DNA of 64,000 bases from Betaproteobacteria bacterium (GTDB lineage Bacteria; Pseudomonadota; Gammaproteobacteria; Burkholderiales; Casimicrobiaceae): contig JAAFIS010000002.1 of the NCBI GenBank assembly GCA_013298695.1, forward strand, positions 216,935-280,934, read 5' to 3'. The position numbers and the translations under genes are program-made. Below are positions 1-64,000 of this stretch, one piece after another (within the stretch, counting starts at the first letter, position 1; each line of letters begins with the position of its first letter). Below the pieces are notes generated by a model. That model was not told the DNA's origin. It did not search any database and saw nothing but the letters and a program-made list of their open reading frames with translations.

Positions 1-1
1 C

Positions 2-46
2 GGCGACGGCTTTGGTGATCTCGGCGGTGTGATCAGCTCGCGCTAA
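2..46 (+). CDS. C-terminal end of an unidentified gene (partial)
   Basis: The first bases can be read as an open frame ending GDGFGDLGGVISSR followed by TAA at 44-46. It may be the last codons of a plus-strand gene whose body lies left of the window. Fourteen residues are too few to assign a family, and the frame could also be chance. No terminator-like hairpin follows before the next gene. Confidence 0.3.
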   Translation, partial: GDGFGDLGGVISSR

Positions 47-103
47 ATCGCGTTCCTCGAACGCACGCAACTATTGACGAATTGAAACGAGCAAAAGATA
101 CGA

Positions 104-463
104 ATGACATCACCAGCAGCAATCAATCTCGAACAGAAACTCACTCTTTTTGAGGGTTATTGGCAACCAAAAATCGTCGGGGAGTTCAACGGCAACGATC
201 TTATGTTGGTGAAGGTCAAAGGCGAATTTAACTGGCACAAACACGACGATACAGATGACTTCTTCTATGTCATCAAAGGCAATCTCACAATTCAAATGCG
301 CGATGGCGACGTGCAGCTGTCCGCAGGAGAGATGTATGTTGTGCCAAAAGGCGTGGAGCATTGTCCGAAAGCCACCGACGAATGCCATATCCTCTTGATC
401 GAGCCTCGTGGCGTTCCCAATACGGGTGACGTTAAGACCGCGGTAGCAAAAGTTGCAATGTAA
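104..463 (+). CDS. Small single-domain cupin protein
   Basis: A 119-residue protein that is essentially one cupin beta-barrel. The first cupin motif is visible around residues 40-60 (WHKHDDTDDFFYVIKG), with two histidines that in this family bind a metal. The second motif, with a further histidine, lies near residue 86 (PKGVEHCP). There is no signal peptide, so it should be cytosolic. Close relatives are annotated only as cupin-domain proteins and the substrate is unknown. The ATG at 104 is the only good start and has no strong ribosome site. It stands alone: a REP doublet follows it and the next gene is 400 bases on. Confidence 0.85.
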   Translation: MTSPAAINLEQKLTLFEGYWQPKIVGEFNGNDLMLVKVKGEFNWHKHDDTDDFFYVIKGNLTIQMRDGDVQLSAGEMYVVPKGVEHCPKATDECHILLIEPRGVPNTGDVKTAVAKVAM

Positions 464-474
464 AGGCCAACGCC

Positions 475-583
475 GTAGCCCGGATGCTCGCATCCGGATT
501 CCCGTTGCCAGACGCAATCATTATCCGCAGCCACGATGCAGCAAAGTTGTTTACGAAAACCCGGATGCGAGCATTCGGGCTAC
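475..583. repeat. REPIN-like inverted pair of REP sequences
   Basis: Two copies of a GTAGCCCGGATGC-type REP unit face each other: positions 475-497 and, inverted, 560-583. Each unit starts with the GTAG tetranucleotide and has its own small hairpin (CCGGATGC/GCATCCGG). Two inverted REPs separated by about 60 bp is the REPIN arrangement, which is mobilised by RAYT transposases. No RAYT gene is in this window. Confidence 0.75.
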
Positions 584-730
584 GCTCCGCACAAACTCGA
601 GTGTCCATGATTCGGCGGGCTCGCCGCGAACGGACTTGCCTTCATTGACGGTCGCAAAATTGTGACGCGTTCGATGCGCGCTTCAGGATTCTTTCCTTTG
701 TCTAAGCTAATTCAGCTAGTCCGATGAAAA

Positions 731-812
731 GCCGCTTTAATTGGGCTGTAAACGCATTTGCTGAAAATCTCGTTAAACAATGGTTTCATCTTTTTTGCCC
801 AATTAAACAGGG
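731..812. repeat. Paired-palindrome intergenic element, copy 1
   Basis: The right half of the first palindrome (TTAATTGGGC, 737-746) faces the left half of the second (GCCCAATTAA, 797-806), with 50 bases between them. The outer halves are degenerate. The same layout recurs at six other places in the window (see findings). Here it sits upstream of the ATP-grasp gene, in a gap of about 400 bases that otherwise holds only the REPIN. Confidence 0.7.
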
Positions 813-872
813 ATTTCATGAATTTATCTGAACAATGGTCGCGCTGTTCAAGCTTGCGCAGATAATTTGTTC

Positions 873-3518
873 ATGACACAGTCGACGTTGCCGTTTCCTG
901 AGCGGGCCTTTCAAATTGATCATGCGTTTGTAAACGCGTTATCGAAAGGCGCGCTCTCGGGCTCAGCCGAACAAATGTTGCTTGAACACGGCACGATCGC
1001 ACCGCATTGGCGACAGTTTTTCGAGCAAGTGGCGGGTACGAGCCGCGCACTGCGAAGCGGCTTCGATAGTGTCGACGACGCCGATTCAATTGAATCGTTG
1101 CGCATGCGATTGGCCGAGGCGAGCGCGACGGTTCGCCGCCGGGTTGCCGACAACGGCATTACTTACAACGTTTACGCGGACGCAAGCAGCCAGGCGCGAC
1201 CGTGGTCGCTTGATTTGTTGCCGATGATCATTCCGGAATCGGAATGGCACATCATTGAACGCGGTGTGTTGCAGCGCGTTCATTTGCTCAACGACATCTT
1301 GAACGATGTCTACGGCGAACAAACACTTTTGCAGCGCGGCTTGTTGCCAACGGCGATTGTTAAAGGTCATCCCGGGTTTCGCCATTCTGTTCACGGCATT
1401 CGTCCGCCGGGCGATACGCATTTGCATATCGTTGGTTTCGATTTGGCACGCGGCCCCGAGGGGCAGTGGTGGGTGATTTCCGAGCGGACCGACGCGCCTT
1501 CGGGTTTGGGTTATCTGCTGGAAAACCGCATGATCGTGTCGCGGCTTTTTCCTGATGCATTTAGTTCGCTTGGGGTTGAACGCGTAGTCGGTGCATATAA
1601 AGCGTTGATTGCGAGCTTGACGGCACACTCGAAAAATCCATCGCCGCACATCGTGTTGCTCACGCCAGGGCCGTTCAACGAAACCTATTTCGAGCACGTT
1701 TATCTTGCGCGCTATTTGGGGCTCACGCTGGCGGAAGGCGGCGATCTTGTGGTGCGCAATGAGCGCGTGTGGTTAAAAACGATTAAAGGGCTCGAAGCGG
1801 TCGACGTGATTTTGCGCAGACTTGATGATGATTTCCTTGACCCGTTAGAGTTTCGATCAGACTCCGCGCTCGGAGTGCCGGGGTTGATTCAAGCGTATCG
1901 CGCGGGCAACGTCGTTCTCGCAAATGCGCCCGGAAGCGCGTGGCTTGAATCGTCTGCGGTGCTTGCGTTTTTGCCGCGCATTGCGCAGGCGCTGCGCGGT
2001 GAGCCGTTGCTGTTGCCGTCGATTGCGACGTGGTGGTGCGGCGAAGCAGCGGCGATGAGCTCAACTTTGCCGCAACTTGAATCGCTCGTGGTGAAGCCAA
2101 CCTACAGCGACAAAGCGCGGCGCTTTGTGCCCGCAGTCGGCAACGAAATGAGTGCGCGCGAACGCGAACAGTGGCAAGCACGGATCAAAGCGTCGCCTGA
2201 GAATTTCGTAACGCAAGCGTATTTGCGGCTTTCACACACGCCCACCTTTGACGCACGCAGCGACGCTGGAATGCTCAACAGCCGTGCGGCGATGGTGCGC
2301 GTTTATGCTGTGTCGGACGGGCCAGGGCGTTGGCGCGTATTGCCCGGCGGCTTGGCGCGCGTTGCGCCGCTTGGAAAAGAAATCGTGTCAATGTATCGCG
2401 GCGGCAGTTCGGCAGACGTTTGGGCGATCACTGGTCGCGCGCGCGACGAAGGCACGCCGTTGGCAACAACACTCACACCGATTGGCTCGCATCGCGCGGG
2501 AATCGGCGTGACCAGTCGCGCTGCCGAAAATTTGTTTTGGTTCGGGCGCTATACCGAGCGCTTGGATAACACCACGCGCTTGGCGCGAATCACGCTCGAA
2601 GCACTCTCATCAAACGACGAGGCCCTACAAAGCGCTCAAGAATGGTTGTCGCGGGTTGCCGTAGAAAACGGATTGGTGGCGAAAGAGGTTCCCACCATGC
2701 GGCAATCGGCTGCGGTGTTTGAGCGTGCGCTGATCGCATCACTCGCAGATCGCCGCGCAAAACTTGGCGCGAGCAGTGTTGCCGCCATCATGAGTGGGTT
2801 GCAGGCGACCGCATTTTCGGTTCGCGAACGATTGGCGCCAGAGCAGTGGACGCTGGTGACCTCAAGCGAGCAAGAATTTTGTGCGACGTTTGCTAATAAA
2901 TCGGTTTCCACGCAAGCGTCGCAGCGCGCACTAGATCGTCTCGGTCAGCATGTGATGGCGATGGCCGGCGCGCAAGCCGACCGCATGACCCGCGACGATG
3001 GCTGGCGCATGCTGTCGATCGGCCGCCACATTGAACGGCTCATCACGCTGACGCACGCGATTGCCGAAGCATTTGATACCGGATCAATCCATTCCGACAC
3101 CGGTTTTGCGCTGGTTCTCGCGTTTTTTGACAGCACGATCACCTATCGATCACGCTACCTACAGCGTCGCGATCCGCAAGCGCTGATTGAGTGTTTGGTT
3201 CTCGACACCGAGAACCCGCGCTCGCTCGCGTGGGTGTCGCAAACCATGCAATCGCGTATCGCAAAGCTAGAAAATACGCCACGCGGCGAGCTACCCGAGC
3301 TATTGCGTGAGCGCTTTTTGCCGCACCAGTGGCGCGACCGTGATTTGCATGACGCACTCACTCGCGTCGCTGAAGGCGACGCAGAAAAACTGGTTGATCG
3401 TTTGCGATCTATCATTGATGAAGCCTCCGGACTCTCAGACGTCTTGTCGCAGCGCTATTTCTCACATGCTGAAAAGGCGCAAACCGTTGGGATCGCAATG
3501 AACCCTTGGCGCGATTAG
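873..3518 (+). CDS. Circularly permuted ATP-grasp and alpha-E domain fusion protein
   Basis: About 881 residues. The N-terminal half, roughly residues 100-500, matches the circularly permuted ATP-grasp family (formerly DUF404/407); the stretches GFDLARGPEGQWWVISERTD and GYLLENRMIVSR are typical. The C-terminal part, from about residue 540 (RAAENLFWFGRYTERLDNTTR), is the helical alpha-E domain (DUF403). In many bacteria these are separate genes; here they are fused. Such proteins occur with transglutaminase-like proteins and are thought to make or modify a peptide by amide-bond formation; the product is unknown. The transglutaminase gene follows after 9 bases. I chose the ATG at 873; a TTG at 867 is also in frame. 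Confidence 0.88.
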   Translation: MTQSTLPFPERAFQIDHAFVNALSKGALSGSAEQMLLEHGTIAPHWRQFFEQVAGTSRALRSGFDSVDDADSIESLRMRLAEASATVRRRVADNGITYNVYADASSQARPWSLDLLPMIIPESEWHIIERGVLQRVHLLNDILNDVYGEQTLLQRGLLPTAIVKGHPGFRHSVHGIRPPGDTHLHIVGFDLARGPEGQWWVISERTDAPSGLGYLLENRMIVSRLFPDAFSSLGVERVVGAYKALIASLTAHSKNPSPHIVLLTPGPFNETYFEHVYLARYLGLTLAEGGDLVVRNERVWLKTIKGLEAVDVILRRLDDDFLDPLEFRSDSALGVPGLIQAYRAGNVVLANAPGSAWLESSAVLAFLPRIAQALRGEPLLLPSIATWWCGEAAAMSSTLPQLESLVVKPTYSDKARRFVPAVGNEMSAREREQWQARIKASPENFVTQAYLRLSHTPTFDARSDAGMLNSRAAMVRVYAVSDGPGRWRVLPGGLARVAPLGKEIVSMYRGGSSADVWAITGRARDEGTPLATTLTPIGSHRAGIGVTSRAAENLFWFGRYTERLDNTTRLARITLEALSSNDEALQSAQEWLSRVAVENGLVAKEVPTMRQSAAVFERALIASLADRRAKLGASSVAAIMSGLQATAFSVRERLAPEQWTLVTSSEQEFCATFANKSVSTQASQRALDRLGQHVMAMAGAQADRMTRDDGWRMLSIGRHIERLITLTHAIAEAFDTGSIHSDTGFALVLAFFDSTITYRSRYLQRRDPQALIECLVLDTENPRSLAWVSQTMQSRIAKLENTPRGELPELLRERFLPHQWRDRDLHDALTRVAEGDAEKLVDRLRSIIDEASGLSDVLSQRYFSHAEKAQTVGIAMNPWRD

Positions 3519-3527
3519 GTTCGGTCG

Positions 3528-4430
3528 ATGAAACTCTCTATTACGCACGAAACCCATTACCGCTACACCACCGACGTGGAGCAAGCGCATCATGTTGCGA
3601 TGCTGAAACCACTTCCGCTTGCTAAACAGCAAGTGCTGTGGGCGAGCATCGCAATTTCGCCTCTACCCGAGACTCAGAATGAATCGCTTGACGCCCTCGG
3701 GCAATCAAGGCTGTATTTTGAATTCTCATCGGCTCACCGCGAGCTTCTTGTGACTGCACGAAGTGAAGTTATTACTTGGCCGCTGGCACCCGAGCAGCAA
3801 GGTAAGTTAGATCAAGTCGTGCTTCCCGCCAGCGCGGCATGGGGTGATGTTGCCGAGATCTTGCGATACCACCCTGACGCACCGTTTCTCGACGCGCGCG
3901 AGTTTGCGTTGAGTTCTCCGCTTGCGCCAATTTCCGGGAGCTTTGCCGACTATATCTCGGCACTTGCGCACAACCATTATCAAGTGCTCGAACTCGCGCG
4001 AGCACTGACGCAGAAAATTCACTTCGAGTTTAAATACTCTCCGCTCGCGACCGACGTTCATACGCCGCCCGCGGAAGCGCTCGCGCTCAAACGGGGCGTG
4101 TGCCAAGACTTCGCGCAAGTGATGATCGCCTGTTTGCGCAGCCTCGGGCTCGCGGCGAAATATGTCAGCGGATATTTGCTCACTCAGCCACCGCCAGGCC
4201 AGATGCGACTGATCGGCGCGGATGCTTCGCACGCGTGGGTTTCAGTTTACTGCCCACAAAACGGTTGGTTTGAATTTGATCCCACCAACAATTGCCTCGC
4301 AGGCGAGAGCCACGTTGTGGTCGCCTATGGCCGCGACTACAGCGATGTGCCGCCTCTGCGCGGCGTGATCCGCGGCGGCGGTGCTCACGAAATGAAAGTC
4401 AGCGTGACGGTGATGCCGGAGTACGGTTAA
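3528..4430 (+). CDS. Transglutaminase-like cysteine protease-fold protein
   Basis: A 300-residue protein with the bacterial transglutaminase N-terminal beta domain (about residues 1-85, starting MKLSITHETHYRYTTDVEQ) followed by the transglutaminase-like core. The catalytic triad is visible: Cys near 191 (GVCQDFAQ), His near 233 (SHAWVSVY) and Asp near 249 (EFDPTNN). There is no signal peptide. It starts 9 bases after the ATP-grasp/alpha-E gene, so the two are surely co-transcribed, as is usual for this pair. By family it should act as a peptidase or amide transferase on the partner's product; that role is inferred. Confidence 0.9.
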   Translation: MKLSITHETHYRYTTDVEQAHHVAMLKPLPLAKQQVLWASIAISPLPETQNESLDALGQSRLYFEFSSAHRELLVTARSEVITWPLAPEQQGKLDQVVLPASAAWGDVAEILRYHPDAPFLDAREFALSSPLAPISGSFADYISALAHNHYQVLELARALTQKIHFEFKYSPLATDVHTPPAEALALKRGVCQDFAQVMIACLRSLGLAAKYVSGYLLTQPPPGQMRLIGADASHAWVSVYCPQNGWFEFDPTNNCLAGESHVVVAYGRDYSDVPPLRGVIRGGGAHEMKVSVTVMPEYG

Positions 4431-4479
4431 CCACACAAACAAGTGACGCGTTGTCCGCCTTGCGATAAACCGCCGCGTC

Positions 4480-4905
4480 CTATCCAAACAGCGCCGCGAT
4501 TTCAGAAGGCGGCCGAGCCGGCTTTCGAGTGAGCGCATTCATCGGGCACCAGTGCGTTAAGCCCTCGGCGAGCAGCGCCTGATCACGAGCGCGCAGAATC
4601 CGCGTATGACGCGCGTAGCGCAGGCCACGCGCCGCACCCGTCCACGTGCGCACGATCACCGTGTCACCCAGCAAGGCCTCGGCTTTGTAATCCACTTCAT
4701 GCCGCAGAGCAACCCAAATCATCGCTTCGCGCATCGCGGTCGTGGTGAGCGAATTCCAATGCGCAATGGCCACGTCATTGATCCACGCCACGTAGACCAC
4801 GTTGTTTACATGACCCAGCGCGTCGATGTCCGCGCTCTGCACTTCGCGAATCATGTCGAACGCAGGTAACGGTGAATTAAATGGATTGTCGGCGCTGATT
4901 TGCAT
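4480..4905 (-). CDS. Acyl-CoA thioesterase, hotdog fold (4HBT family)
   Basis: A 141-residue hotdog-fold protein. The YbgC-like active-site stretch is near residues 25-50 (DIDALGHVNNVVYVAWINDV), with the aspartate and the HVNN helix start typical of 4-hydroxybenzoyl-CoA thioesterase relatives. The tail (THWCPMNALTRKPARPP) is also typical. Expected reaction: hydrolysis of an acyl-CoA thioester in the cytoplasm; chain-length preference cannot be read from sequence. It converges with the transglutaminase gene, leaving about 50 bases between the two stop codons, with no evident terminator. Confidence 0.85.
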   Translation of the reverse strand: MQISADNPFNSPLPAFDMIREVQSADIDALGHVNNVVYVAWINDVAIAHWNSLTTTAMREAMIWVALRHEVDYKAEALLGDTVIVRTWTGAARGLRYARHTRILRARDQALLAEGLTHWCPMNALTRKPARPPSEIAALFG

Positions 4906-5028
4906 GCTTTAGCTTCATTCCGTTGACCCAACTACAGACCGATCTACATATCCGCGCTCGGTCAGATTGTGGGTGTACATACCAAGCTGGTTTCGCGTCT
5001 GTCCGCACAGTCGTATTTTTGCCAAGAA

Positions 5029-6357
5029 CTATTGTGTACTGACTTGAGGATTGGATTCTTCGATCACCCATCCGATAACCGCTCTCAAAAGGGCTACGCG
5101 CGGAAAAGTCTGTTTAGATGAAATGGCATGAAGTAGCCAACTATTGTTTGCGCCCCGGGGCAACGCAATACTCCAGTGATCGCTTTTTGCGATTGCGAGC
5201 AACTGGCTGTTAGGCAGGATCGAATCGCTTAAGAGAATCTGTCCGTCATTGTCCCCGCCGACACGCTCAAGCTGCCGATACAAGATACGTAGAGGTATTG
5301 CAAAGTCATTCGGTTGGCCTCGAACTGCAATCGAGAAGTAACTAACGCCTTCGGGTTTAACTTGTTCTGTCATCCGCTTACGTCGCTCCAGACGCGTCAC
5401 ACTTGATATGTCGTCACCGTCGGAAGCAGAGCAGTTAAAAGGGTTTACGCGGGGCGATATCGCTCGATAGACGGCTTCGAAGCGATCCGCAAATGGTGAA
5501 CCCATGATCGGTCCAGCAACGGACACAAGTGAGAGCGATTTGCGTTTGCCTGACAGACTCAAATCCAGGATTCGAAGTGCCTCAAGGCTATCAATTACAC
5601 CTTTCGAGTAGCCGACTAGAAGAATTCGATCAATATCGTCGCGGAGCAGCTCTCGATTTATCTCGGAAGCGAGCGTCTTCGCGTTTTCAGTCGAGCGTTG
5701 TCGGCCGGGAAGCGGAACCATGCGCATCGCGCCTAGCCCGAGATCTGAGAAGCTTCCGTAACCGTCACGGGCGATGCGATCTGTTGAACGCGACACGCCA
5801 TCACCAAAAGGTACAGATAGCTCGTTGAGGCAGTCACCAAACATTCCGGGAACGATCAAGACCGCAGTTCGCTTGCGAATCGCTTCACTTTCTGCTGCAC
5901 CGAGCGACGTGCGCACAGGCGTTGGCTCAAGATGTTGTTGATCCTCAAGTTCAAGCCAATCTGCGGCTGAGCGTCGCGGGCGATGCGGGTCTGCGTGGAG
6001 CTCGGCAGTGAACCTCGCTGCAAACGAGCTTCTCATATCCAATACCCCAGCATGGACAATTGGCACACTCACTACGAGCGGTGGCATGGGCTGAAGTGGC
6101 GCGGAGGAACAACCGTACAGAGCAATGAAGCAAGGCAATACAACCGTCGCAGCAATAATTGCTCGTCGTGAGACACGGATTACTGCTTGGAGCAGGCGCG
6201 TACTCCAGCGGCTTTTCAACGAGCGGCAGTTCAAGGGCGCCGTGGATAAAACAGAGCGGCGGTCGCGGCCAACGCATTCAACCTTGAACAACGCATTTCT
6301 TTCAATCAAGTGAATGTGATTAATTAGCGGGGCTGCAGGAGCAAAAAACTTCGACAA
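5029..6357 (-). CDS. Alpha/beta-hydrolase-like predicted lipoprotein
   Basis: Up to 442 residues. A hydrophobic segment ending FIALYGCSS looks like a lipoprotein signal with its cysteine near residue 83, so the true start is probably well inside the frame; only TTG codons are available, among them 6357 and one near 6220. Downstream, VLIVPGMFGDC and IDRILLVGYSKGVIDSLEAL resemble an alpha/beta hydrolase: a possible oxyanion loop and a nucleophile elbow G-Y-S-K-G. A late D-H pair (AKSDHWSIAL) could complete the triad. Last gene of a three-gene lipoprotein operon, 18 bases after the metallophosphoesterase. The substrate is unknown; lipase or esterase activity is inferred. Confidence 0.7.
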   Translation of the reverse strand: MSKFFAPAAPLINHIHLIERNALFKVECVGRDRRSVLSTAPLNCRSLKSRWSTRLLQAVIRVSRRAIIAATVVLPCFIALYGCSSAPLQPMPPLVVSVPIVHAGVLDMRSSFAARFTAELHADPHRPRRSAADWLELEDQQHLEPTPVRTSLGAAESEAIRKRTAVLIVPGMFGDCLNELSVPFGDGVSRSTDRIARDGYGSFSDLGLGAMRMVPLPGRQRSTENAKTLASEINRELLRDDIDRILLVGYSKGVIDSLEALRILDLSLSGKRKSLSLVSVAGPIMGSPFADRFEAVYRAISPRVNPFNCSASDGDDISSVTRLERRKRMTEQVKPEGVSYFSIAVRGQPNDFAIPLRILYRQLERVGGDNDGQILLSDSILPNSQLLAIAKSDHWSIALPRGANNSWLLHAISSKQTFPRVALLRAVIGWVIEESNPQVSTQ

Positions 6358-6375
6358 CTTTGAGACTCTCTTGCG

Positions 6376-8211
6376 CTACTCCATACCTACACTGGCTTCA
6401 CCACGAAAATACTGCTCCAGCCGTCTCTTGGCTTCGCCGCGGTTGCTGTTTCGATCGTCTGGGGTTGATCGGAAATCCAAATTGGCAGACTGTACCGCTC
6501 TACACGTCATGTAAGCGCGAGCCTCTGGCGACGTGAGTTCATCCAGGTGATCGTTGATCGTGGCCACAAGCGTTGCTTTACGTCGAAACGATTCTTTGCT
6601 CTCATTCAGAGTCAACGCCGTCTGCGCCTGCAGCTGCCTTGCGCATGCGGAAAAATCGACAGCCCCACACCACTCGGGCAACTTGATTTCGTAGAGTCGA
6701 TGCACGTGACGTGGAATGTGTTTATCGATCTGCACTAACGCATCGAGAAGTTCGTCTTGATAGGCATGTGCGTGCTCATACATAGGCAACTCGCAGCGAT
6801 CGCAAACCGGCGATAGATACTCAACCAGCCAACTCAACATAGTTCCACGTGCGCTGCGCTGCCGCTCGACCAGTTCGACATCAACGGAGTCGATCTCGGC
6901 CGCCGAAATTCCGGCACGCTCGCAAGTCTGTGTATGCCACGCGGCAAGCAGTTCAACGTCGCTTTCAATAGCACTGGAACCGCGTGGGGAGAGTTCACCG
7001 CGAACAAGCAGGCGTTTCAGTTTTTCATCGTACGCGAAGCTCAGCCGTCGATACGCGATCGGCCAATCAGATAAAGAGCTCATGTTCAGCTCGAGGAGCG
7101 GGCGGCGGTCGAGCGAGCGATGCTCCGCCCAAAAACCCCGATGTGTGTGGCCAGACAAGTACACCAGAGGGTGAGGAAGCGAATTCATCAGGTTGCGCAA
7201 CAGTAACCTCGACGGTAAACCGAGCGATGCCCAATTGTGGTGTCCAGCGAAAACAACAATGTCACCGTTTGTTGCAGCTTCGGTGACCCATGATCTGATC
7301 GCTTCAACCTGGTCGCTGCGAACATGGCCAACGCTTCCGGGGCTGTTCCCGGTTAGAGTTGCCCACGTGCTCACAAGGGCGCCTGCCTGATTGGTATCGA
7401 TACCAACGATGTAGACGCGACGCGTTGCGCCTGGCGCTGCAGGTAGTCGCAAAAGCTGGGCTACATACGAGTTAGCGTACTCATATCCGTCAAGTAACTT
7501 TGCTTCGACAGCGACCAAATAAGCGTTGGCGTCAGAATTGCGCCAACTTACGCTCTGCTTCCCGGACTCTGTTGCTAGAGGTAGAGCCGCGTTTGCAGGA
7601 AGTCGCGCTTGACGAGATAGATAGTCCGCAATAAAGCCGCGTTTGCTGAGCGCCTCGCTAGTGCTTCTATGTCGTAAGTCATCGGGCGCGGCACCCCGGC
7701 GACACGCGTTATTCCATTTGCGCGCGTCGGAATCCAAAATATTGTCTAAGATGTTGTATCCGTAGATGCCAAACATGAGGCCGTCGTGGTTACCTGGCAA
7801 AACCGCGCCGGGTCGCCCTGCATCTTCGAAAATGCGCCCCATCCTTTGAACTTCAACACGACATGAGAGATCAAGGACATCGCCAAGATGGAGAAACGGC
7901 TCCGTGGGATGGTTTCTCAGAGCCCACTCGAGAATGCGGCGCCCAAAAAGCGGTTGCTGTGGGGGACGTTGCGCTACCTCAACGTACGCGTCAACGGAGC
8001 TATCGTTGTCATGCAGTGGAAAGCCAGTTGATAAATGTTCTTGCGTATCACCCACGACCACAATCGGGAGCGTCAGGTTCTCGTAGTTTGCCGAAGGCTC
8101 TGCAGCTGGACCCGGTTGCGGAACAAACTGAGCGCAGGCGGTAAACGTTAAGGAGCATGCCACGATTTGAATCGTTTGGAACAGCTGGGCTCGGCGGATT
8201 AGCGGCGTCAT
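6376..8211 (-). CDS. Metallophosphoesterase predicted lipoprotein
   Basis: A 611-residue protein. The N-terminus has a lipoprotein signal ending SLTFTACAQ. The calcineurin-like phosphoesterase motifs appear in order: GDTQEH near 55, LHLGDVLDL near 108, GNHDG near 141, GHHNW near 322 and SGHTHRG near 354, which together bind two metal ions. The C-terminal 200 residues are helical and charged and I do not recognise them. It starts 7 bases after the phospholipase D-like gene and is followed by a hydrolase lipoprotein, which suggests a role on phospho-esters at the envelope. ATG at 8211. Confidence 0.82.
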   Translation of the reverse strand: MTPLIRRAQLFQTIQIVACSLTFTACAQFVPQPGPAAEPSANYENLTLPIVVVGDTQEHLSTGFPLHDNDSSVDAYVEVAQRPPQQPLFGRRILEWALRNHPTEPFLHLGDVLDLSCRVEVQRMGRIFEDAGRPGAVLPGNHDGLMFGIYGYNILDNILDSDARKWNNACRRGAAPDDLRHRSTSEALSKRGFIADYLSRQARLPANAALPLATESGKQSVSWRNSDANAYLVAVEAKLLDGYEYANSYVAQLLRLPAAPGATRRVYIVGIDTNQAGALVSTWATLTGNSPGSVGHVRSDQVEAIRSWVTEAATNGDIVVFAGHHNWASLGLPSRLLLRNLMNSLPHPLVYLSGHTHRGFWAEHRSLDRRPLLELNMSSLSDWPIAYRRLSFAYDEKLKRLLVRGELSPRGSSAIESDVELLAAWHTQTCERAGISAAEIDSVDVELVERQRSARGTMLSWLVEYLSPVCDRCELPMYEHAHAYQDELLDALVQIDKHIPRHVHRLYEIKLPEWCGAVDFSACARQLQAQTALTLNESKESFRRKATLVATINDHLDELTSPEARAYMTCRAVQSANLDFRSTPDDRNSNRGEAKRRLEQYFRGEASVGME

Positions 8212-8218
8212 CGGCGAC

Positions 8219-9796
8219 TTAATACAAGCTGGGCGGGAAGAGCTTAAAAACGACGTTCACAACACGTTGCCACATATTGCGAGCTGGCTGGGAATAGCGC
8301 ACTGCGCGATCATTTTTCCAGGCCATCTTACCCTCCTCGTCGCGAAAGACTTGCCAGCTATTTTCACCGGAGAAGTCATTCTCCATTCGTACCGCGAGCG
8401 ACTCTGCGAGCCGGGGGCTGTCGATCAGAACTCCCATCTCGCTGTTGAAAACTTCTGAGCGCGAATCCAGATTCATTGATCCAACAAACGAGCGCTGACG
8501 ATCAACGACCATGGCTTTCGTATGAAGTCCTACAAAGTTCGAATTCACTGGCGGGGTCTCAGCAAGGAGCTTTCGGAGTGCGGCATCTGCGCGTAACTCA
8601 AACAACTCTGCGCCAGTCTCCAATATTTTTCCTCGCCAGCGCTCGTAATGACTGTTAACCGCCGGAACATCGTGTGACTCAAGTGAATTAGTCAATATGC
8701 GCACGCGCACCCCACGCTGAGCCAAAGCGCGCAAGTCGGCGATGAAATTCGCGTCCGGGATGATGTACGCATTGGTGATAAGTACCTCGCGTTGAGCCGA
8801 GCGCAAAAAAGCGCGAAACGCTTCGGGCATATGGTTGTGTGTTGCTGCATCGCGCGATGGCGAATCAGTGTGCACCGTGCTTGCCCCGGGAAGTAGAACC
8901 GATGAAAGATTCGAAATTGAGCCACGCCAATCGGTACGTCCCGCTAGCAGCCGACGTCCGTGTTCGTCAGCCTGCACCTGAGCCAATGCCGCAACGGCCG
9001 CACTCGATGGGTTTACGCTTTCTACATTCGCCGCCAAAGGGGGGATTGCCTGCACCCAAGCGCTATTCCAGTATCGGTCGAATACTCCACTTGCCTGTCT
9101 TGCAACGTGACCGACACCGAGGACATCGAGATCATGAAAGTTAAACGATTCGTTCCATCCAAGATACTCGTCGCCGATGTTACGACCACCAAGAATCGTA
9201 ACGGTGTTGTCAGCGATCATTTGTTTGTTGTGCATCCGGCGGTTGAGACGTGAGAAATCGGTAACCAATTCGATCGCGCGCGCCACCGGCGCTCGGTGAG
9301 ACCAACCATTGAAGACTCGGATTGAAATATTCGGATTTCGATCAATTTGAGCTAGCGTTGCATCGCGTAGTTCGACGCTATCCATATCGTGAAGCATCGT
9401 ACTCAAATCGTCAACGAGAATGCGTACGCGAACGCCGCGAGCGGCTGCGGCGATTACGCGCGCCATCAACAGTTGGCCCGACTTGTCTCCGAACCAGACG
9501 TAGTATTGCAGATCAAGAGACTGCTTTGCGTTGTCTATCAAAGCTAGACGCCAGGTAAGCGCAGCTTCGTTTCGCTCCAGCAGTAAGAATCCAGATTTAT
9601 CGCTGCCATGTTTGGAGGCGAACTCGCGCTCGACTCCGGCGAGCAATGTGTCCGAGCTAGGAGCGATCGCGGTTGTCACGGGCAACCGCTCAATCAAAGG
9701 TGATTGGACACATCCGCTGAGAAGAAAACTCAGTAAGGCTGCCGCAGCAACCCGCGCCCCGATTGACGGGACGCGTCGAACATCAAAAAACTTCAC
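8219..9796 (-). CDS. Phospholipase D-family lipoprotein, cardiolipin synthase C-like
   Basis: About 525 residues. The lipoprotein signal ends SFLLSGCVQS. There are two HKD motifs: HNKQMIADN...GGRNIGDEY near residue 195 and HTKAMVVDR...GSMNLDSRSEVFNSEMG near 425. Two HKD motifs define phospholipase D and cardiolipin synthase, and this length and the GGRNIGDEY sequence resemble ClsC-type enzymes, which join phosphatidyl groups from two phospholipids. The GTG at 9796 has AAGG suitably placed upstream; a TTG at 9814 is also in frame. It heads the three-gene lipoprotein operon. Confidence 0.85.
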   Translation of the reverse strand: MKFFDVRRVPSIGARVAAAALLSFLLSGCVQSPLIERLPVTTAIAPSSDTLLAGVEREFASKHGSDKSGFLLLERNEAALTWRLALIDNAKQSLDLQYYVWFGDKSGQLLMARVIAAAARGVRVRILVDDLSTMLHDMDSVELRDATLAQIDRNPNISIRVFNGWSHRAPVARAIELVTDFSRLNRRMHNKQMIADNTVTILGGRNIGDEYLGWNESFNFHDLDVLGVGHVARQASGVFDRYWNSAWVQAIPPLAANVESVNPSSAAVAALAQVQADEHGRRLLAGRTDWRGSISNLSSVLLPGASTVHTDSPSRDAATHNHMPEAFRAFLRSAQREVLITNAYIIPDANFIADLRALAQRGVRVRILTNSLESHDVPAVNSHYERWRGKILETGAELFELRADAALRKLLAETPPVNSNFVGLHTKAMVVDRQRSFVGSMNLDSRSEVFNSEMGVLIDSPRLAESLAVRMENDFSGENSWQVFRDEEGKMAWKNDRAVRYSQPARNMWQRVVNVVFKLFPPSLY

Positions 9797-9849
9797 TTCC
9801 TGCCTTTGGCGCAAACCACCGATTGCGGATCGCGTAAGAATTTAAGTCG

Positions 9850-10560
9850 CTACCAACGCGGTTGCTGGCGATACGGATAGTCGCGTGAAATTTGGCGGCC
9901 CGATGAAATTCGCCGTGCCTGGCTCGAGTCAAGCGTGAAGTGATCACCCGGTCCATAGGTTCGACAGTCGCCCGCGAATTCAGCGTCGCTACAGAACAGC
10001 CAGTAGCCTGACTCGACACGTATTGAGGACGCACGATCATTGAAACCTACCGACGCGAGATTGCGGATGCCTCTTGCGTTAACAACATAGGCTTGACCGT
10101 TTAAGTTTGAACCGGAGAACAGTACGGCGCGAGCGCCATTGCCCCAGTTGCCATCGTTTGCCCAGTTGTCGCTGCCGTTCCAGTTACCGCCTCCGTTGCT
10201 GTTACCGCTATTGCCGCTTTGCCAGCCACCCGCGCCGTCAGGAGTCCAACCTAACTCGCGAATTGAAGATACTTTGTCATTCAGGCCCATTACTCTCAGT
10301 GTGTTGTATCGTCCAGCTCCGAGCGTCACGCATGAGCCGCGAAAAAACGCGTCACTACAAATTTGCCACCGCCCCCTATCGATTACGATTGAAGACGCTC
10401 GGTCGTTGTAGCCCTGCTCAGCCAGATTAGCTACGCTGTTATTTGCGCGAAAATTACGACCGTTGAAGTTGTCGTTTTCAAACAAAACAATGTCTGCGTT
10501 AACGGTTGCGGCCGCCCCTGCCGTGAGCAGCAGCGCGCTAACAAATTGACGAATTTTCAT
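9850..10560 (-). CDS. Secreted beta/gamma-crystallin-fold protein
   Basis: A 236-residue protein with a clean signal peptide (LLLTAGAAATVNA, cleavage near residue 22). Two beta/gamma-crystallin domains follow, each of two Greek-key motifs. Three of the four motifs keep the calcium-binding pattern N/D-N/D-x-x-S/T-S: NDRASS near 52, NDKVSS near 94 and NDRASS near 175. The fourth is degenerate (QARRISS). The domains are joined by a Gly/Asn/Trp-rich linker (about residues 105-140). Family members bind calcium in the periplasm or outside the cell. A strong ribosome site (GAGGAGAAC) precedes the ATG. It ends about 50 bases before the phospholipase D-like gene and may share its transcript. Confidence 0.88.
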   Translation of the reverse strand: MKIRQFVSALLLTAGAAATVNADIVLFENDNFNGRNFRANNSVANLAEQGYNDRASSIVIDRGRWQICSDAFFRGSCVTLGAGRYNTLRVMGLNDKVSSIRELGWTPDGAGGWQSGNSGNSNGGGNWNGSDNWANDGNWGNGARAVLFSGSNLNGQAYVVNARGIRNLASVGFNDRASSIRVESGYWLFCSDAEFAGDCRTYGPGDHFTLDSSQARRISSGRQISRDYPYRQQPRW

Positions 10561-10889
10561 AGGTTCTCCTCTTTTGGCAATTGCGATTTATTATTGTGGC
10601 AACCCGCTCGCTGCGCCACTGGCATTTGTTTAGTGATCGCAGTTTTCTAGTCCGCATGAACGCAAATACAACAACCTGTTGAGCAATACGAATGAGTGCT
10701 GGCATTGATGACGTTCGCCTAGTCAGGGCGCAGATGATCAAAGATGGATCGCATCGGTTTCGGGTTCACCCACAGCCTCCGCCGCAATTCGATGTGCGCC
10801 TGTATAGGTTTTGCAGCTAGTAGTTGCTGCGGCGCAGCGTTGCAAAACGATAACATTTGGTAATGTTGTCCGCATCGCTGCTTGCCTAA
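10561..10889. other. Divergent intergenic region, crystallin gene / chromate transporter
   Basis: About 330 bases with no open frame I believe. It must hold the promoters of the crystallin gene (leftward) and of the chromate transporter (rightward). The only structure seen is an inverted repeat, GTTTTGCA at 10808-10815 with TGCAAAAC at 10841-10848, upstream of the transporter start. It could be an operator or a leader hairpin. Confidence 0.4.
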
Positions 10890-11447
10890 GTGCGCCATCA
10901 TTCGCCAATCAACTCGCGCGCACCCACGCACCGCGAATTGTTCGTCGCATTTTTTACCGTGGGCATCAGCGCGTTTGGCGGCGCATTGCCCTGGGCGCGA
11001 CGCGTTGTTGTTGATGATCGAAAGTGGCTTGACGACAAGGCTTTCACCGAGATTCTGACGGTGTGCCAGGCAATCCCTGGGCCGAACGTGATTAACACTG
11101 CGGTGTTTATCGGCGCTAAGTTTCGTGGTATTTCCGGCGCCGTGGTTTCATTCTTGGGTTTGCTCGGTGCGCCTTTTGCCATCGTGCTTATTCTGAGCCA
11201 GCTCTATCACGCGTTTTCGGACATCGCAGCAGTGCGATCGGGAATGAAGGGCATGTCGATTGTCGCAACGGCATATTTGTTTGCGATGTCGCTCAAACTC
11301 GCCAAGCCGTTTCAGAGAAAACCCATCGCTGTTGTGTTGTGCATCGCTGCTGCCATCGCATCAGCTTATTTTCACGTGCACATGGGCTACGTGTTGCTCG
11401 CGGGCGGCTCGGTTGCTGTTGCGCTTTCGAAATGGGGCAAGCTTTGA
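10890..11447 (+). CDS. chrA: Chromate transporter, first half (short-chain CHR protein)
   Basis: A 185-residue membrane protein of the chromate ion transporter family. It starts at GTG 10890. The family signature is present: FFTVGISAFGGALPWARR near residues 20-42 and the conserved CQAIPGPNVIN near 58. Several membrane helices follow. Full-length ChrA has two homologous halves; here each half is its own gene, the short-chain pair arrangement. The second half begins at 11432, inside the end of this one. Substrate may be chromate or another oxyanion; no chrB-type regulator is adjacent. Confidence 0.88.
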   Translation: MRHHSPINSRAPTHRELFVAFFTVGISAFGGALPWARRVVVDDRKWLDDKAFTEILTVCQAIPGPNVINTAVFIGAKFRGISGAVVSFLGLLGAPFAIVLILSQLYHAFSDIAAVRSGMKGMSIVATAYLFAMSLKLAKPFQRKPIAVVLCIAAAIASAYFHVHMGYVLLAGGSVAVALSKWGKL

Positions 11448-11974
11448 AAGACAGCAGCATTTTGATTGACATGGCGATGCTCTACGCAACGCTTTCGCTG
11501 CTTTGCATCGGCGGCACGATTCCGCTAGTGCCCGACATGCACCGCTTTTTTGTCGATTCGCGCGGACTGATGACGACCTCAGAATTCGCAGGTTACATCG
11601 CGCTCGCTCAGGCAGCGCCCGGGCCCAACATTTTGTATGTGGCACTCTTCGGCTATCACGTTGCGGGTATCGCGGGCGCGTTCACAACGCTTGGCGCGAT
11701 CAGCGCGGGTCCGTTCGTTTTCGCAATTCTTGCAAGTAAATTTTTCGCGCGACTGCAAGATAATCCGTGGCGCGAAATTGTGTTGCGTGGGCTTGCGCCG
11801 ATAACAGTTGGCCTGATGCTGGCAGGATGCACGTTGCTCACTGGCGGCTTTCACGACGCGCTTGCGTGGTCAATCGCGGCAATCGCACTCGCTTCGTTTA
11901 TGGCGCTGCCAAAACTGCATCCGCTTTGGCTCATCGGCGCGGGAGCCGTCGTCGGCGCACTCCTTTCACTTTAA
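11432..11974 (+). CDS. chrA: Chromate transporter, second half (short-chain CHR protein)
   Basis: A 180-residue membrane protein homologous to the gene before it: LSLLCIGGTIPLVPDMHRFF and ALAQAAPGPNILYVALFGYHVAGI carry the repeated CHR signature. The ATG at 11432 overlaps the first gene by 16 bases, so translation is probably coupled; an ATG at 11471 is the alternative. Paired half-size CHR proteins are thought to act as a heterodimer of opposite topology. The gene's 3' end overlaps the converging repressor gene by 9 bases. Confidence 0.87.
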   Translation: MGQALKDSSILIDMAMLYATLSLLCIGGTIPLVPDMHRFFVDSRGLMTTSEFAGYIALAQAAPGPNILYVALFGYHVAGIAGAFTTLGAISAGPFVFAILASKFFARLQDNPWREIVLRGLAPITVGLMLAGCTLLTGGFHDALAWSIAAIALASFMALPKLHPLWLIGAGAVVGALLSL

Positions 11975-12247
11975 GGAACTGCCATTTCGTGGCAAATAGT
12001 GCCTACGTTCCGCGTGCACCACGCTGCCGTCGGCTAACTCCAAGATCAAACCCAACTCTCGCGCAATCTCGAACCCCACACCGTAGTTTCGAACGACCTT
12101 AATCTTGCCGCTCATCACCGCGCTCACGGTGCCGTACGCATAACCGCGAAGCTCCGCCCAGGCTTTTAGCGTGGTGCCTTCATGCCGGAGTTTTTGCTTG
12201 ATCTGAGCCGCAGTCATCGGTAAACCTGGGGACGATGCCAATGACAT
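11966..12247 (-). CDS. Small Ner/Nlp-like helix-turn-helix protein
   Basis: A 93-residue DNA-binding protein. The segment MTAAQIKQKLRHEGTTLKAW followed by GYAYGTVSAVMSG resembles the Ner/Nlp or phage repressor type of helix-turn-helix (about residues 11-60). The start at 12247 is chosen because GAGGAG lies about 10 bases upstream; ATG 12280 and GTG 12322 are in-frame alternatives. It is divergent from an Xre-type repressor, with a palindrome between them, the layout of a phage-style switch. Target unknown. It overlaps the end of the chromate transporter gene by 9 bases. Confidence 0.65.
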   Translation of the reverse strand: MSLASSPGLPMTAAQIKQKLRHEGTTLKAWAELRGYAYGTVSAVMSGKIKVVRNYGVGFEIARELGLILELADGSVVHAERRHYLPRNGSSLK

Positions 12248-12272
12248 TTGCGTTTGCTCCTCGTTCAGAGTA

Positions 12273-12314
12273 ATGTGCATGATCCGGTCAGATTCAGACC
12301 GATTATGTGCACAT
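12273..12314. promoter_or_regulatory. Inverted repeat between two divergent repressors, candidate operator
   Basis: The arms 12273-12289 and 12297-12314 are imperfect inverted repeats around a 7-base centre, with core CGGTC-N7-GACCG and outer halves ATGTGCAT / ATGTGCACAT. Its position between the start regions of two divergent helix-turn-helix genes suggests it binds one or both products. Confidence 0.5.
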
Positions 12315-12329
12315 TTATACACATATCTT

Positions 12330-12824
12330 TTGGAAAAGCGTACTTATTTACACTCGCTAGGTGCACGTCTGCTCGAAGAACGTGCTCGCCTTGGACTGAC
12401 GCAGGCAACCGTCGCGCGCGAACTGGGGATTGCGCGAAGAACTCAGATTAATTACGAATCAGGAATGCGGGCGCCGGATGCGACCTATCTTCACGAACTG
12501 CAGAGGCTTGGATTCGATATCGACTACCTTCTTAACGCAGTGCCCGCGTTAATTGGGCGATTCGCTCATAAAGTGGAAGAGTCCAGAGCTAATTTTTCAT
12601 TCCAAGAAGATAGCTCAGACGTAATGCGAGCGTCGATAGTCGCGGTACTTTCGACATGGTTCGACGCAAACGAACCCCCAGCAGACGGGCGCGCGACCAC
12701 CGCGGCCGACATCCAGCGCATCGCCGATGCCGCGCTGGTGCTCGCGGAGGTCTCGAAGTCCACGCAAGAAGTTGAGCATCATCGCGCAAGCATCGTGCGC
12801 TTGATTCAACCACCCAAAGCGTAA
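12330..12824 (+). CDS. Xre-family transcriptional regulator
   Basis: About 164 residues. A classical helix-turn-helix lies near the N-terminus (RLLEERARLGLTQATVAREL then RRTQINYESGMRAPDATYL). The sequence Q-x-x-YE-G-R-x-P-D-x-x-YL is typical of repressors found in prophages and on mobile elements. The C-terminal 80 residues are alpha-helical and unassigned. The start is uncertain: TTG at 12330 gives the compact protein used here, while ATG at 12273 lies within the palindrome. It is divergent from the small Ner-like gene. Confidence 0.72.
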   Translation: MEKRTYLHSLGARLLEERARLGLTQATVARELGIARRTQINYESGMRAPDATYLHELQRLGFDIDYLLNAVPALIGRFAHKVEESRANFSFQEDSSDVMRASIVAVLSTWFDANEPPADGRATTAADIQRIADAALVLAEVSKSTQEVEHHRASIVRLIQPPKA

Positions 12825-12932
12825 GTCTCGACGCGTTGGCTCGCGTTCGCGTTCATTTTTTAGAGCGCGCGCGGTAAACCCGCGCGAGCGCAACGTAACA
12901 TCGCACGCCATTGAAGTACCGACACCACACCT

Positions 12933-14084
12933 ATGACGATTAGCTCGCGGCTTGCGCACATCGCGCCCTTTCATGTCATGGAAATCGCCAATCACGCGCG
13001 AGCGCTCGAAGCCGAGGGGCGCTCAGTGATCCATATGGAAATCGGAGAGCCCGATTTTCCGTCGCCGCCCGACGTGGTGAAAGCCGCGCAAGCGTTTTTG
13101 AGTCGCGGCGAAATTTATTACACGAGCGCACTTGGCGTGCGCGCACTTCGTGAAGCCATTAGTGGACATTACCTGCGCATGTACGGACTGCATGTAGCGC
13201 CCGAACGCATCGTGGTAACCGCAGGCGGCTCGGCCGCGCTGCTCCTGACCTGTGCGCTGTTGGTCGGGCGCGACGATGAAATTCTTCTCACCGATCCCTC
13301 GTATCCCTGCAATCGCCACTTTGTACGTGTGATGGAGGGCGTGCCGACGACGATTCCGGTGGGCGCGGACAAGGCGTATCAGTTCACCGCGAAATTGATT
13401 GAATCGCATTGGCGCAAGCGCACCAAAGGCGTGCTCGTCGCGTCGCCTTCGAATCCCACGGGGACCAGCGTGCGCGAAGGCGAATTGCAGCGCATCGTTG
13501 AATGCGTTCACGCGAATGAAGGCGTCGTCATCTCGGACGAAACCTACGCAGGGCTCAACTATGGTCGCGCGCCGGAAACCGCGCTCGCTTTCAGCGATGA
13601 TGTGTTCTGTGTGAACAGCTTCTCAAAATATTTCACGATGACCGGGTGGCGATTGGGCTGGCTCGTTGCGCCCGAGCGATACGTTCGAAGCCTGGAAACG
13701 CTCGCGCAAAATCTCTACATTTCACCCGCTGCGCTATCCCAGCACGCAGCGCTGGCTTGCTTCACCGACGCTGGATATACGGTTGCGGAGTCGCGCCGCG
13801 AAGAGTTTCAGCGGCGCCGGGATTACATCGTGGAGGCGCTTCGTGGTTTGGGTTTCGAAATCCCGGTGTTGCCCGATTCCGGATTTTTTGTGTATGCAGA
13901 TGTGAGCCAGTTCACCAACGACAGCGAGCGCTTCTGCCTCGATCTGCTCGCGCGCACCGGTGTCGGATTTGCGCCTGGCATCGATTTCGGCACCCATCGC
14001 GCACGCGAGCACGTCAGGATCGCCTACGTTTCGTCGATGGAAAAACTAAAACTTGGAGTGGAGCGGATTGCGCAAGCGCTTTGA
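12933..14084 (+). CDS. Class I/II PLP-dependent aminotransferase
   Basis: A 383-residue fold-type I aminotransferase. The PLP lysine is in NSFSKYFTMTGWRLGW (Lys near residue 234). Other family residues are seen in IGEPDFPSP near 37, SNPTGT near 175 and DETYAGL near 205, and an Arg near 364 (HVRIAYVSS) should bind the substrate carboxylate. The family includes aspartate and alanine transaminases; exact amino acid preference cannot be read here. It stands alone, with an Xre-type regulator upstream on the same strand and a convergent DUF3501 gene downstream. Confidence 0.9.
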   Translation: MTISSRLAHIAPFHVMEIANHARALEAEGRSVIHMEIGEPDFPSPPDVVKAAQAFLSRGEIYYTSALGVRALREAISGHYLRMYGLHVAPERIVVTAGGSAALLLTCALLVGRDDEILLTDPSYPCNRHFVRVMEGVPTTIPVGADKAYQFTAKLIESHWRKRTKGVLVASPSNPTGTSVREGELQRIVECVHANEGVVISDETYAGLNYGRAPETALAFSDDVFCVNSFSKYFTMTGWRLGWLVAPERYVRSLETLAQNLYISPAALSQHAALACFTDAGYTVAESRREEFQRRRDYIVEALRGLGFEIPVLPDSGFFVYADVSQFTNDSERFCLDLLARTGVGFAPGIDFGTHRAREHVRIAYVSSMEKLKLGVERIAQAL

Positions 14085-14133
14085 TCGGCGCTTTTGGCTT
14101 TCAGATTAGGCCGCATCAGCTTTGGGCGTATAA

Positions 14134-14214
14134 CGCCCACTTTATTGGGCTGTAGTTGAATTTATAATACTTTTTGATAATAAATATAAAAAGTGTTTCG
14201 CCCATTTAAATTAG
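14134..14214. repeat. Paired-palindrome intergenic element, copy 2
   Basis: First palindrome CGCCCACTTTATTGGGC at 14134-14150, then a 48-base AT-rich spacer, then the second unit starting CGCCCATTTAAA at 14199. It lies between the converging aminotransferase and DUF3501 genes. A further small inverted repeat, GGGCGTATAACGCCC, overlaps its left edge at 14124-14138. Confidence 0.7.
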
Positions 14215-14248
14215 CGATTTAACGGCTAAGCTGTACTTTAAAACGGCC

Positions 14249-14275
14249 AAAAAAAAGCGACCCGAAAGTCGCTTT
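14249..14275 (-). terminator. Rho-independent terminator of the DUF3501 gene
   Basis: Read on the minus strand: an 8-bp stem (AAAGCGAC / GTCGCTTT) with a 6-base loop, followed by a run of T. It lies just past the DUF3501 stop codon at 14293. Confidence 0.85.
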
Positions 14276-14292
14276 CTTTCGCGCGGGGCGAA

Positions 14293-14892
14293 CTATTTGA
14301 GATCAGCAACTAATGCGTTGCGGATGGCCTGCGGCAGCGGATTGATCGCCGCTTTGTAGCGTGGGTGATCAACGCCGACGGCGAGACCGACGCCGTATTT
14401 CAGCGCCGCTTTCATTTCTTTGGTGAGTTCAAAGCGCAGGAAATGCACGGTCGAAGTGTTGTAGTCGCCATCACGCTCGGCATCTTCATCCGATAAGGAA
14501 TAGAGCTTGGAGCTGCCTTCAACCTGAATCCACACGCGATCTTCAATGCCGATCAGTTGCGAGAGCTGGCGCTTCTTATCCGCCTCGTCTTCGTATTCGA
14601 TCATCATCGTGGCTTTGAGGTTGCCGCCATCAGGAATCAACGGCAAATACGCGTCGATCTCCTCCTGAATGGAAGCAGCGTCAGTTTTGCCTTCGGCGTG
14701 CAGCATTTCCTGAATTTGGAAGCGAACGGTCATCTCGTCTTCGAATTGAAGAGTCAAGTTAGCGCCCAGGTGCACAGTACGATTTTTCTTGTGCGCGAGA
14801 ACTTCCGGACGAAACGTTACGCGACGCTTCGAGTATTCGTCGAGCGACCAAAGGTTAGCCCGCGACAAAACGGGTGTCGATTTTTTAGCCAT
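14293..14892 (-). CDS. DUF3501 family protein
   Basis: A 199-residue protein matching DUF3501 along its whole length: YSKRRVTFRPEVLAHKKNR near the N-terminus, FQIQEMLHAEG near 65, DAYLPLIPDGGNLKATMMIE near 90 and a conserved end HFLRFELT...GVDHPRY. In many proteobacteria the gene follows a rubrerythrin or an iron-sulfur oxidoreductase gene, suggesting an oxidative-stress link, but neither partner is next to it here. No catalytic residues can be named. ATG at 14892 is chosen for its fit to the family's N-terminus; longer frames upstream are not supported. Confidence 0.85.
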   Translation of the reverse strand: MAKKSTPVLSRANLWSLDEYSKRRVTFRPEVLAHKKNRTVHLGANLTLQFEDEMTVRFQIQEMLHAEGKTDAASIQEEIDAYLPLIPDGGNLKATMMIEYEDEADKKRQLSQLIGIEDRVWIQVEGSSKLYSLSDEDAERDGDYNTSTVHFLRFELTKEMKAALKYGVGLAVGVDHPRYKAAINPLPQAIRNALVADLK

Positions 14893-15147
14893 GATCCTTA
14901 AATTCCGTGTCCGATACACAAGCGGCCGACATCCTTCTTTGGGACGCCTAGCGCGGCTTAACGACATGCTCCGCTGCTACGCGACTCGTAGACGCTTCCG
15001 AATTGCTGGAAGCCTACGTCCGCTCCATGCGTGCAGCGTGTTGCTCTGAGAGTCTTATTTTAAGGTCGGGGTTCCTAAAAAACTAGGGTTTTCATCCGCT
15101 GGATTACTCTATTTTCTTGCGAACTACCGACGCAAGCGGCGACAGTA

Positions 15148-15185
15148 GCGCGCACAGAGTGAGCGTTTGCTCACTCTGTGCGCGC
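15148..15185. terminator. Perfect 17-bp hairpin downstream of malate synthase
   Basis: The arms 15148-15164 and 15169-15185 are exactly complementary over 17 bp with a 4-base loop. The stem core is CACAGAGTGAGC. Neither strand has a T-run after it, so it is not a standard intrinsic terminator. It begins 12 bases past the aceB stop codon and may block 3' decay or help Rho-dependent ending. The surrounding gap, 14893-15196, holds nothing else I recognise. Confidence 0.6.
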
Positions 15186-15196
15186 TTTCCTGAGCC

Positions 15197-16789
15197 TTAT
15201 TCGATCTCTTCGTACAGAGGCAGGGTGAGGAATTCAGCGAACGCGTCCTGCGTGCTCATCTGAACAAAGATGTCGGCTGCGCGATCAAACTTCCCAACAA
15301 ATCCGCCGGCTTTAATTTTTGCCAGCTCTTCCGGAACCAGCGCCTTGACCATTTCAGCGCTGACTTTGCGACCGTCATCGAGCACACCTTTTGGTGAACG
15401 AATCCACTGCCAGACTTGACTGCGTGAGATCTCAGCGGTCGCCGCATCTTCCATAAGATTGTGAATCGGCACACAGCCATTGCCTGCGAGCCACGCACCG
15501 AGGTAATGAATACCGACGTTGATATTCAGCCGCAAACCCGCTTCGGTGATTGGCGTTTCTGGCTGGAAATTGAGTAGATCGGCTGCGCTAACGTTCACGT
15601 CTTCGCGCGTTTTGCCCCACTGGTTTGGCTTATCGCCGAGCACCTCGACGAATTCCTTCATTGACGCTTCGACGAGCCCAGGATGCGCAACCCAACCACC
15701 GTCATAACCATCGGTGGCATCGCGGCGTTTATCGCCAATAATCCCGGCCATTGCGGCTTCATTCTTTGCCGGATCGTTCTTGATCGGAATCAGCGCGCTC
15801 ATCCCGCCGATAGCGGGCGCGCCGCGCTTATGACACGTCTTCAACAACAGCAACGCGTAGGCGCGCATGAACGGCGCGGTCATCGTCACTTTCGCGCGAT
15901 CTGCGAGGCAGAAATTTTTATCGAGCTTGAATTTCTTGATGCACGAAAAGATGTAATCCCAACGACCCGCGTTTAACCCTGCACTGTGCTCGCGCAATTC
16001 GTAGAGGATCTCTTCCATCTCGAACGCAGCGACGATAGTCTCGATCAACACTGTGGCTTTGATCGTGCCCTGCGGCAGGCCAAGCTCGTTCTGTGTCATC
16101 ACAAAAATATCGTTCCAGAGTCGCGCTTCAAGGTGCGACTCCATTTTTGGAAGATAGAAAAAGGGTCCCGCGCCGCGTGCGATCTGTTCTTTCGCGTTGT
16201 GGAACATGAAAAGTGCGAAGTCAAAGATGCCGCCGCTAACTCGCTCGCCGTCGATCAACACATGCTTTTCGTCGAGATGCCAGCCGCGGGGGCGCACTTG
16301 CAACGTGGCGATGATGTCGTTGAGGCGATAGCTTTTCCCGTTTTGTTCTAGCGACAATTCTCGACGAATCGCTCGTTTCAGGTTAATCTGACCCTGAATT
16401 TGATTCGACCAACTCGGTGAATTGGAATCCTCAAAATCAGTCATGTAGGAATCAGCGCCAGAATTAAAGGCGTTGATCACCATTTTCGCTTCAACCGGAC
16501 CCGTGATTTCCACGCGTCTGCGCTCGAGTGCTTTGGGCAATGGCGCTACTTTCCAAGACGCATCCTCGCGAATGTGCTTCGTTGACACCAGAAAATCGGG
16601 TCGTTCGCCAGCATCCAAACGAAGCGCGCGCTCGGCACGAGCGGCCAACAGTGCGGTGCGCCGCGGCTGAAATGCGCGGTGTAATTTCGAGACAAGCTGC
16701 AGCGCCTCCGGCGCCAAAATCGCGGCGAAGTCATCGGAAATCGGCGCGTTGATCTGCATGCCAGGCGGGAGCGAAATAGGAATAGTCAC
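15197..16789 (-). CDS. aceB: Malate synthase A
   Basis: A 530-residue malate synthase of the A type. It condenses glyoxylate with acetyl-CoA to malate, the second step of the glyoxylate shunt. Signature stretches are DFEDSNSPSW near 118, RPRGWHLDEKH near 167, the conserved LPKMESHLEARLWND near 213 and the lid region NVGIHYLGAWLAGNGCVPI near 426; the base Asp is expected in MEDAATAEISRSQVWQW near 450. Isocitrate lyase is not in the window. Length fits the family (about 530). The ATG at 16789 suits the start MTIPISLPPGMQI. Confidence 0.97.
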   Translation of the reverse strand: MTIPISLPPGMQINAPISDDFAAILAPEALQLVSKLHRAFQPRRTALLAARAERALRLDAGERPDFLVSTKHIREDASWKVAPLPKALERRRVEITGPVEAKMVINAFNSGADSYMTDFEDSNSPSWSNQIQGQINLKRAIRRELSLEQNGKSYRLNDIIATLQVRPRGWHLDEKHVLIDGERVSGGIFDFALFMFHNAKEQIARGAGPFFYLPKMESHLEARLWNDIFVMTQNELGLPQGTIKATVLIETIVAAFEMEEILYELREHSAGLNAGRWDYIFSCIKKFKLDKNFCLADRAKVTMTAPFMRAYALLLLKTCHKRGAPAIGGMSALIPIKNDPAKNEAAMAGIIGDKRRDATDGYDGGWVAHPGLVEASMKEFVEVLGDKPNQWGKTREDVNVSAADLLNFQPETPITEAGLRLNINVGIHYLGAWLAGNGCVPIHNLMEDAATAEISRSQVWQWIRSPKGVLDDGRKVSAEMVKALVPEELAKIKAGGFVGKFDRAADIFVQMSTQDAFAEFLTLPLYEEIE

Positions 16790-17187
16790 GTGAGAAGTTT
16801 CTTAATGAAATGATAAAAAGTAAATGGAGTTCGGCAGCGCGACGCTTGCTTTTCCGTTTACACGCACGGTTTTTTGGCGGCGCGCACAGGATTACGAAAT
16901 GGTGCAATGCAACTAACATTGAAGTCTAGCGAAACACGCAAAGTGGCTTGATCGATTTCACATTTAATGGAACTTAGAGTGCCGTTTCTAAAAAATTCCG
17001 AGACAGCCATTGTCTGTGAACGCCCATAGAATGGGGCGTCTCTCGCAGATCGCTGGTAAACGGCTTAAGCGATACGAGAGCTTATTACTCATAGCCAATA
17101 ATATTTTCCGGGTCGAACACGCATGCTGGATCGTGTAATCGCAGAGTATCGAGGTAGAAAATTTCCGTAAAAGTCGACGTCGATGAG
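16790..17187. other. Intergenic region aceB / PAS-GGDEF-EAL gene
   Basis: About 400 bases that must carry the leftward aceB promoter and the rightward promoter of the cyclic-di-GMP gene. An inverted repeat CGCCCATAGAATGGGGCG at 17030 resembles a single unit of the paired-palindrome family but lacks a partner. A 15-codon frame (17123-17170, ATG to TAA) precedes the GGDEF gene. Nothing else stands out. Confidence 0.35.
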
Positions 17188-19257
17188 TTGCTGCAGCTGG
17201 CCGAAAACGTGCCCGCAATGCTCGCGGTTTTTGACTCCGAGACGTTGACCTGCATCTATTCGAACGAGCGCTATGCGGCGCTCGGCAATCGCAGCGCGGC
17301 CGCGCTTCTCGGGATGTCGTTGAGCGATGTGGTCGGGCCACCGCACGCCGACGAAGTCGTTAAGAAAGCGCGCAAAGCGGTTGAGACAAACGCCGCGATC
17401 ACTTATTCGCGAGCAAGCGCAGCCCCCGATGCGTCGGCGCGGCATATTGAGGTCAGCTTCATTCCTGATCGCCGGCCCGAGGCGCGCAGACTCTATGTGT
17501 TGGTGAGCGACATCACCAAACACCGAGCTGCCGAAACAGCGCTGGAACAGAGCATCACTCGACTACACAAGTTCATGGCGGCGAGCGAGGAAGGCATCGC
17601 CTTTCATATCGACGGCGTAATCACCGATGTGAATCAAGCGCTTCTTCGAATGCTCGGCTACAGCAATGATGAGATGGTCGGCAAACGCACGCTTGAGTTT
17701 GTGCCACCTGCAGAACACCAGCGAGTCACTGAGGTAATCGCGTCGCGCGCTGAAATAGCGTATGAAAGCCGCGCCATTCATAAAGTGCGCGGCGAGATTC
17801 CAGTGGAGTACATCGTCCGCGACATGCTGTGGGCGGGCGTACTTCAGCGCATGGTGATCGTGCGCGATTTGTCAGAGCGAAAAGCAACGCTTCAGCGAAT
17901 TCGGTTCCTTGCATTGCATGATTCGCTGTCTGGGTTACCCAACCGTGCCTCGCTCGACGAACATCTCGCAGAAATGACAAACGTCAAGGCCGGTTTGCCA
18001 TTTGCCACATTGTTTCTTGACGTCGACCAGCTGAAACGAATCAACGATTCACTCGGCCATGCCGCAGGAGATGAGCTGTTGATTCAGGTGGGGGATCGGC
18101 TTTCGCAAGCCTGTCGAAAACAACTCGAAACCGCCCCGGGAGCTTGGCTTTCGCGAATCGGTGGTGACGAGTTCGTCATCACTTATGCCTGTGGGAAAGG
18201 TGACGCACTTGACGATTTTGTGAGCGGATTAGAAACGGCGTTTGATGCACCGTTCAAGCTGTCCGGGCGCTCCATCAAGGCAAGCGCGTCCATCGGCATC
18301 GCTGTGTACCCCGATGACGGCGTGAATCCCTCACAGCTGCTTAAAAACGCGGACACTGCGATGTATGCGGCGAAAGCGAGCGGGCGGCGGGCGGTTCGAT
18401 ATTTTGATGAGGCACTCGCACGCACGGCCGACGCTACGCTGGAAACAGAACAAGATCTGGCAACCGCAATCGAACAAAACCAGTTCGAGCTTTATTTTCA
18501 ACCCGTGGTGTCCGCCGACGGGGGGCAACTGCTGAGCGCGGAAGCATTGGTGCGATGGAATCATCCGACCCGCGGATTGCTGTTGCCCAACGAGTTCATT
18601 CAAATCGCTGAAGAAAGCAATTTGTTTTTACCCATTGGGCAGTGGGTACTGGAAGCAGCACTCGCCCATGTGAAGCGATGGATTGTCGAGGGCTGGGCAG
18701 ATGCGCGCGTGTCGATCAATCTGTCGAGCAATGAACTGCGCGCAGAGGACTTCGTCGAAGTCATCGTCAGCACACTGAAGTCTGCCGACCTCAATGGTCG
18801 GCACCTTGAACTTGAGCTCACGGAGCGCATGTTGATGAGCGAAGATCATTCATTGCGTGAAACGCTGGCGAAACTGCAATCCGCCGGTATTGGTATTGCG
18901 ATCGATGATTTTGGTACGGGCTATTCGTCGCTTTCGCGACTTGGAACCTTGCCGATCAACACGCTGAAAATAGATCAATCCTTCATCGCAGAATTGCCGC
19001 AGTCACACAGCGCACTCGCAATTGTGACCGCGCTCTTGCAACTCGGTCGTGGGCTGGCCATTGATGTAATTGCCGAGGGCGTTGAAGAGGAAGCGCAACG
19101 CGATTGCCTCGACTTGCTAGGCTGCACGGCAATGCAGGGTTACTTGTTCTCAAGGCCAATTACGGGAGACGAGTTCATTCATTGGATTCACGAGCACTCG
19201 GACGCGGTAGATGCAACGCTACAGCGCGTCCCCTCGCATCGTACTCGCAGCAAGTAG
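17188..19257 (+). CDS. PAS-PAS-GGDEF-EAL cyclic-di-GMP protein
   Basis: A 689-residue cytosolic protein with no membrane segment. Two PAS domains (about 1-115 and 125-230) sense an unknown signal. The GGDEF domain (about 240-400) keeps the intact motif IGGDEF, and the EAL domain (about 415-670) keeps AEALVRWNHP, LELTERMLM and the IDDFGTGYSSL loop, so both synthesis and breakdown of cyclic-di-GMP are possible. The TTG at 17188 is the first plausible start; the frame is closed by TAG at 17155. It converges with lolD. Confidence 0.92.
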   Translation: MLQLAENVPAMLAVFDSETLTCIYSNERYAALGNRSAAALLGMSLSDVVGPPHADEVVKKARKAVETNAAITYSRASAAPDASARHIEVSFIPDRRPEARRLYVLVSDITKHRAAETALEQSITRLHKFMAASEEGIAFHIDGVITDVNQALLRMLGYSNDEMVGKRTLEFVPPAEHQRVTEVIASRAEIAYESRAIHKVRGEIPVEYIVRDMLWAGVLQRMVIVRDLSERKATLQRIRFLALHDSLSGLPNRASLDEHLAEMTNVKAGLPFATLFLDVDQLKRINDSLGHAAGDELLIQVGDRLSQACRKQLETAPGAWLSRIGGDEFVITYACGKGDALDDFVSGLETAFDAPFKLSGRSIKASASIGIAVYPDDGVNPSQLLKNADTAMYAAKASGRRAVRYFDEALARTADATLETEQDLATAIEQNQFELYFQPVVSADGGQLLSAEALVRWNHPTRGLLLPNEFIQIAEESNLFLPIGQWVLEAALAHVKRWIVEGWADARVSINLSSNELRAEDFVEVIVSTLKSADLNGRHLELELTERMLMSEDHSLRETLAKLQSAGIGIAIDDFGTGYSSLSRLGTLPINTLKIDQSFIAELPQSHSALAIVTALLQLGRGLAIDVIAEGVEEEAQRDCLDLLGCTAMQGYLFSRPITGDEFIHWIHEHSDAVDATLQRVPSHRTRSK

Positions 19258-19289
19258 CACATCCGCATCCACGCTCGCCGCGCGCTCGT

Positions 19290-19991
19290 TTAGTCAGTTA
19301 GCGGCTCGAGTTGCCCTTTTCGAAGCATTAGCTGGCGATCACACTTTGCAGCCAGGGCTCGATCGTGAGTGACCAGCACTAAAGCGGCTGCGCGCTCGCG
19401 AACTTGCTCAAGGAGCAAGTTAAAAACGATGTCGCTGTTTTCGGTATCGAGGTTACCGGTAGGTTCATCGGCGAGCACGCATTTTGGAGACGTGACCAGC
19501 GCGCGTGCAATCGCAACCCGCTGCCGCTCACCGCCAGACAGCTCAGAGGGCAAGTGGTGTAAGCGATGCGATAGGCCAACAGCAGTTAAGAGCTTTTCGG
19601 CTTGCGTTCGTGCATCCGCGCTCGAAACACGCCGAATTCGCAGCGCGATCGCCACGTTGTCCACGGCTGTGTATTCGCCTAACAAATGATGAAATTGGTA
19701 CACGAAACCTAGCGCCTCATTGCGCAATTTGCAACGCTCTGCTTCGCTTAAATTCGCGAGTTCGGCGCGCTGCAAGGTGACGCTGCCTGAGCTTGGTGTG
19801 TCGAGGCCGCCTAGCAAATGAAGCAAGGTGCTTTTGCCAGACCCTGACGCGCCAAGAATCGCAACGGTTTCGCCTTCTCGAACCTCTAGCGACAGATCAG
19901 TCAAAACCTGAGTTGTTGCGATGCCACTTTCATAGCGCTTGCTGATTTGATCGGCGCGAATAATCGACGCGCGAAAACTAGGATCACTCAT
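19290..19991 (-). CDS. lolD: Lipoprotein-releasing system ATP-binding protein LolD
   Basis: A 233-residue ABC ATPase. Walker A GASGSGKST near 50, signature [15 protein letters not shown] near 154 and Walker B VLADEPTGNLD near 175. It energises release of lipoproteins from the inner membrane to LolA. It overlaps lolC by 8 bases and follows it on the minus strand, which fixes the assignment. No second permease gene (lolE) is adjacent, so the complex may use a single LolC/F-type permease. Confidence 0.95.
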   Translation of the reverse strand: MSDPSFRASIIRADQISKRYESGIATTQVLTDLSLEVREGETVAILGASGSGKSTLLHLLGGLDTPSSGSVTLQRAELANLSEAERCKLRNEALGFVYQFHHLLGEYTAVDNVAIALRIRRVSSADARTQAEKLLTAVGLSHRLHHLPSELSGGERQRVAIARALVTSPKCVLADEPTGNLDTENSDIVFNLLLEQVRERAAALVLVTHDRALAAKCDRQLMLRKGQLEPLTD

Positions 19992-21240
19992 AGCGAAGCG
20001 CCTCCGCAGGATTAACGCGACTAGCGCGCCAACTCGGATAAATGGTTGCGATGAACGATAGAAACAAACTCATGCCAACGGTCATCATCACATCCGCAGG
20101 AACCACCTTCGACGGCAGCTCGGTGATTAAGTAAACCGTTTTATCGATGAACGTTACGTTGAATAATTTTTCAATCGCGCCCACCACAGTGTTGAGATTA
20201 AGTGCGACTAACAGCCCGAGGAAGAGCCCGATTAGGGTGCCAATGACTCCGATGATTGTGCCTTGCACCACAAAGATTTGCAGAATGCTTCCAGGCCGCG
20301 CACCGAGCGTGCGCAAAATCGCGATGTCACTTTGTTTGTCGGTTACCACCATCACCAAAGTGCTCACCAAATTAAACGCCGCCACCGCAACGATCAGGGT
20401 AAGGATGATGTACATCACGCGCTTTTCAAGCTGCACCGCTTTGAAGAAATTCGCGTTTTGCTGCGTCCAATCGGAAATCAAATACCCACTCGGCAACTGC
20501 GGTGCGAGTCGATTGGCGAAGGCCGGCGCCTGCATCAAATCTTTCAGGTTCATGCGAATGCCCGTGACGGCGTCGCCCAGCTGATAAAGGCGTTGTGCGT
20601 CGGCGATGTGAACGAACGCGATGCGGCTGTCGGCTTCGATCCATCCAATTTCGAACAAACCGGTGATGGTGAACGTTTTCACGCGGGGCACCGATCCGGC
20701 CGGCGTTACCGTACCTTGGGGAATCATCAACGCGATTTTTTCACCCACACGAACGCCGAGGCTTCGCGCTAGATCGATGCCCAAAATCACGCCCCATTCG
20801 CCCGGCTGTAGAGATTTGAGCTCACCGACCTTCATGTGCTGATGCACTTGCGCAACCTGCGATTCGGCTTGTGGATCAATGCCGCGAATCATCGTCGGCT
20901 TCGTCACGTCGCCGTTCACCCAGAGCCCTTCGCCCTGTACGTAAGGTGCGAGCGCAACGACTTCGTTTTGCGATTTGAGCGTGGGCACAAAACGCTGCCA
21001 GTCGGGAAGCGGTCCGTCCATGCCTTTGAGTTCTATGTGCGACGTGGCAGCGAGCATCCGCGCGCGCAGCTCGGACTGAAATCCATTCATCACCGCAATG
21101 ACAATGATTAGCGCCGCAACGCCGAGCGCGATGCCAAGCATCGACACCATCGAGATGAATGAGATGAAACTGTTTCGGCGCTTCGCGCGCACGTAGCGCA
21201 CGCCTAGATCAAGCTCGAAGCGATTGATTGAATTCAGCAT
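19984..21240 (-). CDS. lolC: Lipoprotein-releasing system permease LolC
   Basis: A 418-residue inner-membrane protein of the LolC/E family. The N-terminal signature ELDLGVRYVRAKRRNSFISFIS is typical, followed by a first transmembrane helix, a large periplasmic domain (about 50-265) and three C-terminal helices with the FtsX-type fold. The end, YPSWRASRVNPAEALRYE, is characteristic of Lol permeases. Translation is probably coupled to lolD through the 8-base overlap. The window's many predicted lipoproteins would be its clients. Confidence 0.94.
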   Translation of the reverse strand: MLNSINRFELDLGVRYVRAKRRNSFISFISMVSMLGIALGVAALIIVIAVMNGFQSELRARMLAATSHIELKGMDGPLPDWQRFVPTLKSQNEVVALAPYVQGEGLWVNGDVTKPTMIRGIDPQAESQVAQVHQHMKVGELKSLQPGEWGVILGIDLARSLGVRVGEKIALMIPQGTVTPAGSVPRVKTFTITGLFEIGWIEADSRIAFVHIADAQRLYQLGDAVTGIRMNLKDLMQAPAFANRLAPQLPSGYLISDWTQQNANFFKAVQLEKRVMYIILTLIVAVAAFNLVSTLVMVVTDKQSDIAILRTLGARPGSILQIFVVQGTIIGVIGTLIGLFLGLLVALNLNTVVGAIEKLFNVTFIDKTVYLITELPSKVVPADVMMTVGMSLFLSFIATIYPSWRASRVNPAEALRYE

Positions 21241-21275
21241 ACGAGCGGTTGAACCTCAGTAACTAATCCGCTAAA

Positions 21276-21360
21276 GCGCCAATTTATGTGGGCGATACCC
21301 CATTTTTTATACATTATCTTTATATATCATTTTTTAGCTATTCACCCATTAAATACGGGC
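21276..21360. repeat. Paired-palindrome intergenic element, copy 3
   Basis: First unit GCGCCAATTTATGTGGGC at 21276-21293, a 49-base AT-rich spacer, second unit CACCCATTAAATACGGGC at 21343-21360. It lies between guaD and lolC, 36 bases upstream of the lolC start. Confidence 0.65.
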
Positions 21361-21484
21361 ATTGTGAGCGCTAGTTGTGGTGGTTCACGTTGCAGATTTT
21401 GCCGCACGATCTCACCTGTGAACTTACTGGAACGCTTATGAAAGTTCGTCAGTTGAATACGACTCAGACGCGCCGCGCAAGTTC

Positions 21485-22819
21485 TCAGGAATCTGCACCG
21501 GGGCGCGCTATCTGGAGCGTCCGATTCTCGTAGATTTTCACGCCGTTCGCGAAAGTTGCTGCGATTGTTCGATCATCGCCGAGTGTCATGAGTGCAAACC
21601 AGGCATCAAGCGCGTCGTTGCGCAATGAAGTTCGCCGCTCAAGCAGCGCTGTCGCGCGCGGATCGATCAACACAAAATCAGCCTCTTTGCCGACCTCGAT
21701 TGAACCGATTTTGTCCTCCAATGAAAGGGCATTGGCTCCACCTAGCGTTGCCAAGTAGAGCGCGTAGGCAGGGCTCATCGAAATGCCTTGAAGTTGTTGC
21801 ACTTTGTACGCCTCAGCGAGTGTTTGCAGCATGGAATAGCTTGTGCCGCCGCCAACGTCTGTGCCGAGTCCCACCACGTTCCGCGCGGCGATCGCTTGCG
21901 CTAGGTTGTAGAGTCCGCTGCCGATAAACAAGTTTGACGTGGGGCAGAACGCGGCCGATGCGCCCGCCTCTGCCATCCGCGCGCGATCAAGATCGCTGAG
22001 ATAAATGCAATGCGCGTAAATGGCGCGCTCTCGAAGCAAGCCGTGCTGATCGTACACATCGAGATAGCTGCGATGCTCTGGAAACAGCTTAGCGATCCAC
22101 TCGATTTCGCTTTTATTTTCCGCAACGTGCGACTGGATGTAGGTCGTTGGATATTGCATCGCAAGCGCGCCCATGGCGCGCAGCTGTTCGGGCGTTGACG
22201 TAGCCGCGAAGCGCGGCGTAATCGCGTAGAGCGATCGCCCGTGTTGATGCCAACGCTCGATCAGTTCAATACTTTCACGCACGCCCGATTCGGCGGTGTC
22301 GCGCAAACCGTCGGGCGCATTGCGATCCATCATGCATTTGCCCGCAACCATGCGCAAACCGCGCGCTTCGCTTTCGGTAAAAAAAGCATCCACCGATTGC
22401 GGATGAACCGTACAGAACACAGAGGCCGTCGTCGTTCCGTTCTCAATCAAGCGATCAAGAAAGAACTTCGCCGCAGCGTCCGCATGTGCCCGATCAGCGA
22501 ATTTTGTCTCTTCAGGAAACGTGTATTTTTCAAGCCACTCTAGGAGCTGCGCACCATAACTGGCAATCACGTCGATCTGCGGAAAGTGCGCGTGACAGTC
22601 GACGAAGCCGGGCAACAAATACTGGCCACGATGATCGTGAACGCGAACGTCGGGGCCGAGTTGTGGCAGAAGGCGCGCCGCATCCCCGACCCGTTCAAAC
22701 TTGGTGCCCTCCACAACGACGACGGCATCGCGAATGAATTGAATTGCGCCACCGTCTCGTCCGTCTAGTCCGGGGTCACGTAGGCAGTGGAGTAACGAGG
22801 CACGAATCGCGAAAGTCAT
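21485..22819 (-). CDS. guaD: Guanine deaminase
   Basis: A 444-residue amidohydrolase. It deaminates guanine to xanthine in purine catabolism. The zinc motif HxH is in FVDCHAHFPQ near residue 76. The guanine-deaminase stretch LLEWLEKYTFPEE follows near 93. Other expected metal or substrate residues are in YIQSHVAENKSEIEW near 230, IYAHCIYLSD near 270 and GLGTDVGGGTSYSM near 320. Length is normal for the family. It is divergent from an SDR gene with only 42 bases between the starts. Confidence 0.94.
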   Translation of the reverse strand: MTFAIRASLLHCLRDPGLDGRDGGAIQFIRDAVVVVEGTKFERVGDAARLLPQLGPDVRVHDHRGQYLLPGFVDCHAHFPQIDVIASYGAQLLEWLEKYTFPEETKFADRAHADAAAKFFLDRLIENGTTTASVFCTVHPQSVDAFFTESEARGLRMVAGKCMMDRNAPDGLRDTAESGVRESIELIERWHQHGRSLYAITPRFAATSTPEQLRAMGALAMQYPTTYIQSHVAENKSEIEWIAKLFPEHRSYLDVYDQHGLLRERAIYAHCIYLSDLDRARMAEAGASAAFCPTSNLFIGSGLYNLAQAIAARNVVGLGTDVGGGTSYSMLQTLAEAYKVQQLQGISMSPAYALYLATLGGANALSLEDKIGSIEVGKEADFVLIDPRATALLERRTSLRNDALDAWFALMTLGDDRTIAATFANGVKIYENRTLQIARPGADS

Positions 22820-22861
22820 GCCTAGATTGTAGGAGCGATAATCGACGCAAAGGAGCGAACC

Positions 22862-23605
22862 ATGAGATTGAAAAACAAAGTCGCCGTGATTACCGGCGGC
22901 GCACAGGGATTTGGCTTAGGCATCGTCGAGCGATTCGCACAGGAAGGTGCGAGCCTATTGATCGTCGATCTGAAAGGCGAAGCTGCCGCCGCGGTTGCAG
23001 ACAAGCTTCCGAACGCAACAGCATTAAGCGCCGATGTATCAAAAGACGCCGATTGGAATTCAATTGTCGAGGGCGCGATTAAAGCGTTTGGCAGGATCGA
23101 TATCGTGGTCAACAACGCAGGCGTGTCGCATCGAAATCAGCCGATGCTCGACGTTGACGAAGCGGAATTTGATCGCGTTTACGCGGTAAACGTGAAATCA
23201 ATCTATCTGTCTGCTCGGCACTGCGTGCCGGTGTTTCGCCGTCAGGGTGGGGGCAATTTCGTGCAAATTGCGTCGACGGCGGGTGTGCGTCCACGTCCTG
23301 GGCTCACCTGGTACAACGGATCGAAAGGCGCGGTCATCGTCACTAGCCGCTCCATGGCCGCTGAGCTCGCGAAGGAAAACATTCGCGTTAACGTGATCAA
23401 TCCGGTTGCCGGTGATACACCGCTTTTAGCGACGTTCATGGGAGAGGATACGCCTGAAAAGCGCGCGCAGTTTCGCGCAACCATTCCGATGGGTCGGCTT
23501 TCGACCCCGCTCGACATCGCCAATGCGGCACTATTTCTGGCCAGTGATGAAGCCGAATTCATCACCGGTGCGTGCCTTGAAGTTGATGGCGGGCGCTGCG
23601 TTTAG
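22862..23605 (+). CDS. Short-chain dehydrogenase/reductase (classical SDR)
   Basis: A 247-residue classical SDR. The cofactor motif TGGAQGFGLG is near residue 12, NNAG near 85, and the catalytic Ser (QIASTAG) and YxxxK (YNGSK) near 138-155; Asp in LIVDL suggests NAD(H). The end GACLEVDGGRCV is typical. The nearest named families are FabG-like 3-oxoacyl reductases and glucose dehydrogenases; the substrate is unknown. A strong ribosome site (AAGGAG) lies 8 bases before the ATG. A wax-ester synthase gene follows after 100 bases, so a lipid role is possible. Confidence 0.88.
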   Translation: MRLKNKVAVITGGAQGFGLGIVERFAQEGASLLIVDLKGEAAAAVADKLPNATALSADVSKDADWNSIVEGAIKAFGRIDIVVNNAGVSHRNQPMLDVDEAEFDRVYAVNVKSIYLSARHCVPVFRRQGGGNFVQIASTAGVRPRPGLTWYNGSKGAVIVTSRSMAAELAKENIRVNVINPVAGDTPLLATFMGEDTPEKRAQFRATIPMGRLSTPLDIANAALFLASDEAEFITGACLEVDGGRCV

Positions 23606-23704
23606 CCGCGGCGAGTGCCGCGAAAGCGATCAAGTCTTCACCCACAGCGCATACCCAATTTCGATTCAATAGCCGCACTAACAGACGGCCACAAGGAGAG
23701 AACC

Positions 23705-25261
23705 ATGTCTAGACGCTCACTATCCGGACTCGACGCCTCGTTTTTGTATCTTGAGACACCCGAGCAACCCATGCACGTAGCGAGCCTTACGCTCTATACG
23801 CTGCCGCCAGCATTTGCGAAAGCCCCGAAAACAGGATCGAAGAAGTTCTTCCAAACGATGCGTTCACATTTGCATGGGCGAATCCACCTGGCGTCGCTAT
23901 TCACACATGTGCTCGCCTATGCGCCATTCGATTTGGGGCATCCGAATTGGGAAGCCGCCGATGAAATCGATCTCGACTATCACATCCAACGCGTCACCTT
24001 ACCCGCGCCAGGCACGATGAGACAGTTGGAGTCGGCAGTGGCAAAAGCACACGCCGTGTTGTTGGATCGCTCACAGCCACTGTGGCAATTCACGATGTTC
24101 GACGGGCTTGCTTCAGGCGAGATTGCGCTCTACGCAAAGATTCACCACGCGGCGCTCGATGGGCAAGGCGGCGTGGTTTTAGCCAGCGCAATTCTTGATT
24201 TAACCGCCGTGCCGCGAGTCGTGCCGATGCCAACGAAAACCGAGCGCACGCCAAAGGCGGATGTCACCGTCGGCAAGATGATCGGTGCCGCGTTTTCAAA
24301 CACGCTTGCGCAATATGCAAAGATTGTTAAATCGTTGCCAACGGTCGCCAGCGCGGTGAAGCAGGCGGCGTCACCGATGCTCAAGAAAGCGCTCGATTCA
24401 AAAAGTGTGCCGATGGAGTTTGCGCCACGCACACCGTTCAACGTCAACATCACGTCGGAGCGCGTGTTTGCGACGGCAACTCTTTCATTCGATGCGGTTC
24501 GCGCCGCAGCCAGAGTGCTCGACGCGTCGTTCAACGATGGCGTGCTCTTCATTTGCTCTTCGGCGCTCCGCGCGTATCTAAAGTCGCACAATGCGCTACC
24601 GAGAAAAAGTTTAGTCGTTGCGATGCCAGTGAGTTTGCGTGAAGGCAGTAACAAAGAGCTCAATAATCAGGCTTCGATGGTGCTCGCACAGCTGGGCACG
24701 CACCATGGGGACGCACGAAAGCGATGGAATGCGGTGCGCGCATCAACCACCAAGGTTAAGGACTCGCTCAAGAGTTTGAAGAATGTGCTGCCTACCGACT
24801 ATCCCGGGCTGCTCGCGCCACTGTTAATGTCGAGGTTGAATGCAACGGTCGCCAGCACGAAGTTGATGGAGCGATTGCCACCGATCGCAAACTTAGTGAT
24901 CAGTAACGTTCCGGGGCCACAAGTGCCGCTCTACCTAGCGGGCGCGGAAATGCAAACTTTTTATCCCGTGTCGATTATTGTGCACGGCATTGCGCTCAAC
25001 ATCACCGTGCAAACCTATCGCGGTAGTGTTGATTTCGGGATCCTTGCGTGCAAGAAAGCGGCGCCCGATATTCACAAACTCGCAACTGCGATGAACGGCG
25101 CATTCGACGAGTTGGTCGCACTGGCAGAGGCAGAATCTGCGCTCAGCGCAGAGCGAAGTGCAGAAGCGAAAAACAAAGCGCAGCCTTCACATCCGCAGGC
25201 GAAAACAGTGGTTGCGCGTAAACAAAAAACCGCTAAAGCAAAGGCTCCAAAGAAGCGGTAA
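23705..25261 (+). CDS. Wax ester synthase / diacylglycerol acyltransferase (WS/DGAT)
   Basis: About 518 residues. The N-terminus RSLSGLDASFLYLETPEQPMHV is typical of the bacterial WS/DGAT family. The active-site HHxxxDG is present as HHAALDG near residue 148; the second conserved block NLVISNVPGP is near 400. It joins acyl-CoA to a fatty alcohol or diacylglycerol, making storage wax ester or triacylglycerol. The last 40 residues are Lys/Ala-rich, unusual for the family, and may bind nucleic acid or lipid bodies. ATG at 23705 is supported by AAGGAGAG upstream. An SDR precedes and a hydrolase follows. Confidence 0.92.
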   Translation: MSRRSLSGLDASFLYLETPEQPMHVASLTLYTLPPAFAKAPKTGSKKFFQTMRSHLHGRIHLASLFTHVLAYAPFDLGHPNWEAADEIDLDYHIQRVTLPAPGTMRQLESAVAKAHAVLLDRSQPLWQFTMFDGLASGEIALYAKIHHAALDGQGGVVLASAILDLTAVPRVVPMPTKTERTPKADVTVGKMIGAAFSNTLAQYAKIVKSLPTVASAVKQAASPMLKKALDSKSVPMEFAPRTPFNVNITSERVFATATLSFDAVRAAARVLDASFNDGVLFICSSALRAYLKSHNALPRKSLVVAMPVSLREGSNKELNNQASMVLAQLGTHHGDARKRWNAVRASTTKVKDSLKSLKNVLPTDYPGLLAPLLMSRLNATVASTKLMERLPPIANLVISNVPGPQVPLYLAGAEMQTFYPVSIIVHGIALNITVQTYRGSVDFGILACKKAAPDIHKLATAMNGAFDELVALAEAESALSAERSAEAKNKAQPSHPQAKTVVARKQKTAKAKAPKKR

Positions 25262-25348
25262 TTTCACGTAAAGCAGCGATTCGACAGCGATGCTGCACGC
25301 GCACAGCATTAGCATTGATTGGTCAAAGTTTCATAGCTACAGATAAAC

Positions 25349-26140
25349 GTGAAAGAAAAAAACTCAGGCGAAGCTCAGGTCACCGCGCCGAACGCGTTGT
25401 TGATGGCACTCGAGGCGCGCGCGCCGTGGGAATGGGGCACCGCTATGGCTGCATGGCCGATGCTGCGGATGCTTGGCATCTGGCCAAAAGCGCGCCCTGA
25501 TACGTCGCACCACGTCATCGTGTATCCCGGCCTCGCGGCAAGTGATGCTTCAACGCAACCGCTGCGCGCGTTTTTGCGCGACATGGGCTACGAAGTTCAC
25601 GGCTGGTATCAAGGGAGAAATCGCGGACCGGGGCGCGGCGTCCTGGAACGATTGGAAGAGCAGTTGGTAGCAGTACATAAAGACGCCAACGCGCAACTCT
25701 CGCTCATCGGCTGGAGCTTGGGCGGTGTGTATGCGCGTGAGCTGTCAAAACTTCATCCGAAGCTCGTTCGTCAAGTGATCACTCTCGGCACGCCGTTTGC
25801 GCAGAGCCCAAAAGCAACCAACGCGTGGCGGGTGTATGAAATGCTCTCGGGGTCAACAGTGCCGGATTCCGTAATGCAAATGGAAATCGCAAAAGCGCCG
25901 CCGGTGCCCACCACAAGCGTGTATTCAAAGTCCGATGGGATCGTTGCGTGGCAAGCAAGCATTCAAGAAAAAGATCCGAGCAACGCTCGCATCGAAAACG
26001 TCGAAGTCGTCGCGAGCCATCTCGGCATTGGTGCAAATCCTGCGGCGTGGTACGTCATTGCAGATCGCCTCGCGCAACGCGACGGCACCTGGCAGCAGTT
26101 CACAACGCCCGATCGTGCGCGTTTTCTATTTGGGAAATAG
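25349..26140 (+). CDS. Alpha/beta hydrolase, lipase-like
   Basis: A 263-residue alpha/beta hydrolase without a signal peptide. The nucleophile elbow is GWSLGG near residue 124, the oxyanion-side strand is HHVIVYPGLAASD near 58, and candidates for the acid and base are SKSDGIVAW near 205 and SHLGIG near 230. The start is GTG at 25349. It follows the WS/DGAT gene by about 90 bases on the same strand, so it may turn over storage lipid; that is inferred from position. Confidence 0.82.
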   Translation: MKEKNSGEAQVTAPNALLMALEARAPWEWGTAMAAWPMLRMLGIWPKARPDTSHHVIVYPGLAASDASTQPLRAFLRDMGYEVHGWYQGRNRGPGRGVLERLEEQLVAVHKDANAQLSLIGWSLGGVYARELSKLHPKLVRQVITLGTPFAQSPKATNAWRVYEMLSGSTVPDSVMQMEIAKAPPVPTTSVYSKSDGIVAWQASIQEKDPSNARIENVEVVASHLGIGANPAAWYVIADRLAQRDGTWQQFTTPDRARFLFGK

Positions 26141-26160
26141 CACTAGCTTAAACGTTTGCC

Positions 26161-26244
26161 GCCCAATTTAATTGGGCGGTGACTACAAAAACGCGGGCTT
26201 TCGATAAACAATTTTTCTACCAATAAGCACGCCCATATTGGGGC
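26161..26244. repeat. Paired-palindrome intergenic element, copy 4
   Basis: The best-preserved copy: perfect palindrome GCCCAATTTAATTGGGC at 26161-26177, 52-base spacer, second unit GCCCATATTGGGGC at 26231-26244. It sits between the converging hydrolase and ridA genes. Confidence 0.75.
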
Positions 26245-26309
26245 TTAGCAGCTCTTGGCTGCATTAGCACACGTCCCCTGTAAAGTGTCGATGCAACACC
26301 CCACTAGCA

Positions 26310-26702
26310 TCAAATCGTAACGATCGCCTCAACTTCAAACAACGCGCCTTTTGGCAGCGACGATACGCCGACCGTTGAGCGCGCGGGATACGGCTTCTGA
26401 AAAAGCGCTTCCATCTTCGCGTTCACCGTTGCAAAGTTCGCGAGATCCGTGAGGAACAGCGTGAGCTTCACCACGCCACTCAAATTTCCACCCGCAGCAG
26501 CGATTACAGCCTGCAAGTTGGCGAATGCCTGATCCACTTGCGCTTCAAAGCCCTCGCGCATCGCGCCCGATACTGGATCGAGGCCGATCTGGCCCGAACA
26601 GAAAAGTACAGTGCCTTTGAACGCAAAGTTCGCGCTCACGGCTTGAGAATAAGGGCCGAGCGCGGCGGGCGCTTTGTCAGTGTGGATTGGTGAATTGCTC
26701 AT
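26310..26702 (-). CDS. ridA: RidA family enamine/imine deaminase
   Basis: A 130-residue RidA (YjgF/UK114) protein, the usual length. The family hallmarks are ALGPYSQAV near residue 14, FCSGQIGLDP near 35 and the conserved arginine in PYPARSTVGVSSLP near 105, which holds the substrate carboxylate. It hydrolyses reactive 2-aminoacrylate-type enamines formed by PLP enzymes. ATG at 26702 gives the family-typical N-terminus. It lies 180 bases downstream of metF on the same strand. Confidence 0.94.
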   Translation of the reverse strand: MSNSPIHTDKAPAALGPYSQAVSANFAFKGTVLFCSGQIGLDPVSGAMREGFEAQVDQAFANLQAVIAAAGGNLSGVVKLTLFLTDLANFATVNAKMEALFQKPYPARSTVGVSSLPKGALFEVEAIVTI

Positions 26703-26885
26703 GTTTGCCTGATTAAAGATAGGTTCAGTGTTTGTGGGCTCGCCGCAGTGAGTGACCATCGTTGGTAGATAGTCGCGGTGCGCTTTTTTGTGTCGGCAAT
26801 CGAGCGGTAGGTTCCTGTCCGAAGTTTTGTCCTCGCGATCGCGGAGCCGGAACTCAGAGCAGTTTCAACACCGCCGCCTCGAATG

Positions 26886-27710
26886 TCACGTTCGCAATCG
26901 CGTAACAATTTCCTTTGTCAGCGCGGCTTGGTTCATCGTGTAGAAGTGTATGCCCGGCGCGCCTCCCGCAAGCAGACGTTTACACAGATCAGTGACAACA
27001 TCAAGACCGAGCGCACGAACGCTCTCCACGTCGTCCCCAAAATCGGCCATACGTTTATTGAGCCAACGCGGCATTTCTGCGCCGCACATTTCTGCAAATC
27101 GCGCGACTTTCGTGTAGCTATGGAGCGGCATGACGCCGACGATGATCGGAATCGTCACACCTGCTTTTGACGCGGCATCGACGAAAGCAAAATATGCGTC
27201 TGCATTGAAGAAAAATTGCGTAACGGCTGCCGTAGCGCCCAGGTCCTGTTTTAGTTTAAGCGCCGCCAAATCTGCTTTCGCGCTAGCGGCGCGTGGGTGA
27301 ACTTCGGGATAGGCAGCAACGTTCAGCGCAAAATGATCGCCCGTTTCTTCGCGAATGAATTTCACGAGATCGGTTGCGTAGCGAAAATCGCCCGCCGCGA
27401 CCATTCCGGAAGGTACGTCGCCGCCAAGCGCGACAATTCGCGTAATACCTTGCGCGCGATACGCATGAAGAAGCTCGCGCACGCTCTGCTTGGTTGCGCC
27501 GACGCACGAGAGGTGCGGGGCAACGTCATTGCCGAGCGCTTTCACGGTGTTAACCGTAGCGATTGTTTTTTCGCGTGTCGAACCGCCCGCGCCGTAAGTA
27601 ACGCTGAAATACTTCGGCCCCAAGGTCATCAGCTCTTGCGTGACGGCGCGAAGCTTTACTTCACCTTCTGGCGTATTCGGCGGGAAAAATTCAAAGGAGA
27701 AGTTGTTCAT
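26886..27710 (-). CDS. metF: 5,10-methylenetetrahydrofolate reductase
   Basis: A 274-residue MetF. It reduces methylene-THF to methyl-THF for methionine synthesis, using FAD. Signature blocks: FSFEFFPPNTPEGE at the start, YFSVTYGAGGSTRE near 35, HLSCVGAT near 66, ALGGDVPSG near 97 and QFFFNADAYFAFVD near 164. Length is standard for bacterial MetF. Its start overlaps the end of the TfoX-like gene by 20 bases, so it is the last gene of the tlyA-tfoX-metF unit in the methyl-cycle block. Confidence 0.97.
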   Translation of the reverse strand: MNNFSFEFFPPNTPEGEVKLRAVTQELMTLGPKYFSVTYGAGGSTREKTIATVNTVKALGNDVAPHLSCVGATKQSVRELLHAYRAQGITRIVALGGDVPSGMVAAGDFRYATDLVKFIREETGDHFALNVAAYPEVHPRAASAKADLAALKLKQDLGATAAVTQFFFNADAYFAFVDAASKAGVTIPIIVGVMPLHSYTKVARFAEMCGAEMPRWLNKRMADFGDDVESVRALGLDVVTDLCKRLLAGGAPGIHFYTMNQAALTKEIVTRLRT

Positions 27711-28197
27711 TTTTTCTTAATCTATTTTTTGTGGCGAGCGCGACCGCTTTGGCGGGCAGTTTCTTTGCTGCGTAACTCTTCGCGAGAGTTACCGCTTTGT
27801 CGTCTTTAGAAGCAACTTTTTTGCGTGGCGCGTTCGTTGACTTCTTCGACTTCGCCGCCGCCGCACGCAGCGCCGCATCCCATGCAAGCGTTGCCCACGG
27901 GCGCATGAGCGCGGCTGACTCCATCGCTTCGTCAGGAGCGGCGTAGTAGCCTAAATGTCGATCAATCCCATCGGTCCACTGATAAGTAAAGATCTTGCTA
28001 TTTGCAGCGCGAAATCGCTCACTTGATGCAACGTCTGCTTTCAGCCACAGCTGATCAAACGCGATGATCGCGAACGTCTTCCCGTCGATAGAAAGCGCCT
28101 TGCCGCCAAACAATTTCTTTGTCGCAATTTCGCCTTGCCGAAGGCTGCTCAGCAATTCAAGGCAGTAGTCAAGAAACTCGTCTTGCTTGCTAGTCAT
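27691..28197 (-). CDS. TfoX N-terminal domain protein
   Basis: A 168-residue protein. Residues 1-105 match the TfoX N-terminal domain (KKLFGGKALSIDGKTFAIIAFDQLWLKAD). The competence regulator TfoX/Sxy carries this domain together with a C-terminal one; here it is instead followed by a Lys/Ala-rich basic tail of about 55 residues. A role in competence cannot be assumed, since many stand-alone TfoX_N proteins have no known function. It overlaps tlyA by 4 bases (ATGA) and metF by 20. Confidence 0.85.
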   Translation of the reverse strand: MTSKQDEFLDYCLELLSSLRQGEIATKKLFGGKALSIDGKTFAIIAFDQLWLKADVASSERFRAANSKIFTYQWTDGIDRHLGYYAAPDEAMESAALMRPWATLAWDAALRAAAAKSKKSTNAPRKKVASKDDKAVTLAKSYAAKKLPAKAVALATKNRLRKNEQLLL

Positions 28198-29069
28198 TTC
28201 GCGCGCATCGCGTAAACGAAAAATTCGCGATTGCCGTCAGCGCCCGTAATTAGACTCGAAAAATAGTCGAGCACTTTCAGTCGGTTTTCAGCACAAGATT
28301 TTCGAATCGTGGCTTCAACATTTGCGAACAACGATTCATCGCGAACGATGCCGCCGCGCGCAAGATTGTCGGCACCCACTTCAAATTGCGGCTTCACAAG
28401 ACTCAACACGCGCCCCGTTTCATTCAACATCGTGCGCCACTGCGGCAACACCTTCGTGAGCGAAATAAATGAAACATCAGCAACGATGAGATCGAAACCG
28501 TGTTCCATCGCCAGACTGTAGGAGCGGCTTGTCGCGCCAAGCGTCCCCTCCCCTTCAAGGTGAGTGTTGGGGCGGGGATGGGGTTCTTGACCATGAAGCT
28601 TCATGCGTGCCGACGCACGGTCGCGGCAAACCGCTGCTACAGATGCAAGGGTCATCTCCCTCGCATTCACACCCTCAATAAAAGTCACGCGCTCGTCGTT
28701 GCGCAGCGAGGCATGCAATTGATCGTGCCCGACGTCCACACCCACCACATGCTTCGCGCCACGTTGCAACAAACAATCGGTAAAACCACCCGTTGATTGC
28801 CCGACATCAAGACACACAAGATTGCCCACGTCAAGCACGACATGATTCAATGCGCCTTCGAGTTTTAAGCCGCCACGCGAAACATAACGACTGAGTTCGC
28901 TCGCATCAATTTCAATCCGCGCATCATTGGTGACTTCGATGCTTGGCTTACTTATCGCGTTTCGCGCCGAGCCTGCGAGCGCATAGACATGACCGCCCGC
29001 GATCAAGCGCTGCGCCGCGGTGCGCGAGGGAGCGAGACCACGTTCAACGAGCAGTAGATCAGCACGCAT
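28194..29069 (-). CDS. tlyA: TlyA family rRNA 2'-O-methyltransferase with in-frame repeat insertion
   Basis: A 291-residue TlyA-type protein. The N-terminal S4 RNA-binding domain (RADLLLVERGLAPSRTAAQR) is followed by the FtsJ-like methyltransferase core: LDVGQSTGGFTDCLLQRGA near 88 (SAM loop) and FDLIVADVSFISLTK near 190. In the family the core runs straight from VTFIEGVNAR into DLIVADVSF; here about 43 residues intervene (about 147-190). They are encoded by a REPIN-like element at 28517-28641 whose reading frame stays open. The enzyme methylates 16S/23S rRNA cytidines in some bacteria; whether this copy is active is unknown. Confidence 0.9.
   Translation of the reverse strand: MRADLLLVERGLAPSRTAAQRLIAGGHVYALAGSARNAISKPSIEVTNDARIEIDASELSRYVSRGGLKLEGALNHVVLDVGNLVCLDVGQSTGGFTDCLLQRGAKHVVGVDVGHDQLHASLRNDERVTFIEGVNAREMTLASVAAVCRDRASARMKLHGQEPHPRPNTHLEGEGTLGATSRSYSLAMEHGFDLIVADVSFISLTKVLPQWRTMLNETGRVLSLVKPQFEVGADNLARGGIVRDESLFANVEATIRKSCAENRLKVLDYFSSLITGADGNREFFVYAMRAK
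28517..28641. repeat. REPIN-like element inside tlyA
   Basis: Terminal inverted repeats of about 22 bp: 28517-28538 begins TGTAGGAGCGGCTTG, and its inverted partner 28619-28641 reads TGTAGCAGCGGTTTG on the other strand. These resemble the TGTAGGAGCGGC-type REP known from gammaproteobacteria. Between them is a G/C-rich stretch with inverted CCCTCCCC and GGGGCGGGGATGGGG blocks. The whole element is 125 bp and is translated as part of tlyA. Confidence 0.8.
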
Positions 29070-29081
29070 CGTGAATCAACG

Positions 29082-29441
29082 TTACTTGCGTGATTTCTTT
29101 CCGAATGGAATGAGCGCCGCGAGCGCCCACGCGATGAGCCCATAAAGCAAGCCACCGAGCACTGCCGCCCAGAAGCCCTGCACTTCAAAACCGTTGAGCA
29201 CCTTGCCGACCATCCAGAAGCAAAATCCGTTGATGACCAGGAAGAAAAAGCCGAGCGTGAGAATGGAAATGGGCAAAGTAAGTAGGGTAAGTATTGGTCG
29301 GATTAACGTGTTTACGATGCCCAATGCGAACGCAGCAATCAATGCCGAAACGAAGTTCGTTACGGTGATGGATGGCATCAAATACGCGACCGCCATCAAC
29401 GCGGCTGCATTCAATATCCAGACAATGAGTAAACGAACCAT
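29082..29441 (-). CDS. Small membrane protein, phage-holin-superfamily-IV type
   Basis: A 119-residue protein with four predicted membrane helices and a basic end (GKKSRK). The pattern IVNTLIRPILTLLTLPISILTLG is the signature of the Mycobacterial 4-TM holin family (Pfam 04020). Despite the name, members are widespread housekeeping membrane proteins and this one is not in a phage. In betaproteobacteria it is commonly found between ahcY and metF, as here. Function unknown. ATG at 29441. Confidence 0.88.
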   Translation of the reverse strand: MVRLLIVWILNAAALMAVAYLMPSITVTNFVSALIAAFALGIVNTLIRPILTLLTLPISILTLGFFFLVINGFCFWMVGKVLNGFEVQGFWAAVLGGLLYGLIAWALAALIPFGKKSRK

Positions 29442-29499
29442 GGCGATCTCCCGATATTGAATCCTTCTCTTGCGGCGCACGAGAAGGAGTGTTTGTAAC

Positions 29500-29530
29500 C
29501 GTTCGTGGTTCGACGCGCTCACCACGAACG
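29500..29530. repeat. GTTCGTGG / CCACGAAC palindromic repeat
   Basis: Inverted arms CGTTCGTGG (29500-29508) and CACCACGAACG (29520-29530) with a GTTCGAC-type centre. A second, slightly different copy is at 44088-44116. This is a dispersed short repeat of the type common in proteobacterial intergenic DNA. Confidence 0.6.
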
Positions 29531-29638
29531 AGAGGAATGATTCACAACGTGTGGCAAACAAAAACTACAAACGAATCGAAATCAGACCAAATATCAGGCG
29601 TTAGCAAGCGGGATGCAGTGCGAGGAAGCGGTTCGCGA

Positions 29639-29656
29639 CGTGTACGTATGTACACG
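29639..29656. repeat. Perfect short inverted repeat downstream of ahcY
   Basis: CGTGTAC and GTACACG flank a 4-base centre, a perfect 18-base palindrome. It lies in the 275-base gap between ahcY and the small membrane protein gene and could be a hairpin or an operator for the latter. Confidence 0.45.
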
Positions 29657-29716
29657 AGCGAGCCGCTGACGAAGCTCGTTTACCAAACATCGCGCCCGCG
29701 CAGCAACGCCCAGCGC

Positions 29717-31147
29717 CTAGTAGCGATAGGTGTCTGGCTTGTACGGCCCTTCAACCTTCACGCCAATGTAGTTCGCCTGATCCGCACGAAGCTCGGTGAG
29801 TTGTGCGCCCACTTTCTTCAGATGCAAACGCGCGACTTTTTCATCGAGGTGCTTCGGCAACACGTATACCTTGCCGCTTTCATAGCGCTCAGGATGTGAG
29901 AAAAGCTCAATCTGCGCAATTGTTTGATTTGCGAACGAGGAGGACATCACGAAGCTTGGGTGGCCCGTACCGCAGCCCAGGTTCACGAGGCGGCCTTTTG
30001 CGAGCATGATGATGCGTTTTCCATCCGGGAAAATCACATGATCGACCTGCGGCTTGATCTCTTCCCAGTTGCATTTTTCAAGGCTCACCACATCGATTTC
30101 GTTATCGAAATGACCGATGTTGCAAACGATGGCTTGATCTTTCATCGCGGCCATGTGTTTGTAGGTGATGATGTCTTTGTTGCCCGTCGCGGTCACGAAA
30201 ATGTCAGCCTTATCTGCTGCGTATTCCATGGTGACGACTTTATAGCCTTCCATCGCGGCTTGCAGCGCGTTGATAGGATCAATTTCGGTGACCCACACTT
30301 GCGCGGAGAGCGCGCGAAGCGCTTGCGCGGAGCCTTTGCCCACGTCGCCATAACCCGCAACCACCGCGACTTTGCCTGCAATCATTACATCCGTTGCGCG
30401 CTTGATCGCATCAACGAGTGATTCGCGGCAACCGTAGAGATTGTCAAATTTCGATTTGGTGACGCTGTCGTTTACGTTAATCGCGCGGAAGGCAAGTTCA
30501 CCCTTCTTGCTCATTTCGTACAAGCGATGCACGCCCGTCGTCGTCTCTTCGGTTACACCGATCACGGCTTTAAGATTGCGCTCGTAGAAACCCGGATCAA
30601 CCGCAAGCTTTGCTTTGATCGAGTTGAACAGACACACCTCTTCTTCGCTGCCTGGCTTGGAAAGAAGCGATGCATCTTTCGCCGCTTTGGTGCCGAGGTG
30701 CAGCAGCAGCGTTGCATCGCCGCCATCGTCAAGAATCATGTTCGTCGGCTGGCCGTCCGTCCACTCGAAAATCTTGTGTGTGTAATCCCAATACTGCTCG
30801 AGGGTTTCGCCCTTGATGGCGAAAACGGGCGTGCCGTTCACAGCGATCGCCGCCGCTGCGTGATCTTGCGTTGAATAGATATTGCACGAAGCCCAACGCA
30901 CTTGGGCGCCGAGCGCTTGCAGCGTTTCAACAAGCACAGCGGTTTGAATCGTCATGTGCAACGATCCGGTGATACGCGCGCCTTTGAGCGGCTGTGATTT
31001 TGCGAATTCTTCGCGGATCGCCATCAAACCGGGCATTTCGGTTTCTGCGATTTTGATTTCTTTGCGGCCCCAATCGGCAAGCGCCAAATCGGCGACGATG
31101 AAGTCACCCGATTTAATGAATTGGGTTTTGTCTGCTACAGCGTTCAT
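29717..31147 (-). CDS. ahcY: Adenosylhomocysteinase
   Basis: A 476-residue S-adenosylhomocysteine hydrolase. It splits SAH into homocysteine and adenosine, removing the product inhibitor of methyltransferases. The N-terminal [21 protein letters not shown], the substrate-region motif [15 protein letters not shown] near 60, NAD-binding [16 protein letters not shown] near 265 and the C-terminal [11 protein letters not shown]...YKPDTYRY are all present. The insert near residue 180 is typical of the proteobacterial form. ATG at 31147 gives the standard start. An SAH riboswitch lies about 100 bases upstream. Confidence 0.98.
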
Positions 31148-31190
31148 GTTCACTCCAAATGGTGGGGCGACAATCAAAACGCTCGTAGGG

Positions 31191-31216
31191 CGCACCTAAC
31201 TTCGAAACAGGTGCGG
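31191..31216 (-). promoter_or_regulatory. Hairpin in the ahcY leader, possible expression platform
   Basis: On the minus strand CGCACCT pairs with AGGTGCG across an 11-base loop. It lies between the riboswitch aptamer and the ahcY start. It may form part of the switch's expression platform; there is no T-run beside it. Confidence 0.4.
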
Positions 31217-31247
31217 CTCGCGAGCGGGACATTGAATGCCACCAATC

Positions 31248-31324
31248 TGCGAGCGCCGTTTGAAAACCTATGGTTCGAGCCTAGCCTGCCGCAGTGATGC
31301 GCAGGGTGCAACGCTCCTCGAACC
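31248..31324 (-). promoter_or_regulatory. S-adenosylhomocysteine (SAH) riboswitch aptamer
   Basis: Read on the minus strand, GGTTCGAG (31317-31324) pairs with CTCGAACC (31272-31279) to form P1, enclosing the conserved GAGGAGCGTTGCA and GCAGGCT segments. The downstream AACGGCGCTC can pair with GAGCG for the pseudoknot. This order and these conserved bases are the SAH riboswitch consensus. The known type turns expression on when SAH is high, which fits the ahcY gene that follows. Confidence 0.92.
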
Positions 31325-31411
31325 GCTTAATTTTAACCAGAATCCGGCACGAGACCGAGGCCGAAGGTGGAAATTGCTCAATCTGAGGCGCAACCACGCG
31401 ACTTGTGGCCG

Positions 31412-32377
31412 CTACAACTTAGCGCCGCTTGCTTTGATTACGGGATTCCATTCGTTGATTTGACGCGCCACCAACGCGGCGTATTCCGCTTGCGTGAGTT
31501 TGCTGTAAACGATGCCGTTTTCTTCGAGTTTTTTGACCACATTTGGCATCGCGAGCACTTCAGCCAGAGCCGCATAGAGTTTTTCCGTGACGTCCTTAGG
31601 TAAGCCCGCAGGGCCGGAAACGCCGAAATAGTTATCAACTCGCAATTTAGGGAAGCCAGCTTCGGCGGTGGTCGGTACATCGGGCAATAACGGCGAGCGC
31701 GTCGCGGAGGTCACCGCGAGCGCTTTGATTTGGCCTGACTTTACGAGCGGAACAAACGCCGTCACGACGTCCACGCCCACCGGGATTTGTCCGCCAAGCA
31801 AATCCGTTGTCATCGGCGCACCGCCCTTGTAGGCCACGTGCGTCATGTTTCCTGACACCAAACTCTTGAAGAATTCACCGCTGATGTGCCCAATGCTGGC
31901 CGGGCCGCCGCTGCCAAACGCGATGCCTTCACCAGTCGTCGCTTTCTTACTTAGATCGGCCAACGAATTGACGCCCGATTTCGGATTGGCCATGAACAGC
32001 ACAGGTGCCGAGCCCGCGTAGAAAATGTGCGTGAACTGTTTGACTGGATCGTACGGTTGCTTTTCGAGCACGAATGGACCAATTGACAGTGGCGTTGAGT
32101 TTGCCATCATCAACGTGTAGCCATCGGGTGCCGCTTGCACCGTCGCAAGTCCACCCACGCTGCCGCCAGCACCGGGCCGGTTATCAACGACGACGGGTTG
32201 ACCTAATTTCTGCCCCAACGGCTCGGCGATGGTGCGTGCGACGATGTCGCTCGCGCCGCCGGGTGCAAAGGTCACGATCAGCTTGATCGGTTTATCCGGA
32301 TAAGCGGCGAACGCTGAGGAAACAGCAAGCGCGGACGCAGTGAAAACGCCCGCGAATTTGTTGAAGTACCGACCCAT
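31412..32377 (-). CDS. Bug/TctC-family tricarboxylate-type substrate-binding protein
   Basis: A 321-residue periplasmic receptor. It has a signal peptide (ending AVSSAFA near 24) and the Bug-family signature YPDKPIKLIVTFAPGGASDIVAR, then VVVDNRPGAGGSVG and the conserved AYKGGAPMTTDLLGGQI near 200. Members bind carboxylates such as citrate, tartrate or amino-acid-like acids for tripartite carriers, but many are orphans, as here: no TctA/TctB genes are adjacent. ATG at 32377 has GGAG upstream. It lies upstream of ahcY on the same strand, with the riboswitch between. Confidence 0.93.
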   Translation of the reverse strand: MGRYFNKFAGVFTASALAVSSAFAAYPDKPIKLIVTFAPGGASDIVARTIAEPLGQKLGQPVVVDNRPGAGGSVGGLATVQAAPDGYTLMMANSTPLSIGPFVLEKQPYDPVKQFTHIFYAGSAPVLFMANPKSGVNSLADLSKKATTGEGIAFGSGGPASIGHISGEFFKSLVSGNMTHVAYKGGAPMTTDLLGGQIPVGVDVVTAFVPLVKSGQIKALAVTSATRSPLLPDVPTTAEAGFPKLRVDNYFGVSGPAGLPKDVTEKLYAALAEVLAMPNVVKKLEENGIVYSKLTQAEYAALVARQINEWNPVIKASGAKL

Positions 32378-32558
32378 AAAAATCTCCGTTGTCTTGCAAT
32401 CGCGCAATAACTCAACTTAGCAAGTGTCACACCAGCAGCGCAAGTGAACGTTGTTTGAGGGCACTACTCTGCGCGACCTGGCTTTTTGCACCGCTAAATC
32501 AACTCGGGCCGGAGCCGCAACAGGACAAAATTTCTACTTTATAAATTATTCATCTAAA

Positions 32559-32641
32559 CGCCTATTTAATCGGGCGAAATGTGACTTTAAGTAGTTATTC
32601 GTATATGTCGTTTTATAGCGTTTAAGCCCACAATAATTGGG
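32559..32641. repeat. Paired-palindrome intergenic element, copy 5
   Basis: First unit CGCCTATTTAATCGGGC at 32559-32575, 49-base spacer, second unit AGCCCACAATAATTGGGA at about 32625-32641. It lies in the 458-base divergent gap between the Bug receptor and DUF6394 genes; nothing else was recognised in that gap. Confidence 0.65.
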
Positions 32642-32835
32642 AATTTATAGACTAGGCTATAGAGCATCCTTGTCGCGTCGCACAAGCCAGACGCAGCGAT
32701 TCGCCCGGAGCCAACCGAGATAAAGGAAGGAACTAACCCGCGTCTTGCCGACCGCGCGCTCGTTTACCATTTCTCAAGACTTAGTGGCACACTCGCCGCT
32801 GATCCACAACGCTCTACAGGCAAGATTCACGCGCC

Positions 32836-33219
32836 ATGAACCTCGAAAAAGTCATCTTTGGTTTCTTCATCATCCTGGCGTGCACGCTGAACTTCGGTTT
32901 TTTCATTGGCGATATTGATCGACCTGAGCTGCATCATCCCACCGAACTGGGTGCGGCGATCATTGTGAACCTCATCGCGACCGTGCTTAAGTTTGGTGAT
33001 CGCACGCATCTCGGCGCTACCCATTTGGCGACTAGCCTCGTCGCGAGTGTGCAGCTCGTTGCAGCCGCGCTAGTGTGGGTGGTGCATGTGTACGTCAACG
33101 GTCAAACGATCGATGGCAACACGATTTCGACCGTGGTTTCGCTCTCTGGCGGCGCGCTGCTCGCCAATCTCATCTCAGTCGTATTGTTGATCGGCGAAAC
33201 GCTGCGGCAAGGTCGATAG
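32836..33219 (+). CDS. DUF6394 family small membrane protein
   Basis: A 127-residue protein with three or four hydrophobic segments (FGFFIILACTLNFGFFIGDI; LGAAIIVNLIATVLKF; LVASVQLVAAALVWVVHVYV; GGALLANLISVVLLI). The sequence resembles DUF6394, whose function is unknown. It is followed after 38 bases by a potassium channel gene on the same strand; that pairing suggests an accessory subunit, which is an inference. ATG at 32836. Confidence 0.75.
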   Translation: MNLEKVIFGFFIILACTLNFGFFIGDIDRPELHHPTELGAAIIVNLIATVLKFGDRTHLGATHLATSLVASVQLVAAALVWVVHVYVNGQTIDGNTISTVVSLSGGALLANLISVVLLIGETLRQGR

Positions 33220-33257
33220 TTTCGCGATTGCGCGCGCGAGCCCTCTGAAGTTGCAAC

Positions 33258-34973
33258 GTGACTGACATACTTTTCTTGATCCTGCGGCGTCTGCGCGCGC
33301 CGCTCATCGTGCTCATCGTCGCCTATTCCATTGCGGTGTACGGTTTGACCTTGATGCCTGCGCAACTGCCCGACGGTCAACCCTGGAAGATGAGTATCTT
33401 CCACGCGTTTTACGTGGTGAGCTACACCGCAACCACCATCGGCTTTGGCGAGATTCCGCATCCATTTAGCGACGCGCAGCGCCTGTGGATGACGTTCACT
33501 ATTTATCTCACCGTCATCGCGTGGACGTACACCTTGGGCGCGATCTTCACGCTCATTTCAGACGCAACTTTTCGTTCAGCGATTGCGCACAGTGTGTTCG
33601 CGTGGCGAGTGCGCACGCTCGCGGAGCCCTTTTACGTTCTTTGTGGATACGGTCAGAGCGCTCGCGCGCTCGCGCACGCTCTCGACAGCATGGGTATACG
33701 CGTGGTCGTGGTTGAGCTGCAAAAGGATCGCGCATCACGTGTCTCAATTGAATCTTTTAGCTCGCATCCGGTGGTGGCAAACGCCGACGCGCGGTTTCCC
33801 AATGTGCTTCGCGATGCGGGCATTTCCCGTTCGAATTGTCGCGGTGTGATTGCAATGACGGGCGATGACAACGCGAATCAAACCATCGCGATCGGCGCGC
33901 GAACATTGCAACCGAAATTGCGCGTGATCGCGCGCGTGAAATCCGATATAGCCAAAGTCAATCTTGAAGCGTTTGGCGACATTGCCGTGGTGAATCCCTT
34001 CGAAACGTTTGCGGCAAACGTCGCACTCGATCTCGATTCGCCCGAAGTGTTGCGGCTGGAGGAGTGGCTCACAACCGCCCCCGACGCTGCGTGCCCGGCG
34101 CGCATTGGCGTGCCATCCGGGCCGTGGGTGATTGTGGGATTCGGACGATTTGGTCACTACATTTCAAGCGTGCTGGACGCGCGCGGCATCCCGTGGCGCG
34201 CCATCGACACCCGAACGCTAAACGGAGTCGATGAACGCCATGTGTTGGCTGGCGCAAACACCGACTCGGCCCTGCGCGATGCGGGGATCGAGAAAGCAGC
34301 CGTAATCGTTGGCGGCACCGACAACGACGCGGTAAACCTAGCGGCGATCACGCTCGCCCGACGTCGCAACCCGAACATCTGGACCATCATTCGGCAAAAC
34401 CATATCGCTGATCGCGTGCTGATTCGTGCGGCCAAAGCTAATCTGCGCTACGTGCAGTCGGAAATCATGGTGCACGAGTGTTTGCAGGTGATCAATGAGC
34501 CAATGCTCGGTGATTTCCTGAAGCATCTGCGAAAAGAGGGCGGCATGTTTGCAGCAACAACGCTTGAAAAAATTCAAGCTCGCGTCGGTAACCGCGCACC
34601 TATCGCATGGAGCTTCCGCGCTGATTTGATCCAGCCCGGAATTTTTTACGCGCTTCTTCAGCAGCCCATCCCGCTGACGCTAAAAACGCTTGCGCGAGAC
34701 ATCAGTGAAGACGAACAAACACACTGCGCGCTCGCGCTGATGCTCGAGCGCAACGGCATTACCTCACTCGTGCCCGAAGAAGATACGCAATTGCAAGCTG
34801 GTGATCGCGTGCTTTTCGTTGGCCGACGACGAGCGCAAACACTGCAACAGCAAGTCGTTGCCGATCCGCAGGCGATGGAGTGGTTGCTCACCGACGTCGA
34901 ACCGCCGCGAACAGCATTGTTTCGTTGGTGGCGCGAACGCAGTCGGAATAAGGCGAAGACGCTCCCCGCGTAG
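33258..34973 (+). CDS. Two-TM potassium channel with tandem RCK (TrkA-N) domains
   Basis: A 571-residue ion channel. TM1 (APLIVLIVAYSIAVYGLTLM), a pore loop with filter TATTIGFGE and TM2 (WMTFTIYLTVIAWTYTLGAIF) occupy the first 105 residues. TIGFG is a variant of the classical TVGYG filter. Two NAD-binding RCK domains follow, beginning FYVLCGYGQSARALAHAL near 115 and WVIVGFGRFGHYISSVL near 290, then a TrkA-C-like end (LQAGDRVLFVGR). It should form a ligand-gated K+ channel. The start is GTG at 33258, 38 bases after DUF6394. Confidence 0.9.
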   Translation: MTDILFLILRRLRAPLIVLIVAYSIAVYGLTLMPAQLPDGQPWKMSIFHAFYVVSYTATTIGFGEIPHPFSDAQRLWMTFTIYLTVIAWTYTLGAIFTLISDATFRSAIAHSVFAWRVRTLAEPFYVLCGYGQSARALAHALDSMGIRVVVVELQKDRASRVSIESFSSHPVVANADARFPNVLRDAGISRSNCRGVIAMTGDDNANQTIAIGARTLQPKLRVIARVKSDIAKVNLEAFGDIAVVNPFETFAANVALDLDSPEVLRLEEWLTTAPDAACPARIGVPSGPWVIVGFGRFGHYISSVLDARGIPWRAIDTRTLNGVDERHVLAGANTDSALRDAGIEKAAVIVGGTDNDAVNLAAITLARRRNPNIWTIIRQNHIADRVLIRAAKANLRYVQSEIMVHECLQVINEPMLGDFLKHLRKEGGMFAATTLEKIQARVGNRAPIAWSFRADLIQPGIFYALLQQPIPLTLKTLARDISEDEQTHCALALMLERNGITSLVPEEDTQLQAGDRVLFVGRRRAQTLQQQVVADPQAMEWLLTDVEPPRTALFRWWRERSRNKAKTLPA

Positions 34974-35077
34974 CTTGGCAGATCAATCGTATGTTCGCAT
35001 CGTAAAACTTCTCGCCCAACCATTACCTAGATAATCATAGATTCGCTGGGTCAATAAACTTTTTTACCGGTCTTCTC

Positions 35078-36088
35078 ATGCCTGACTTCTGGAACGCCTC
35101 TGGTTATCGACTGCTTACCGCCAAAGATAATGCGCTTTTGGTTACCGACGACTTCCTGCGTGCGCTATTCATGCGCCCCGAAGTTGCACCGGTCGCAGAA
35201 TCTTGCGATGTGGAGCTGAAGCTGCATGATGCACTGATGAAAACACCGCGTCGTGATGTTGCGAGCGCGGAAATTTTGCTGATGCGCGACGCCGACGCGC
35301 AGGCCAACTATCGCGTCCTGCTCAAGTTTCGTGATCGATTGCTCGCGGCACCTACGCTAGAGGCCGCCTACACAGGGCTTTTCAAGGGCGATGGCGTGGA
35401 TGTGCCACCGCTCTTCGTGTTTCAACTTACCGAGATTTTTCTTCGCCATGTTCTCAGCAACGATCCCGACCCGCTCGAAGCACGCATGGCCGAATGTTTG
35501 TTTCGCGTACAAAAAATTACGGTGCTTGAAGACGGCGCGGTGATGGCGGCGGATGATGAAGCCGTTGAGATGTACGCCGACACAGGCGGCTTTGGTTCAC
35601 TCGGCGAGTTGCTCAAGAAACAGAACACGCCCACGCGCTCGGTAGATTTAGACGTACTCAACGCTGACAACAAAGATTTGTATTGGGAACGTGACGAACG
35701 CCATGATTTCGCCGTGAGCTTGAATCGCGGACAGCCTGCGCTTGACGCTTTGATGCGGGTTCTGGAGAAATGGGTTAAACACTTCTTGGGCGTTGAAGTA
35801 GAGATCAAACATCGGCGCGAAGTGGACGATAAAAATTGGGTCTGGCACGTTGGGCTCGACGCCACGGCCAGCGGCGTGTTGAATGATCTCTATAACAACA
35901 CGTCTGTTGACGAAGAGCGAATGAATCGCCTGCTCTGCCTATTCGAATTGCGTTTTAAAAATCCGGCAGACATGCGCGCAAACATCGCAGGGAAACCGGT
36001 GTATCTGGCGATGGCGATGGACAGCGAAAACAAACTCAAATTGAAGCCGCAGAATTTATTGTTGAATCTGCCGCTGAATCGCGCTTAG
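35078..36088 (+). CDS. DUF6352 family protein
   Basis: A 336-residue cytosolic protein. The start MPDFWNASGYRLL and the run VAPVAESCDVELKLHDALM match DUF6352, a family seen mainly in betaproteobacteria and of unknown function. The rest is acidic and helical with no recognisable catalytic motif. It has its own promoter region (105 bases) after the potassium channel. It marks the left flank of the cassette array: its stop codon is only 6 bases before the first cassette-end sequence. Confidence 0.78.
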   Translation: MPDFWNASGYRLLTAKDNALLVTDDFLRALFMRPEVAPVAESCDVELKLHDALMKTPRRDVASAEILLMRDADAQANYRVLLKFRDRLLAAPTLEAAYTGLFKGDGVDVPPLFVFQLTEIFLRHVLSNDPDPLEARMAECLFRVQKITVLEDGAVMAADDEAVEMYADTGGFGSLGELLKKQNTPTRSVDLDVLNADNKDLYWERDERHDFAVSLNRGQPALDALMRVLEKWVKHFLGVEVEIKHRREVDDKNWVWHVGLDATASGVLNDLYNNTSVDEERMNRLLCLFELRFKNPADMRANIAGKPVYLAMAMDSENKLKLKPQNLLLNLPLNRA

Positions 36089-36093
36089 AAGAG

Positions 36094-36175
36094 TAAAACG
36101 CCGAGGACTTTCTGTTTTGTAGTCCATCGTAGCGAGCTTTGGTATTGCGACCGGAGCCTATCGTCCGAGTTAAGC
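36094..36175 (-). other. Degenerate attC-like end after the DUF998 gene
   Basis: On the minus strand the DUF998 stop codon lies in GCTTAAC (36169-36175), followed by TCGGACGATAGGC, which resembles the last part of an attC. A clear partner half was not found. It marks the distal end of the array. Confidence 0.4.
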
Positions 36176-36781
36176 GGGTAACCGCACACGGATGTACCAA
36201 CCGCATGCGACGACCCAACTGAGTACTGACACTTCAATCCCGCGCTGACTGAGGCCGACATACGGCGAAGCCGGCGAGAGCGAAAGTAGGCCAAGAAAGG
36301 AGACAGCCGCAGCGATGAAACCAACGCCCGGAAGCATTGCAGATGCGGGCCATGACCGTGAGCGAATTGCGAATAAAAGTAGGAAGGCGGGTGCAACGAG
36401 ATAGCCAAGACCGCCTACGATGTTGTGGATCACCTGAGAATTACTAGGGTGCTTTGGGCGACAGCCGATATCGCATGGAAAAAGCGCCGCAGCTACGTAT
36501 CCGGAAGCATAGAGAGCGAGCGCGAGGAAAGCAGCGGTTGTGATGCGAGACTGCGGAAGCGAGCGGTGAGCGAACCAGCAGAATGCCAGTAGAGCTGCGC
36601 CTGCGGGCAAGAACCCGATGAAACGAACCGGGAATTCGTGCGCTGATTGAGTTGCACCCAATTCACTGATGAACTGCGAGACGTGGCTATAGCCAGGAGT
36701 CGCGATGCCGCCAAGCAGAGTTAGCAGAACGACGCAGAGCGCCGAGGCAAGCGCCGTGGCGAAGGCAAGTGAGCGGATCAT
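36170..36781 (-). CDS. DUF998 membrane protein (cassette gene)
   Basis: A 203-residue protein with about six hydrophobic helices. The conserved stretch PGYSHVSQFISELGA near residue 30 and the AALFPCDIGC motif near 100 are those of DUF998, a family of integral membrane proteins with no known activity. It is the last gene in the array and its stop codon is inside an attC-like sequence. ATG at 36781. Confidence 0.85.
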   Translation of the reverse strand: MIRSLAFATALASALCVVLLTLLGGIATPGYSHVSQFISELGATQSAHEFPVRFIGFLPAGAALLAFCWFAHRSLPQSRITTAAFLALALYASGYVAAALFPCDIGCRPKHPSNSQVIHNIVGGLGYLVAPAFLLLFAIRSRSWPASAMLPGVGFIAAAVSFLGLLSLSPASPYVGLSQRGIEVSVLSWVVACGWYIRVRLPA

Positions 36782-36797
36782 GATGGATAAGCTTTCA

Positions 36798-36868
36798 AAC
36801 TAACGTTCGAGCGAAGCCGGCACGCGGGAGGCACCACAGATGTGTTTGATCCGTCACGAGACTAGCCT
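36798..36868 (-). other. Probable attC after the serine hydrolase gene
   Basis: The R' end is clear on the minus strand: GGCTTCGCTCGAACGTTAGTT (R' box GTTAGTT, plus-strand 36798-36804). The R'' side, near the stop codon at 36877, is not recognisable, so the left limit is approximate. Confidence 0.5.
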
Positions 36869-36876
36869 ACACAAGC

Positions 36877-38130
36877 TCAGGGCACCCATCGCCAGAACTT
36901 CATCTCCCCGTACTCCCATGCCCATGGAACGCCGCTTTCACCTAGGATCGACGCAACGATTGCCGGAAACGCGGCCTCGGCTCGCACATCATTGGCAAGA
37001 ATCACCACGCAGCGCTTTCTCGCTTCCAGGCACACCCAGGTGTTGGCCGTGACGTCGTTGTGGCCACCCTTGAAGAATCCGGCACCTTGTGGGCCATTGA
37101 ACGCGATCACGCCCAAACCAGCGCCAATCGATGGAAAGGGGGCAGGAGACTGAGGTTGCTGCTGTAATGATGGAAACTGGCTCCGCGTCGCGATGGGCAG
37201 ATGGGATCTGACCAACTCAGCCCGGCCAGCCGCGCTTAAGCCGTCGCCGCGAACATAGCTCGCCGCGAGGCGAGCCATGTCAGCGATAGTCGTGTCCAGG
37301 GAGCCGGAGGCGCGCACCCTGCTGCGTTCATCGTGGGGCTCGACACGGCCGTCGCTGCCGAACCCGTCAGCCAGGTTGGGGCGGAAGTCGGCCCGCCAGA
37401 TTAGGCTGCTGCGCGTCATGCCGTTCGGTGCGAAGAGCCTTCGGTTCATCTCGGCACCCACATCGATGCCCAGGCCCTGCTCCAGCACGAACTGCAAGGC
37501 AATGAGGCCATCTCCCGAATAGGCGTAGCGGCTGCCGGGTTCGAAATGAATGCGCAGCAGTCGGTCGGGTTCCAGGAAGTAGAAGTTGGCAAAGCCGCCG
37601 CTGTGGGTCAGCAAGATGCGTGCAGTGAGCTTGCGCCAACGTTTGTCGGCTTCAAGACCTGCGAACGCGGAGTAGCGACGCACGATGTCACTGGACGCGT
37701 AGCTGTAAAGGGGCTGCGGTAAGTAACTGGCGATGGGAACGTCAAGACCCAGTCGGCCTTCTTCGACGAGTTGCATCACCAAGTACCCGAAGGCAGTCTT
37801 GGTGAGGGAGGCACCGTACATTACGGTGTCTTCGCGCAACGGTGCACCGCTGGCATCGCGTACGCCATAGGCTTTAGTGAATACCACTTGGCCGCCATCC
37901 ACGACCGCGATCGCCAGGCCTTTTGCGCCTGTTGCGGCCATAGCGTGTTGCACAGTTCGGTCGATGCCGTTGAGGCCGGTTGCCTGAGTTTCTGCAGGCA
38001 GCGAGAGGTGTGCGCATCCACTGGCGAATACGCTCGCAACCAGCGCGGCAGCCAATCGCGGACGAAACCACCTCGCACCTTGAGGAGGCAATCCCTGTGA
38101 TCTCAGAGCGCGGGTAAAGTCTAGACTCAT
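36877..38130 (-). CDS. Serine hydrolase of the class C beta-lactamase family, predicted lipoprotein (cassette gene)
   Basis: A 417-residue protein. The lipoprotein signal ends VASVFASGCAHL near residue 39. The serine beta-lactamase/DD-peptidase fold is shown by SxxK as SLTK near 108, YSG near 210 in place of YxN, and a GGHND stretch near 360 in the place of KTG. The family includes esterases and peptidases as well as beta-lactamases; the altered third motif argues against calling it a resistance gene. At 1.25 kb it is long for a cassette. ATG at 38130. Confidence 0.82.
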   Translation of the reverse strand: MSLDFTRALRSQGLPPQGARWFRPRLAAALVASVFASGCAHLSLPAETQATGLNGIDRTVQHAMAATGAKGLAIAVVDGGQVVFTKAYGVRDASGAPLREDTVMYGASLTKTAFGYLVMQLVEEGRLGLDVPIASYLPQPLYSYASSDIVRRYSAFAGLEADKRWRKLTARILLTHSGGFANFYFLEPDRLLRIHFEPGSRYAYSGDGLIALQFVLEQGLGIDVGAEMNRRLFAPNGMTRSSLIWRADFRPNLADGFGSDGRVEPHDERSRVRASGSLDTTIADMARLAASYVRGDGLSAAGRAELVRSHLPIATRSQFPSLQQQPQSPAPFPSIGAGLGVIAFNGPQGAGFFKGGHNDVTANTWVCLEARKRCVVILANDVRAEAAFPAIVASILGESGVPWAWEYGEMKFWRWVP

Positions 38131-38243
38131 ATGGAAAACTCAAGCAACTTGGAGCCGTTAGCGGTAAACCTGGGTGAGGCCGGAACCATCAATCGCTGTC
38201 CTTTCGTCGAGCGCTTTGCTCGACAAAACAATGCGATTGTGCG

Positions 38244-38304
38244 ACCTAACGTTTGCGCTAACCGGGCCATGCCGTTGGGGCCCCGGTGAAGCGAGTGGTT
38301 AAGC
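38244..38304 (-). other. attC site after the immunity-like gene
   Basis: On the minus strand: R'' GCTTAAC (38298-38304) and R' GTTAGGT (38244-38250), 61 bp in all. The inner arms CGCTTCACCGGG and CCCGGTTAGCG pair with small bulges, as in attC hairpins. Confidence 0.8.
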
Positions 38305-38311
38305 CTCGCTC

Positions 38312-38773
38312 TCACGCCGCTGCGCGCTGACGCGCGAGGGAGGCCAAGGCGCTGGCTTGCGCTGAGAACTCCGGCTGGAAAGACTCGCGCTCTGCAACAG
38401 CGCCATACCCGCCCTGCGCATAGACCGCTGAATACGCAGCGTACTCTGCCGCCTGAAGAGCTTTGCCCGCCAACGCATTGGCTACTGCGTAGGTAGCCGA
38501 GACTGCTGCGTGCCCGCAACCGTCGATGGACTTCGAGCCTTGGTGTTGATTGGCCAGACGAGCGGCCTCCGTGACAAAGCTAGCGAACGTTGCGTGGTCG
38601 GCTGTTCCGTGGAGGTATTGCTCAAGTGCTTGAAGGCACTCGACAACAGCTGGTTCTTCCAACAGGTGCCTGACTCGCTGAGCGCAGGCGTAGCCGAACT
38701 CCAGGCGAAGGCGCTCGTTCGAAGGTGAAGCGAGGCTGACTTCGCTGGCGATGCGTTCAAGTGAGTCGTTCAT
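38312..38773 (-). CDS. Helical alanine-rich protein, possibly immunity-like (cassette gene)
   Basis: A 153-residue soluble protein, alanine-rich and helical (ATYAVANALAGKALQAAEYAAYSAVYAQGG). The pattern of CAQRV near residue 32 and a later AA-rich helical half recalls polymorphic-toxin immunity proteins of the Imm5 type, but this is a weak resemblance and no function is claimed. ATG at 38773 has GGAGAT upstream. Such proteins would fit a cassette array, where solitary immunity genes are frequent. Confidence 0.6.
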   Translation of the reverse strand: MNDSLERIASEVSLASPSNERLRLEFGYACAQRVRHLLEEPAVVECLQALEQYLHGTADHATFASFVTEAARLANQHQGSKSIDGCGHAAVSATYAVANALAGKALQAAEYAAYSAVYAQGGYGAVAERESFQPEFSAQASALASLARQRAAA

Positions 38774-38802
38774 GGGGATCTCCGCGCCGGTCTGGTTGCG
38801 AG

Positions 38803-38934
38803 ACAAAACGTTCGAGCTTACCGGGCGACGACGGCATCGCGGGCTGAACGGCGAGAGCAGAATGGGCCGCGGACACCGCGCTTGATGGCAAGCGTAAGGT
38901 ACCGTTGGCGCTCCGCTTGAGCGAGGGATTAGGC
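38803..38934 (-). other. Long attC-like site after the NTF2-like gene
   Basis: On the minus strand: R'' GCCTAAT (38928-38934), then CCCTCGCTCAAGCGGAGCG, and R' GTTTTGT at 38803-38809. About 132 bp. Both end boxes depart by one or two bases from the consensus. Confidence 0.6.
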
Positions 38935-38935
38935 A

Positions 38936-39442
38936 TCACTGCGTGCTCGGGCCTGAAGGCTTGTTTGCGCGGTGCCCATAGCTGAGAACACGTGTCATCT
39001 GCCACTTTCCATCCACGTTCTGCCAAATGGTTGTGAAGTCTGCCATTCCTTCACACTTGTTGTCTTCGAAGCTACAGAAGCGGTGCGTTCCTTGTTCGAT
39101 CGCCCCGAAATCCTTGATTGGAAATACTCTGAGCGATCCGGCAATCAGTTCTCTCCGGTAGTTTCCGCAAACGTACTTTTTTGTGTTGGCAATCATGGCA
39201 TCGCGGTTCCACGTAACGCCGCCGTTGTCATGGTAGAACTCAACCGTCGGCGAGAAGTAACTTGCATGCTTTTGTAGTTGCGCGGGGTCTTTGCAGCGGT
39301 TGAAAGCATCGAATGCTTCGAAATCTGCTTTCGTGATCGCTTGCAACAGACTTGGATCTTCGTCAGCTGCTGCGGCTGGAATAGAGAGCCCAAGCGCTGC
39401 GCTGGCGGCGATAACGGTGGAGAGTGTGAAAAGAATGTGCAT
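38936..39442 (-). CDS. Secreted NTF2/SnoaL-like protein (cassette gene)
   Basis: A 168-residue protein with a signal peptide (AALGLSIPAAAA, cleavage near 26). The remainder looks like a nuclear-transport-factor-2/SnoaL fold: an N-terminal helix (ADFEAFDAFNRCKDPAQL), then FYHDNGGVTWNRDAMIANTKKYV and a C-terminal strand run (DFTTIWQNVDGKWQMTRVLSYGHR). This cone fold is used by many unrelated enzymes and binding proteins; no active site can be named. ATG at 39442. Confidence 0.72.
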   Translation of the reverse strand: MHILFTLSTVIAASAALGLSIPAAAADEDPSLLQAITKADFEAFDAFNRCKDPAQLQKHASYFSPTVEFYHDNGGVTWNRDAMIANTKKYVCGNYRRELIAGSLRVFPIKDFGAIEQGTHRFCSFEDNKCEGMADFTTIWQNVDGKWQMTRVLSYGHRANKPSGPSTQ

Positions 39443-39462
39443 GGACGTGGTGTATTCGTGAG

Positions 39463-39536
39463 GCCTAACGTTCGAGCTAAGTGAGCGACGACGGCATGGC
39501 GCGCTATTGCCGCTCCGCTTGAGCGAGGGGTTCGGC
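39463..39536 (-). other. attC site after the second cupin gene
   Basis: On the minus strand: GCCGAAC (39530-39536) then CCCTCGCTCAAGCGGAGCG, and R' GTTAGGC (39463-39469). 74 bp. The R''-side 19 bases match those of the 38803-38934 site. Confidence 0.78.
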
Positions 39537-39555
39537 GTCGGCGGGAGCAGTTCGA

Positions 39556-40023
39556 TCACTGTGAGTACGGATCAGAGGCTGGCTTGCCCTGCATGTCAGT
39601 CCAACAGTTCTGTCCTTGAGACCGATCTCGGTGCAGTTGTCTGTAATGGTCTGGATAGGTCACTCGGTCAGTTTGCGCTCTTGTACCGACCACCAAGACT
39701 CTAGTGGGTGCAGCGCCCTTGTTCCATAGCGAGTGACCAACCGGTTCATCCGCTTTGAACGTGGCTGCGTCGCCAGCTTGCAGCAGGGTCTCGGTATCCC
39801 CTTCGATGACAGCAATCTCTCCTTCGAGAACGTAGACCAGTTCGTCCTCGTTACTATGCCAGTGCTTTATGGAGGATCGCGTTCCAGGTTGCAAAACGTG
39901 GATGAAGGCTCCGAACTGAGTCAGGCGGCCGGGCTCGGTTAACCAGCACTCTAGGTTCGGGTTGCTTTTGTCGAAGTAGTTGATAGTCTCGACATGTTGA
40001 TCGGTGGATCGGACAACTGGCAT
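39556..40023 (-). CDS. Cupin-2 domain protein (cassette gene)
   Basis: A 155-residue cupin. The first motif is HWHSNEDELVYVLEGEIAVIEG near residue 54, with two metal-type histidines and a glutamate; the second is near 88 (FKADEPVGHSLWNKG). It has no signal peptide. The shape is that of a small binding or isomerase-type cupin. ATG at 40023 is preceded by GGAGATCC. It is not closely similar to the cupin at the start of the window. Confidence 0.82.
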   Translation of the reverse strand: MPVVRSTDQHVETINYFDKSNPNLECWLTEPGRLTQFGAFIHVLQPGTRSSIKHWHSNEDELVYVLEGEIAVIEGDTETLLQAGDAATFKADEPVGHSLWNKGAAPTRVLVVGTRAQTDRVTYPDHYRQLHRDRSQGQNCWTDMQGKPASDPYSQ

Positions 40024-40060
40024 GAGGATCTCCGGAAGTCTATGGGCGCTGGATTCCGAC

Positions 40061-40157
40061 GCCTAACGATGGAGTTAACCGGCGCTACCGAAGCGGCGCG
40101 TTGCGGTGGTGAAAGTGGCCCGAAGAGGTAGCGTCCGGGTTGAACGATTGGTTAGGG
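40061..40157 (-). other. attC site after the 115-residue gene
   Basis: On the minus strand: CCCTAAC at 40151-40157 overlapping the stop codon, inner arms ATCGTTCAACCCGG and CCGGTTAACTCCATC, and R' GTTAGGC at 40061-40067. 97 bp. Confidence 0.82.
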
Positions 40158-40499
40158 CGCAACGTCGAGAAGTTCATTGTCATACCAAACATCCTCGTGG
40201 CTTGGAGCAAGAAGAACACGCCAGCCAGGCGCAAGACCGAGGAATGGAATCAACTGTGGGGCATATTGCGCCAAATGTGAGACATGGAGCGGTTGAAAGA
40301 ATTCTGGGTCATCGGAAAGCACTGTGCCACCCCAGATGAACCAACCGGAAGTACCGGATTCTGGCGGGTGACGAAGAGCGTTGATGGGTTGAAGCGAAAT
40401 GGTGTTGAGAGCTATTCCGACTTTTGAATCATCCGGAGAGCAGACCACAGGCGAACCGTACTTTTGGCAGATTCGATTTTGTTCAGAGACGGCGTTCAT
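40152..40499 (-). CDS. Small protein of unknown function (cassette gene)
   Basis: A 115-residue cytosolic protein. It has a conserved-looking core SGWFIWGGTVLSDDPEFFQPLHVSHL and an end LGLAPGWRVLLAPSHEDVWYD. Proteins of this look are seen as hypothetical genes near cassettes and resemble DUF2185/Imm33-type immunity proteins, but I cannot confirm membership. The stop codon lies inside the attC. It is the first gene after the second attI-like module (plus-strand copy 40511-40859). ATG at 40499. Confidence 0.6.
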   Translation of the reverse strand: MNAVSEQNRICQKYGSPVVCSPDDSKVGIALNTISLQPINALRHPPESGTSGWFIWGGTVLSDDPEFFQPLHVSHLAQYAPQLIPFLGLAPGWRVLLAPSHEDVWYDNELLDVAP

Positions 40500-40510
40500 T
40501 TGCGGCCTAA

Positions 40511-40859
40511 CTTGTTTTATCGAACACGCGCAAGCATAACTTTTTAATAGTGCGTTTTGTCATTCGCTGAATACTTAACGTACACCTTATTTAACTGTCG
40601 CGGAAGTTGCTTTACTGTATTTATAAACAGTTTAACTGACGAGTGTGCGAACGTCGCCAAATCTTGCTGGCTGACGTAGATTCGCGAGCGGATTCGATAT
40701 CGCCATTTTGCGCTTTCTCCTGAAAAAGTCTAGCGTGATTGGATTCGATATCCATTCGGTTTTTCGGGTTGCGGCCTCTTGATGCGAACGGGCGAGCCTT
40801 TGAGTGCTGTTCGCTGCGCGTCTCGTCTGATATCGCGGCGTCTCGTGCCCCCAGAACCA
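40511..40859 (-). repeat. Duplicated attI-like module, copy 1
   Basis: About 349 bp nearly repeated at 43712-44058. Read on the minus strand it ends GATAAAACAAG, then TTAGGC of the next cassette; attI1 of class 1 integrons ends in closely similar bases. Homology between the copies stops exactly at the G/TT crossover point. No R'' box is visible in its last 130 bases, so it looks unlike an attC. It holds a conserved 24-codon frame (40632-40706). No integrase gene is recognisable in it. Confidence 0.6.
40632..40706 (-). CDS. 24-codon small frame in module copy 1
   Basis: A frame of 24 codons starting MAISNPLANLRQPARFGD, with AGGAG 12 bases before the ATG at 40706. Its counterpart in the other module (43833-43907) has the same length and no frameshift; 7 codons differ in amino acid or by synonymous change. 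It could be a leader peptide read into the cassettes. Not shown to be translated. Confidence 0.4.
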   Translation of the reverse strand: MAISNPLANLRQPARFGDVRTLVS

Positions 40860-40932
40860 GGGCGTGTTAACACTCTTTTGGCAAGATGCGTTACGAAATT
40901 GCGGGGATGGACGCGCGAAGCGGAGCGAGGAA

Positions 40933-41742
40933 TCAGTCTTCGCCATGCAATTGTTGATTTGCCAATGTAGCTAGCGCCTTTATGTGCTCGCCAACGTACG
41001 GTGGCACGACTTCGCGCATCTCCAGAACCCGCAGCAACGCTAACGCGGCCGGCACGGTGCGCTCATAGCCGCCTGCCCAAATGGGCAAGGCCAGAGCAGC
41101 CTCTGAATCACGCATCTCAATTCGGCGATCAACGTTAAACGGATCGCGCACCAAGCGTGGATCATTCGACTCGGGTTGCAGGATTTCCAAGAGTTCGAGT
41201 ACGCGATCCAACGCGTGGTGCTGAATCATGCGCATCGCCGCGAGTTTCTCACCGCGGGCATGTCGCTGTAGGCCAACGACAAGATTGGACAAGGCTTCGC
41301 CTGCGAGCCAGTAAGAACTCTGCCGAACGGGAAGCGGCCGCGTCGCGCAAGCAAGGGTTTCGTCAACCTCATCGCGACGCCAGATGAAGCGACCTGGCGC
41401 GTATGGAATGCGGTTGAGTTCATGAATCTCAAAGACTGCGAATTCGCAGAATACGCCATCAGTCATCAACGCTTTTTGGCCATCATCGGTATTCTGGAAG
41501 TGCCAGGTCAACGGGTGGGCTTCGGCAAGCCAATCGAGGTTTTGGATATAGCGCGCCTTTGCGCCATTGCTGACCAACACAAAGAAGTCGAGGTCAGACC
41601 ATGCGTCAAGGCGGTCAATTTCGGCACCAACAGAACCCAGCGCTAACAACGCGAGCGCATCTTCGCGGGTTGAGAGCGAATGAGCCAGCGATGCAAGGCG
41701 ATCCTGAAGAGCTTCCGGCGTTATGGGTCGATTGGTAGACAC
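40933..41742 (-). CDS. Nucleotidyltransferase-superfamily protein (cassette gene)
   Basis: A 269-residue protein with a nucleotidyltransferase motif: GS near residue 36 (LALGSVGAEIDRLD) followed by SDLDFFV with two Asp near 50. This is the pattern of antibiotic nucleotidyltransferases such as Lnu(F)-type lincosamide enzymes, which occur in integrons, as well as of other NTases. The C-terminal half is helical (RHARGEKLAAMRMIQHHALDR). Resistance function is possible, not established. After its stop codon no attC was found before the duplicated module. ATG at 41742. Confidence 0.78.
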   Translation of the reverse strand: MSTNRPITPEALQDRLASLAHSLSTREDALALLALGSVGAEIDRLDAWSDLDFFVLVSNGAKARYIQNLDWLAEAHPLTWHFQNTDDGQKALMTDGVFCEFAVFEIHELNRIPYAPGRFIWRRDEVDETLACATRPLPVRQSSYWLAGEALSNLVVGLQRHARGEKLAAMRMIQHHALDRVLELLEILQPESNDPRLVRDPFNVDRRIEMRDSEAALALPIWAGGYERTVPAALALLRVLEMREVVPPYVGEHIKALATLANQQLHGED

Positions 41743-41816
41743 GTGTTGTTCTTTCTTGCGGCGCTAAGCGTTGGTGGCGACGAGCCGTAGACAGTGCGGA
41801 CTCTGCGTTCTTGGCG

Positions 41817-41944
41817 ACCTAGCATCCGAGCGAAGCGGGTGGCAGCGACAGGACGCAAAGCGACGGTTGGCGAAAATGTACCGCGTACCGCCATATCCGG
41901 CTTGATGGCTTGCCGCTATTGCTCCATTTATGCGAGGGTTAGGC
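41817..41944 (-). other. attC site after the DUF6624 gene
   Basis: On the minus strand: R'' GCCTAAC (41938-41944), followed by CCTCGCATAAATGG, and R' GCTAGGT (41817-41823). About 128 bp, one base from consensus in R'. Confidence 0.78.
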
Positions 41945-41954
41945 GTCGGTGCAC

Positions 41955-42536
41955 TCATGCCGTCCACCCGACTTTGCGACGCCAACGCTCGCCTGCGGCT
42001 TGCTTGGCTTCGTACTCCGCCTTCGAGGGCAGCGGGAGTCCTCTAGCTCTAGACATCACCTCGCTGATTGTGGCGAGGCCTACTTCTTGCCGCCACCGAT
42101 CGACCTGGATTGGATCTTCCAGCGAGGTGATCTCTGGGCCATCAGGCTTTAAGTCGAACTGCGTGCCAAAGCGCTGCGTTTTGCCCTCGAAGACGCGGAT
42201 ACGATCATCAAGGTAGGCGAACTGCCACCTAGGAATGCGACCGGCGTTGCTAGCTGCTTCAATCAATGTCCTGCAGTAGCGCATGAACTCGGGATCGCCG
42301 ATCGAGTGCTGAAGCACAAGCCATGCTGCGTCTGCGCCTTCCGGACCAACCAACTCGGCACTTGGCCAACCGTACACTTCGATAATTGCGCGGAGTTCAG
42401 TTGCGTTCTCGCGGTGGACTGCTTCCATCCTAGGGTGGTAACCCTCGAACAGAGTGCCGTCGGATACGAGTTCGGCACGAACCCCCTCGTCGCGGGACTC
42501 CATCGCTAGAAGTTGATCTTTGAGGTGGTGGAACAC
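41955..42536 (-). CDS. DUF6624 family protein (cassette gene)
   Basis: A 193-residue cytosolic protein. The core HRENATELRAIIEVYGWPSAELVGPEG and AWLVLQHSIGDPEFMRYC match DUF6624, a family of unknown function often found in cassette arrays and beside toxins. The start is GTG at 42536. The R'' box of its attC begins 11 bases after the stop codon. Confidence 0.8.
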   Translation of the reverse strand: MFHHLKDQLLAMESRDEGVRAELVSDGTLFEGYHPRMEAVHRENATELRAIIEVYGWPSAELVGPEGADAAWLVLQHSIGDPEFMRYCRTLIEAASNAGRIPRWQFAYLDDRIRVFEGKTQRFGTQFDLKPDGPEITSLEDPIQVDRWRQEVGLATISEVMSRARGLPLPSKAEYEAKQAAGERWRRKVGWTA

Positions 42537-42555
42537 TTTAGTAGTGGATTCTGAC

Positions 42556-42649
42556 GCCTAACGTTCGAACGGTGCGCGCAGAACAAGGCCGCAAACCAAG
42601 AAACTGTCGACGGCCGAGGAGCCAGCGCGGCTTTCACGCATAGCTAAGC
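42556..42649 (-). other. attC site after the small membrane protein gene
   Basis: On the minus strand: GCTTAGC (42643-42649) next to the stop codon and R' GTTAGGC (42556-42562) after CGTTCGAAC. 94 bp. Confidence 0.72.
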
Positions 42650-43075
42650 GCCACGCGAGCCGAATAGCCTTCTGTCCATCCAGCAGCCCAGGACGGCCCC
42701 AGCAACGGCAAAGGGTCCGCCGGCAACAATGACTGACCAAAACAGTTGCCCGTAGATGCTATAAAGAACGCCGCCCGATCCTGGGGAAAAGAACACACTC
42801 ACTGTCGGGACGATCACAACGACGAGAACACCGATGGCTGCTCCGCGTCTGGCGCCTACCACCGGGCTTTTGCGCGGGAAGCGGCCCGTAACCAAAGCCG
42901 TGACGGCAACAAATGCAATGGCAGCCCCAACCAATCCGAGTGCTGCGGCGAGCGGAGCAACATCTCCCATAGTCACGCTTACGCGGCCAAAGAAGAAGAA
43001 CAAGACCAGTGCCAGAAACACGCCAGCGAAAGTCCAAGCGGCAGCCTCGCAAGCTGCACGGACGGCAATGCTCAT
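42644..43075 (-). CDS. Small membrane protein of unknown family (cassette gene)
   Basis: A 143-residue protein with four hydrophobic helices (TFAGVFLALVLFFFFG; APLAAALGLVGAAIAFVAVT; GAAIGVLVVVIVPTVSVFF; VIVAGGPFAVAGAVLG). No family recognised. Small membrane proteins of this kind are common in cassette arrays. ATG at 43075 lies 7 bases before the R' box of the attC at 43083. Confidence 0.7.
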   Translation of the reverse strand: MSIAVRAACEAAAWTFAGVFLALVLFFFFGRVSVTMGDVAPLAAALGLVGAAIAFVAVTALVTGRFPRKSPVVGARRGAAIGVLVVVIVPTVSVFFSPGSGGVLYSIYGQLFWSVIVAGGPFAVAGAVLGCWMDRRLFGSRGA

Positions 43076-43082
43076 TGGTGAT

Positions 43083-43141
43083 GCCTAACGCCTCAATCAA
43101 GACGCCCGCAAAGCAGCGTCGGGTTGAATGAATTCTTAGGC
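43083..43141 (-). other. Classic 59-bp attC site
   Basis: On the minus strand: GCCTAAG (43135-43141), inner arm ATTCAACCCGACGC pairing with GCGTCTTGATTGAG, a TTTGCGG centre, and R' GTTAGGC (43083-43089). This is the best attC in the array in length and shape. Confidence 0.85.
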
Positions 43142-43687
43142 ATCGCCTGATTGGATTGCAACGAGGCGCTCCTTAGTCTTCTGTCCACGCTTGAAGTACT
43201 CAAACGCCACCTGGTTTTGCTGAAGGCGAATCTCCATGAATATGCCAACTGCATAGCCACAAACGTGCTCGGGGTGGCCGTCCTCGAAATTCCAGACGCC
43301 GTTGTATGGCTCCCTTGTCATCGCAATCAGGCGATTAATGTCATTCTCTTTTTCATGTTCAGGGCGACCTGCCTTCTTCGCTTCAATAGCAATTAGGTTA
43401 TCTTTTGGAGCCGCTATCGCTCCGCGAGAGTGAACGATTAGATCGGCCGTGATCGGTATCACCCGAAGCTCATGGTTGATAACCGTTTTGACCTGTCCGC
43501 GCTGCTTTCGGTTGTACTCTGTATCAGCGTAGTATCCCATTACGCCTTCGGACTTCAACTGCACCTGGATAAAGTGGGCCAGGCGCCCGCAGGTACTGCG
43601 CTCGCTCACGTCCTCAAGAAGGATGCGGCCTTCGCACTTTATGAGCAAGTCGAACGCATCGTTGAATATCAGCTCTGGGCGCCGCAT
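43136..43687 (-). CDS. Putative PD-(D/E)xK nuclease-like protein (cassette gene)
   Basis: A 183-residue protein. The pattern DLIVHSRG near residue 80 followed by NLIAIEAKKAG near 95 is the D...ExK arrangement of PD-(D/E)xK nucleases, and the N-terminal LLEDVSERSTCGRLAHFIQ is similar to cassette-borne proteins of the type often called restriction-enzyme-like. No activity is known. ATG at 43687; a TTG at 43711 lies exactly at the module junction. It is the first gene after module copy 2 and its stop lies in a classic attC. Confidence 0.65.
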   Translation of the reverse strand: MRRPELIFNDAFDLLIKCEGRILLEDVSERSTCGRLAHFIQVQLKSEGVMGYYADTEYNRKQRGQVKTVINHELRVIPITADLIVHSRGAIAAPKDNLIAIEAKKAGRPEHEKENDINRLIAMTREPYNGVWNFEDGHPEHVCGYAVGIFMEIRLQQNQVAFEYFKRGQKTKERLVAIQSGDA

Positions 43688-43711
43688 ACGGATTTGTCTT
43701 AAGAGGTACAA

Positions 43712-44058
43712 CTTGCTTCATCGAACACGCGTAAGCATAACTTTTTAGTAATGCGGTTCGTGATTCGCTGAATTCTCACCGTAACCCTTATTCGTCTGTA
43801 GAGAAAGTTATTACGCTCTGTTTATAAAAAGCTTAGCTGACGAGCATATAAACGTAGCCGAAGATCGCTGGCCGACGTAGATTCGCAAGCGGATTCGATA
43901 TCGCCATTTTGCGCTTTCCCCTGAACAGTCTAGGGTGATTGGAATCAATATCCATTCGGTTTTGTAGGTCGCGGCCACTCGATGCGAAAGGGCAAGCCCT
44001 TCCTTGCTGTTCGCCCTGCGTCTTGTCTGAGATCGCGGCGTTTCGTATCCAAAGAACA
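43712..44058 (-). repeat. Duplicated attI-like module, copy 2 (array head)
   Basis: About 347 bp, the second copy of the module at 40511-40859, with one or two small indels. On the minus strand it ends ATGAAGCAAG then TTGTAC at the first cassette (R'-like box 43706-43712). It lies at the upstream end of the array, where an attI site would be. No integrase gene was seen beyond it (44059-44494). Confidence 0.6.
43833..43907 (-). CDS. 24-codon small frame in module copy 2
   Basis: The counterpart of 40632-40706: MAISNPLANLRRPAIFG, 24 codons, AGGGG upstream of the ATG at 43907. It is mostly conserved in the first half and divergent in the second. Confidence 0.4.
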   Translation of the reverse strand: MAISNPLANLRRPAIFGYVYMLVS

Positions 44059-44087
44059 GTGACCCGGCAATAAAAAGTAGGAAGTAG

Positions 44088-44116
44088 GTTCATGGTTCGA
44101 CAGGCTCACCACGAAC
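44088..44116. repeat. GTTCATGG / CCACGAAC palindromic repeat
   Basis: A second copy of the repeat at 29500-29530, with the well-known GTTCGACAGGCTCACC centre. It sits just outside the array head and the DNA beyond it is not cassette-like. Confidence 0.6.
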
Positions 44117-44494
44117 GGGACAGTGCAAACAAAACGTTACCGAATCAATAGTTAAGTGTTTCGCTCGCGGGATCAAATCGATCATCAGTGTTCGTTCTTA
44201 TGCAGCGCGGTTGAGCAGTTTTGAGATGCGACGCACGGAGCGGCTCGGCGAAATGACAATCGAAGCGCGATCGCCGATCAATTTACGAAGGACGGTCAAC
44301 GCGTTGAGTATGCAGCACACCGCCTACACGTTCGAATCTAAATCCACCAACAAATAGCACCAACCCGTTCCGCGCTGCACTGACCATTAATCAAATGCGT
44401 TCTCGCAAAGATCAATCACTACGCAGTCGATCTCAATTTCATCTAAATACTCGACTGCATTATCGGTGGTTCGGACGCGGATGAAGCGATGATG
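44117..44494. other. Gap with possible gene relic
   Basis: About 380 bases without an intact gene. On the minus strand short open pieces can be read, for example TTDNAVEYLDEIEIDCVVIDL near 44430 and ALTVLRKLIGDRASIVISPS near 44270, in frames broken by stops. They look like a decayed gene but no family can be named. No integrase motif was found. Confidence 0.3.
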
Positions 44495-45964
44495 CTACGG
44501 TGCGAAACTGGTGCCACAGTTTGCGTTCAAATGCGGCCTTGCAGCCTGCCACTGCTCATCGGTAATACCGGTGCCTTGGGTGATTGACGCGCCGGTAAGT
44601 TGCAGCATTGCGCGCAGCAACACCAGTCCTTCTTTCGTCGCTGCCAACACGCCATCACCGTCGATATCGAGCGAACATCGAGCATCGCTAAACACGTTAA
44701 TTTCTGCGATGGACCACGCGTTACTCACAGCATTACCCGTTTGTTGGATGCGTAAATAGCGGGCGGTTTGTGCGCCGAACGTGACATCAGTGGTGGGGTC
44801 GGTTTGTGCGTCGGTGGCGATGGTTTGCCAATTCACGCCGTCGGTCGAACTCGCAATCGAAAAACCACGCGGGTAATCACTTTCGATTTGCCCGGTTTCT
44901 AACACAACACGATTGAACGATCTATTTTGTTGCATGTCGAGCGTGAACGTTTGACCTGCGGTTTGCGTCTGCCCCGTCGCCCAGCGCGTAAACACATCGC
45001 CATCAAATACGGCAGTTACGGCTGTTGCCGCATTTGCGGGAGTGCTCGCAGTCGCAGTCCAGCCGGTGCGATCAAGTCGGGGGCTCAACGTACGTGAGAC
45101 GAGCCACGCAAATAAATTTCTTGCGTAAATCCGATTGTCGAATCGTGAAATGTCCGTGCCGGCGCCACCGCGATTGAAAAAAGTGTTGCGATCAAAATGC
45201 CCCGCAACACGACCGCTGCCCGCGACCGCAACCACGAGTGAGCCGTCATTCGCAGTCACGGCACGAAGCGAGCCTTGATTAACGCCATTCGGTTGTCTCA
45301 ATTGCGTTTTTGCACGGGCGATGATGGTGCGCACTACGCCAGCGGGATTGACGTTGGTGTTGATCGTAATCGGTGAAACGCCCTCGCCATCAAACTGATT
45401 CACACCAAGCAGAATTGGATGCGTTGGCGCAAGGTAGTCGCCCGCCGAACGAGTGAGTGAATAAGTGCCGTTATCCTGATTCATGATGAGGCCGAAGCGC
45501 GTGAGGAACGGTTGGTCAGACGAAGGCGCATCGCCCCAATTCGATCCAAAGTTTGCGTCGCTAATAAATAGCGCGGCGCCGCCATTTCGAACGTAGGTCT
45601 CGAGCTTGTCAACGGCACTCGCGCCGTATGTCGCATTGTTTGATCCAAACACGATCAGGCGATAAAGCGTCAAATCGAGGCTTACCAAATCAACCGGCAA
45701 ATCGGAGCCGCTGGTTGCGGCACCCTCTTTTATTTGAGTTACGACATAGCCTTCGCCACGCAGTAACGATGCCAATTCGGCCCAACCGTGGTTTCCAGGG
45801 CTAAGATTGAAATTAGCGATATCGCAAAGCTGGTCGTCGCTACCGCCTTCGAGAAATCCTCCAGTGCCATCACCGCCACGAATGAACAACACGCGGTCGG
45901 CTGCAAACGAAGACCAAGACACGAACGAACAGAGCACCAAACAAGCCCAATTAAGTACGCGCAT
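44495..45964 (-). CDS. Secreted multidomain protein: ThuA/GATase-like, discoidin and EF-hand-like end
   Basis: A 489-residue protein with a signal peptide (LVLCSFVSWSSFA, cleavage near 21). Residues 25-290 resemble a glutamine-amidotransferase-like or ThuA-type domain (YRLIVFGSNNATYG; GGAALFISDANFGSNWG). Residues 300-435 form an F5/8 type C (discoidin) carbohydrate-binding domain (DGDVFTRWATG; YLRIQQTGNAVSNAWSIAEINVF). The end DIDGDGVLAATKEG is an EF-hand/dockerin-like calcium loop. It probably binds polysaccharide outside the cell. No sugar-degrading enzyme is adjacent. ATG at 45964. Confidence 0.78.
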   Translation of the reverse strand: MRVLNWACLVLCSFVSWSSFAADRVLFIRGGDGTGGFLEGGSDDQLCDIANFNLSPGNHGWAELASLLRGEGYVVTQIKEGAATSGSDLPVDLVSLDLTLYRLIVFGSNNATYGASAVDKLETYVRNGGAALFISDANFGSNWGDAPSSDQPFLTRFGLIMNQDNGTYSLTRSAGDYLAPTHPILLGVNQFDGEGVSPITINTNVNPAGVVRTIIARAKTQLRQPNGVNQGSLRAVTANDGSLVVAVAGSGRVAGHFDRNTFFNRGGAGTDISRFDNRIYARNLFAWLVSRTLSPRLDRTGWTATASTPANAATAVTAVFDGDVFTRWATGQTQTAGQTFTLDMQQNRSFNRVVLETGQIESDYPRGFSIASSTDGVNWQTIATDAQTDPTTDVTFGAQTARYLRIQQTGNAVSNAWSIAEINVFSDARCSLDIDGDGVLAATKEGLVLLRAMLQLTGASITQGTGITDEQWQAARPHLNANCGTSFAP

Positions 45965-46011
45965 GAAACATTACTCCTTCAACGAAACCCCCGTTTAGCT
46001 CTATCAGCCAT

Positions 46012-46096
46012 CGCCCAATTATATTGTGCTATCAAGCCTGCCGTTATCTATTTCAGTATTTATCGTAATCTGCTCTTCTGCCCATTGCAATCGGGG
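46012..46096. repeat. Paired-palindrome intergenic element, copy 6
   Basis: First unit CGCCCAATTATATTGTGC at 46012-46029, 49-base spacer, second unit TGCCCATTGCAATCGGGG at 46079-46096. It lies in the divergent gap between the discoidin protein and kup genes. Confidence 0.65.
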
Positions 46097-46190
46097 TTAC
46101 ATAAATAAAGGTTTACGTATTGTGCACAGCACAAACCCTATAAAAGAGGCATAGAATCCGCGCTCGTACCTCGATAAGAACAACAGATCA

Positions 46191-48092
46191 ATGAGTTCTC
46201 ACGGCACGAGAGAGGCGACCGGCAAGCGGCTCGCAGCCCTCTCGCTCGGCGCAATTGGCGTTGTGTATGGCGACATCGGCACATCGCCACTCTATACCCT
46301 TAAAGAAGTTTTTTTCAATGCGAGCCACAGCATTGCGCTGACCGAGGCGAATGTGCTCGGGCTGCTGTCATTGATCTTCTGGGTGCTCACGATTGTGGTG
46401 GCGATCAAATACGCCTTCGTGATTTTGCGCGCGGATAACCAAGGCGAAGGCGGCACGATGATTCTGCTGTCGATGGCGTTGCGCGCAGTGCAAGGTGTGA
46501 CTCAGCGGCGCTACCTCACGTTGCTGGGTATTTTCGGTGTGGCGCTTTTCTTTGGCGATTCGATCATCACGCCTGCCGTCTCAGTGCTCGGCGCGATGGA
46601 AGGCTTGAAAGAAATCAATCCGAAATTCGAAGCCGCGGTCGTACCGATCGCGTTGGTGATTCTCACCGGATTGTTTTGGGTGCAAAGTCGCGGCACGGGC
46701 AAGGTGAGCAAATTTTTTGGCCCGATTATGGCCGCATGGTTTGCGATGCTCGGTGGCCTCGGCATTTTTCATTTGTCTAGCAATCCGTCGGTGCTCGCAG
46801 CAATCAACCCGATGTACTTCCTGCGGTTTCTCGTTGAAAACCCGAGCCTTTCGTTGATTGTGCTCGGCTCCGCGGTGCTTGCGGTCACTGGTGCCGAGGC
46901 GCTCTACGCTGACATGGGTCATTTCGGCCGTCGACCGATCCGCGCGGCTTGGTTTTCATGGGTTTTCCCAGCGTTGGTGCTCAACTACTTCGGTCAAGGC
47001 GCGCTAATTCTAAAAACCTGCGCGGGACAAACGGCGTGCAAGATGCATCCGTTTTATGATCAAGTCCCGCACGCGTTTTTGATCCCGATGGTCGCGTTCG
47101 CGGGCATTGCTACGGTGATCGCATCGCAAGCGGTGATCTCTGGCGCATTCTCGATCGCGCGGCAGGGCGTGCAACTTGGTTTCCTGCCGCGCATGAAGAT
47201 CGTTCATACGTCTCACCAAAGCGAAGGCCAGATCTATGTGCCCGCGATTAACTGGGCGCTCTACGTATTGGTCGTGATTGTGGTGATCGCGTTCCGCTCG
47301 ACCGACAATCTCGCGTCTGCGTACGGGCTTGCTGTAACCGGTGCAATGATGGTGGATACCGTCTTGTTCGCGGTGGTTGCGATCAGCTTGTGGAAATGGA
47401 ATAAAGCGGTGGCAGTGCTCGCAATCACCGTGTTCGCAATTGTTGACATAGCGCTGGTCGCGTCAACGGCGATCAAGATTCCTGATGGTGGATGGTTCCC
47501 GCTCCTGGTGGCGACCGTCGTGCTCGTTTTCATGACGACCTGGAAACGCGGCCGAAACTTGATGAACGAGCAGCGCAAGGCCTCTGCGCTGCCAATGGCG
47601 CCGATGATCGAGAGCCTTGCACGCGATGCAACGCGAGTGCAGGGCACAGCGATCTTTATGACCAGCACGCCAGACGACATGCCCGCTGCGATGTTGCACA
47701 ACTTAAAACACAACAAAATTCTGCATGAGCGAAACGTAATTCTTCACGTGACCTTCGAAGACGTTCCTTTGGTGCCGCGCGCGCAACGCGTTCAACTTGA
47801 AGACCTGGGCAACGGTTTCAAGAAGATGGTGATTCGCTACGGCTTCATGAACTCGCCCGACATTCCGAAAGCGTTAACCGTCGCTGCCAAAGATCACGGC
47901 GTTGATTTCGACATGATGGACACATCGTTTTTCGTGTCGCGCGAAGTATTGATTCCAAATCGATGCAAACGCATGTCGCTATGGCGACAGCGATTGTTTG
48001 GCCTGCTTGCGCGCAATGCGCAATCAGCCACCGCGTTTTTCCAGATTCCAAGCAATCGAGTCTTGGAACTCGGGGCGCAGGTTAAGTTTTAG
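46191..48092 (+). CDS. kup: Low-affinity potassium uptake protein Kup
   Basis: A 633-residue K+:H+ symporter of the KUP/HAK/KT family. The family signature SLGAIGVVYGDIGTSPLYTLKE is at residues 19-40, followed by about twelve helices (for example SIITPAVSVLGAMEGL near 125) and a cytosolic C-terminal domain from about 460. Length is standard. It takes up K+ at neutral to acid pH. Next to the discoidin gene it stands alone; two other potassium systems are within 15 kb. Confidence 0.97.
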   Translation: MSSHGTREATGKRLAALSLGAIGVVYGDIGTSPLYTLKEVFFNASHSIALTEANVLGLLSLIFWVLTIVVAIKYAFVILRADNQGEGGTMILLSMALRAVQGVTQRRYLTLLGIFGVALFFGDSIITPAVSVLGAMEGLKEINPKFEAAVVPIALVILTGLFWVQSRGTGKVSKFFGPIMAAWFAMLGGLGIFHLSSNPSVLAAINPMYFLRFLVENPSLSLIVLGSAVLAVTGAEALYADMGHFGRRPIRAAWFSWVFPALVLNYFGQGALILKTCAGQTACKMHPFYDQVPHAFLIPMVAFAGIATVIASQAVISGAFSIARQGVQLGFLPRMKIVHTSHQSEGQIYVPAINWALYVLVVIVVIAFRSTDNLASAYGLAVTGAMMVDTVLFAVVAISLWKWNKAVAVLAITVFAIVDIALVASTAIKIPDGGWFPLLVATVVLVFMTTWKRGRNLMNEQRKASALPMAPMIESLARDATRVQGTAIFMTSTPDDMPAAMLHNLKHNKILHERNVILHVTFEDVPLVPRAQRVQLEDLGNGFKKMVIRYGFMNSPDIPKALTVAAKDHGVDFDMMDTSFFVSREVLIPNRCKRMSLWRQRLFGLLARNAQSATAFFQIPSNRVLELGAQVKF

Positions 48093-48192
48093 GCGACTAT
48101 TCACCGCGAGCTTCACAACTTGCAGAGATCAAAAAAGGAATTTCTGCGAAGAACAGAAAAACGTGTGGGTGACCATGTTCTGGGCCGCAACT

Positions 48193-50649
48193 TTACTCCT
48201 GGCGAAGCGCAGCGATCGGACTTGCGGTCGCGACTCGAGCCGCGTGCCAAGCAACGGTTACCCAAGCGATCGTGATGGCGAGTAGCCCCGACACCAAAAA
48301 TGGCAGCGGCGTCAGAGAAATCCTCGCGTCGAAACTGTTCAGCCAATCGCGCATCAGCCACCACGCGATCGGCCATGCGATCGCGATGGCGATCACCACC
48401 GGCTTGGAGAACTGCCAAATGAGCAGTCGCATGATCGCCGCCGTGCTTGCGCCAAGCACTTTTCGAATTCCAATTTCTTTAGTGCGACGAACGGCCGTGA
48501 ACACCGCCAGACCGTAGAGTCCCATCGCGCAAAGCACAATGGCGATACTCGCGAACAGTGCGAACAGCCAAGCGCGACGCGTTTCCTTTTGATAGTAGAG
48601 CGCGACGGATTCATCAACAAATTTCTGCGCATAAGGCGTGTCGGAGAAAAGCTGTTTCCACGCTTTTTCGAGTCGCGAGGTAATTTCTGCTGGTGACACG
48701 CCCTCAAACCGAATCGACATCGCTGTGAAGTGGTCCGGGTCACGCGCGTAAAACGTTGGCTCAATGGTGTCTCTTGCACTTCGTAGCCGAATATCTTCGA
48801 TTACGCCAACGACGGTAACCGTGATTCGTTCAGCGTCATTGCGACTGCCAATCTTGAAGGTCTTTCCAATGGCCTCGCGCGGGTCGGAAGTATTGAAAAA
48901 CTTAAGTGCCGCGCGGTTCACGAGCGCGTTGCCGCCGCGCTTAAAGTATTCCTCAGCCGGCAGATCCGGCCAATCATCTTGTGCTATTTTTTCTGAAAGA
49001 TCACGTCCTGCAAGCACCCGACCACCGTAGGTTTTCAGATAATCCCAGTCCACCACTTGATTGACGACTTGGGGGGCTTGTTCGTCAGGCACGCCGGGCA
49101 GATACGCCTGCTGACGAGATATGCCAGAAGTGGTCGGGTCGAACATCGAGCGCGACACGGAAACTACACCGGGCACGCGCCGCATCGCCTCGATCAAACT
49201 TTGTTGGCGTGGCTTAACCTCGGCGCGATTGATGCCACTGACAACGACTAAGCCTTCTCTAACGTACCCCATATCTACCGCTTGGAGGTAGCGCACCTGC
49301 GCATAAATGATTGCCATACAAGTCATCAACAGTACCGCGATACCGAATTGCCCAATCACCAGCAAGCGCCGCAAGGCATAACCCGAGCCTCGCGCTTGCA
49401 ATCCGGAAATAGCTTCACGTGGTCGCAAGCGCGCGAGTACCAGCGCAGGATACCAACCACCCAGCATGCCGACCGCGAGCACCATAGCTGAGAGCGGAAT
49501 CAACACCCCGTGCCCGCCAAGATATTGAAATGCGAGTTTGAGACCCAGCACTTTGTTGAACGCAGGGAGCGCCACTTCAACCAAGGCGAGTGCAATGACG
49601 CCAGCGAGCACTGCCAGCAACGTTGATTCCACCAAAAACTGCGCGACTAATTGACGTCGGCTCGCACCTAGCGTCTTTCTTAAGCCCACTTCGCGGGCAC
49701 GCAGTGATACGCGCGCCGTGGACAGATTGATGTAGGTTACCGTGGCGATTAGCAGAATTAGCAAGCCGGTGATGGCCACCGCAAGCACCAACTGCCGATC
49801 TCCTGTGGGTGCGCCCGCTTTGATGGCGGCCCGTTGTAGATGCCGCTCACCGATGGGCATAAGTTTCGGCAGGTAATAGAACCCGTTTTCGACTTTCAGA
49901 AACGCTGGGTTGTGCTTCTGCATCAGCTGGGTGAGCGAAGCAGAGGTTTGCGCGATGTCCGTTGCTTGCTTGAGCTTGACGAACGTCGCACTCATGAATG
50001 CACCCCAGTTTTGCAGATCCTGTGGGTTTGCAAGATCATTTCCAACCAAAGGCATCAACACGTCGAAGGAGAGCATCGTGTTGCTGGGTAAATCGCGCAT
50101 CACCGCGACCACGGTGTAAGGCCGCTTCTCGCCTTTCACCGTGACCGTGAGCGTTTGACCAAGCGCAGTGGTGCTGCCAAACCAATTGCGAGCGAAGCTC
50201 TCGCTGATCGCAATTTGATCGGGTCGCTTAAGCGCGGTCAAAACGTCACCCGCGACTAACGGCAGTGCGATGGTGTCGAAGAATCCGGTGTCGACCAAAG
50301 TCACCGGCTGGCTCTCTAGCCGCTCGCCCAAGCGGATAGAGCGAAGCGTCGAAATCATTCTTGTGCCCGATTCAAGCTCTGGAATGTCTTGCTGTAGTAG
50401 CGGCAAAAGAACGGGCGGCGAACCACCCCAAGTTTCAGGGTCACGGCCGGGATACTGTGTTGTGCCTTGCACCGCATACACCCGCTCGTGATCGGGTATC
50501 CATTGGTCGTGCGTGAGTTCGTTACGGACCCACATCGCAATCAGCAGGCAAGCTGCCATTCCCGTGGCTAAGCCAACAAGGTTGAGCATCGTAAAAAGTC
50601 TGTTCTTTGCGAGTGTGCGTGCGGCAATAATGAGGTAGTTTTTCCACAT
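48193..50649 (-). CDS. MacB-like ABC transporter permease (FtsX family)
   Basis: An 818-residue membrane protein with two FtsX-like permease regions. It has an N-terminal helix (NRLFTMLNLVGLATGMAACLLIAMWV), a periplasmic MacB-PCD domain, three helices near 290-400, then a second helix near 430, a second periplasmic domain and a last three-helix block (GIRKVLGASTAAIMRLLIWQFSKP). This duplicated layout is usual for stand-alone permeases of the MacB superfamily. It follows the ATPase gene by 8 bases and works with it and the adaptor; substrate unknown. Confidence 0.9.
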   Translation of the reverse strand: MWKNYLIIAARTLAKNRLFTMLNLVGLATGMAACLLIAMWVRNELTHDQWIPDHERVYAVQGTTQYPGRDPETWGGSPPVLLPLLQQDIPELESGTRMISTLRSIRLGERLESQPVTLVDTGFFDTIALPLVAGDVLTALKRPDQIAISESFARNWFGSTTALGQTLTVTVKGEKRPYTVVAVMRDLPSNTMLSFDVLMPLVGNDLANPQDLQNWGAFMSATFVKLKQATDIAQTSASLTQLMQKHNPAFLKVENGFYYLPKLMPIGERHLQRAAIKAGAPTGDRQLVLAVAITGLLILLIATVTYINLSTARVSLRAREVGLRKTLGASRRQLVAQFLVESTLLAVLAGVIALALVEVALPAFNKVLGLKLAFQYLGGHGVLIPLSAMVLAVGMLGGWYPALVLARLRPREAISGLQARGSGYALRRLLVIGQFGIAVLLMTCMAIIYAQVRYLQAVDMGYVREGLVVVSGINRAEVKPRQQSLIEAMRRVPGVVSVSRSMFDPTTSGISRQQAYLPGVPDEQAPQVVNQVVDWDYLKTYGGRVLAGRDLSEKIAQDDWPDLPAEEYFKRGGNALVNRAALKFFNTSDPREAIGKTFKIGSRNDAERITVTVVGVIEDIRLRSARDTIEPTFYARDPDHFTAMSIRFEGVSPAEITSRLEKAWKQLFSDTPYAQKFVDESVALYYQKETRRAWLFALFASIAIVLCAMGLYGLAVFTAVRRTKEIGIRKVLGASTAAIMRLLIWQFSKPVVIAIAIAWPIAWWLMRDWLNSFDARISLTPLPFLVSGLLAITIAWVTVAWHAARVATASPIAALRQE

Positions 50650-50657
50650 ATTGAAGC

Positions 50658-51332
50658 CTATCGCGCCGACTCGGACACTACTTGGCCGTCAACTAAGTTA
50701 ACTACGCGCCGCGCGTAGTCCGCATGCTGCGGCGTGTGGGTTACCATGACAATGGTGGTGCCTTCTGCGTTTAGGTGTTGCAGCATGCGCATCACCTCAT
50801 CGCCGTGGGCGCTGTCGAGGTTACCGGTCGGTTCGTCAGCCAAAATCATCGCGGGTTTTGCGACAACGGCACGACCGACCGCAACACGCTGCTGTTGACC
50901 GCCGCTCAACTGACTTGGCAAATGTTTCGCACGATGTCCGATGCCCACTTTATCCATTGCCTCCTCCACCCGCAAGCGTCGCTCTGCGGCTGGCACTGAG
51001 TGATAGAGCAATGCGAGCTCGATGTTTTCAAACACCGTCAGTTCGTCGATCAAATTGAAGCTCTGAAAGATAAAACCGATATGCTTTTTGCGCAGCGCCG
51101 CGAGGTCGGTCTCTCGAAGAGCGCCGACCGATTGCTCTTGAAACCAATACTCGCCACTATCCGGGGCATCGAGCATGCCAACCACATTGAGTAACGTCGA
51201 TTTACCACACCCCGACGGGCCCATGATCGCGACGAACTCGCCTGCTTTGATCTGCAAATCCAAATCGCGTAGCGCGGTCGTCTGCACCGTATCAGTTCGG
51301 TAGACTTTAGAAAGTTTTTTCAAATTAATCAT
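50658..51332 (-). CDS. ABC transporter ATP-binding protein, MacB/LolD type
   Basis: A 224-residue ATPase. Walker A GPSGCGKST near 38, signature [15 protein letters not shown] near 140, Walker B MILADEPTGNLD near 160. The Q-loop region FIFQSFNLIDELTVFEN is typical of the MacB group. It sits between the adaptor gene and the permease gene on one transcript, so the complex is adaptor-ATPase-permease. Confidence 0.94.
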   Translation of the reverse strand: MINLKKLSKVYRTDTVQTTALRDLDLQIKAGEFVAIMGPSGCGKSTLLNVVGMLDAPDSGEYWFQEQSVGALRETDLAALRKKHIGFIFQSFNLIDELTVFENIELALLYHSVPAAERRLRVEEAMDKVGIGHRAKHLPSQLSGGQQQRVAVGRAVVAKPAMILADEPTGNLDSAHGDEVMRMLQHLNAEGTTIVMVTHTPQHADYARRVVNLVDGQVVSESAR

Positions 51333-51406
51333 CGTGTTTACTTTGTTCGGTTGAGAGACTGAGCGGCGGGACGGAAATGGGTGAGCAGAGACGCATCAAA
51401 ACCGTC

Positions 51407-52759
51407 TCACTTTTCTATGACTAGGCGTTCTTTGTCGAGAAATGTGGCATAGGTCGACGTGACAATGCGATCATCCACGGCGAGCCCTGAGAGCACTTCA
51501 ACGTGGTTCGTGTTTCGTCTGCCGAGCTTGACGGGTTTGCGCGTGGCGACGTCGCCGTTCACAACGAAGACAAAATTCCCACCGCTGTCGACCAAATAAG
51601 CGCCGGTGGGCGCGAGCAGCGACCGCGCACTCTCCCCAAGTGCGAGTTTCGCCTGCAAGGTTTGGCCTCGGCGCAGGGCCTTTGGCTGCGCGCCATCAAA
51701 AACCAGTTCAATTTCAAACTGGCCATTGCGAACTTGCGGGTTAATTTTTCGGACGGCGAGCGCGTAGTTTTTGCCTTCCCACTCAAGGCGCGCTTGTTGA
51801 CCGAGGGCAACCCGCGACAAATGAAACTCGTCCACGTTGGCGATGAGTTTCGACGCTTCAACGCTATCAATTTGACCTAGCCGCTGGCCGCGCGTAAGGC
51901 TCTGCCCGACGTTGATCTCAAACGCGGTGAGCTGACCAGCTCCTGGGGCACGGATAGTCAGCGCGTCGAGATTCGCGCGAGCAAGCGCTAAGTTGGCTTG
52001 CAGTTGAGTGGTGGCGGCGCGCAGCTGGGAAAGTTGCGACGTTTGCAGCGCGTCATCGGTGCGCTGAGCGCGGGTGGTGATTGCCAGGCGGTTTCTCCAA
52101 TACGCGTCCTCGTCGCGACTGTCTTGGGCAACCGCATGGGCTACAAATCCAATCGATGCGAGTTTCTCGTCACGCTCAGTTTTCTGCGCGATTCGCTTCA
52201 GTTGCCAATTGATTTCATTGATCGAGCGCTCGTTATCCGCACGATTTCGCTCGAGCTGGATTTCGATACCCCGAAGGTTGTTGAGTTGATTGGTGACCTC
52301 GGATTCGCTTCGAATCACTTCGAGTTGCAAACCGGTGTTAGCCAGCACGGCAACGGCCTGTCCTGGCGTCACGTTAGCTCCATCATCGACTAACTTTTTC
52401 TCAACACGTCCTCCTTCAACGGCATCAAGAAACACCGTGGTGAGGGGTGCGACTTGACTACGCAGCGGAATGAAATCCTCGAACACGCCTTGCGTCACTG
52501 CGGAAATGATTAGGCGATCCGCGCTCACCGTTTGCGAATTCGACGATATTGCGTGCGGGTACCAAACTCCAAACACGATTGCTGCCGCAATTGCACACGC
52601 GGCCACGGCCAGCACGGCGCGCACTGACCAACGCCGTTTTTCAATGGGTGAGTCAGTGGCCGGCGACGCACGCGGCGGTGAGGAATGCTTTGACACGGGA
52701 TCTGGGAGCTCTTTCAACGCGCGCTTGTGATGGTCATCGATACGATTGACTTGCAGCAA
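51407..52759 (-). CDS. HlyD/RND-type periplasmic adaptor protein
   Basis: About 450 residues (TTG start at 52759; the true start may be later). A single membrane helix (VRAVLAVAACAIAAAIVFGVWY) is followed by the adaptor pattern: a lipoyl-like half near 135 (VEKKLVDDGANVTPGQAVAVL), a long coiled hairpin (about 160-290), a second lipoyl half (ITIRAPGAGQLTAFEINVGQSL) and a beta-barrel. It should span the periplasm, linking the MacB-like pump to an outer-membrane channel, which is not encoded here. It is divergent from the NtrC-like regulator, 134 bases apart. Confidence 0.9.
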   Translation of the reverse strand: MLQVNRIDDHHKRALKELPDPVSKHSSPPRASPATDSPIEKRRWSVRAVLAVAACAIAAAIVFGVWYPHAISSNSQTVSADRLIISAVTQGVFEDFIPLRSQVAPLTTVFLDAVEGGRVEKKLVDDGANVTPGQAVAVLANTGLQLEVIRSESEVTNQLNNLRGIEIQLERNRADNERSINEINWQLKRIAQKTERDEKLASIGFVAHAVAQDSRDEDAYWRNRLAITTRAQRTDDALQTSQLSQLRAATTQLQANLALARANLDALTIRAPGAGQLTAFEINVGQSLTRGQRLGQIDSVEASKLIANVDEFHLSRVALGQQARLEWEGKNYALAVRKINPQVRNGQFEIELVFDGAQPKALRRGQTLQAKLALGESARSLLAPTGAYLVDSGGNFVFVVNGDVATRKPVKLGRRNTNHVEVLSGLAVDDRIVTSTYATFLDKERLVIEK

Positions 52760-52893
52760 CCATACCAGCCAGTTAACTTATTGAAATCATTGCACTTTTC
52801 GGGAAACTGACAGATGCAGCTCAACGCAAAGTGTCCGAAATCGAACATTCCACTGTACGATTACGAACAAATTCAGTTAAAGCTTTATTCTCT

Positions 52894-54294
52894 ATGGCAC
52901 AAGCGCCTATTTTGATTGTTGACGATGACCCAGATGTTTCGCAGGCGCTTCGCTCAGCACTAGTAGGCGTAGAGTCCAAGATATCTTGCATCAATTCTCC
53001 GGACGAGATTCCCGGTCATGTAGCGCAGCAAGAGACGAGCGTTGTACTGCTAGATCTGAATTTCCGTCGCGGCGCAACGCGAAGCGAAGAAGGCCTGCAA
53101 TGGATTCGGAGGATTCGCGATATCGACGCCGAAGTCGCGGTCATCGTGATCACAGCTCACGCTGATATCGCTGTTGCCGTTGCCGCCATGAAAGAGGGGG
53201 CGACCGACTTCCTCACCAAGCCTTGGAGCAATGAACGAGTTCACACAACGGTGAAAAACGCAATCCAGCTCTCGCTTGCGAAACGCCGCGCGAAGCGATT
53301 GCAGCAGCAGGCGAGCGAGCTCGCGCTGCCGCCGGTGCACGACGAATACGCCTTGCTGGGAGCATCTCCCGCCATTCATCACGTCTTATCGCTCATCGAA
53401 CGCTCAGCGCCGACCGATGCCAATGTATTGATCCTGGGTGAAAACGGCACCGGTAAAGAACTCGTCGCGCGTGCCATTCACCGCGCGTCTCGTCGAGCGC
53501 AAGCGGCGATGATCTCAGTGGATCTGGGTGCTGTGTCACCGACGCTCTTTGAGAGTGAGTTGTTCGGTCATGTGAAAGGCGCATTCACTGATGCACGCGC
53601 AGATCGCGTAGGGCGTATCGCAGCTGCCGACGGCGGCACCTTATTTCTCGATGAGATTGGCAATTTGCCGCTCGCGCAACAGCCTAAGTTGCTAAGCGCT
53701 ATTGAACAGCGGCGTGTTACGCCCCTGGGTTCAAACAAAGCTCTCGCTGTAGACGCGCGGATCGTCAGCGCTACCAATCTTTCGCGCGATCAATTGGCAG
53801 ATGTGCGCGAGTTTCGCGCGGACTTGCTGTTCCGGCTAAATACGGTCGAGATTCATGTCCCGCCGCTGCGTCAGCGGCGCGAGGATATTGCGCTGCTCGC
53901 CGAACATTTCTTACGGTTGTATGAAATCAAATACGCGAAACCCCCGCGCGCGCTCACATCAAGCGCTCGCGATGCGCTTACCGAATACGACTGGCCTGGC
54001 AATGTTCGGGCGCTTCGCCATGCCGCCGAACGCGCCGTTATTTTGAGCGAGCAGGACGAATTCGTTGTCGAAGATTTTGCCTTGCCGCGCCCGACCGCTA
54101 CATCTGTCGCAAGCGACCTAGCCAAGCCTCACGTCCCATCGCCCTCCGCTGACGATTTGAACTTAGATCGAATGGAGCAGCGGCTGATTGAGCGGGCGCT
54201 CAGCCTGCACGCCTGGAATATCTCACTCGCAGCCAGAGAGCTCGGCCTCACACGAGCGTCGCTCTATCGAAGAATGGAGCGCTATGGACTTTAG
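52894..54294 (+). CDS. Sigma-54-dependent NtrC-family response regulator
   Basis: A 466-residue regulator. The receiver domain (about 4-120) has the phosphoacceptor Asp in VVLLDLNF near 53 and the Lys in FLTKPW near 110. The AAA+ domain has Walker A GENGTGKE near 185, GAFTDA near 230 in place of the sigma-54 contact motif GAFTGA, and Walker B GGTLFLDEIGNLP near 250. A Fis-type helix-turn-helix ends the protein (NISLAARELGLTRASLYRRMERYGL). ATG at 52894 chosen; a GTG at 52831 is possible. It very likely controls the divergent efflux operon. Confidence 0.93.
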   Translation: MAQAPILIVDDDPDVSQALRSALVGVESKISCINSPDEIPGHVAQQETSVVLLDLNFRRGATRSEEGLQWIRRIRDIDAEVAVIVITAHADIAVAVAAMKEGATDFLTKPWSNERVHTTVKNAIQLSLAKRRAKRLQQQASELALPPVHDEYALLGASPAIHHVLSLIERSAPTDANVLILGENGTGKELVARAIHRASRRAQAAMISVDLGAVSPTLFESELFGHVKGAFTDARADRVGRIAAADGGTLFLDEIGNLPLAQQPKLLSAIEQRRVTPLGSNKALAVDARIVSATNLSRDQLADVREFRADLLFRLNTVEIHVPPLRQRREDIALLAEHFLRLYEIKYAKPPRALTSSARDALTEYDWPGNVRALRHAAERAVILSEQDEFVVEDFALPRPTATSVASDLAKPHVPSPSADDLNLDRMEQRLIERALSLHAWNISLAARELGLTRASLYRRMERYGL

Positions 54295-55615
54295 TCGATC
54301 TCATCAGTGGCAGATTCTCTGGCGACTCACGGCAATCCTAGGCCTATTTGTCGCAATCAGCGCGGCGCTTTGGCATTCAAACCTCATCGCTTTAATCGTC
54401 GTGCTCGTGCTCGTGACCTGCCTGCTCATTTACGACGTGTTTCGACTCACCGAACGGACTCACCACGAGCTTGCTCGATTTCTGAGTGCGGCACATCATG
54501 GCGACCTTGCCCAATCTTTTGCAAGCCGTTCGCCCGATCTAGGTTTTGTAGATCTTGGTAACGCGCTCGACGCTTTGATGTCGAAATTTCGCGGCGAATC
54601 GAGCGCAGCGCATGCCGAAGCTTCGCGACTGCACAGCATGCTCGATCAGGTGCCGCTGCCGCTGCTGATGATTGACGCGAATGAGCAAGTGCAGCTAATC
54701 AATCGTGCCGCGCGAAAGCAGTTCGGGGCGCAAGCGAGCATGCGTCTTGAATCGCTATCTAGCTACGGTGCGGCGTTGGTTCAGGCACTGCGTGGTGACG
54801 CGGAGAGCGAGGCGATCGAATTGCAGTCAGTGAACGAGGCGACAATTCGCATGCGCGTCACCAAGAGCTGGGTCACACAACTCGGGGTGCGCTCTAGGCT
54901 CATCGCGTTGCAACCCATCCAGGCGGATTTGGATTCAGCAGAGATGGCGCTTTGGCGCGACCTGGTCCGCGTGCTAACCCACGAGATTATGAACTCGCTC
55001 ACACCCGTAACGTCGCTTGCAGAATCTGCGCGTCTGCAAGCGGAAGCGCTACCGGTGAACAACACCACGAAGCAGTTGCGCGACGCGGTTGCCACAGTCG
55101 CGCGCCGATCTGATGGCCTGATGCAGTTTGTGTCGCGCTATCGCGAGCTCACCCGCGCGTTAAATCCGAAGAGGGAGACAGTCCAGTTGGTGCCAGCGTT
55201 CAATCACTTGACGCGGCTCATGCAATCGCAGTGGCAAGGACGTGGAGTGTCTTTCGACACGGTCGTGGAACCCATAGCGCTATCGGTCTACGCAGACAGG
55301 GCGCTGTTCGAGCAACTTATCATCAACCTAATGCGCAACGCTGCTGAAGCTTGCGAGGGAACCACGTCACACCCGCGAGTGCGAGTAGCGGCTCATTCAT
55401 CGCCAAGCGGTCGAACGCTAATCGACGTGCAAGACAACGGGCCGGGTATCGATCCAGCATTTCAAAGCGACATTTTCTTGCCGTTTTTCACAACGAAAGC
55501 GAACGGAAGCGGCGTCGGACTGAGCCTCGCAAGACAAATAGTGCTCGCGCATGGCGGCTCAATCCAAGTTTGCGAAGGCACGCTCGGAGGCGCGTGTGTG
55601 CGCGTCGTGTTGTAG
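54284..55615 (+). CDS. Membrane sensor histidine kinase, NtrB-like
   Basis: A 443-residue kinase. Two membrane helices (ILWRLTAILGLFVAISAALW; ALIVVLVLVTCLLIYDVF) lie in the first 55 residues. A PAS-like region (about 120-200) precedes the H-box RVLTHEIMNSLTPV near 237. ATPase boxes: N-box NLMRNAAEA near 350, DNGPGID near 386 and FTTKANGSGVGLSLA near 405. It overlaps the regulator by 11 bases, so the two are a cognate two-component pair. With almost no periplasmic loop, it probably senses membrane or inner signals. Confidence 0.92.
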   Translation: MDFSRSHQWQILWRLTAILGLFVAISAALWHSNLIALIVVLVLVTCLLIYDVFRLTERTHHELARFLSAAHHGDLAQSFASRSPDLGFVDLGNALDALMSKFRGESSAAHAEASRLHSMLDQVPLPLLMIDANEQVQLINRAARKQFGAQASMRLESLSSYGAALVQALRGDAESEAIELQSVNEATIRMRVTKSWVTQLGVRSRLIALQPIQADLDSAEMALWRDLVRVLTHEIMNSLTPVTSLAESARLQAEALPVNNTTKQLRDAVATVARRSDGLMQFVSRYRELTRALNPKRETVQLVPAFNHLTRLMQSQWQGRGVSFDTVVEPIALSVYADRALFEQLIINLMRNAAEACEGTTSHPRVRVAAHSSPSGRTLIDVQDNGPGIDPAFQSDIFLPFFTTKANGSGVGLSLARQIVLAHGGSIQVCEGTLGGACVRVVL

Positions 55616-55816
55616 GCAACGCATGAAAAGTAAGCGCATCTAGCGCAGGTCGTGCGCGGCCGCTCGACTCTGCGGGATAGCCTGACCGCGTCCGGCAGTT
55701 GCAGCTAACCGATCGCTAGCCCCGTTGACGAGGGGTCACTGCAAGATGAGCGAAGATATCGACTAATTACTAAAACTACGTCTAACACTTTTATATACAG
55801 CCATAAAACAGATTAT
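55616..55816. other. Convergent gap, kinase / CDP-alcohol transferase
   Basis: About 200 bases between converging genes. The second half is AT-rich (from 55760), but no hairpin with a T-run and no copy of the paired-palindrome element was found. Confidence 0.3.
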
Positions 55817-56425
55817 TTAGGGAAGTCTACGCGTACCCATCCAAAGGCGCGACACGATCGTGAAGACACACGCGCTTGCGAACACGTACGCGATCACCGC
55901 GAAATACGCGTGAAACAAACACATGAGGCAAAACGTAATGATCGTTTCTGTGCCCTCGGTTAGGCCACCCAGATAGAAAATCGCTTTGTTTGGATAGCTG
56001 GGGTTCACGTCTTGCCCCGCTTTTGCGCTTACTGCGGCAAAAGCCAAAAACGTTGCGCCCGTGCCAACAAACGCCGCAAGCAGAGCTGCCGCAGCAAGGG
56101 CGTTGGCGCTCGGGTTTTGAACGGCGAATGCCAGCGGAATCGCCGCGTAAAAGAGGAAGTCACACACGATGTCGAGAAACGCGCCGCGATGAGTCGGACC
56201 TGCGCTACGCGCCATGACGCCATCGACGCCGTCGAGAAAGCGATTGCACAAAATCAGGGCGAGCGCGATGTCGAACAGCGAAAACACGACAGCGGCGGCT
56301 GCAGAAAAACCTACGAAGAGCCCCGCGATGGTGACCGCGTTCGCAGTGACTTTGAACTTGAGAAAGACTGCGGCGGTCGCGTGAAGCGGGCGAGAAAGCA
56401 GCGGTAGCGCGAATCGATCAAGCAT
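55817..56425 (-). CDS. CDP-alcohol phosphatidyltransferase family protein
   Basis: A 202-residue membrane protein of about six helices. The full family motif D-G-x2-A-R-x8-G-x3-D-x3-D is present as DGVDGVMARSAGPTHRGAFLDIVCDF near residue 70. Such enzymes move a phosphatidyl group from CDP-diacylglycerol to an alcohol such as glycerol phosphate, serine or inositol phosphate; the acceptor cannot be read here. ATG at 56425. It is divergent from the Kef-type antiporter (81 bases). Confidence 0.9.
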   Translation of the reverse strand: MLDRFALPLLSRPLHATAAVFLKFKVTANAVTIAGLFVGFSAAAAVVFSLFDIALALILCNRFLDGVDGVMARSAGPTHRGAFLDIVCDFLFYAAIPLAFAVQNPSANALAAAALLAAFVGTGATFLAFAAVSAKAGQDVNPSYPNKAIFYLGGLTEGTETIITFCLMCLFHAYFAVIAYVFASACVFTIVSRLWMGTRRLP

Positions 56426-56506
56426 CAGCGCAGTGTAGCTATCTTCGATGCAGTTATTGGCCGTTTGGCAGTTTGGCGCGGCGTGCAAACTGATAGATTC
56501 GAGCTC

Positions 56507-58477
56507 ATGAGTGCGTTGATGTTGATCGTTGCGGTACTGGCTGCGAGCGTAATCGCGGTTGCGCTATGCCGCCGATTCGGACTGCCTTCGCTATTGGGCT
56601 ATCTCGCCGTGGGCATCCTGCTTGGGCCTCACGCAATCAAACTTATTCCCGATTCGCAGCAAGCGCGGGAAATCGCTGAGTTTGGCGTCGTGTTCTTAAT
56701 GTTCTCGATTGGCCTTGAATTTTCGTTGCCCGCGTTCCGCTCGATGCGTAGCTTGGTTTTAGGTTTCGGCGGCGTGCAATATGCGATTGGCGTCGCAATT
56801 TTCACCGTCATTTGCTTGAGCGTTGGGGCAACCTTCGCGGGCAGCGTTGTACTGGCCACCGCGCTTGCCATGTCGTCCACTGCAATCGGGCTCAAACTGC
56901 TTGCTGAACGCGGCGAACTCGCTGCATCACATTCGCGTCACGTAATCGGCGCGCTATTGTTCGAAGACATTGTGGTTGTGCCACTGCTGATTTTGCTTCC
57001 AGCGCTTGCTGGCGCGAGCGGCAATCGTCTTGACATAGCCTGGGCGGTATTCAAAGCCATCGTTTTGTTAGCGGTATTGCTGAAGTTTGGACAACCAGTG
57101 CTTCGCGCGATGCTGCGCTCGCTCGCACGCTACAAGAGCACCGAGCTATTCATGCTCGGCGTGTTACTCGTCGCACTCGCGCTGGCTTGGCTCTGCCACA
57201 TCGCTGAGCTGCCCCTTGCGCTGGGCGCATTCGTCGCGGGAATGCTCATCGCCGAAACCGAATTTAAATTGCAAGTGGAAGACGACATACGTCCGTTTCG
57301 CGACGTGCTGCTCGGCATGTTTTTCATCTCACTGGGGATGCAACTCAACATCGCGTTCGTGGCGGGCAATCTAGGATGGGTCATCCTCGCCTTCATCGCT
57401 GTCACCCTGATTAAAGAGATCGTGATTTACGCGTTTGCCCGTCGCTACGGATTGAATCAGCATCACGCGCTGATCACCGCCGCATTGCTCGCGCCAGCCG
57501 GTGAATTCGGTTTTGTATTGCTCACGCTCGGGCTCTCGCTGGGTGCGATCAACGATCAATTCGTTCAAATCGCGCTCGCTTCCATGCTGTTGTCGATGCT
57601 GACAGCGCCATTCGTGCCCATGCTCGCCGAGAAAATTTCGAAACGACTGACCGCGAACGACTTCCTTGCCCGATCAGCCGATATTTTCAAAATCGCCGCG
57701 CAGAACATTGGTCGGCAGGATCACGTGCTCATTTGCGGATTCGGGCGCAGCGGTCAATATCTCGGCCGCCTGTTGAACGCGGAGCAAGTGCGCTATGTCG
57801 CGCTCGACAATGATCCCGAACGCGTTCGAGAGGCGATTGGTCAATCAGACGACGGAGAAGTCGTGTTTGGCGATTGCACACGCCGCGAAGCGCTAGTCGC
57901 TGCGGGCATTGAAAGGGCACGAGCGCTCGTGGTGTCGTTTGCTGACGTAGACGCCGCGCTCAAGATTTTGAGCGTAGCGAAGTCGATTCGCGCCGACTTG
58001 CCGATCATCGTTCGAACTTTTGACGACGAACCGATGGCTCGGCTCACCGCGGCGGGCGCGACCGAAGTGGTGCCCGAGGTGCTCGAAGGAAGCTTGATGC
58101 TCGCCACGCATTCGCTGTTGGTTTTGGGCACACCGCTATCGCAGGTGCTGCGACGCATTCGAAGCGTGCGCGAAGAGCGCTACAGTCTGTTCCAAGGGTT
58201 TTTCCGGGGGGCGTCCGATGGCAACGAAGACGAAGGCGATGCGCGCGTTTTGCACACGGTTCTATTGGCGAGCGGTAGTTGGGCTTGCGGGAAATCGTTG
58301 GCCGACGTGAAGTCAGAGCTCGCTGCGCGATTTAGCGCGGAGCTTACGGTTGTGCGCCGCGACGGTGCACGAATTGATCTTGCAGACGAGGCTTTCGTTT
58401 TTGGTGCGGGCGACGCACTGATCGTGCTCGGCACGCAGCGAGCCGTGGCAGCGGCTGAGCTCGAACTCACGAGTTAA
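56507..58477 (+). CDS. KefB/KefC-type cation:proton antiporter (CPA2)
   Basis: A 656-residue protein. Residues 1-385 are a twelve-helix CPA2 sodium/potassium:proton antiporter (FGLPSLLGYLAVGILLGPHAI near 25; STAIGLKLLAERGEL near 125). A cytosolic RCK domain begins DHVLICGFGRSGQYLGRLL near 406 with the dinucleotide loop, and a TrkA-C domain ends the protein. KefB/C release K+ in answer to electrophile-glutathione adducts. No kefF/G partner is adjacent, so the gating cue is unknown. ATG at 56507. Confidence 0.92.
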   Translation: MSALMLIVAVLAASVIAVALCRRFGLPSLLGYLAVGILLGPHAIKLIPDSQQAREIAEFGVVFLMFSIGLEFSLPAFRSMRSLVLGFGGVQYAIGVAIFTVICLSVGATFAGSVVLATALAMSSTAIGLKLLAERGELAASHSRHVIGALLFEDIVVVPLLILLPALAGASGNRLDIAWAVFKAIVLLAVLLKFGQPVLRAMLRSLARYKSTELFMLGVLLVALALAWLCHIAELPLALGAFVAGMLIAETEFKLQVEDDIRPFRDVLLGMFFISLGMQLNIAFVAGNLGWVILAFIAVTLIKEIVIYAFARRYGLNQHHALITAALLAPAGEFGFVLLTLGLSLGAINDQFVQIALASMLLSMLTAPFVPMLAEKISKRLTANDFLARSADIFKIAAQNIGRQDHVLICGFGRSGQYLGRLLNAEQVRYVALDNDPERVREAIGQSDDGEVVFGDCTRREALVAAGIERARALVVSFADVDAALKILSVAKSIRADLPIIVRTFDDEPMARLTAAGATEVVPEVLEGSLMLATHSLLVLGTPLSQVLRRIRSVREERYSLFQGFFRGASDGNEDEGDARVLHTVLLASGSWACGKSLADVKSELAARFSAELTVVRRDGARIDLADEAFVFGAGDALIVLGTQRAVAAAELELTS

Positions 58478-58685
58478 GCGACAAAGTTGCGCGACCTCAC
58501 GGTTCCGGGGTTTGTTGCGGCGCAAAATTGCGCGTGATGCGCTTTTTAGCAGGGCGGCATGCCAATTGCGTATGTACCCTAGATGCGTGCGCACTGAAAC
58601 TCTGGTGTAATGCGCGACGAACTTAGGAAAGTCAATCTAATACTTCTAACTCCCGCAGTTCAATTCTTTTTTAGGAGATCGCAAA

Positions 58686-59717
58686 ATGTTTAAATCAGGA
58701 ACGAAAATCGTTCTCGGAACGCTCGTGGCAGCTGGTGCCCTGGCGTCGATTCCAGCACACGCCGGCAAAACGGTTGACGCCATCAAAGCGCGTGGCCAAG
58801 TAGTGTGTGGCGTAAATACGGGGCTGGCGGGTTTCTCGCAAGCCGATTCCGCAGGCGCATGGTCTGGCCTTGACGTGGATATTTGCAAAGCAATTGCCGC
58901 AGCAACGCTTGGCGATGCAAACAAAGTGAAATGGGTTCCGCTTAACGCGCAGCAACGCTTTGCCGCACTGCAATCTGGCGAAGTCGACATCCTTTCCCGC
59001 AACACAACATTTTCGTTGACGCGCGACGCATCGCTCGGTTTGCACGTCACCGGCGTGACGTACTACGACGGTCAAGGCTTCATGGTCACCACTAAGTCGA
59101 AGATCAAAGACGCAAAACAGCTCAAGGGGCAAACCGTTTGCGTTCAGTCGGGCACGACAACCGAGAAAAACTTGACCGATTTCTCGAAGGCGAACAACCT
59201 GAACATTAAGCCGGTGGTGTTCGAAAAAGTCGAAGCCGCAACGGGCGCATACTTTTCGGGCCGCTGCGTCGCCTACACAACAGACGCTTCAGGCTTAGCG
59301 TCAGTTCGCAACAAAGAAGCAAAGAATCCTGACGAACACGTCATCCTCCCGCAGCTCATTTCAAAAGAGCCGCTTGGACCGATGGTGCGCCGTGGCGACG
59401 ACGAATGGCTCGCGATCACGAAGTGGGTCATCCACGGTCTGCTCGAAGCAGAAGAATATGGCGTGACACAGGCTAATGTTGATCAAATGAAATCGAGCAC
59501 TGATCCGGTGGTCCAGCGTTTGCTCGGTACCACCGAGGACACGGGCAAGCTGTTGGGCCTAGATAAAGAATGGATGGCGCGCGCCATCAAAGCTGTGGGC
59601 AACTACGGCGAGATTTTTGAGAAAAACGTAGGGCCGAAATCTGCGCTCAAACTGCCACGTGGTGCCAATAACCTTTGGAACAAAGGCGGCTTGATGTACG
59701 CCTACCCAATTCGGTAA
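58686..59717 (+). CDS. aapJ: General L-amino-acid ABC transporter, substrate-binding protein AapJ
   Basis: A 343-residue periplasmic protein. Signal peptide (AAGALASIPAHA, cleavage near 26). Family 3 binding-protein signature VNTGLAGFSQAD...WSGLDVDICKAIAAATLG near 40-75, and the AapJ-type tail NNLWNKGGLMYAYPIR. First gene of aapJQMP. A strong ribosome site (TTAGGAG) precedes ATG 58686. The gap of 242 bases to aapQ holds a hairpin that may set a higher level of this subunit, as is usual for binding proteins. Confidence 0.95.
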   Translation: MFKSGTKIVLGTLVAAGALASIPAHAGKTVDAIKARGQVVCGVNTGLAGFSQADSAGAWSGLDVDICKAIAAATLGDANKVKWVPLNAQQRFAALQSGEVDILSRNTTFSLTRDASLGLHVTGVTYYDGQGFMVTTKSKIKDAKQLKGQTVCVQSGTTTEKNLTDFSKANNLNIKPVVFEKVEAATGAYFSGRCVAYTTDASGLASVRNKEAKNPDEHVILPQLISKEPLGPMVRRGDDEWLAITKWVIHGLLEAEEYGVTQANVDQMKSSTDPVVQRLLGTTEDTGKLLGLDKEWMARAIKAVGNYGEIFEKNVGPKSALKLPRGANNLWNKGGLMYAYPIR

Positions 59718-59751
59718 GCAGCTCGCCGCGCGAACGCATTGCTGCGCGGTC

Positions 59752-59787
59752 GGTCAGTGCGTGTACCTAAATTACACGTCACTGACC
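59752..59787 (+). promoter_or_regulatory. Hairpin between aapJ and aapQ
   Basis: Arms GGTCAGTGCGTGTA and TACACGTCACTGACC pair over 14 bp with one bulged base and a 7-base loop. No T-run follows. It could stabilise the aapJ message or lower downstream transcription. Confidence 0.55.
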
Positions 59788-59959
59788 AACGCCTTGCACT
59801 GCATCTAGCTCGCTGCCCCCGAGACTTGGTTTCTTGTTTCGGGTGTTGCGACACATTTACCCCTCATTTTTGAGGGCGTTTGCTTGAAACGGTTCATAAG
59901 AGCCTTTTCAAGCTAACAAAAAAAAATTCCTAACGCGGCCTGCATTGAAGGGGACTTAC

Positions 59960-61141
59960 ATGGCAGTTGCTCCACGAACGCCACCGAAGAAGCGCGACTG
60001 GTCTTGGCGAAGCCAGGCATTTCGCGGATTACTTTACCAAGTGATCGCTGTGTTGTTGATCGGCGGCGTGGTTTGGTGGCTCGCATCGAACACCGCGGAA
60101 AACATGCGGATTCGCGGCATCAAAAGCGGCTTCGATTTTTTGACTCAGCCGGCCGGCTTTGACATCGGCGAATCGCTGTTCAGCTTCGACTCGAACAACC
60201 CGTACTGGAAAGCCTTTCTCGTCGGCATCGGCAACACGTTGCGTGTAGCCATTATCGGCATCATCCTCACAACGATCCTCGGCACTATGGTTGGCGTGGG
60301 TCGTTTTTCGCGCAATGGATTAGTGCGCGGTATCTGCTACGGCTACGTTGAGCTGTTCCGCAACGTGCCCGTGCTATTGCAGCTGTTGATGTGGTACTTG
60401 ATTTTTACTGAGCTCTTGCCTGACATCTCTGAGGCGAAGAATATTGGCCCAGTGTTTTTGAGCAAAGGCGGACTTACGTACCCTGGCCCAGTGTGGGAAA
60501 GCGGCCACTTGTGGATTCTCGGCGGACTTATCGCGGGTGCAGCTGCAGCGTGGGCCTACCGTCGCTGGGCAACAACCCAGTTTGAGGCCACGGGAAAACT
60601 GCGCAGCATGTTTTGGGTGCCGCTCATCATCGTTTTGCTTGCAGGAGCCGCCGGCTGGGTCGCGGGCGGCATGCCCAATCAATGGCAGATCCCGACCAAA
60701 GGTGAGTTCGCGATCGAAGGCGGATCGTCGCTTACGCCAGAGTTCCTCGCGGTGCTGTTTGGCCTGGTTCTCTACACCGCCGCCTTCGTCGCAGAAGTTG
60801 TGCGCTCTGGCATTCAATCGGTGCCGCGCGGTCAATCGGAGGCGGCGCAAGCCTTGGGCCTCGCAAAAGGGCAAGAGATGCAGAAAGTGCTGTTGCCGCA
60901 AGCGCTTCGGGTGATCATTCCCCCGATGACCAATCAGTATCTGAACCTCACCAAAAACTCGTCGCTTGCTGTTGCGATCGGCTACCCCGATGTGGTGTCG
61001 ATTTCAAACACTGCGTTGAACCAAACCGGCCGCGCCGTGGAGTGCATCGCGATCATCATGCTCGTGTATCTCACGACCTCGTTGTCCACTTCATTTTTCA
61101 TGAATTGGTACAACTCGAAATCGGCGATCAAGGAGCGCTAG
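59960..61141 (+). CDS. aapQ: General L-amino-acid ABC transporter permease AapQ
   Basis: A 393-residue inner-membrane permease with HisM/ArtQ-type domains. N-terminal helix near 25-45, GNTLRVAIIGIILTTILGTMVGVGRFSRN near 95 and the EAA-like loop SEAAQALGLAKGQEMQKVLLPQALRVIIPP near 290. The large central loop (about 150-260) is typical of AapQ. ATG at 59960 has GAAGGGGAC upstream. It pairs with AapM (3 bases later) and AapP. Confidence 0.95.
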   Translation: MAVAPRTPPKKRDWSWRSQAFRGLLYQVIAVLLIGGVVWWLASNTAENMRIRGIKSGFDFLTQPAGFDIGESLFSFDSNNPYWKAFLVGIGNTLRVAIIGIILTTILGTMVGVGRFSRNGLVRGICYGYVELFRNVPVLLQLLMWYLIFTELLPDISEAKNIGPVFLSKGGLTYPGPVWESGHLWILGGLIAGAAAAWAYRRWATTQFEATGKLRSMFWVPLIIVLLAGAAGWVAGGMPNQWQIPTKGEFAIEGGSSLTPEFLAVLFGLVLYTAAFVAEVVRSGIQSVPRGQSEAAQALGLAKGQEMQKVLLPQALRVIIPPMTNQYLNLTKNSSLAVAIGYPDVVSISNTALNQTGRAVECIAIIMLVYLTTSLSTSFFMNWYNSKSAIKER

Positions 61142-61144
61142 ATC

Positions 61145-62269
61145 ATGGCCGACACCATCATCTTCCAATCGAAACCCGCCCGCGAAGCCCCAATCAAAAC
61201 CGAAGGCTTAGTCCCGTGGGTCAAAACTAACTTATTTGCCAATTGGCAAAGCACGGTCACCACGCTTGTCGTCGGCGCACTGTTGCTCTACTACGTGCCT
61301 CAGTTTATTAATTGGGCGATCCTTACCGCGACCACCACGACCAATGCTGACGCATGTCGAGCCGACGGAGTGGGCGCATGCTGGGGCGTGGTGAAAGAGA
61401 AATATCGCCTCATTATTTTCGGGCGATATCCATTCGAAGAGCAGTGGCGTCCGTTGGTGGCAACACTTTTGATGGTTGGGCTGCTGGTCGCCAGCTGCAC
61501 CCGTTATTTCTGGAGCAAATGGTTGATCATCGGATGGGTCGTAGTGCTCTCCGCGTTTTTCATCCTGATGTACGGCAGCTTGTTTGGTTACTTCGACGTG
61601 TTTGGGCTAACCAAAGTCACCACGGATCGCTGGGGCGGGCTACCGCTCACGATCATGTTGGCTACGCTCTCAATCGTTTTGTGTTTCCCGGTCGCGATTT
61701 GTGTGGCGCTCGGTCGCCGCAGCAATCTGCCTGCGATTCGAACGTTTTGCACAATCTACGTAGAGCTCATTCGGGGCGTGCCGTTGATCTCCGTGCTTTT
61801 TATGGCGTCGTTTATGTTCCCGCTTTTTATGCCGCAAGGCGTAACGGTGGACGTACTGATTCGCGTCGTTGTCGGCGTCACCTTATTCGCCGCGGCGTAC
61901 ATGGCAGAAGTCATTCGCGGCGGCTTGCAAGCCATGCCAAAAGGTCAAACCGAAGCAGCGGCCTCGCTCGGTCTTTCGTACTGGCAAACGCAATTCAAAA
62001 TCATCCTCCCGCAGGCGCTCGCAATGGTCGTGCCGGGGATCATGAACAACTTCATCGGCTTGTTTAAAGACACGTCGCTCGTCTACATCGTGTCGCTCTA
62101 TGAATTGACCGGCTCGCTGGGATTGGCGCTCAATTCAGATGCCGACTGGCGTCCTTACAAACTCGAAGGCTATCTGTTCATCGTTTCAATTTACTTCGTC
62201 TTCTGCTTCGCGATGAGCCGCTACAGCTTGTGGATTGAGAAACAGTTAAACAAATCAAAATTGCGCTAA
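61145..62269 (+). CDS. aapM: General L-amino-acid ABC transporter permease AapM
   Basis: A 374-residue permease, the second membrane subunit. LPLTIMLATLSIVLCFPVAICVALGRRS near 165 begins the permease core; the ATPase-contact loop is TEAAASLGLSYWQTQFKIILPQALAMVVPG near 265. The N-terminal insert (about 60-150) with further helices is usual for AapM. It starts 3 bases after the aapQ stop codon, so translation is probably coupled. Confidence 0.95.
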   Translation: MADTIIFQSKPAREAPIKTEGLVPWVKTNLFANWQSTVTTLVVGALLLYYVPQFINWAILTATTTTNADACRADGVGACWGVVKEKYRLIIFGRYPFEEQWRPLVATLLMVGLLVASCTRYFWSKWLIIGWVVVLSAFFILMYGSLFGYFDVFGLTKVTTDRWGGLPLTIMLATLSIVLCFPVAICVALGRRSNLPAIRTFCTIYVELIRGVPLISVLFMASFMFPLFMPQGVTVDVLIRVVVGVTLFAAAYMAEVIRGGLQAMPKGQTEAAASLGLSYWQTQFKIILPQALAMVVPGIMNNFIGLFKDTSLVYIVSLYELTGSLGLALNSDADWRPYKLEGYLFIVSIYFVFCFAMSRYSLWIEKQLNKSKLR

Positions 62270-62284
62270 ACCGGGACGAGCATC

Positions 62285-63040
62285 ATGACAACTCAAACTC
62301 AAGACAACATCATCGTCTTCGACAAAGTCAATAAGTGGTACGGCAACAATTTCCACGTGCTGCGCGACATCGATTTGAATGTGCGTCGCGGTGAACGCAT
62401 CGTGATCTGCGGCCCATCGGGCTCGGGTAAATCCACGCTCATTCGATGCATTAACCGCTTAGAAGAACATCAAGAAGGGCGGCTTGTGGTGGACGGCACC
62501 GAGCTCTCCGACGACGTGAAAGCGATCGACAAGATTCGCAAAGAAGTTGGGATGGTGTTTCAACAGTTCAATTTGTTCCCACACTTAACGGTGCTCGAAA
62601 ATTTAACCCTCTCGCCGATGTACGTTGGCAAGGTGCCGAAAAAAGAAGCAGAAGAAAAAGCGATGGTGCAGTTGAAGCGCGTTCGTATTGCCGAGCAAGC
62701 GGATAAGTATCCACTGCAGCTCTCAGGCGGTCAGCAGCAACGAGTGGCAATTGCTCGCGCGCTCTGTCTCACCCCGAAAATCATGCTCTTTGATGAGCCA
62801 ACGTCGGCCCTTGATCCAGAGATGATCAAAGAAGTGCTCGACGTGATGGTCGCGATGGCCGATCAAGGCATTACGATGATTTGCGTAACGCACGAAATGG
62901 GTTTTGCGAAAGCGGTTGCTGATCGCGTAATCTTCATGGATCAGGGTCAAATCGTCGAACAAAACACGCCGAACGAATTTTTCAACAATCCACAAACAGA
63001 TCGTTCGAAAGATTTCCTGTCGAAGATTCTGGGTCACTAA
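62285..63040 (+). CDS. aapP: General L-amino-acid ABC transporter ATP-binding protein AapP
   Basis: A 251-residue ATPase of the polar-amino-acid uptake type. Walker [10 protein letters not shown] near 45, Q-loop [14 protein letters not shown] near 96, signature [15 protein letters not shown] near 146, Walker [14 protein letters not shown] near 170 and the switch His in CVTHEMGFA near 205. It closes the aap operon, with a CGGGACGAGC leader ending 15 bases after aapM. The next stretch, 63041-63370, holds only the paired-palindrome element, copy 7. Confidence 0.96.
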
Positions 63041-63122
63041 ATACGCATCTATTACGACGATGCGATGTGCTAAAGAATCTAGGCAACGCCCCTGTAATCG
63101 GCAGAATAACTTTGATAGTCAA

Positions 63123-63205
63123 ACGCTTTTTTACTGGGCGAACGCGAAATATTTCGAGGACGTTGATACACCGCATTTCTATTAGCTACGCCCAGTTAAA
63201 TTGGC
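63123..63205. repeat. Paired-palindrome intergenic element, copy 7
   Basis: The right half of the first unit (TTTACTGGGCG, ending 63139) and a well-kept second unit (CGCCCAGTTAAATTGGCG, 63189 on) with 49 bases between. It lies between aapP and the DUF3297 gene. Confidence 0.65.
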
Positions 63206-63370
63206 GTTATACACGATGGGCTTGTTTAGCAAAACGCAATAGACATAGCGCGCTTTAGTGCACGGTGCAATTGTTCGACAGGCAACTTCGATGCATAGAT
63301 TGAAAAGACGCCGACACGGCGGCGCATAGAATCTCTGCTCACAAAAGTAACTCCCATCGCGCCTCCACGA

Positions 63371-63619
63371 ATGAACGACACCACGCAACGCCCCCCGCTT
63401 CCGGATCATCTGTCCACCGATCCGCGCAGCCCGCATTACGTGGAGTCTGTGTTTGAGCACGATGTGGGCATTCGTTTCAACGGCGCGGAGCGAATGGACG
63501 TGGCCGAGTATTGCGTGAGCGAAGGCTGGGTGCGCGTGCCTGCGGGCAAAGCGCGTGACCGCAAAGGCAATCCGCTTTTGATCAAAATCAAGGGCACAGT
63601 CGAGGCGTATTACCGCTAG
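63371..63619 (+). CDS. DUF3297 family protein
   Basis: An 82-residue protein matching DUF3297 end to end: LPDHLSTDPRSPHYVESVFEHDVGIRFNG, then VAEYCVSEGWVRVPAGKARDRKGNPLLIKIKGTVEAYYR. The family is small, cytosolic and of unknown function. ATG at 63371 agrees with the family N-terminus. It converges with the gltL-type gene at the window's end. Confidence 0.85.
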   Translation: MNDTTQRPPLPDHLSTDPRSPHYVESVFEHDVGIRFNGAERMDVAEYCVSEGWVRVPAGKARDRKGNPLLIKIKGTVEAYYR

Positions 63620-63745
63620 CAACCGGTGTGTGTTGCTCACGGCGTTCACACCGATGAGGCGAACCCCAGCAACCCAAAGACAAAACGCGCGATTTGGTAT
63701 GTTGCACCGAAATCCGCGCGCCTGGATCTACGCTTGCTGTTTGGA

Positions 63746-64000
63746 TCAGTGCTGCAAAATTTTGCTTAAAAAATCCTTGGTGCGCGACTGACGTGCGTCT
63801 GGATTTGCGAAGAAGTCTTCTTTCGAGCAGTCCTCAAGAATTTTGCCGCCGACGTCAATAAAGATCACGCGATGCGCGACCTTACGCGCGAATCCCATTT
63901 CGTGCGTAACAACCATCATCGTCATACCCTCTTTAGCAAGGGTCACCATCACGTCTAGCACCTCGCCAACCATCTCAGGATCAAGCGCTGAGGTTGGTTC
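63746..64000 (-). CDS. gltL: Glutamate/aspartate-type ABC transporter ATP-binding protein (partial, 5' part outside window)
   Basis: The C-terminal 84 residues of a polar-amino-acid ATPase. The frame stays open to the window edge; just inside it the Walker B end [15 protein letters not shown] is visible, followed by [16 protein letters not shown] with the switch His and the usual tail [11 protein letters not shown]. The N-terminal half with Walker A lies beyond 64000. It resembles AapP but is a different gene; gltL is the likely identity, though other family members cannot be excluded. Confidence 0.85.

What the first reader, a model, noticed from the sequence alone, without database searches (positions are those of the whole stretch)
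5029..10560. Operon of three predicted envelope lipoproteins behind a crystallin-fold protein
A ClsC-like phospholipase D, a metallophosphoesterase and a GYSKG alpha/beta hydrolase are encoded 7 and 18 bases apart, all with lipoprotein-type N-termini, and a secreted beta/gamma-crystallin gene precedes them. The set could remodel or dismantle phospholipids in the periplasm or outer membrane: one enzyme for the headgroup, one for phosphate esters, one for acyl esters. I do not know this combination.
Basis: inference. Interest (0 to 1): 0.52.

Follow-up and report, generated by a model that had tools for sequence, protein, structure and literature searches.

The report
Recurrent outer-membrane phospholipid-enzyme lipoprotein operon
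A bacterium carries a small, recurring block of three lipid-anchored envelope enzymes that look built to rework or take apart membrane phospholipids at its outer surface; each enzyme type is known, but I found no description of the three working together.

Summary
On the minus strand at 5029-10560 lie a secreted beta/gamma-crystallin gene (CRY) and three genes for probable lipoproteins: a ClsC/ClsO-family phospholipase-D protein (PLD), a metallophosphoesterase (MPE) and an alpha/beta hydrolase (ABH). The three enzymes are not chance neighbours. Of 23 MPE loci (window included), an intact or near-intact PLD lies beside 17, with a remnant in one more; ABH is close in 12, with one remnant. Some clusters are rearranged, yet the genes stay together. 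In 200 same-order genomes, all four PLDs of this subfamily sit in such clusters; unlinked ClsC/ClsO-like proteins form a separate set. Elsewhere ABH and PLD partner with other lipid enzymes: patatin, fatty-acid cis/trans isomerase, DUF748/AsmA, and an unnamed family. ABH belongs to the MGS0156 lipase/carboxylesterase family; MPE has a glycerophosphodiesterase/acid-sphingomyelinase-like fold. PLD resembles ClsO, the surface cardiolipin synthase described in 2026. The block is an insertion relative to congeners. The crystallin is probably not part of it. Best reading: a horizontally spread envelope cassette for phospholipid remodelling or disposal. Substrates, products and surface exposure are inferred, not shown.

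The parts
8219..9814 (-). PLD: ClsC/ClsO-family lipoprotein, two HKD motifs (H195xK197x4D202, H431xK433x4D438), lipobox LSGC; GTG 9796 is an alternative start
   Evidence: Pfam PLDc_2 x2; 33% identity over 481 columns to E. coli ClsC, E 1e-76; HKD residues invariant in 13 sequences; lipobox
6376..8211 (-). MPE: calcineurin-like metallophosphoesterase lipoprotein with a helical C-terminal region of about 195 residues
   Evidence: Pfam Metallophos E 1.3e-8; 19-row alignment with D111, N141, H142, H324, H355, H357 invariant; AlphaFold pTM 0.82; nearest folds Lmo2642, zebrafish dimetal phosphatase 2nxf, GpdQ, with acid sphingomyelinase below
5029..6357 (-). ABH: MGS0156-family lipase/carboxylesterase lipoprotein; triad S251-D371-H394 by alignment; a likely true start is TTG 6219
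   Evidence: profile vs PDB 5d8m E 2.1e-66; Foldseek E 2.1e-21, TM 0.84 on the target; alignment of 10; starts
9850..10560 (-). CRY: secreted two-domain beta/gamma-crystallin, 35 bp upstream of PLD; probably a neighbour, not a conserved part
   Evidence: Pfam Crystall E 1.3e-31; not conserved with the cluster; absent from this site in congeners

Best explanation
A horizontally acquired cassette of three envelope (probably outer-membrane) lipoproteins that together rework or dispose of phospholipids. Proposed steps: the ClsO-like PLD transfers or releases the phosphatidyl group of PE/PG (to cardiolipin, or to phosphatidic acid); the MPE cleaves a phosphodiester or phosphomonoester of the lipid or of the released headgroup; the MGS0156-type hydrolase removes acyl chains. 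Shown: the genes, their folds and families, intact catalytic motifs, lipoprotein-type N-termini, conserved linkage, swapping of partner lipid enzymes, insertion into this genome. Inferred: outer-membrane placement, substrates, order of steps, benefit to the cell.
For: Linkage: PLD beside 17 of 23 MPE loci plus a remnant in L017; ABH within 2 kb of 12 of 23 plus a remnant in L012; two loci (L016, L023) are cut just after or inside MPE. Linkage survives rearrangement: L042 PLD>, <ABH, <MPE; L021 PLD>, <ABH, MPE>; L022 MPE>, <PLD. Subfamily: in 200 same-order genomes four PLDs score 591-897 bits and all four lie with ABH and either MPE or X; the next best scores 401; one clade against unlinked ClsC/ClsO-like proteins, support 100/99. 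Partner swapping: patatin before PLD-MPE (L018/L019) or in place of PLD (L020); CTI fatty-acid cis/trans isomerase after X-PLD-ABH in L074 (Pfam E 2e-250); DUF748/AsmA-like protein beside the L078 and L011 clusters. ABH is kin to MGS0156, reported with lipase activity on olive oil (PMC5341072, passages). ClsO precedent: lipoprotein, two HKD motifs, surface cardiolipin synthesis (PMC12846801).
Against: No activity, lipid or localisation data for any member. 5 of 23 MPE loci have no PLD and 10 of 23 no ABH nearby (2 of those 10 are cut). 4 of 11 genomes with a strong ABH have neither PLD, X nor LssY next to it (G198, G264, G269, G059), so ABH also works alone or elsewhere. The MPE fold list mixes phosphodiesterases, phosphatases and nucleases, so it does not fix the substrate. 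MGS0156 is promiscuous (polyesters). The cluster PLDs lie on a long branch (1.07) from the others, so ClsO activity may have changed.
Confidence: 0.6

Rival explanations
1. Nutritional: a surface hydrolase set that breaks down lipids, polyesters or phosphoesters from the environment for carbon and phosphate.
For: MGS0156, the solved relative of ABH, hydrolyses olive oil, PLA and PCL (PMC5341072 and PMC11236915 passages); several hosts carry genus names known from activated sludge or fresh water (Accumulibacter, Zoogloea, habitat recalled).
Against: No Pho-box-like site stands out upstream of 15 clusters, 16 stretches tested (best scores reached by 9-100 of 100 shuffles). ClsO acts on the cell's own lipids (PMC12846801). 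CTI and AsmA-like partners fit own-membrane lipids better.
Confidence: 0.2
2. A dedicated producer of cardiolipin or another unusual surface phospholipid, with MPE and ABH as trimming enzymes (for example making lyso- or monolyso-cardiolipin) rather than a disposal route.
For: PLD is ClsC/ClsO-like with both HKD motifs; A. baumannii makes monolyso-cardiolipin (PMC12846801 passage).
Against: A locus with MPE and ABH but a patatin in place of PLD (L020) shows that the set does not always need the synthase.
Confidence: 0.15
3. A conflict system (secreted or delivered lipase/PLD weapon, or phage defence) rather than housekeeping.
For: Patchy distribution and insertion at one site; the patatins score weakly against CBASS phospholipase models.
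Against: Lipoprotein anchors; no immunity or secretion genes recognised beside the clusters in the neighbours examined; no hit in viral contigs; no MPE match in 72,556 plasmid records. PADLOC was not run.
Confidence: 0.04
4. Chance neighbours without joint function.
For: Some MPE loci lack PLD or ABH.
Against: 17 of 23 against about 0.06% expected by my arithmetic; linkage kept through rearrangement; PLD subfamily confined to clusters, 4 of 4.
Confidence: 0.01

Closest known systems
ClsO, surface-exposed outer-membrane cardiolipin synthase of Acinetobacter baumannii (PMC12846801)
   Same: ClsC-like, lipoprotein signal, two HKD motifs, patchy in Proteobacteria
   Different: Here a separate long-branch subfamily, found only in multi-gene clusters in the 200 genomes sampled. 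In the sections and passages I read the paper names no partner genes; its main text has no 'operon' or 'metallophosph'.
E. coli ClsC (YmdC)
   Same: 33% identity, both HKD motifs
   Different: E. coli ClsC is an inner-membrane enzyme in the paper's account and its gene sits beside ymdB, not MPE/ABH
MGS0156 metagenomic carboxylesterase/lipase (PDB 5d8m)
   Same: Same family by sequence and fold; catalytic Ser, Asp, His and two Cys aligned
   Different: About 29% identical; in the passages read, MGS0156 was studied as a lone esterase
GpdQ / Lmo2642 / acid sphingomyelinase metallophosphoesterases
   Same: Fold of the catalytic domain: Z 17.9 (Lmo2642, 320 aligned, 4.4 A), 16.8 (GpdQ, 236, 4.0 A), 15.0 (aSMase 5fic, 272, 4.4 A)
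   Different: 13-15% identity, no meaningful sequence match in PDB; extra cysteine-containing helical C-terminal region; DxQ where GpdQ and aSMase have DxH (recalled)

Membership tests
ClsO (outer-membrane lipoprotein cardiolipin synthase) | Two intact HKD motifs | tested here: met
   HxKx4D at 195-202 and 431-438, invariant in A2
ClsO (outer-membrane lipoprotein cardiolipin synthase) | Lipoprotein signal sequence | tested here: met
   LSGC box after a hydrophobic stretch; 19 of 20 family members. SignalP not available.
ClsO (outer-membrane lipoprotein cardiolipin synthase) | Homology to ClsC / ClsO | tested here: met
   E. coli ClsC 33%, E 1e-76. A. baumannii ClsO itself was not available for comparison.
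ClsO (outer-membrane lipoprotein cardiolipin synthase) | Groups with ClsC/ClsO proteins rather than apart from them | tested here: inconclusive
   Cluster PLDs form their own clade, branch 1.07, support 100/99, against 11 unlinked homologues, E. coli ClsC and one Thiodictyon homologue; the true ClsO was not in the tree
ClsO (outer-membrane lipoprotein cardiolipin synthase) | Makes cardiolipin; outer-membrane, surface-exposed | not testable with these tools
   needs lipid analysis and surface labelling
MGS0156 lipase/carboxylesterase family | Sequence and fold kinship to 5d8m | tested here: met
   E 2.1e-66 by profile; Foldseek TM 0.84 on target
MGS0156 lipase/carboxylesterase family | Ser-Asp-His triad and lid cysteines | tested here: met
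   S251 invariant, D371 and H394 at least 90% in A3; C176 and C309 invariant and aligned to Cys of 5d8m. Disulphide itself not tested.
Calcineurin-like metallophosphoesterase | Pfam Metallophos above cut-off and metal-ligand motifs | tested here: met
   35.9 bits vs cut-off 21.5; GD, GNHD, GHH, HTH motifs invariant
Acid sphingomyelinase / phospholipase-C-type lipid phosphodiesterase | Closest to this branch of the fold rather than to other metallophosphoesterases | tested here: inconclusive
   Z 14.2-15.0 for aSMase and SMPDL3 entries, below Lmo2642, 2nxf, GpdQ and Rv0805 at 16-18
Pho-regulated phosphate scavenging set | Pho box upstream | tested here: not met
   no site convincingly better than shuffles in 16 upstream stretches
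Phospholipid-remodelling gene set including a crystallin | Crystallin conserved with PLD-MPE-ABH | tested here: not met
   a crystallin hit in 1 of the 21 other MPE loci; crystallin genes in 4 of 16 other cluster genomes

The most novel reading that the evidence does not exclude
A horizontally spread, modular surface 'lipid disassembly line': a ClsO-like subfamily specialised to work with an anchored phosphoesterase and an anchored lipase, so that phospholipids misplaced at the outer membrane are converted stepwise to releasable parts. Its slots are interchangeable (MPE, patatin, the unnamed X family, with CTI or AsmA-like proteins added), and it supplements or replaces Mla/PldA-type clean-up.
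Probability: 0.3. Interest if true: 0.75.

Novelty: new variant of a known kind. Interest (0 to 1): 0.5.

Why it matters
Phospholipid synthesis on the cell surface was described in January 2026 (ClsO, PMC12846801). If this cassette acts on the same lipids, surface phospholipid chemistry goes beyond one synthase: there are multi-enzyme sets, carried between bacteria, in which synthase, phosphoesterase and lipase are used together. That makes testable how bacteria with different equipment keep the outer leaflet clear of phospholipids. It also gives a genomic context for a lipase family (MGS0156) discussed so far mainly for plastic degradation.

Tried and rejected
Crystallin as a member: rejected. 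Plasmid or phage carriage of MPE: none found. Pho box: not found. Mobile-element traces at the insertion: no convincing repeats or promoter/terminator excess, and the DNA edges of the insertion could not be placed to the base. X family: no meaningful Pfam, NCBIfam or PDB match; it looked to me like a zinc-dependent phospholipase C (histidine/aspartate pattern, recalled), but nothing tested this, so I leave it unnamed. Is X a diverged MPE? No sign of it. The C-terminal region of MPE was not folded or searched alone.

Papers: searches listed no paper that I recognised as describing PLD+MPE+ABH together; titles and abstract starts only were seen, except PMC12846801 (abstract, sections 13 and 14, passages), PMC5341072 and PMC11236915 (passages). 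Most subscription papers and all preprints are not held.

Rows dropped: A1 leaves out L007 and L019 (near copies of L005 and L018) and L023 (cut). A2 leaves out L007, L019, L017 and L021 (broken PLD). A3 leaves out L020 and the part of L010 after its stop. The tree leaves out L007, L019 and L017. Seven plasmid records have ABH kin; four of seven were opened. The crystallin search used 16 of 19 other cluster genomes (G071, G073, G077 not given). Gene calls come from my own codon-usage script; earlier longest-ORF calls misread GC-rich loci and were discarded.
Full report
WHAT IS THERE. Four genes lie on the minus strand between a thioesterase-like gene (4480-4905, minus) and a chromate-transporter gene (10890-11447, plus): CRY 9850-10560, PLD 8219-9814, MPE 6376-8211, ABH 5029-6357. 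ORF gaps are 35, 7 and 18 bp. PLD has two PLDc_2 domains and both HKD motifs; MPE a Metallophos domain; ABH no Pfam family; CRY two crystallin domains and a secretion signal by eye. The real ABH start is uncertain: TTG 6219 would give a 37-residue signal and a gap of 156 bp.

LIPOPROTEINS. A simple rule (a lipobox-like motif after at least 8 hydrophobic residues of 15) finds a box in 19 of 20 PLD, 21 of 22 MPE and 19 of 25 ABH family members with an N-terminus, and 0 of 3 of the unnamed X family. The window's own boxes are LSGC (strict), FTAC and LYGC (not strict). The residues after the cysteine are not aspartate, which by the E. coli rule (recalled) means outer membrane; the ClsO paper warns that sorting rules vary between species.

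CONSERVED LINKAGE. A search of the named genome collection with MPE gave 21 loci, from Burkholderiales (Paucibacter, Rubrivivax, Hydrogenophaga and unnamed MAGs), Accumulibacter, Zoogloea and Thiodictyon. The order-wide profile search added L042. With the window that is 23. Profile scans of all 23: PLD intact or near-intact beside MPE in 17 (window, L003-L007, L009-L013, L016, L018, L019, L021 with an internal gap, L022, L042), a remnant in L017, none in L008, L014, L015, L020 and L023. ABH near MPE in 12 (window, L003-L007, L010, L013, L017, L020, L021, L042), a remnant in L012, none in the other 10, of which L016 and L023 are cut after or inside MPE. L005/L007 and L018/L019 are near copies, so independent loci are fewer. 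In three loci the genes are rearranged but still together: L042 PLD>, <ABH, <MPE; L021 PLD>, <ABH, MPE>; L022 MPE>, <PLD. Remnants (L012, L017) and an interrupted ABH (L010) point to loss from an ancestral trio.

A CLUSTER-BOUND SUBFAMILY OF PLD. In 200 genomes of the same order the PLD profile gives 45 matches at E<=1e-60 in 35 genomes. Scores fall into two sets: four at 591-897 bits (G000, G153, G045, G127) and the rest at 401 or below. All four of the first set lie in clusters with ABH, and with MPE (G000, G153) or X (G045, G127). In G045 ABH appears split across two contig ends (C87 and C108) and lies on the other strand beyond a DUF748 gene. A tree of 31 proteins puts the 18 cluster PLDs in one clade (support 100/99, branch 1.07) against 11 unlinked homologues, E. 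coli ClsC and a second Thiodictyon PLD. Ten of the 11 unlinked ones also show a lipobox by eye (the other is cut at its N-terminus), so they are probably canonical ClsO; the cluster PLDs are something beside them.

PARTNER SWAPPING. A patatin lipoprotein precedes PLD-MPE in Accumulibacter (L018/L019); in L020 a patatin sits 11 bp before MPE and no PLD is found. A second cluster type, in L046, L074, L078 and (cut) L071, has an unnamed protein X of about 630 residues (no meaningful Pfam, NCBIfam or PDB match), with ABH in all four and PLD in three. In L074 it continues into a fatty-acid cis/trans isomerase (Pfam CTI E 2e-250). A DUF748/AsmA-like gene lies beside L078 and L011. In a third type, two LssY_C-like lipoprotein genes precede ABH: four of four plasmid loci opened, plus G302 and G162 (Pfam LssY_C was run only on L048, the others by BLAST to it). 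Of 11 genomes with a strong ABH, five have PLD or X, two have LssY and four (G198, G264, G269, G059) have none of these. So ABH is the most promiscuous part, and its recognised partners are mostly lipid-type proteins.

THE ENZYMES. ABH: the AlphaFold model (pTM 0.72) and a profile search both point to PDB 5d8m, metagenomic carboxylesterase MGS0156 (E 2.1e-66; TM 0.84 on the target). S251, D371 and H394 align with its triad (Ser232, Asp350, His373 according to PMC11236915, passage) and C176/C309 with cysteines of 5d8m. MGS0156 hydrolysed olive oil and polyesters (PMC5341072, passages). MPE: model pTM 0.82; second-look Z 17.9 Lmo2642, 17.7 2nxf (tied), 16.8 GpdQ, 16.1 Rv0805, 15.0 purple acid phosphatase and acid sphingomyelinase, 14.5 SMPDL3A. 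This says metallophosphoesterase with phosphodiesterase-type neighbours, not which substrate. Metal-ligand motifs are invariant in the 19-row alignment. PLD: 33% identical to E. coli ClsC over nearly its whole length.

HORIZONTAL ARRIVAL. MPE is absent from all 59 other genomes of the near-relative sample, 16 of them congeners, and found in 2 of 399 in the order and 1 of 398 (the window's own genome) in the phylum sample. In five congeners opened, none has a hit to any of the four genes in the stretch taken; in three of the five (L136, L138, L140) the chromate transporter and thioesterase genes are direct neighbours, about 96, 405 and 315 bp apart against 5,984 bp in the window; the other two show no chromate transporter in the stretch. 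The block is therefore an insertion here (or, less simply, was lost in several congeners), though its exact edges and vehicle are unknown. Crystallin genes occur in all six genomes of the genus tested but in only 4 of 16 other cluster genomes, so CRY looks like a host-genus gene that happens to lie, or came to lie, upstream; it may still share a transcript.

MECHANISM. The best-supported reading is an envelope phospholipid remodelling or disposal set: transphosphatidylation or headgroup release by PLD, phosphoester cleavage by MPE, deacylation by ABH. Support is comparative (linkage, subfamily confinement, partner swapping with patatin, CTI and AsmA-like proteins) plus the ClsO precedent (PMC12846801: surface-exposed lipoprotein, thought to use PE and PG that reach the outer leaflet, more active when mlaA is lost). 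Chemistry on the actual substrates is not shown. Rivals: surface feeding on outside lipids (no Pho box found), or a producer of a special lipid; both remain open.

NOVELTY. Each enzyme belongs to a known kind. The combination, the cluster-bound PLD subfamily and the modular swapping were not found in the paper searches made, which do not cover most subscription journals or preprints. I rate it a new variant of a known kind.

Noticed in passing
L046:9586-11475, L074:10569-12491, L078:525-2414, L071:4870-6393: Unnamed family X (about 630 residues) with no meaningful Pfam, NCBIfam or PDB match, near ABH in 4 of 4 and PLD in 3 of 4; by eye a zinc-phospholipase-like pattern and a barrel-like C-terminus.
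   Followed up: partly
   Followed up: partly
L003:6133-6507, L009:9862-10269, L011:9867-10217, L042:14875-15297: A small secreted helical protein family recurs near MPE clusters.
   Followed up: no
L014 and L012 (both in G068): One genome carries two MPE genes, one with PLD and an ABH remnant, the other without PLD.
   Followed up: no
G000 C1, C12, C20 (L153, L160) and congeners: Beta/gamma-crystallin genes are multiplied in this genus, including multi-domain ones.
   Followed up: no
L074:5551-7893: Fatty-acid cis/trans isomerase directly after X-PLD-ABH: a possible link between acyl-chain isomerisation and this lipid set.
   Followed up: partly
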